A DNA stretch of 20,349 bases from a virus: IMG/VR virus record IMGVR_UViG_3300032311_000420, positions 1 through 20,349 of that record; one strand, 5' to 3'. The notes under the pieces are model-generated. The model made no database searches, was not told the origin of the DNA, and worked only from the letters and a program-made list of their open reading frames with translations. Each line of letters starts with the position of its first letter. The stretch's first letter is position 1. Position numbers and translations under genes: made by a program. Positions 1 to 20,349 of this stretch are shown here, piece by piece.

Positions 1-292
1 CCATGTTTTCGTTTAGGATTTTTACAATCATTTCATTAAGAACATCTTGACTCTTGCCATACTTGGCAGCCAACATAGTTGCAGCCAGTCCTGTAATAAA
101 GAACTTGGCATCTTCTATCTCTCCTTCTTTGATTAAAGTATAGATACTTTCTAAAGCATTAAGGATATTAAGATACCTGTCCTCTTCTAGTTGTATACCT
201 ATCTTAAAATCAAGATGACTTACATGCTCCCAAAACCTGTCATCAAGGGGCAACACATTGTCTGATTCGTTCGTCAAGCCATTCACTTCCAT
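1..292 (-). CDS. Hypothetical phage protein, C-terminus cut by window edge
   Basis: An open frame runs off the left edge, with 97 codons visible. I chose ATG at 292-290 (MEVNGLTNE...) because the frame is open from there. This start lies inside the end of the TOPRIM primase gene and gives a 50-base overlap; a GTG at 256-254 would cut the overlap to 14 bases. No strong ribosome binding site is visible at either start, so translation is probably coupled to the primase. The product looks helical and mixed-charge, with segments such as LEEDRYLNILNALESIYTLI and a later stretch rich in Ala, Lys and Gly. I do not recognise a family. It is the last visible gene of the replication block. The reading frame is well supported by protein-like composition; start and function are uncertain. 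Confidence 0.6.
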   Translation of the reverse strand, partial: MEVNGLTNESDNVLPLDDRFWEHVSHLDFKIGIQLEEDRYLNILNALESIYTLIKEGEIEDAKFFITGLAATMLAAKYGKSQDVLNEMIVKILNENM

Positions 293-875
293 TCTTAATC
301 ATCATAGAGTTTACGTCTTCGCCGTCTGGCATGCTGATGATGTTGACATTGCCTAACTCACGACTGATCTTCTTGCCAAACTCTAGCCCTGGGGCATCGC
401 CGTCTGCTAGGACAACGACAACATCAAAGTCATCTAGAATTTTAGCATAGTGTTTCTTCCAGTTGTTAGCGCCTGGAATACCAACTGTTGGGTGTTGCGT
501 TTTAACACTCATCATAATGCAATCGAACTCACCTTCGGTGACGCAGATATAATCATCTGCTGCAAAGACTGCTTGAGTATTAAACATAGTAGTTTCAGCA
601 CCAACTAATCCCATATACTTGGCATCATGTGTACCTGTTAGATCACGGAATCTAATATCTACTACGCCTGATGGCGTAATGTATGGGATAGCAAGTCTAC
701 CTTTATATGGTTCATGTCCTGGCAGTGGGTCTACGACCACTCCCAAGTGAAAGACTCTTGCCTCTTCTACCGAGAGTTGACGGCTTAACAGATAGTCGTT
801 CGCGCTTTCTATTGTTGCTGCGTATCTCTGTGTTGCTTGAAGCAAGAAACTTCTCTGCGAATTGTTTAGCCTCAC
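243..875 (-). CDS. DNA primase, TOPRIM catalytic part
   Basis: This is the TOPRIM part of a DnaG-type primase, which makes RNA primers for phage DNA replication. Visible motifs are the acidic TEGEFD at residues 113-118 and LADGD at 156-160, matching the metal-binding Glu and DxD positions of TOPRIM folds. Residues 15-47 resemble the segment before TOPRIM in phage primases (YAATIESANDYLLSRQLS, then a Gly-hydrophobic strand). The annotated start is GTG at 875-873. It lies inside the zinc-finger frame, and the two frames overlap over 712-875. The zinc-finger frame loses protein-like character in that overlap while this frame gains it. The functional primase may therefore be one polypeptide made by a +1 frameshift near 840-875, or two interacting subunits; an assembly error is also possible. 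At about 210 residues it has no helicase domain; a separate ATPase lies upstream. Confidence 0.85.
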   Translation of the reverse strand: MRLNNSQRSFLLQATQRYAATIESANDYLLSRQLSVEEARVFHLGVVVDPLPGHEPYKGRLAIPYITPSGVVDIRFRDLTGTHDAKYMGLVGAETTMFNTQAVFAADDYICVTEGEFDCIMMSVKTQHPTVGIPGANNWKKHYAKILDDFDVVVVLADGDAPGLEFGKKISRELGNVNIISMPDGEDVNSMMIKNGSEWLDERIRQCVAP

Positions 876-1089
876 TAAAGTCCACTCCTTCTTTGTACAT
901 AATTAGGGAATAAGTATCGCCTTTGACGCCACAACCATGGCAGACAAAGGCGTTCTTATCAAAATTTACTGCTGCACTTGCATGTGTGTCAATGTGAAAA
1001 CAACACTTCATCTTACGCCAGCCCGCACCTACTGCTGGTAGTTCTGCACCTATATAGTTTAGGTACTCTTCAATTCTTGGCTTCTCCAT
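712..1089 (-). CDS. DNA primase, CHC2-type zinc-finger part
   Basis: This is the zinc-binding N-terminal domain of a DnaG-type primase, used for template recognition. The CHC2 ligands are visible: C29 and H32 (KCCFH), then C50 and C53 (CHGC), followed by a Gly-Asp as is usual for the family. The next helix (residues 57-80) also matches the region after the finger. From about residue 81 to the stop the sequence turns Arg/Ser-rich and looks like out-of-frame translation, while the +1 frame encodes the TOPRIM protein. The last ~40 residues are therefore probably not a folded domain, or are bypassed by frameshifting. The ATG at 1089-1087 overlaps the end of the resolvase-like gene by 20 bases, which fits coupled translation. 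The identification is firm; how the two primase pieces are joined is not known. Confidence 0.82.
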   Translation of the reverse strand: MEKPRIEEYLNYIGAELPAVGAGWRKMKCCFHIDTHASAAVNFDKNAFVCHGCGVKGDTYSLIMYKEGVDFSEAKQFAEKFLASSNTEIRSNNRKRERLSVKPSTLGRRGKSLSLGSGRRPTART

Positions 1090-1423
1090 TAAGTGCTCTT
1101 TTCAATAAGTCTAACCACACATAGCCAGGCATGGTGCAGTACCAATCGGCAGGTCTTCCCCGTCCCTTCCTTTTGTGCCACACCACGCCTGTCCATGCTT
1201 TGTCGTTAGCCATCTCGACTATCAACTCTTCTACCCAACCACTTAAGTTCATCTTAGCGTGGTTTTTTATTTCGATTGTAACTCCAGGTATACCTGAGAT
1301 GTCACCTTTGTCTAGCGTAGCACCAGCCAATCGCCTATCAGCATACTGAAAGCCGTTCTCTTTGAGGTACTTAACTACATCGCGTTCGGCTCCTGAGCCT
1401 TTGGCTTTGGCTGCGTTACTCAT
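1070..1423 (-). CDS. Holliday-junction-resolvase-like PD-(D/E)XK nuclease
   Basis: A 117-residue protein resembling the small Hjc/VRR-type resolvases of phages, which cleave branched DNA during recombination and before packaging. Likely catalytic residues are E13 (GAERDV), D41 (DKGDISG), and E51 with K53 in a strand read as VTIEIKN. The spacing GD...E-x-K is the PD-(D/E)XK core. A basic loop (KRKGRGRP) and conserved-looking Trp residues follow and may contact DNA. Start ATG at 1423-1421 shares one base with the stop of the 46-residue gene before it (TAATG). Its position between the ATPase and the primase supports a role in replication and recombination. The nuclease fold is well supported; the exact substrate is inferred from family resemblance. 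Confidence 0.75.
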   Translation of the reverse strand: MSNAAKAKGSGAERDVVKYLKENGFQYADRRLAGATLDKGDISGIPGVTIEIKNHAKMNLSGWVEELIVEMANDKAWTGVVWHKRKGRGRPADWYCTMPGYVWLDLLKRALNGEAKN

Positions 1424-1563
1424 TATTTAGGTTGCTCTGTAATTCTATTGATTACCCATCCATTTGTTTCTAATTTTGCTGCTCGTTCTTCTGCAATTTC
1501 AAGGCTAGATGCACGAATAGTTTTTAGTTTATTTTTTTCATATAGGACTTCATACTTTGGCAT
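1423..1563 (-). CDS. Small hypothetical protein, 46 residues
   Basis: A short gene filling the gap between the ATPase and the resolvase-like nuclease. It is supported by its junctions: its ATG (1563-1561) shares one base with the stop of the upstream ATPase gene, and its own stop (1425-1423) shares one base with the ATG of the next gene, both as TAATG. The product begins MPKYEVLYEKNKLKTIRASS and is highly charged, with a central segment likely helical (EIAEERAAKLE) and a C-terminal strand (GWVINRI). It resembles small alpha/beta phage proteins, but I recognise no family and suggest no function beyond co-expression with the replication genes. Confidence 0.72.
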   Translation of the reverse strand: MPKYEVLYEKNKLKTIRASSLEIAEERAAKLETNGWVINRITEQPK

Positions 1564-2378
1564 TATACTCTCATTTCTACTTGTGTGTAATCTCTAACTA
1601 TATCTTCTAGATGCATTGATGCTGGCTCAAATGATAAAGAGATATAGGTATTACCTGTTGGGTCTGCTTTTCCATATCTATTTTTAACTGGTGCAACACA
1701 TAGATATGAGTCTACTCCTTGCATCATCTGTCCTACTGTTAACACCATAGCAGGAATCTGCGCGACCTTACCTTGCAACGCTGAGCGTGGCTGGCACGGA
1801 TAACCAGGTGCACCTTCCTGTGTATGGTGTAACACTAGCACTGCTGCATTTGTATCGCGGGCTAAGTACTTAAGTTCTTTCATAACTTGTCGCATGCCAG
1901 CGAACTCTTCATGTCCATCAATTGCAATGTCCATAAGATTGTCTACTACTATAAGTGTTGGGCTTCTGCCCCATATAGTTTCGAATGCTGATACTTCCTC
2001 ATCTAAATCACGTAAGGTAGGGCTTGGTTCGAATGACCAATACATATTCCCATACTCACGCAAGATAGACTCGGCTGTATCTGGTTGTGTCTTTAGCATA
2101 AGTTCTGCTTGTTGTTGTGGAATGCGTGCACGAAGTGCAAGTAATCGCATAGCCATTGTATGTGCATTAGTATCAGCAGAGAAGTATAGTGTTGGTTGTT
2201 TCAATCTTGCTGCGATATGTAATGCAATACTGGACTTGCCTGCACCAGGAGTGCCAGCAATTACAGTTACTTCTGCACGCCGTAATATAATTCCTTCTCT
2301 AGCAAAGGCTTGGAAAGGTGGCGGTAATGGTTCTCCGCCAACCTCTGCCTTGCCTACGCTACGGCGTAGTGTTTTCAT
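1563..2378 (-). CDS. DnaB/RecA-like P-loop ATPase, probable replicative helicase
   Basis: A 271-residue RecA-fold ATPase. Walker A is GTPGAGKS at residues 42-49, Walker B ends with VVDN at about 144-147, and a downstream strand reads VLVLHHT (about 180-186), as in DnaB C-terminal and KaiC/RepA-type ATPases. It lacks the DnaB N-terminal primase-interaction domain, so it is shorter than a bacterial DnaB (about 450 residues). Adjacent primase and nuclease genes make a replicative helicase or helicase-like motor the best reading; a RecA/Sak4-like recombination ATPase is the alternative. Start ATG at 2378-2376 follows the stop of the preceding gene by one base, and no strong Shine-Dalgarno is visible, so translation is probably coupled. 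Confidence 0.8.
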   Translation of the reverse strand: MKTLRRSVGKAEVGGEPLPPPFQAFAREGIILRRAEVTVIAGTPGAGKSSIALHIAARLKQPTLYFSADTNAHTMAMRLLALRARIPQQQAELMLKTQPDTAESILREYGNMYWSFEPSPTLRDLDEEVSAFETIWGRSPTLIVVDNLMDIAIDGHEEFAGMRQVMKELKYLARDTNAAVLVLHHTQEGAPGYPCQPRSALQGKVAQIPAMVLTVGQMMQGVDSYLCVAPVKNRYGKADPTGNTYISLSFEPASMHLEDIVRDYTQVEMRV

Positions 2379-2379
2379 A

Positions 2380-2844
2380 TTACTGCTTTGTTTGGTCGGC
2401 TACGAACATAGCAAACTCTGCTGAGCCTGCCTTTACATATTGAGTAGCACACTTGGTTGGATCGTTTTGCTTTGCTGGGCAGAAGTGTCCTTTGTATGGA
2501 CCGAACTTACCAGTCATACCATGGATACGAGTCATAGTTCCATGAGGACACATGCGTTGTCCTCCACCTGCTGGTGATGGTGCTGGTGTAAATGACTCAG
2601 ATACAACTGTACCTCCGAGTGCTTGTGCTGCATAGCCAACTGCTGGATTAGTTGGTGTTGCTGTAGGTGCACTAAAACCAGTGCCACGCACTGCTTTTTC
2701 GAGTTCTTCTGTAGCAGATGCAAGTGATGCAAGTGTTAGTGCAATTGTCTGGTCAAGTTCTTCTGCATTAGATGCACGAACTGTGACTAGTGAACCTGCT
2801 GCTGACTTAACTGTGATGCTGATTGGTGCTTCTGTATGTGACAT
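2380..2844 (-). CDS. Cys/His zinc-motif protein, possible DNA-binding
   Basis: A 154-residue protein from the ATG at 2844-2842, chosen because AAGGAG lies four bases upstream; an ATG one codon earlier (2847) sits too close to that site. A longer frame reaching 2958 would overlap the nuclease gene and is unlikely. The N-terminal ~50 residues look like a beta strand followed by a long helix (AEELDQTIALTLASLASATE). A Pro/Ala/Gly-rich linker covers about 56-96. The C-terminal part holds C99 and H101 (CPHG), C122 (HFCP) and C132, a plausible single zinc site. Sitting between a RecB-like nuclease and a helicase-like ATPase, it probably works on DNA, perhaps as an accessory or single-strand-binding factor. 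That role is inferred; no family is certain. Confidence 0.75.
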   Translation of the reverse strand: MSHTEAPISITVKSAAGSLVTVRASNAEELDQTIALTLASLASATEELEKAVRGTGFSAPTATPTNPAVGYAAQALGGTVVSESFTPAPSPAGGGQRMCPHGTMTRIHGMTGKFGPYKGHFCPAKQNDPTKCATQYVKAGSAEFAMFVADQTKQ

Positions 2845-3617
2845 CATTCTCCTTGAAATGGGGTTGATATTTTCTTTGCTTCTCGGTGCTTGCGTACTTT
2901 CATGGCTAGTTGGATACCCTTCCAACCATGAACTAAGTCTACAAAGTGTAAGGTACATTGTCCACCACCTGCTGGTAAATGCACAATGATTCCTTTCTCT
3001 GTGTTCACGTCACCCCAAGAGCCACGGGTTGCCGTAGCAGGATCGTACGGCAAGCCGTTGGCATATACTGATAGTTGCATAGCGATCTTATTAGGATAAC
3101 TAATGCTACCTGTTTTAAGGTCAGAGATAAACTTCTCACCTTTGTATTCAACAACTCTGTCTGGAGTTCCTGCTATTTTATACTTATCCAATACACAGAA
3201 TTGTTCAATGTGTATGTTAGTAAAGTTCTTGGTTGCTTCAGCATATGCCTGTATGTCTGCGACATAATCTTCAGGGATAGGCCCAAGGTCTTGGCCCCTA
3301 TCTAACTTTTCTGTTAGAGCATGAATAGCAGTACCAATAGTAGCCTGTCGGGTAGCACCCGCTGCTTCCATTGAATCTTCTACTAACTTATCCATCTCTA
3401 GTTTGTCTTCACGTGCTGCTGATGCAGCAAGTAAAAGGTCTGGTCGTAATGTTAAACCAGTTGCAGCCATACGTAACTTCCATGCAACTAACGCAGTGCC
3501 ATCATCTAGTGAACCTGCAACTGTAGTAGTGCGTGTATATGCTACTGGCTTTCCACCTTTAGGTGGAACAACCATTGGTCTGCCGTATCTATCTCTAGGT
3601 ATAACTAACTCTGCCAT
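2844..3617 (-). CDS. Cas4/RecB-like PD-(D/E)XK nuclease
   Basis: A 257-residue nuclease of the RecB/Cas4-type PD-(D/E)XK superfamily, likely a 5'-3' or single-strand exonuclease in recombination-dependent replication. Motifs in order are a conserved His in GTAIHAL (H99), E139, TPD with D153, SDLKTG with D166 and K168, and the downstream QLSVYA motif (Q181, Y185) characteristic of RecB-like enzymes. I see no four-cysteine Fe-S cluster like that of many Cas4 proteins, and there is no CRISPR array, so this is a phage exonuclease rather than an adaptation protein. AAAGGAGAAAC precedes the ATG at 3617-3615. It is the first gene after the likely internal promoter near 3692-3700 and overlaps the next gene at its stop. 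Confidence 0.85.
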   Translation of the reverse strand: MAELVIPRDRYGRPMVVPPKGGKPVAYTRTTTVAGSLDDGTALVAWKLRMAATGLTLRPDLLLAASAAREDKLEMDKLVEDSMEAAGATRQATIGTAIHALTEKLDRGQDLGPIPEDYVADIQAYAEATKNFTNIHIEQFCVLDKYKIAGTPDRVVEYKGEKFISDLKTGSISYPNKIAMQLSVYANGLPYDPATATRGSWGDVNTEKGIIVHLPAGGGQCTLHFVDLVHGWKGIQLAMKVRKHREAKKISTPFQGE

Positions 3618-3636
3618 GTTTCTCCTTTGATTAGAT

Positions 3637-3685
3637 ACCAGTGGGGGCAGGACAAGGAGAGAGCCAAAACCTACCGCCCACTGGT
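3637..3685. promoter_or_regulatory. Inverted repeat in the leader of the nuclease operon
   Basis: Perfect 9-base arms, ACCAGTGGG at 3637-3645 and CCCACTGGT at 3677-3685, are separated by 31 bases. The pair lies between the likely promoter and the start codon of the nuclease gene. It could be an operator with two half-sites or a stem in the 5' leader RNA. The function is inferred from position only. Confidence 0.45.
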
Positions 3686-3691
3686 TGTCCC

Positions 3692-3700
3692 ATCATAGCA
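3692..3700 (-). promoter_or_regulatory. Extended -10 promoter candidate for the replication genes
   Basis: The minus strand reads TGCTATGAT here, an extended -10 (TGn plus TATGAT, five of six to TATAAT). No good -35 hexamer is visible at the usual distance, as is common for extended -10 promoters. It sits in the only sizeable gap in this half of the left arm and points toward the nuclease, ATPase and primase genes. Confidence 0.45.
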
Positions 3701-3717
3701 TAGTTGACGGACTATGC
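3698..3717. other. Short hairpin at the 3' end of the winged-helix gene
   Basis: Arms GCATAGT (3698-3704) and ACTATGC (3711-3717) enclose a 6-base loop. The hairpin spans the stop codon of the minus-strand winged-helix gene and overlaps the proposed extended -10 element. No U-run follows on the minus strand, so it is not a convincing terminator. It may affect read-through or promoter access. Confidence 0.35.
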
Positions 3718-4092
3718 ATTGATGTCATTGCCGCAATGCGGACAAAACTTCTCTCTCTTTTTGTATACTTCATGTATTACTATGTCTTTGTAATCTTGAT
3801 GTACATATACCTTACATCTATTTCTTGTTTTAATTGTGCGTACTATTGCACCTGACTGGTGCAGTACTGACAACACGCCACTTGCAGTGCCGTGATGCCA
3901 TCCTGTTGCTGTGGCTAGTTCTTTCCAAGTAACACCATAATCGTTTCTGCTTTTTAAATATTTTAACGCTAACTGTTGGTTGTTTAATTCCCTGCCAGAG
4001 TAAAGATTATCTAAAGCACGCTGCTCTGATGTGTCAGTACCTGACCAGCCAGCAGTACCATCATATGGTACGTATGGATATTGTGTACTCAT
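3712..4092 (-). CDS. Winged-helix DNA-binding protein with C-terminal Cys pair
   Basis: A 126-residue protein with a helix-turn-helix at about residues 41-83 (LALKYL..., TWKELATATGWHHGTASGVLSVL) followed by a wing-like strand pair ending KVYV. The layout matches a winged-helix protein I associate with mycobacteriophages and other actinophages, including a tryptophan-rich N-terminal GWSGTDTS segment. The C-terminus ends with one CPHC pair (C117, C120), which could be half of a zinc site shared with a partner. It is placed directly upstream of the likely promoter of the replication genes, so it may regulate them. That role is inference. The ATG shares one base with the stop of the gene before it. 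Confidence 0.72.
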   Translation of the reverse strand: MSTQYPYVPYDGTAGWSGTDTSEQRALDNLYSGRELNNQQLALKYLKSRNDYGVTWKELATATGWHHGTASGVLSVLHQSGAIVRTIKTRNRCKVYVHQDYKDIVIHEVYKKREKFCPHCGNDINA

Positions 4093-4511
4093 TACTCTTC
4101 AGTAATTTCATCTACGCTTACGTCATCAATATGAGTAGTAGCGTTATATAAATCTACGCTAATCTCATCTTGAATCTTACTGATTGCATCATCCTCATCA
4201 TCAGCATCTAGGTCGCTGAAACTAACTGAGATTGTAATGCTACCTGAGTATGTAGTTTGGATTGAGTGTGATCCAATACTGTTGAGTAACTCGTTGACTT
4301 CATCAAGAGTGACTGTTGTTTCACGGTTCTCCCATTCACGCTCACTGAAGAAGTCACGTACCGTATTACGAATCGCACTGACCCGTGCTCTGGTTTCATT
4401 TGATACTTGTTGTACTGCATCTACTTCTCCTGCCTTATCAATGAAGCGCAAGACTTCGGATTCAGTATAGTTGATTACGCCATTATCTGTTGTAACTTGG
4501 ATTGTATTCAT
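4092..4511 (-). CDS. Acidic hypothetical phage protein
   Basis: A 139-residue protein starting at ATG 4511-4509, preceded by GAGGGAAAC. An upstream in-frame ATG (4601) would add ~30 basic, poorly protein-like residues read through the leader, so I reject it. The middle is predicted helical (residues 15-60, charged). The C-terminal third alternates hydrophobic beta-like stretches (SITISVSFSDL) with runs of Asp and Glu. Strong acidity could suggest a DNA mimic or simply a soluble phage protein. I recognise no family. The stop overlaps the start of the winged-helix gene by one base, so the two are translationally linked. Confidence 0.65.
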   Translation of the reverse strand: MNTIQVTTDNGVINYTESEVLRFIDKAGEVDAVQQVSNETRARVSAIRNTVRDFFSEREWENRETTVTLDEVNELLNSIGSHSIQTTYSGSITISVSFSDLDADDEDDAISKIQDEISVDLYNATTHIDDVSVDEITEE

Positions 4512-4549
4512 GTTTCCCTCTCGTTGTTTGTTGTTGTGTTGTGCTGGTA

Positions 4550-4567
4550 TTCGTAGGCTACTACGAA
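4550..4567. other. Perfect hairpin in the leader between two left-arm genes
   Basis: Arms TTCGTAG and CTACGAA (7 bp) flank a GCTA loop. It lies in the 89-base gap between the DUF932-like gene and the acidic protein gene. No U-run follows on the minus strand, so it is more likely an RNA processing or stability element, or an operator, than a terminator. A weaker 5-bp stem (CACTG/CAGTG) sits beside it at 4581-4595. Confidence 0.4.
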
Positions 4568-4600
4568 CTTTACTGCTTATCACTGCTAACCAGTGTAACA

Positions 4601-5629
4601 TTATGCAAGCACTAGGTCTAGTGCTTTGTTTTTAATACCGTCACTACGTCCACTGAGGGCGGCAACGGCAAGGCGTTCGGAGCCGCCCGATGCATAGTGG
4701 TCTGCATATTCTATCACTGCCTGCCATGCAGCGAATGCTGTACCTCTGATGTTGGCTTGTGTTTCTGATTCATTGTATATCTGCCACGCTTTGTCACGTG
4801 CAGTAGTAGCAATGGTCTGTTGTCTACGCTCACCTTGTGTGAGCAGGTGGTATGGCTTGTCTTCTACTGTAGTAGGCAATGCCCATACACGCTTGAAGTA
4901 ATTGCGTACTTGCTCTGCTGATACTTCACGCTTTAGCAAACCACTTGCCGTTGTTTCATACTCTTCGATTGCTTGGTATGTAAGTTGTGTGATGTTACGA
5001 ATGTCATTGACTGACAACTCTGAATTAGTTGTGTGCTTCATGACATAAGTAAACTGATTTGTTTTCTTACCTTTAATTAAGGTATTGATTTGATTAGCGC
5101 AGAACAAACGCTCAATGATAGGGCGGATACGTACTGCACATGAACCATCATGTGATGATTGTACTAGTAGGAATGCAGCATGTGGGTCATTGGCTACGTT
5201 TACACCAAGAGGTAGTTCCATAACCATCCAGATGTTAGCACCGTTGTTGTACTCACCTGCTGCTGTGTATCGTGCATCACCTGAATCTACTAGTGCATCT
5301 AGTGCACTAAATACTTCCATGTTCTGCACAATCTTATACTTGTCACCGACTACACCGATGACTGCTTCAGGTACTGCATTTTCTGGCATGAACTTAAGCA
5401 CTGCTTGTTTCTTTGGTACTTCAATTCTGTGTGTGAACACATCATCAATACCAATTGGTTGTTTATATGTAGCCTGCATATCTGCTAAAGATACTGTCCA
5501 ATCAAGGCCAGCCTGTCGTGCAGCCTCTGATGCAGAGCCAGCGTTAACTGCGGTGCCTGCTCTTACCCAAGCACGCTTGTTCATTTCTTTAATTACTTTA
5601 TCATTATATGCTTCACTTACTTGTTGCAT
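4601..5629 (-). CDS. DUF932 (TIGR03299-type) phage/plasmid protein
   Basis: A 342-residue protein of the DUF932 type, often annotated as phage/plasmid-related. Supporting signs are its length, the beta-rich middle (VIGVVGDKYKIVQNMEVF, then NIWMVMELP), the segment around SCAVRIRPIIERLFCANQI, and a long helical C-terminal half with a ...YHLLTQGERRQQTI... region. The family is widespread on phages and plasmids and has no settled biochemical role; links to DNA replication or anti-restriction are speculative. AAAAGGAGAAGAGA precedes the ATG at 5629-5627. It lies within the early arm, 12 bases after the stop of the MGLDMYL protein. The family call is from memory of the sequence pattern and is fairly sure. 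Confidence 0.75.
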   Translation of the reverse strand: MQQVSEAYNDKVIKEMNKRAWVRAGTAVNAGSASEAARQAGLDWTVSLADMQATYKQPIGIDDVFTHRIEVPKKQAVLKFMPENAVPEAVIGVVGDKYKIVQNMEVFSALDALVDSGDARYTAAGEYNNGANIWMVMELPLGVNVANDPHAAFLLVQSSHDGSCAVRIRPIIERLFCANQINTLIKGKKTNQFTYVMKHTTNSELSVNDIRNITQLTYQAIEEYETTASGLLKREVSAEQVRNYFKRVWALPTTVEDKPYHLLTQGERRQQTIATTARDKAWQIYNESETQANIRGTAFAAWQAVIEYADHYASGGSERLAVAALSGRSDGIKNKALDLVLA

Positions 5630-5641
5630 TCTCTTCTCCTT

Positions 5642-5995
5642 TTACCATGATGCTCGATATTCGAACTCTTGGTCTTCAGTACTGTTGTCTATGATTTCAT
5701 TTAGTTTTGTTAGTGTTTCTCTGATGTCGCTCCAGTACCATTCATCTATTTCAGTACTTCCGAAAAAGAATCCTGATGCTGGTGGCAATAGTTCCATTGC
5801 TGTACCTATTGTACCTTCATCTAATACTTTTTGACAATCATCACGTAACTCAATAAGTGCAGACTTATCTACACTTACTGGTGAGCAGTCATCAATATCA
5901 GTTAGTTTCATAAACCAACGATGAATAGCATTAGCCTTGCGCCAATAGGCTACCTCATGCGTTTCTTTTTGATATAGATACATATCTAAACCCAT
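5642..5995 (-). CDS. Conserved phage protein beginning MGLDMYL
   Basis: A 117-residue protein with the N-terminal signature MGLDMYLYQK, then a YWRKANAIHRWF segment. These two features mark a hypothetical family found in phages and prophages of several bacterial groups. The middle has a charged helix and a Gly/Phe-rich stretch (PPASGFFFGSTEIDEWYW), also typical. No function has been assigned that I can name. It begins at ATG 5995-5993, two bases after the DUF4192-like gene stops. A pyrimidine-rich plus-strand run there (ACTCCTGTTC) gives GAACAGGAG on the minus strand as ribosome binding site. Confidence 0.75.
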   Translation of the reverse strand: MGLDMYLYQKETHEVAYWRKANAIHRWFMKLTDIDDCSPVSVDKSALIELRDDCQKVLDEGTIGTAMELLPPASGFFFGSTEIDEWYWSDIRETLTKLNEIIDNSTEDQEFEYRASW

Positions 5996-5997
5996 GA

Positions 5998-6501
5998 TTA
6001 CTCCTGTTCTCCAAAGATACCTGCTGTTACTTTAGGGTGTAGTTCATTACGCATCTGTCCGAATGCTTCGGCAGGCCAGCCTGCTGCAAAGACACGTGTT
6101 AATAGCATGCAAAGGGAATACTCTCCGCTAGCATTTGATAGTGTAAGAAGCGCTGCTTCTTTGTTATCCTGCTCATACTCTAGCGCAGCAAGCAAGCATG
6201 CTGGTGCATTGATATAGTTACTATCTGTTGGTGCTGCATCAAGTAGAAATGATAGTGCAGGTCTGAACTTATCTGGTGTTGATGGGTCTAGTAACCCTAA
6301 CGTATAGTCACGCACCTGTATATCTGTTAGATAAAACAATAGTTGCGCTACTGTTGCTGAGTCTACATTGTCACCCTCTTTATGAGTATTAAGAAAGGCT
6401 TCAATCATTTCTGCTCCAGCACGCTGGATTGTTACGTCTTGATTGTCTATCAATGTACCCAACTCTACGAGTACATCATTGGTTGTCATTGCTGTTGTCA
6501 T
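5998..6501 (-). CDS. DUF4192-like protein
   Basis: A 167-residue protein resembling the C-terminal part of DUF4192, an actinobacterial family. The match rests on DIQVRDYTLGLL (residues 57-68), the helical repeat AACLLAALEYEQDNKEAALLTLS, and the closing LLTRVFAAGWPAEAFGQM, which follow the family's Ala/Leu-rich helix order. Full-length host DUF4192 proteins are longer; phage copies are commonly short. The function is unknown. Start ATG at 6501-6499 follows AGAGAGAG. A second Met four codons in is a possible alternative. The gene overlaps the end of the preceding small gene by 26 bases. Confidence 0.68.
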   Translation of the reverse strand: MTTAMTTNDVLVELGTLIDNQDVTIQRAGAEMIEAFLNTHKEGDNVDSATVAQLLFYLTDIQVRDYTLGLLDPSTPDKFRPALSFLLDAAPTDSNYINAPACLLAALEYEQDNKEAALLTLSNASGEYSLCMLLTRVFAAGWPAEAFGQMRNELHPKVTAGIFGEQE

Positions 6502-6661
6502 TTGTGCTCTCTCTTTCTGTTTGTGTTGTGTATATCCAATCCCAATCCATAGGGAATGTTTTTGCTGGTAAATAATTTATAACTGTATCTAATGCATCAT
6601 CATCATTACTTGCATGCACTTTAAATACTATGCATACATCATATGTATCAGTACCAGCCAT
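6476..6661 (-). CDS. Small hypothetical protein, 61 residues
   Basis: I start this gene at ATG 6661-6659 because TGGAGGAAAC lies directly upstream; a longer frame to 6700 would run back into the transglycosylase gene. The protein has a beta strand (YDVCIVFKVHA) followed by an acidic helix (DDDALDTVINYL), a pattern like small ferredoxin-fold phage proteins, and a polar tail rich in Asn, Asp and Thr. I recognise no family. Its start overlaps the C-terminus of the lytic transglycosylase by 14 bases. Confidence 0.62.
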   Translation of the reverse strand: MAGTDTYDVCIVFKVHASNDDDALDTVINYLPAKTFPMDWDWIYTTQTERESTNDNSNDNQ

Positions 6662-7094
6662 GTTTCCTCCAATGTGACCAAGCGATAGATGGCTTGCCAT
6701 ACTTATGATCTATGTACGCAAGCCCCTTCTCAATCTGGAGAGGGGCTGGAGTACCAGGTTTAGTGTTAAGAACTTGTGCTATTCCATAAGCAGTGGAGGT
6801 AGGGTTATCTGCTAGATGATTCCATGCTGATTCTTTACCCCATAGTTTGGTCAGTGCTTTCCATTCTGCTCTGCCCCATGTTGGGTATTCCATTGCAATG
6901 AAACCACGAGCATAAGTCTTAGACATATATGCAGTCCAATAGATTGGAGTTTTGATTTGAATATATGTAGGACTTTTCTCTAACTCATCGTGTACATGTT
7001 TGATATATCCTTTAAGGGGTATACCAATCATGCTTGCAAGTGATAGCAAGATCGTCATTGCTATTGCTTGCACCTTGCGCAGTTGTTGATTCAT
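6648..7094 (-). CDS. Membrane-anchored SLT-type lytic transglycosylase
   Basis: A 148-residue peptidoglycan-cleaving enzyme. Residues 8-27 form a hydrophobic segment after a short basic N-terminus, so it is exported as a signal-anchored or secreted protein. The catalytic region starts WKALTKLWGKESAWN, with E88 as the likely general acid, then NPTSTAYGIAQ (97-107), an IEKGLAYIDHKYG segment and a terminal AWSHWRKHGWY. These match the compact transglycosylase domain of actinobacterial phage and host resuscitation-type proteins. The product would cut glycan strands at lysis or could remodel the wall during infection. TAGGAGTAAGC precedes the ATG. It lies in the middle of an otherwise early-type arm; the nearest membrane protein gene is at 7870-8049. 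Confidence 0.8.
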   Translation of the reverse strand: MNQQLRKVQAIAMTILLSLASMIGIPLKGYIKHVHDELEKSPTYIQIKTPIYWTAYMSKTYARGFIAMEYPTWGRAEWKALTKLWGKESAWNHLADNPTSTAYGIAQVLNTKPGTPAPLQIEKGLAYIDHKYGKPSIAWSHWRKHGWY

Positions 7095-7102
7095 GCTTAC
7101 TC

Positions 7103-7240
7103 CTAGTCATCGAAGCGTGTATCATGGGCATAGTCTGGGTCTGGCTCATTACATTCACATGTAAATATAAAGTTGCCGCAATACTCGCACTCATCTTTGA
7201 GTGCTTTGTTGTCACCGTTTAGATACTGTGGTTCACTCAT
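7103..7240 (-). CDS. Small Cys-pair protein, 45 residues
   Basis: A short gene between the 90-residue protein and the transglycosylase. ATG at 7240-7238 lies one base after the upstream stop, and its stop (TAG, 7105-7103) abuts the ribosome binding site of the transglycosylase. The product carries CEYC (C18, C21) and CEC (C28, C30), enough for one zinc site in a mini zinc ribbon, and an acidic C-terminal tail. A competing frame over 7012-7215 has Ser/Thr/His-rich composition and no good start context, so I reject it. Function unknown; protein or nucleic-acid binding is plausible. Confidence 0.68.
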   Translation of the reverse strand: MSEPQYLNGDNKALKDECEYCGNFIFTCECNEPDPDYAHDTRFDD

Positions 7241-7241
7241 C

Positions 7242-7514
7242 TTAGTCCTCATCTTCTTGAAGCCAAGGGCCTAGCCTATGTTGCTCGACGATAGCCCACG
7301 CAGGGGCAGAAGTCGAGCCTTTATATGATACACCTTTTGGCATATCAATCATGCAGTCAAAGTCATCATCCCAATATGCAAGGATTGCATCAACGCATGT
7401 TTGTGCCATGAACCTAGGAATAGGTGGATAGAAGTTACTTACTAGATGTATTTCTATCTGTTCTTTTAATGGTATATCTAATCCTGATATTGCTACTGCT
7501 GTTGTATGTCCCAT
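7242..7514 (-). CDS. Conserved actinophage hypothetical protein
   Basis: A 90-residue protein with a recognisable core: HLVSNFYPPIPRFM, an Ala-rich helix ending in acidic residues (AYWDDDFDCMIDMP), then KGVSYKGSTSAPAWAIVEQH. I associate this pattern, a strand, the Y/WPP motif, an acidic patch and PAWA..E.H, with a small family common in actinobacteriophages and of unknown function. The start ATG at 7514-7512 shares one base with the stop of the preceding gene. No membrane segment or nucleotide-binding motif is visible. Confidence 0.7.
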   Translation of the reverse strand: MGHTTAVAISGLDIPLKEQIEIHLVSNFYPPIPRFMAQTCVDAILAYWDDDFDCMIDMPKGVSYKGSTSAPAWAIVEQHRLGPWLQEDED

Positions 7515-7753
7515 TATGATACTGCCCTTTCGTATGATTCTGTATATGCAACTGCGTCTTTTCTGAAACGGAATCCGTCTACATATTCGTTGGTATATAG
7601 ATCAAGGATCGCCCAATTAAGGGAGTAAATCTGTGAACCTTCTGAACGAGTGCTTACAAAGTAACGACCACAAGGACTGAGTATACCTCTACCATAAAAG
7701 GTATGAGGCAAGTCAGCGTAGTTTACATTGCTCCATTTAATTTGGTTACTCAT
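7514..7753 (-). CDS. Hypothetical protein, 79 residues
   Basis: A short protein starting at ATG 7753-7751 with AAAGGAGAATAATT upstream, a strong ribosome binding site. The sequence appears all-beta: SPCGRYFVSTRSEGSQIYSLNWAILDLYTN reads like successive short strands with turns, followed by a short helix. I recognise no family. Its ribosome binding site overlaps the stop codon of the 34-residue zinc ribbon before it. Confidence 0.68.
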   Translation of the reverse strand: MSNQIKWSNVNYADLPHTFYGRGILSPCGRYFVSTRSEGSQIYSLNWAILDLYTNEYVDGFRFRKDAVAYTESYERAVS

Positions 7754-7765
7754 AATTATTCTCCT

Positions 7766-7870
7766 TTACATTATCCTTCCGCATTTGTCGCACTCTAATC
7801 CTCTTACGTCATCGAGTGCATCATACTTAGTGTTCTTCCAACAATGCTTACATACAATTACGAAGTCCAT
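7766..7870 (-). CDS. Mini zinc-ribbon protein, 34 residues
   Basis: A very short gene with a clear four-cysteine zinc ribbon: CKHC at residues 7-10 and CDKC at 27-30. The stretch between the pairs (about 16 residues) is typical of ribbon loops. ATG at 7870-7868 shares one base with the stop of the membrane-protein gene (TAATG), and the gene ends just before the ribosome binding site of the next gene. Motif and junctions together make it credible despite its size. Its job is unknown; such ribbons usually bind nucleic acid or a protein partner. Confidence 0.7.
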   Translation of the reverse strand: MDFVIVCKHCWKNTKYDALDDVRGLECDKCGRIM

Positions 7871-8049
7871 TAGAATGGTACTTCTACATGTCTGTTAGCG
7901 CATGACTTTCGCCATGCTTGCAGCCTGCTCTTGAGGTATCTGTTCTGTTTTAATAGCGTATAGTTTGCAATGAATAGCAGTGCTGTCATGCATGCAACTA
8001 TACTTCCGCACACAATCATAAACAATGCTTCAGTTGTAGATAGATACAT
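7870..8049 (-). CDS. Small single-pass membrane protein
   Basis: I place the start at ATG 8049-8047, after AAGGAG ten bases upstream. The longer frame to 8151 would translate the promoter and palindrome and is rejected. The 59-residue product has one strong hydrophobic segment at about 8-29 and a strongly basic C-terminal tail (KQNRYLKSRLQAWRK), predicting an N-out, C-in topology. It could be a holin-like or spanin-like helper for the transglycosylase at 6648-7094, or another membrane-active phage protein. One transmembrane segment alone cannot decide. A promoter-like element lies just upstream. Confidence 0.68.
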   Translation of the reverse strand: MYLSTTEALFMIVCGSIVACMTALLFIANYTLLKQNRYLKSRLQAWRKSCANRHVEVPF

Positions 8050-8068
8050 AATATAATCTCCTTGTAAT

Positions 8069-8097
8069 AGTATAACTGATGGACTCACATATGTCTG
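8069..8097 (-). promoter_or_regulatory. Sigma70-type promoter candidate
   Basis: On the minus strand, a -35 like CAGACA (8097-8092) is followed after exactly 17 bases by a -10 like TATACT (8074-8069). They match TTGACA at four of six and TATAAT at five of six positions. It would drive the membrane-protein gene and those after it. It falls in the 117-base gap after the OB-fold gene. Confidence 0.45.
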
Positions 8098-8103
8098 TAC
8101 GTA

Positions 8104-8119
8104 TACGGGAATTCCCGTA
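8104..8119. promoter_or_regulatory. Perfect 16-base palindrome, operator candidate
   Basis: TACGGGAATTCCCGTA is fully self-complementary. It lies immediately upstream of the -35 of the promoter candidate at 8069-8097, where an activator or repressor dimer could bind. Without a loop or a U-run it is a poor terminator. Confidence 0.5.
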
Positions 8120-8166
8120 CTAAAAGGAGAGTGAGTGACTGTGATAGCCACCCACCCTCCTGATTT

Positions 8167-8523
8167 TTATAGTACTTCGACTGCATATACCTCTAGTTGA
8201 TAGCGGAACTCGTCTTGTCCGCCTGTCTTTGACTTGGCAACCCACTGTGTGAGTCGTCCTGTCAGTGTGACTGGGCGTGATTCTTGTGCGCCCTGTCGTG
8301 CTTGGTCGAGTTCGACCAATGTTTTGATGACTTTCGGGTCTGTAGCCTTGATGCCTACGCCTACCACATACTTAGGTGAGCCGACTGCATCGCCGTTGCT
8401 CATGCGTGGCACGTCTCGTTGGCTGATCCAGCCGATGAGTTGTGTGCCGTAGTCGTTGGTCTTGATGCTTTTGTCAGTGAACGCCTTGATTGTGCCACTA
8501 ACTGTTAGTGTATTTTGTAACAT
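8167..8523 (-). CDS. OB-fold, SSB-like single-stranded-DNA-binding candidate
   Basis: A 118-residue protein with the strand order of an OB fold: NTLTVSGTIKAF at the N-terminus, a variable middle, then RPVTLTGRLTQWVAKSKTGG and a closing YQLEVYAVEV. The VTL-x-G-RL-x-x-W pattern resembles strand 4-5 of single-stranded DNA-binding proteins. It lacks the long Gly/Pro-rich acidic tail of bacterial SSB. A phage replication arm is expected to carry such a protein, and no other SSB is visible in the window. AAAAGGAGAAGCAAC precedes the ATG at 8523-8521. GC content is higher here (a sampled row gives 57%) than in most of the left arm. The OB-fold call is an inference from pattern. Confidence 0.55.
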   Translation of the reverse strand: MLQNTLTVSGTIKAFTDKSIKTNDYGTQLIGWISQRDVPRMSNGDAVGSPKYVVGVGIKATDPKVIKTLVELDQARQGAQESRPVTLTGRLTQWVAKSKTGGQDEFRYQLEVYAVEVL

Positions 8524-8554
8524 GTTGCTTCTCCTTTTATAGTAGTTAGTTGGT

Positions 8555-8590
8555 CAGGGTTACCCCTGTCAGAAGGACAGGGGAACCCTG
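8555..8590. terminator. Strong hairpin between the Cys-rich and OB-fold genes
   Basis: CAGGGTT plus CCCCTGTC (8555-8570, with a bulged A at 8562) pairs with GACAGGGG plus AACCCTG (8576-8590) around an AGAAG loop. That gives a 15-bp GC-rich stem. On the minus strand, the direction of the flanking genes, it is not followed by a U-run. On the plus strand it is followed by TTGTTTCT. It may attenuate transcription into the OB-fold gene or protect the transcript end. Confidence 0.5.
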
Positions 8591-8596
8591 TTGTTT

Positions 8597-9151
8597 CTAT
8601 ATTAAGTTGTTTTCCAATGGCTTGTCGCATGATTGACAGTCATTGAATAGTTTGGGCGTGAGTATGTGGCACCATTTGCACTCAGTCTCACGCTTGCTTT
8701 GGGTGTAATCCTCTAGTTCCCATAGTTCCTCATGAACTCCGCCGTCCATGAGTTGAGCGATAGGTGGTAGGAACTCGTAACGGATCACTGTTGGTTCCTC
8801 TGGGTCAATGAACTTGACGGATAACTCTACCAGTTTGAACGGATTGTCTTCGTTCCATATTTCTTTGAACACTGGTTTTTTCTCCTTTACTCCTCTAGTC
8901 CTTACATAGGTTTGTGACGTAACCCACTCGGAAGCAGTGGGTTCGTCGCTTGTGTCGTATGACATAACCTTTCCAGGTTCGTGAAGTCTGTCCTCTTCGT
9001 GTAGGTTGTGGGCTTGGTTGTCAGCCTTAGCCTCATCTGTATCGAGGCATGTTTGACACTTCCCTACTGTGAAGCCGTCTTGCCTGTCTCGCTCGATCAC
9101 CATACATTCGTAGCATGTATTGTGGACTGTGATGCCTAGTGATTCGTTCAT
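8597..9151 (-). CDS. Cys-rich protein with four CxxC motifs
   Basis: A 184-residue protein from ATG 9151-9149, chosen because GGGGAGG lies just upstream and the ATGA overlap with the stop of the preceding gene is typical; a longer frame to 9250 is rejected. CYEC and CQTC near the N-terminus make one probable zinc ribbon, and CKWC and CQSC near the C-terminus a second. Between them lies a mostly acidic region with beta-like stretches (KLVELSVKFIDPEEPTVIRY). Paired ribbons at both ends suggest a scaffold or nucleic-acid-binding protein. I recognise no family. It belongs to the first genes of the left operon. Confidence 0.7.
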   Translation of the reverse strand: MNESLGITVHNTCYECMVIERDRQDGFTVGKCQTCLDTDEAKADNQAHNLHEEDRLHEPGKVMSYDTSDEPTASEWVTSQTYVRTRGVKEKKPVFKEIWNEDNPFKLVELSVKFIDPEEPTVIRYEFLPPIAQLMDGGVHEELWELEDYTQSKRETECKWCHILTPKLFNDCQSCDKPLENNLI

Positions 9152-9318
9152 TTGCTTACCTCCCCTTCGCTTGCCTTGCAACAAATATTGCAGTCGCAGT
9201 AGCCACCTGCATAGCATGAATTGCATGAGGTGTGTTCGCAGGTAATACACTGGTGTATGGCCTGTTCACCGCAGTTTGGACATGGTGTTTCTGTCCAGTC
9301 GATAGGTTGTACTTTCAT
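9148..9318 (-). CDS. Small protein with ten cysteines, zinc-binding candidate
   Basis: A 56-residue protein starting at ATG 9318-9316 after GGAGGCAAACGC. An alternative longer frame to 9369 overlaps DUF4326 coding and is less likely. Cysteines come as CPNC, CITC, CNSC and a YCDCNICC cluster, with interspersed His residues, enough for two zinc sites in a cross-brace or B-box-like arrangement. That arrangement resembles treble-clef or RING-like mini-domains, but the spacing is not a clear match to any named family. ATGA overlap couples it to the next Cys-rich gene. Confidence 0.68.
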   Translation of the reverse strand: MKVQPIDWTETPCPNCGEQAIHQCITCEHTSCNSCYAGGYCDCNICCKASEGEVSK

Positions 9319-9590
9319 GCGTTTGCCTCCATTCGTTCGATCAAAGCCATGATCGCATGGCCGTGGCACATTTCTGGCGAGCAGTAGCAGGCTAAATCCT
9401 TACCACTCAGAGGCTTTAACCAACTAGGCTCACGCTCTAAACGCCACTTGGCGTAGTGATAGAACTTAGATACAACCGCTTCCCTATCACCGTCTTTGCC
9501 GATGATGAAGGGGTTTCCCCACACGGTACCTCTGCCGATAGCAACTGCACCTGCAGGAGCAGAACCATTAACTACACGAACAACCTTCAT
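9315..9590 (-). CDS. DUF4326-family protein
   Basis: A 91-residue protein matching DUF4326: an N-terminal VVRVVN strand, IGRGTVWGNPFIIGKDGDR (residues about 18-36), a Tyr/Trp helix, then LSGKDLACYCSPEMCHGHAIM. The WGNPF and CxC...CHG motifs are the family hallmarks. DUF4326 occurs in many phages and bacteria; its biochemical function is not established. The ATG at 9590-9588 follows TTGGAGTTATC. A longer frame to 9641 would translate the leader and is rejected. It is the first gene of the left arm, so it is likely transcribed from a promoter in the divergent region and expressed early. Confidence 0.82.
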   Translation of the reverse strand: MKVVRVVNGSAPAGAVAIGRGTVWGNPFIIGKDGDREAVVSKFYHYAKWRLEREPSWLKPLSGKDLACYCSPEMCHGHAIMALIERMEANA

Positions 9591-9644
9591 GATAACTCCA
9601 ATCATTAGAACCGATTCAACCATTGAATCTAATATCACCACACC

Positions 9645-9700
9645 ATAGGTCGGAGGGAATTGTCAAGCAGTCTTTCCGCTTGACAAGGAAGGAGACCTAT
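9645..9700. promoter_or_regulatory. Nested dyad, operator or structured leader candidate
   Basis: Outer arms ATAGGTC (9645-9651) and GACCTAT (9694-9700) enclose inner arms TTGTCAAGC (9660-9668) and GCTTGACAA (9678-9686). The spacers are purine-rich, GGAGGGAA and GGAAGGA. Each inner arm contains a perfect TTGACA reading outward, but no good -10 hexamer stands 16-18 bases from either. The symmetry therefore suits a regulator site or an RNA hairpin at least as well as a promoter. Confidence 0.5.
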
Positions 9701-9731
9701 AGGTACAGACCATGCAACTGCCCGCAGATAT

Positions 9732-9830
9732 ATGCAGTTAAACTGGGACGCAGACATAGAGGTTTGCTGCGGCCTAGACTGTCGTCTGCTCAGCAATCCA
9801 GACTACAGTACTATAGAGCGTCAGCATTAA
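9732..9830 (+). CDS. Candidate 32-residue micro-protein
   Basis: ATG at 9732 opens a 32-codon frame beginning MQLNWDADIEVCCGLDCRLL and ending at TAA 9828-9830. It has protein-like composition, three cysteines and a negatively charged N-terminus. No clear ribosome binding site precedes this ATG. AAGGAG stands 39 bases upstream, nearer an ATG at 9711 that opens only nine codons and overlaps this start, so re-initiation is possible. The stop codon lies in the 5' arm of a terminator-like hairpin, as at the end of a short transcript. I give it low confidence; a small non-coding RNA is the alternative. Confidence 0.3.
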   Translation: MQLNWDADIEVCCGLDCRLLSNPDYSTIERQH

Positions 9831-9867
9831 ACAGTCTGTGGGTCTATTAGACCCCAGATTGTTTAAT
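9826..9867 (+). terminator. Rho-independent terminator-like hairpin
   Basis: ATTAAACA (9826-9833) pairs with TGTTTAAT (9860-9867). Inside are a G-T wobble, TCTG with CAGA, a bulged T at 9839, and GGGTCT (9840-9845) with AGACCC (9849-9854) around an ATT loop. The total is about 19 pairs. On the plus strand it runs into TTTGTTTCTG, a U-rich tail. It would stop plus-strand transcription about 250 bases before the terminase gene, so something upstream in the same gap is probably transcribed. Confidence 0.62.
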
Positions 9868-9981
9868 TTGTTTCTGACTATAGTAGAGTATCTCTACCAA
9901 AATATTTCTAGTACAGTAGTACCCCCAGTCTGAACAGGTCTTTTATATGTTTCTAAAAATAGTTTTATTAAAAGTGTTCGT

Positions 9982-10010
9982 TTGACCTGTTTGAACGGAT
10001 TAAGTATATA
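9982..10010 (+). promoter_or_regulatory. Promoter candidate for the right arm
   Basis: TTGACC (9982-9987) is followed after 17 bases by TATATA (10005-10010). They match the sigma70 consensus at five and four positions. A perfect TATAAT also occurs at 10018-10023 without a good -35 at the right distance. Either could start the terminase transcript about 100 bases upstream of its ATG. The zone is AT-rich. The flanking AACAGGTC (9933-9940) and GACCTGTT (9984-9991) arms could form an operator. Confidence 0.45.
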
Positions 10011-10121
10011 TAGAGACTATAATAGTTCAGAAGTCTTTTTAGAGCCTTCTTCACTCTGTTACTATAGACTGTACAAAACTGTTACAAGGCAGGTGTATTC
10101 TGTCCAAAACTAGGGGGCTAG

Positions 10122-12008
10122 ATGACGTTCGAAAAGGGGGCAACTAACCCCAAAACTATGAAGGCAAATGCCGAAAAGCAGCAGGTGCTGGATATGGTGT
10201 CGGAGGGGATGAGCCTTCCTACTGCGATGTCCAAGGTGGGCAAGAAGCCCGATACTGCCCGCATCTGGATTATGAGAGATGCCGATTTTGCTCGTAGACT
10301 AGAGCAGGCTAAACTAGACTCTAAGTCCAATTCCCTTAAAGCCCTTGGTATCCCCAAGGAAGAGATTGCCTTCTCCCAGTTCTCAGAACTATACTTGGGG
10401 TCTAAAGTATTTCCGCATCATCAGGACTGGATTGATTTGATTGAGGGGCGCGACCCTTCTTGGCTCCACCCCGCTATGGTCTATGAGCCAGGGGATGCCA
10501 CCCGTATGCTTATTAACGTACCCCCTGAGCATGCCAAGTCCACCGTCATAACGGTGAACTACTCAACCTATCGTATCGCCATCAACCCTAACGTCCGCAT
10601 CATAGTGGTCTCTAAGACGTTGAACAAAGCACGCGAGTTTGTATACTCGGTTAAGAACAGGTTGTCCCATCCACGCTATGCCAAGATGCAAAATACCTTT
10701 GGTCCAGATGGCGGTTGGAAACAGGACGCAGAAACCTGGAAAGTGGATACCGTCTACCTTGGTGGCGATGCGCGAGATTCAAGTGAGAAAGACCCAACCA
10801 TTCAGGCCCTTGGTATGGGCGGTCAGATTTACGGCGCACGTGCCGACCTGATTATCCTAGATGACTGCATTACTACGGCTAACGCCCATGAGTATGAGAA
10901 GCAGATCAACTGGTTGCAGAAGGAAGTTATCACCCGTCTGGGTAAAAATGGCAAGTTGCTTATCGTTGGTACCCGTATTGCTGCTACCGACTTCTATAGA
11001 GAATTGCGTGACCCGAAGTATTGGTCTAATGGCAAGTCCCCCTTTACCTATATGGGAATGCCTGCAGTATTAGAGTATAAAGAAAAGCCTAAAAACTGGG
11101 TAACGCTTTGGCCTAAATCTGACATCCCTTGGGATGGAGATGATGATGAGCCAGATGAAGATGGTTTATATCCTAAGTGGGACGGGCCAGCCCTGAACAA
11201 ACGTCGCGGTGAAGTTACCGCCTCTACCTGGGCGCTGGTTTACCAGCAGGAAGATATTGCAGAGGATTCAATATTCCCTGCACCTCTGGTACAAGGTTGT
11301 ATCAACGGTATGCGAAAGCGCGGTCCGTTAAATGCTGCAGTAGCAGGACATCCTGCAGATGTACGTGGATACACAATCATAGGCTTTGACCCTGCTATGA
11401 CTGGCAACTCAGCCTTTGTTGTTATTAGTTACAACACTCCTGATGGACGCATTTATGTTTTAGATGCTGTTAATATGTCAGAGCCTACGCCGCAAAAGAT
11501 TCGCGAGACAATTGAAGAACTTGTTCAAAAGTATAGACCTAATGAATTGCGCGTTGAAATTAACGCACACCAAAAAGGCTATGCCCTAGATGATGATTTA
11601 CGTAACTGGCTTGCTCAGTATGGCTGTAATTTAAAGCCACACTTTACTGGTAAGAACAAATGGGACACAAACATTGGCGTTGCTTCTATGTCTAACTTCT
11701 TTGGCACAGTCCGAGAGGGTAAGTTTCAGAAGAATAACACAATTGAATTTCCATCAACCGAAGGCTCTGAAGGTATTAAGGCTCTTATCCAGCAGTTGAT
11801 GACATGGAAACCTAACACTAAGGGTAAGACTGACTGTGTTATGGCTCTATGGTTTGCAGTATTGCGAGTTCAAGAACTTATGCAGGCTGCATCATTTACC
11901 AATCGATATAAAGAAAATCGTTGGGCTACTAAAGCACAGCGGTCAAAAAAAGTATCAGTCAACCTAGACGCTGCCTACCAAGAGCAGTGGCAAGAAATAT
12001 ATGGATAG
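10122..12008 (+). CDS. terL: Terminase large subunit with TerS-like N-terminal helix-turn-helix
   Basis: A 628-residue DNA-packaging motor. Walker A is the variant PPEHAKST at about residues 134-141 and Walker B is LIILDD at about 243-248, followed by a coupling segment (LLIVGTRIAATDFYREL). The RNase H-like nuclease begins near residue 416 with a strand ending GFDPAM, whose Asp is the first metal ligand, and ends near residue 570 with DCVMALWFA. Residues 19-64 form an extra N-terminal helix-turn-helix (VLDMVSEGMSLPTAMSKVG...) much like the DNA-recognition domain of small terminases. No separate TerS gene is visible. GGGGGCTAG precedes the ATG. The first ~1.2 kb is richer in GC than the remainder (sampled rows 63, 52 and 57% against 43, 38 and 42%). 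Confidence 0.93.
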   Translation: MTFEKGATNPKTMKANAEKQQVLDMVSEGMSLPTAMSKVGKKPDTARIWIMRDADFARRLEQAKLDSKSNSLKALGIPKEEIAFSQFSELYLGSKVFPHHQDWIDLIEGRDPSWLHPAMVYEPGDATRMLINVPPEHAKSTVITVNYSTYRIAINPNVRIIVVSKTLNKAREFVYSVKNRLSHPRYAKMQNTFGPDGGWKQDAETWKVDTVYLGGDARDSSEKDPTIQALGMGGQIYGARADLIILDDCITTANAHEYEKQINWLQKEVITRLGKNGKLLIVGTRIAATDFYRELRDPKYWSNGKSPFTYMGMPAVLEYKEKPKNWVTLWPKSDIPWDGDDDEPDEDGLYPKWDGPALNKRRGEVTASTWALVYQQEDIAEDSIFPAPLVQGCINGMRKRGPLNAAVAGHPADVRGYTIIGFDPAMTGNSAFVVISYNTPDGRIYVLDAVNMSEPTPQKIRETIEELVQKYRPNELRVEINAHQKGYALDDDLRNWLAQYGCNLKPHFTGKNKWDTNIGVASMSNFFGTVREGKFQKNNTIEFPSTEGSEGIKALIQQLMTWKPNTKGKTDCVMALWFAVLRVQELMQAASFTNRYKENRWATKAQRSKKVSVNLDAAYQEQWQEIYG

Positions 12009-12016
12009 GAACTACA

Positions 12017-12673
12017 ATGGCAGCAAGACGTGACCGTTATGGACTTACGGCTAAAGAATCAAAGATTGTTTCTAAGAAAAGCAGACTTTTTGATTCTAAT
12101 ACACAAGGTATTGGGTTGCCACAAAAATCTAGTAAGGCAACAATTACAGGTAGAAAACCAGCAAAGCCTAAGCCAACTGCTGGTAAAGGAATAAATAAAA
12201 ATGTAATTACTACTGGTGGCAAGGTTGGGCGAGCAAAAGAAAACAAAATGCGCTCAAAAATGGGATTACCTAAACTTATTACTACTGGTAAAGCAAAGGC
12301 TGCTGCAAAGATTACTAAATCTGAAGATAGAGTTCGTCGCGCTTTGCCTCCTCTTGCTGGTTCTACTGGTAAAGGCAAGTTAACTCCAAGTGGCAAACTT
12401 GCAATACTTTATCCAGATGGAAAAACTATGAATGTTGGTAAAGGAAATAATCGCGGTAAAGTTAAAACTCCTGGTGTTGCTAAAAAAAGTTCACTACAAC
12501 GTGGTATTAATACTTTTGATAAAGAAATTACACAACGTGATCGTATTGACAAAAAAGAAACCAAAAAGAGCACAACGGTTAAACCTAAAACACTTAAGGT
12601 CCCAGTAAAGCCACGTGGTGGTATGGGCGGCGGCGGACTTTTCGGCGGCGGCGCAATTCGTAAGAGCAGATAA
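12017..12673 (+). CDS. Highly basic, Gly-rich disordered protein
   Basis: A 218-residue protein starting at ATG 12017 with AGGA eight bases upstream; a longer frame from 11987 would overlap the terminase end and lacks a site. It is rich in Lys, Gly, Thr and Pro throughout, has short recurring blocks such as ITTGGK and ITTGKA, and ends in GGMGGGGLFGGGAIRKSR. No folded domain is visible. The position between terminase and portal suggests a structural or DNA-condensing role; an internal virion protein or packaging accessory is possible. Runs of adenines encode the lysines. No family is recognised. Confidence 0.7.
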   Translation: MAARRDRYGLTAKESKIVSKKSRLFDSNTQGIGLPQKSSKATITGRKPAKPKPTAGKGINKNVITTGGKVGRAKENKMRSKMGLPKLITTGKAKAAAKITKSEDRVRRALPPLAGSTGKGKLTPSGKLAILYPDGKTMNVGKGNNRGKVKTPGVAKKSSLQRGINTFDKEITQRDRIDKKETKKSTTVKPKTLKVPVKPRGGMGGGGLFGGGAIRKSR

Positions 12674-12705
12674 ATTAATTTTAATAATCAATCGTTAGGA
12701 CAATA

Positions 12706-14454
12706 ATGTTAACAATTAAGCAGATTGCTGCGCGAGTAGAGTCGTTAAAAGACAGGTCGCGTGAGCGCGATAGCCGTCATGAAAACGTACTTGCTGTTCG
12801 CCAGGGTCACATTGCTAGCGTTTATCCAGATTTTTTTCCAGATGGTATTGATGCTAACGTAGTTGCTAACTTTATCGACATTGTTGCTCGTGACCTATCT
12901 GAGGTTATGGCTCCACTACCTGCTATCAATTGCTCTGCAATTAATCAAGCAGAAGATAAGCCACGTAAGTTTGCTGATCGCCGTACTCAGATTGCAGCAA
13001 ATTATTTTGTTAATTCAGATTTACAAGTACAGATGTATACTGGTGCTGACTGGTACATCACATTTGGTTTCGTCCCATTCATTGTAGAATTCGACGAAGA
13101 AGCAGGGCTGCCACGTATTCGCATAGAAAACCCAGTGGGGGCTTACCCAGAGTTTGACCGCTATGGACGTTGCATTGCCTTTGCTAAGAAATACCGCATG
13201 ACAATAGCCGAACTGGTTGCACAGTTCCCAGAACAGGAATCAGAGATTCTTGGCAATAAAGGCTATGACCAGAATATGAATGCAGATTTAACTGTTATTC
13301 GTTACTACGATAAAGAACAATCTGTTATTTACATTCCAGATCGCAACAATGCTTTGCTATCTGTAGCGGTAAACCCAGTCAAGAAGATGCTAGTCCACAT
13401 TGCACGTCGCCCATCTGTTGATGGACAAATGCGTGGACAGTTTGATGACGTACTTGGTATTCAGTTGCTTCGCAATCGTTTTGCATTACTTGCAATGGAA
13501 GCAGCAGAGAAGTCAGTCCAGTCACCTATCGTCTTGCCTAGTGATGTGCAGGAGTTTGAGTTTGGTGGCGATGGTGTCATCCGCACAAACAATCCTGCTG
13601 GTGTTCGCCGTGTAGAACTTCCTATTCCTGCAGGTGCATTTAGCCAGCAGCAAACCCTACAAGCAGAACTTCGTACTGGTACTCGTTATCCAGAATCACG
13701 TACTGGAAACGTTGATGCTTCTATTATTACGGGACAAGGTGTGCAAGCACTTATGGGTGGCTTTGATACGCAGATTAAATCTGCTCAGGCTATTTTTGCT
13801 TCTACACTTAAAGATGTTATTTCAACTTGTTTTGAAACTGATGAAGTAGTATTTGATTTTAAGAAAACAATTCGTGGAGTAGATGCAGGTGCACCATATG
13901 CACTTGAGTATCTTCCATCTAAGGACGTCAAGGGTGACTACTCTGCTGATGTTCGCTATGGCATGTTGGCTGGACTTAATCCAGCACAGGGCCTTATTTT
14001 TATGCTTCAGGCGTTGGGCGGCGATTTGATTTCCGTAGACTTGGCACAGCGAGAAATGCCATTCGGAATTAACGTGACACAAGAACAAGAGAAGATTGAA
14101 GTTGAAAAACTTCGTAAGGCTCTCATTGGTTCACTGCAAGCATATACACAAACAATTCCACAAATGGCAACTCAGGGTCAAGACCCGCTACCTATCATTC
14201 AAAAAATTGCTATGGCAATTAAGGGACGTAAGGCAGGTAAGCAGATTGAAGATGTTATTGAGGAAGTGTTTACACCAGAGAATCCTCCTGCTGGAACTCC
14301 AGTTGAGCAATCCGTCCCCTCTGCTCCTGGCGCTCCAGTAGGAGGCGCTCCTGGTCAGGCTGGTCCACCAGATTTACAAATGCTGCTTAGCCGTTTGAAT
14401 ACAAGCGGAGAGGCAACAGGTTCGGCCCAAGTAAGACAACAGAGAGTAATCTAA
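12706..14454 (+). CDS. Portal protein
   Basis: A 582-residue protein following the terminase, as the portal does in most tailed phages. It forms the dodecameric ring through which DNA is packaged and ejected. Supporting features are the length, the N-terminal helix-rich wing (RSRERDSRHENVLAVRQGH), the central beta region with FGFVPFIVEFDEEAGLPRI and NPVGAYPEFDRYGR, the long stem helix around residues 255-275 (LLRNRFALLAMEAAEKSV) and a Pro/Gly/Ala-rich C-terminal tail from about residue 525. I cannot assign it to a named portal subfamily by eye. AGGACAATA precedes the ATG. Function rests on fold-like features and synteny. Confidence 0.82.
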   Translation: MLTIKQIAARVESLKDRSRERDSRHENVLAVRQGHIASVYPDFFPDGIDANVVANFIDIVARDLSEVMAPLPAINCSAINQAEDKPRKFADRRTQIAANYFVNSDLQVQMYTGADWYITFGFVPFIVEFDEEAGLPRIRIENPVGAYPEFDRYGRCIAFAKKYRMTIAELVAQFPEQESEILGNKGYDQNMNADLTVIRYYDKEQSVIYIPDRNNALLSVAVNPVKKMLVHIARRPSVDGQMRGQFDDVLGIQLLRNRFALLAMEAAEKSVQSPIVLPSDVQEFEFGGDGVIRTNNPAGVRRVELPIPAGAFSQQQTLQAELRTGTRYPESRTGNVDASIITGQGVQALMGGFDTQIKSAQAIFASTLKDVISTCFETDEVVFDFKKTIRGVDAGAPYALEYLPSKDVKGDYSADVRYGMLAGLNPAQGLIFMLQALGGDLISVDLAQREMPFGINVTQEQEKIEVEKLRKALIGSLQAYTQTIPQMATQGQDPLPIIQKIAMAIKGRKAGKQIEDVIEEVFTPENPPAGTPVEQSVPSAPGAPVGGAPGQAGPPDLQMLLSRLNTSGEATGSAQVRQQRVI

Positions 14455-14465
14455 GGGGGTAAGTC

Positions 14466-14720
14466 ATGGCACCACGTAAGAAGCCAACAAATAGAACAAA
14501 AGTTAAAACAGTTCTATCTGATGATTATAGCCCGCTTGAAAAGTACTGCATTGCACTTAATGAATATTATAAGGCGCTACGTGTTGCAGGTTTTCCAGTT
14601 GATATTTCTATGAGCATGATTCAAGATAGAGACTCTTATCCTGAATGGTTGATCCCAGACCTACCAAATAAAATTAATCCATTGAAGTATGTTGACGATG
14701 ATGATGAGGATGAAGACTAA
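14466..14720 (+). CDS. Small acidic-tailed protein after the portal
   Basis: An 84-residue protein starting at ATG 14466 after AAGGGGGTAAGTC. A basic N-terminus (PRKKPTNRTKVK) leads to a helical core (PLEKYCIALNEYYKALRVAGFPVDISMSMI) and an aspartate/glutamate-only tail. The EYYKALRxAGF segment resembles short helical proteins next to portal genes in actinophages, but I can name no function; a portal or scaffold accessory is a reasonable inference. Its stop overlaps the next ATG by one base (TAATG). Confidence 0.72.
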   Translation: MAPRKKPTNRTKVKTVLSDDYSPLEKYCIALNEYYKALRVAGFPVDISMSMIQDRDSYPEWLIPDLPNKINPLKYVDDDDEDED

Positions 14721-15130
14721 TGGCACAACAAGGCGGATACCGCAAGCCAGAGAACCCAGCACCCGCATCAGGCCCAGGCGCTCTTTCTCAACGTACAGAT
14801 GGTGGTCCAGCGCAAGGCGCTAAGTATATGTCTGGTATGCCTTATGGCGAAAATACTATGGATCAGCAAACTGCAGCACCTATGGCTGGTAGAGCAGCAG
14901 TGCCTCCAACACCACAAATTTCTATGCCAACATCATTAATGGCTCCAACTGAGCGACCAAATGACCCCGTTACATCAGGCATTGATTTAGGCGCTGGTCC
15001 TAATAGTTCTGCACTTGGCCTACCTACAGAAGAGCCAACACTTGCTTCTACAATTCGCAGAATTGCACAGTACGACAACAGTGGTGATGCTGAACTTCTT
15101 TATGCGATTATATCTGAATATGGGTACTAA
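14720..15130 (+). CDS. Pro/Gly/Ala-rich structural-region protein
   Basis: A 136-residue protein with a long disordered N-terminal two-thirds rich in Pro, Gly, Ala, Gln and Met, and a short helical C-terminus (ASTIRRIAQYDNSGDAELLYAIISEYGY). The C-terminal helix could dock on a virion partner while the rest acts as a linker. No enzymatic motif is visible. TAATG overlaps join it to both neighbours, so it is expressed in fixed ratio with the 84-residue protein and the giant protein. No family is recognised. Confidence 0.7.
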   Translation: MAQQGGYRKPENPAPASGPGALSQRTDGGPAQGAKYMSGMPYGENTMDQQTAAPMAGRAAVPPTPQISMPTSLMAPTERPNDPVTSGIDLGAGPNSSALGLPTEEPTLASTIRRIAQYDNSGDAELLYAIISEYGY

Positions 15131-18100
15131 TGGCTCGCATAATCAATCCCGTCGTAGGCGAGTTAAATCCTAACATTTATACTGCTGCACAATCTGCAGG
15201 TCTTAGCCCACAAGAGGCTACAGTTATTGAACAGTTTTCTTTTACTGTAAAGAATGCTAAGCGTCTACGTAATATGGATGCTAAGCAGGCTAAGCAGCAA
15301 TTTGAAGCACTAGATGATGATGCAAAAAATCTTATTCGTGCTATGTACCCAGATGCTGAGTTTGCAAAAGAAGAACAGTCTTTGCTAAAGAAAACTCTTT
15401 CTGTCGGTTCAACAATTGCCAAGGGATTTTCTTCTCCAATTGTTTTGACCTTTCAGGTTGCTGGTGAATACGGCAAAGCAATTAACACACCATACTCTGC
15501 TATTCGACAGATTAATCAGGGTGCTAATCCGTTTTCATTAAAAACATGGACAACAGCCTATGCTGGTAAGCAACTCTACGATAAGGGTGCTGTAGGCCGT
15601 CTTCAAGAAAAGTATGGTCAAGAAAAGGTTTTGCTTGCTCAAGGTTTGCTTGCTGGCAAGACTCCTGGCGAAGTTGTTGAAGAATATGGCAAAGTTGATG
15701 CAAAAATTATTGAAGCAATCGCAACAGCATTTGATGAGCCAAAGAAATTTAATTTAGTTTTAGAAGATGTTAAATATGCACAAACATCACCAGGTCGTGA
15801 CCTTGCTCGTAGTGCACTAGAAGCAAAGTATGACCCAGCATATAAGACTAACCCAATTCTTAAAATGTTTACTGGTGATTTAGCAGACCGTAAAGTTTTT
15901 GAAAAGTGGCAGAAAACTACTAAAAAAACTACTGGTTGGCTAGATGCTATTTATCAGTTGGCTGTAGACCCGCTTTCGTATGTTACTTTTGGTACAAGCA
16001 AGGTTGTTGGCAAAGGTGCACAGTACGCAGATATTATTACAAGAGAAGCAAAAGATGGCAACTATGTTGGAGGCATTAAGCAAGTTTTTGCTAAGCCAGA
16101 TGTGCGAGAACTATGGGATGGCGAACTAGGTAAACTTATTAAAAAGTTTGCAGAAGCACCTAATAATGCTGAGAAGTCACTTACTTATCGTGAGATTGCA
16201 CAGAACTATCCAGGTTTTAGCAACTTTGAAACCATAGATATACTAGCAAGAAATAAAGCATTTGATGCCGTTGGTGCAGAAAGATTCTTTTCTGATGTCG
16301 ATAATGGTAATATGCTTCTTAGGGGTCGCGTAGATGGTGTTACATTTCTTCGTAATGGTGTAGCAACTGCTCGCAACCAACGCCACATTAGTGGTGGTAT
16401 GGCTGCTGCAGCAGATGCGATTTTTAATCCAAGTGTTGTTTCAAAATCTACTCTTGACAAAATTGACGCACTACAGGCAAAAGGCTCAGAGGCTGCTGAT
16501 ATTCTTAGAACAGTCGGCGATGATATTGATAAGGGCGTAAACGTAACTGGTATTCAACGGTTTACAGATATTGATGCTGACATAAAAAAGGCCCGTCGTA
16601 TTGCAGAAGTAACTGGACGCATGATGTCTCGTAACCCTGCTGGCTCTAGAATTTTGTTTGGTGAAGATTCTATTAAGACAGCCGAAACTTTCCGACTAGT
16701 TGCACGTCAGGCATTTAGCCGTGATGTGGCAGACTATGTAACATTTGAATTCTTGCAAGCATCAACTAACGACCAAGTTGTTATGTTGCGTAATCTATAT
16801 GCAACTATTATGCACCGATATGGTCTACATGGCACACCAGAAGGCCGTGCCTTTATGGATGAAATTCTAAACAAGACATTTAATAACCAGTCTGGTATGA
16901 CAGCCGTTGCCAGAACAGAAGTTCCTACAGAGTTTTTAGATGATGTAAGCGAACACGTACTTCGTATTGAAAACGATGTACCATTTTTGCAGGCACGTGG
17001 TGCTATTCAGCCTAGCCAGTTGGCAGAAGGTGTAGCAGTTCTTCCTTACGAAGAAATTATTCAGGTTGCTGCAATGACAAGACGCAAGAATTCCATTCCT
17101 GCGCTATTTGATGGTGCCACTCGTAACAAATATATTAGCGAGTTTGTAAACTTTTGGACAATCTACACACTCTTCCCACGTCTAGGTATTCGTTCTGCTA
17201 TTGATGAAACCTTTATGTATGCTCTTAGTGCTCCAGCACAAGACCTACTTAACTTTGCTCGACCATCTATTCGCAAAGAAAGAGCAGTTCTTACTGCATT
17301 AACTGGTTCTAAGGCAGCAGTTGGACCAATTAAGCGTGCCCTTAATAAAGCATTTCGTAAAGGTGGAGCAGAAGAACGTTTATCTATAGAAGAACGTATT
17401 CGTATTCCACAGGAGATTGCCGATAAGTTTGGTGTTCCAGTAGAAGAAGTTACGAACATGATGATTCGTGAAGAAACTGTAAGCCGAGTCTTTGCTATGT
17501 ATGGTGTAGATGATGCAGTCGGTAACTTTAAATGGCTTAAAGAAGCATTTGTTTATCACCCAGATACTTTAAACTCTATGGCATCATCTATGGGTGCTCG
17601 TTCATCTCTTTCTGGACGTATTGATAAAGAAATTATTGATGCTGTTTTTACAGAAAGTACTTTATCGCAAGCACTTGCAGATGTTTCCGTTAAGGTTGGA
17701 CGCAAGTTTCGCCCATTGCCAGCAGAACAACTACGTCGAGTAAACGACAAGTATCTAACACTTGCACACTTTGACCAGTTCTTCCGTAGATTTGTTGCTA
17801 ACTCACGAACAATAGCACCTGGGGTTGTAGTAGACCCAGTAACAGCATTCTTCCGCAATAATGGTCTACGCACCTCACAAGATTTTGCAATTGCTCGTAC
17901 TGAAATGTTAGAAATTATTGGCATTAAGTATGACTATCAAATTCGTCAGTTCTTTATTGACCCAAAGCGTGCCGATGATGTTAAGAAATTCCTTAATGAG
18001 TTTGGTGATACCACTGGTTTCCGCCAACGTGGAATTGCAGATGCAGATATTGCACGAATCCACGTTGAAACAATGCTACTAGACATGCGTACTGCATTTC

Positions 18101-20265
18101 ATGGTGGTCCTAAGTCTTTTAACGAAGAACTATTTAACCTTGTTGCTGCAAAGCATAATGCTTTGGTTAAGTATGAAATGGAATCTGGTGCTAAAGTTGC
18201 TGGTAAATGGCCTAAGTCAAGTGGCAATATTTCATTTGAAGAATTTGAAAAGGCTACAGTGGGCAAACGTCTACAGGGTGACATTAATACAGCCATTGAG
18301 TTTACTGAATTAATTCCAAAGCGCGAATTAGAAAGCCTTTGGGCACGACATGGCAACTTTCTTATGGAGCAGATGGACCGCCAGGTAACTGGTATCTTCC
18401 GTCAGCCAGCGGTTATATCTACATATACACGTTTACGTGAAGGATACACTGGGTTTCAGGCTGAGGCTGTTCGTGCAACAAAAAAGTCTCTTCTTGAAGA
18501 AAACAAGAATATGACAGAAGAAGTTGCACAGCGTATTGCAGAAGAAACAGCATCTAAGCGATATACAGAAATTGCTATGAATGAGGCTGTTGATTCGGTT
18601 CTTAAGTATGTAGATAACCCAGCAATTCGTTCTAACTTTGCTGTATCTACTAGAACAGTTGCGCGTTTTTATCGTGCTACAGAAGACTTCTGGCGACGCT
18701 ATTATCGTCTTATGCGTGAAAAGCCGCTACAGGTTATCTATCGTATGCGTTTAGCACATCAAGGATTATCTGCTCGTGGTGAAATTTACTATGATGATGA
18801 CAACGAGCCATATGTAATTCTACCTACAGATACCATTATTAACACAGCAGTTGAACCAGTAATGCGTAAACTAACTGGTGGTGCATTTAAGGTTCCACAG
18901 TTTAATGATGTTACTCTTAAACTACGTTTGGTTAACCCATCGTTTTCTCCAGATGCTGGCGCATTTAGCCTTAGCGGACCAGTTGCAGCCCTATCCTTTA
19001 TTGGTTTTAGGTCACTGCTTGGCTATGCTCCAGGGCCTTTAGATGCCCCTGCTGAGTACATTGCAGATGAACTAGATACCTATGCACTAGGTTATCTTGG
19101 AGATAACATTACAGTTCAACGTGCTGTTTGGCCACTGTTTTTGCAGAATGTTCGAGATATATTGCCACGTCAAGAAATGACGCGTCAAGAAGTAACGGCT
19201 GCATTTCAGGCTATTGCATACATCCAGGCATTTGGCTCACCAGATATTCAGTTACCTGATAATGCAACTGATGAGCAGAAGGCTGAATTCATCAAGACCA
19301 TTAAGATTGCAGCACATAACGTAATTGCAGCCCGTGCTTTGCTTGGTATGATTTCACCAATCTCACCAACACTGCGTGAATCTAAGGGTGTGCCAAGTTA
19401 TATCAAGGCAACTGGCATTACAAGTATGCGTGCTGAGTTCTTTGATATTCTTGCTGGTATTGAAAAGACTGAATCTGATGAAGTCTTTGACCCATATGAA
19501 CTAGCAGTAGCCATGTTTGTGGGTAAGAACCCACGTAAGATTATCTACACAGTATCTCGTAGCGAGAAGAACACTAAGGTTCTTATTGATAAGACAGATG
19601 CTGTAAAGAAGTGGTCTTTGTTTAACAAGAAGGCTATTGATACCTATGGTGAAGCAGCCTATATTTTTGCTCCACAAATTGGAGATTACACAGCAGATGC
19701 CTACAATTGGCTAGAGGCTAATCAGTTTATTCAAAGCCCAAGTCTTGAAAAGTATCTAGATGATGTTCAGATTTCTAGGGCTAAGCAGCAGTACTTTGAT
19801 ATTGAAAGACAAGAACGCGAACTTCTTGCAAATGAAGCCAGCATTCCAGCCCGTCGAACAATTATTAATCGTGCAACCGCTGCTAGACAACAAATTAAAA
19901 ATGCTAATCCATTACTTAATTTAGCACTTCAAACAGGTGGCTTTGAAATAGCAACAGAAGAAAAACTATTTAGTTCTGTAGAGCAAATGCTTTTAAATTC
20001 AGATGCACCTATTCAAACTGCTACTAGAAAAAGAATGGTAACTGCTGCAAAATTAATTCGCGAATACATGTCTTTTTCTAATGACCCAGAGATGAGACTT
20101 ATCTGGAACTTTACAGATGCTAAGCGTTCTAAGCGTGAAGCAATTGAACAGGTTCTTGAAACTTTAGTACAGGTAGACCCAGCAGTTCGTGAAGCGAATA
20201 GGGCTATCTTCTCATCAATCCTTAAATTCTACTCACGTGATACATACACAATCGGAGGCAACTAA
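15130..20265 (+). CDS. Giant 1711-residue probable virion protein
   Basis: The longest gene in the window. Its start shares one base with the previous stop. The protein is mainly alpha-helical and charged. Hydrophobic patches include LFPRLGIRSAIDETFMYAL (residues about 683-701) and VAALSFIGFRSLLGYAPG (about 1285-1302). No Walker, HExxH, lysozyme or polymerase motif is evident by eye. Placed after the portal, it may be a minor head protein or a DNA-ejection/internal virion protein. The motif around PRLGIRSAIDE is reminiscent of large actinophage head-region proteins where a R-P-x-Y/W-x-x-R-N segment occurs, but this is weak. Length is compatible with ejection proteins such as T7 gp16. Confidence in the gene is very high; function is not settled. 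Confidence 0.85.
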   Translation: MARIINPVVGELNPNIYTAAQSAGLSPQEATVIEQFSFTVKNAKRLRNMDAKQAKQQFEALDDDAKNLIRAMYPDAEFAKEEQSLLKKTLSVGSTIAKGFSSPIVLTFQVAGEYGKAINTPYSAIRQINQGANPFSLKTWTTAYAGKQLYDKGAVGRLQEKYGQEKVLLAQGLLAGKTPGEVVEEYGKVDAKIIEAIATAFDEPKKFNLVLEDVKYAQTSPGRDLARSALEAKYDPAYKTNPILKMFTGDLADRKVFEKWQKTTKKTTGWLDAIYQLAVDPLSYVTFGTSKVVGKGAQYADIITREAKDGNYVGGIKQVFAKPDVRELWDGELGKLIKKFAEAPNNAEKSLTYREIAQNYPGFSNFETIDILARNKAFDAVGAERFFSDVDNGNMLLRGRVDGVTFLRNGVATARNQRHISGGMAAAADAIFNPSVVSKSTLDKIDALQAKGSEAADILRTVGDDIDKGVNVTGIQRFTDIDADIKKARRIAEVTGRMMSRNPAGSRILFGEDSIKTAETFRLVARQAFSRDVADYVTFEFLQASTNDQVVMLRNLYATIMHRYGLHGTPEGRAFMDEILNKTFNNQSGMTAVARTEVPTEFLDDVSEHVLRIENDVPFLQARGAIQPSQLAEGVAVLPYEEIIQVAAMTRRKNSIPALFDGATRNKYISEFVNFWTIYTLFPRLGIRSAIDETFMYALSAPAQDLLNFARPSIRKERAVLTALTGSKAAVGPIKRALNKAFRKGGAEERLSIEERIRIPQEIADKFGVPVEEVTNMMIREETVSRVFAMYGVDDAVGNFKWLKEAFVYHPDTLNSMASSMGARSSLSGRIDKEIIDAVFTESTLSQALADVSVKVGRKFRPLPAEQLRRVNDKYLTLAHFDQFFRRFVANSRTIAPGVVVDPVTAFFRNNGLRTSQDFAIARTEMLEIIGIKYDYQIRQFFIDPKRADDVKKFLNEFGDTTGFRQRGIADADIARIHVETMLLDMRTAFHGGPKSFNEELFNLVAAKHNALVKYEMESGAKVAGKWPKSSGNISFEEFEKATVGKRLQGDINTAIEFTELIPKRELESLWARHGNFLMEQMDRQVTGIFRQPAVISTYTRLREGYTGFQAEAVRATKKSLLEENKNMTEEVAQRIAEETASKRYTEIAMNEAVDSVLKYVDNPAIRSNFAVSTRTVARFYRATEDFWRRYYRLMREKPLQVIYRMRLAHQGLSARGEIYYDDDNEPYVILPTDTIINTAVEPVMRKLTGGAFKVPQFNDVTLKLRLVNPSFSPDAGAFSLSGPVAALSFIGFRSLLGYAPGPLDAPAEYIADELDTYALGYLGDNITVQRAVWPLFLQNVRDILPRQEMTRQEVTAAFQAIAYIQAFGSPDIQLPDNATDEQKAEFIKTIKIAAHNVIAARALLGMISPISPTLRESKGVPSYIKATGITSMRAEFFDILAGIEKTESDEVFDPYELAVAMFVGKNPRKIIYTVSRSEKNTKVLIDKTDAVKKWSLFNKKAIDTYGEAAYIFAPQIGDYTADAYNWLEANQFIQSPSLEKYLDDVQISRAKQQYFDIERQERELLANEASIPARRTIINRATAARQQIKNANPLLNLALQTGGFEIATEEKLFSSVEQMLLNSDAPIQTATRKRMVTAAKLIREYMSFSNDPEMRLIWNFTDAKRSKREAIEQVLETLVQVDPAVREANRAIFSSILKFYSRDTYTIGGN

Positions 20266-20349
20266 TGGCTGACAATACACAGACGTTAAAGGATATGGCC
20301 GAAGATTTTGGTGGAGCCAATGCAAGGTATAAAGTTACTCAGGCTGGTA
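20265..20349 (+). CDS. Start of next structural-region gene, cut by window edge
   Basis: ATG at 20265 shares a base with the stop of the giant gene (TAATG), with GGAGGCA eight bases before it. The 28 visible codons begin MADNTQTLKDMAEDFGG and look like a soluble helical N-terminus. Too little is visible to assign a function. Confidence 0.65.
   Translation, partial: MADNTQTLKDMAEDFGGANARYKVTQAG

Follow-up and report, generated by a model that had tools for sequence, protein, structure and literature searches.

The window, a virus record of 20,349 bases and apparently an internal fragment, contains an intergenic gap of about 480 nt. On one side of it are leftward genes, the nearest of which encodes a DUF4326 protein, and on the other is the gene for the terminase large subunit. 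The gap holds a hairpin that resembles an intrinsic terminator, and the question is what this hairpin does. The first-pass annotation argued that a terminator implies upstream transcription, and proposed a hidden small unit ending at the hairpin, either a microprotein of 32 codons or a small regulatory RNA. We find that the role of the hairpin most likely concerns the physical ends of the genome, and not a hidden gene. The features needed at the outset are:

9826-9867, + strand: the hairpin in question, characterised by its arms, fold, stem conservation and double substitutions; it lies inside a putative terminal repeat.
9732-9830, + strand: the frame of 32 codons, probably not a gene, as it is broken in most close relatives.
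10122-12008, + strand: the terminase large subunit (Pfam PF17289, PHROG 38), whose N-terminal part looks HTH-like by eye.

The hairpin is a real, conserved element and more than a product of chance. Its arms (9826-9841 and 9852-9867) are 88% complementary, a terminator scan picks up a stem at 9840-9854 followed by a T-rich tail, and the distance from its end to the terminase start is 255 nt; the earlier description of a terminator-like hairpin some 250 bases before the terminase is thus accurate. The terminator-like appearance is weak by itself, because the scan found five sites between 8500 and 11000, where 2.0 ± 1.5 are expected. Nor does the hairpin stand alone, as had been claimed: the whole intergenic region is rich in dyads, of which this is one of several, and the + strand of 9650-9900 folds with an energy of -89.4 kcal/mol (z = -4.75). 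The dyads reported upstream do exist, one with arms at 9660-9668 and 9678-9686 that are 100% complementary, the other a hairpin at 9743-9777.

Relatives were collected by a terminase search, which gave 80 loci, and by a scan with a conserved promoter-side motif, which gave 120 stretches; in these the motif always precedes a terminase gene wherever there is enough downstream sequence. After removal of redundancy, 98 upstream regions were compared. They were selected partly by the pattern GACCC...TTAA, so that those letters are fixed by construction; 17 regions lie outside the pattern, and about half of these are truncated.

A strong stem is present at the position of the hairpin in 67 of the 98 regions, against 11-15 after shuffling, and at a stricter threshold in 36, against 0-2. 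Double substitutions in the hairpin exceed those in every shuffle, and stems are conserved among the relatives with compensatory changes. The conserved portion of the hairpin is its 3' arm, which holds the motif GACCCCAGAYTGTTTAA (9850-9866). This motif is conserved upstream of the terminase in a large clade of uncultured phages, and is kept even where the stem is absent. A T-rich tail, taken as at least five T among the 10 nt that follow the motif, is found in only 34 of the 98. A plain intrinsic terminator, insulating the late promoter from upstream transcription, would fit the stem and the T-rich tail as they stand in the window. It would leave unexplained why the tail is so seldom kept, why the sequence of the arm is conserved and not the pairing alone, and why the motif marks a repeat end in the Beephvirinae, as described below. 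We therefore regard it as improbable.

The frame of 32 codons runs from an ATG at 9732 to a TAA at 9828-9830 (translation MQLNWDADIEVCCGLDCRLLSNPDYSTIERQH, then the stop), and so does end within the 5' arm, as first described. It is open in the window and in L003, L004, L005 and L011, and stopped early or missing in most of the 21 close relatives (for example L006, L014, L016, L024 and L038). No ribosome-binding site was seen directly before the ATG at 9732. A microprotein gene at 9732-9830 is extremely unlikely on this evidence, and the reading was dropped as largely refuted. The comparison of frame and stems that had been suggested as a check gives a divided answer: the stems are kept, with compensatory changes, and the frame is not. 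With the frame disrupted in most close relatives, and the U-rich tail poorly kept, a microprotein and a plain terminator are both unlikely.

To ask what the motif marks, two further features are needed:

9850-9866, + strand: the conserved motif GACCCCAGATTGTTTAA, 40-41 nt before the putative right end; in four Beephvirinae genomes its highest-scoring match falls at the end of the repeat, and the window has no other perfect match.
9890-9899, no strand assigned: the conserved block ATCTCTACCA at the putative right end, at near-constant spacing to the motif in relatives.

Judged by terminase, the closest annotated cultured phages are the Beephvirinae of Streptomyces, with about 43% identity; the terminase of ct2KA10, an unannotated assembly, is closer (60% identity). 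The window and the Beephvirinae have in common the order of the rightward terminase, portal and giant protein, and leftward genes for a primase, a Holliday junction resolvase, a DnaB-like helicase and an exonuclease. The linear genomes of four Beephvirinae have direct terminal repeats of 264, 274, 253 and 263 bp, located in the corresponding gap before the terminase. A 17-nt profile of the motif, built from the window clade, was scanned on both strands of these four genomes. In each of the four, the highest-scoring match in the genome begins precisely 40 nt ahead of the right end of the repeat. The limits of the profile were chosen after an earlier version, which included five more flanking positions and used a smaller pseudocount, had placed the top match at the repeat end in only two of the four. 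A nucleotide profile of the stretch from motif to promoter did not find the Beephvirinae, and matched ct2KA10 at E = 3e-13. The link to the Beephvirinae is made by the 17-nt motif, the geometry and the gene order.

Most members of the window clade have a conserved GTATCTC block 37-40 nt after the motif, and the sequence between the two is variable. From this spacing, and the distance from motif to end in the Beephvirinae, the right end was predicted at about 9889|9890 before the contig edges had been examined for it. We also note that a second clade (L231, L232, L270, L281 and L307) has the same GACCCCAGATTGTTTAAT motif, and that in L231 and L232 it precedes a ct2KA10-like terminase gene.

A motif-anchored scan returned 119 contigs, whose edges were then compared. 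On the right, L229 and L235, which come from two metagenomes, both stop exactly 40 nt past the motif start, at GAGTA|, where their relatives continue with TCTC, and L307, of the ct2KA10-like clade, ends 41 nt after it. On the left, 14 of the 28 contig edges within 400 nt lie at -63 to -83 from the motif, against about 1.5 expected by length, and there are 50 contig ends per kb in the 420 nt before the terminase against 7 per kb further upstream; some edges come from related phages of one study, which makes the counts partly dependent on one another, and they could be raised by breaks in the assembly of a variable region. Where it can be read against longer relatives, the left break is AGAYW|G, and it adjoins a covarying hairpin. 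In these assemblies, which record genome ends only indirectly, the edges thus pile up at two fixed, sequence-specific positions, AGAYW|G and GAGTA|, as would be expected of a short terminal repeat. Several contigs with left edges start with short, mostly purine runs that are absent from their relatives. Reads from the Accel-NGS 1S kit carry a tail of low complexity (PMC6612421), and we therefore take these runs to be probable kit tails added to true ends of DNA. Contig ends also cluster at other places: L002, L018 and L031, each from a different metagenome, start 155-156 nt before the terminase, the first two at the same aligned site.

A left end about 250 nt upstream was considered and rejected: a self-similarity search at 180-340 nt upstream gave nothing above shuffled sequence, and the contig edges gave 69 nt. 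The repeat was not seen at both ends of any contig, and no locus among those compared has two exact copies of the motif; the window is itself a fragment.

On the basis of these observations, we propose with good confidence that the hairpin is a DNA element within a short direct terminal repeat, which marks the genome ends and packaging cut sites. The corresponding features are:

9781-9890, no strand assigned: putative short direct terminal repeat of about 110 bp, projected from the contig edges of relatives and the repeat ends of Beephvirinae, and not observed in the window.
9743-9777, + strand: hairpin just outside the putative left end, with a stem in the window and relatives, and covariation in an alignment of relatives without the window.

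The repeat would have the leftward early genes on one side and the terminase gene on the other, with its left end at 9780|9781 (CTAGACT|GTCG) and its right end at 9890|9891 (AGAGTA|TCTC), each to within 1-2 nt. In the relatives there are a conserved motif, a fixed distance to the known repeat end of the Beephvirinae, matching contig ends and conserved stems; the exact coordinates in the window are projected from these. The motif in the 3' arm of the hairpin would be recognised by the terminase together with its partners. A cut 40-41 bp to the right of the motif would produce the right end of the genome, and the left end would be cut 69 bp to the left of the motif, beside the second conserved hairpin. 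This hairpin covaries in the relatives, with GC, AU and UA at one pair. As in other phages with short repeats, each unit of the concatemer would hold a single copy of the repeat, to be duplicated when the concatemer is processed, and folding of one strand into these hairpins could assist the duplication. The earlier premise that a terminator needs upstream transcription is then not required, as the hairpin would lie inside the terminal repeat, with contig ends on either side of it.

The putative repeat folds equally well on its two strands, with energies of -33.6 and -33.7 kcal/mol against -22.2 for shuffled sequence, which favours a DNA palindrome. The motif hairpin has an excess of G-T over A-C (34:15, with relatives counted without correction for relatedness), which leaves room for folding of one strand, either as RNA or as displaced DNA.

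The main rival is therefore an RNA, and its assessment needs the promoters:

9680-9709, + strand: rightward promoter-like element TTGACA-18-TACAGA, which recurs in close relatives.
9645-9701, no strand assigned: long dyad that has TTGACA on each strand and lies close to the start of the leftward gene; by eye, possible divergent promoters.
9982-10010, + strand: probable late promoter TTGACC-17-TATATA before the terminase, with a high score in nearly all close relatives, within a conserved motif at 9976-10003.

A noncoding RNA of about 150 nt, transcribed rightward, could run from about 9716 to about 9870, starting from the promoter-like element and ended by the hairpin, and it may coexist with a terminal repeat. 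The pattern TTGAYA-N16-19-TAYAG is the best match at the position of this element in 11 of the 21 close relatives, and in four more by eye; the boxes are kept and the spacers vary. At least 9 of 12 consensus matches are reached in 35% of all relatives, against 12% in shuffles. The stems covary, and G-T exceeds A-C not only in the motif hairpin but also in the dyad at 9645-9701 (50:26) and the helix at 9743-9777 (16:5). Over a longer region of 270 nt the + strand also has a small advantage in folding (mean -2.9 kcal/mol, p = 0.0006). Against this, the ratio over all stems of the region is 122:98, which is not significant, and part of it leans the opposite way; the fold of the putative repeat has no strand preference; the U tail is not conserved; and the transcript would cross the putative genome end. 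There is no match to an Rfam covariance model, and no tRNA or tmRNA was found in the five loci searched. A short RNA is thus a possible but less likely reading. Of the hidden unit first proposed, this is the part that survives, through the conserved stems and promoter-like element, and the microprotein and the U-rich tail are the parts that do not. A structured RNA spanning the whole region, favoured by eye for a time, was rejected, as the G-T to A-C ratio is not significant overall and the repeat fold is strand-neutral.

Some further observations were made in the gap. The loop of the dyad at 9645-9701 varies and often contains TCTTTTCA, and in L003-L005 an unrelated hairpin of similar shape is found instead. 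The motif at 9976-10003, GTYCG(N9)BTTGRACGGATTAA, shows striking conservation among diverse clade members and overlaps the late promoter; it is possibly an operator dyad. Just before the terminase start, at 10060-10120, many relatives have repeated CTGT-type words (seen by eye), which are possible protein-binding repeats. In L032 an inserted tRNA-Trp gene (anticodon cca, 2846-2917) separates the packaging region from the terminase gene. The promoter motif is also found in an Actinomycetota MAG contig and two Methylococcaceae MAG contigs (L215, L217 and L218), which are perhaps misbinned phage.

If the assignment of the hairpin to a terminal repeat is right, public contigs alone would have served to locate the physical ends of the genomes in a large uncultured phage clade, and the recognition motif and cut positions would be testable in cultured Streptomyces relatives; the hosts of the clade are probably actinobacterial, judged from those relatives alone. 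Conserved hairpins beside the putative cuts would make an old idea, that hairpins act in the duplication of terminal repeats, testable beyond T7. There is also a caution: a hairpin that looks like a terminator, if it lies near a terminase gene, can be a packaging signal.

Among known systems, the hairpin resembles intrinsic (rho-independent) terminators in having a stem and a T-rich tail, in the window sequence only; unlike them, it has a tail that is not conserved, and a 3' arm that is a motif kept without the stem. If the RNA reading were right, there would be a speculative likeness to the packaging RNA of phi29, a small RNA encoded at the genome end, with the differences that no Rfam match exists here and that the motor is unrelated. 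Phage T7 is comparable in that its terminal repeat is direct and short, and a role in the processing of this repeat has been proposed for a hairpin. A "hairpin" end of T7 concatemers was reportedly described by Chung, Nardone and Hinkle in 1990 (a reference in PMC9503643); processing of the T7 type would involve a covalently closed hairpin intermediate on concatemers. Either that the repeat encodes a small structured RNA, transcribed next to the terminase at the genome end, for packaging or repeat duplication, or that hairpins of one DNA strand at the ends prime duplication outside the T7 group, strikes us as unlikely.

The nearest comparison is with the Beephvirinae (FlowerPower, Zeigle, ZooBear and Stella). 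The element is not classed as an end of their type, because the left edges give a repeat of about 110 bp and not 253-274 bp; in addition, no motif hairpin was seen in them by eye, and their overall nucleotide similarity to the window clade is low. They are nevertheless the closest annotated cultured relatives, they have terminal repeats, and their terminase is homologous (about 43%) in the same gene order. They have a motif resembling RACCC-N5-TTGTTAA 40 nt before the right end, as is proposed for the window, and their left ends, GGACT|GTCCC and GGACA|GTCCC, resemble the AGAYW|G edge of the window clade.
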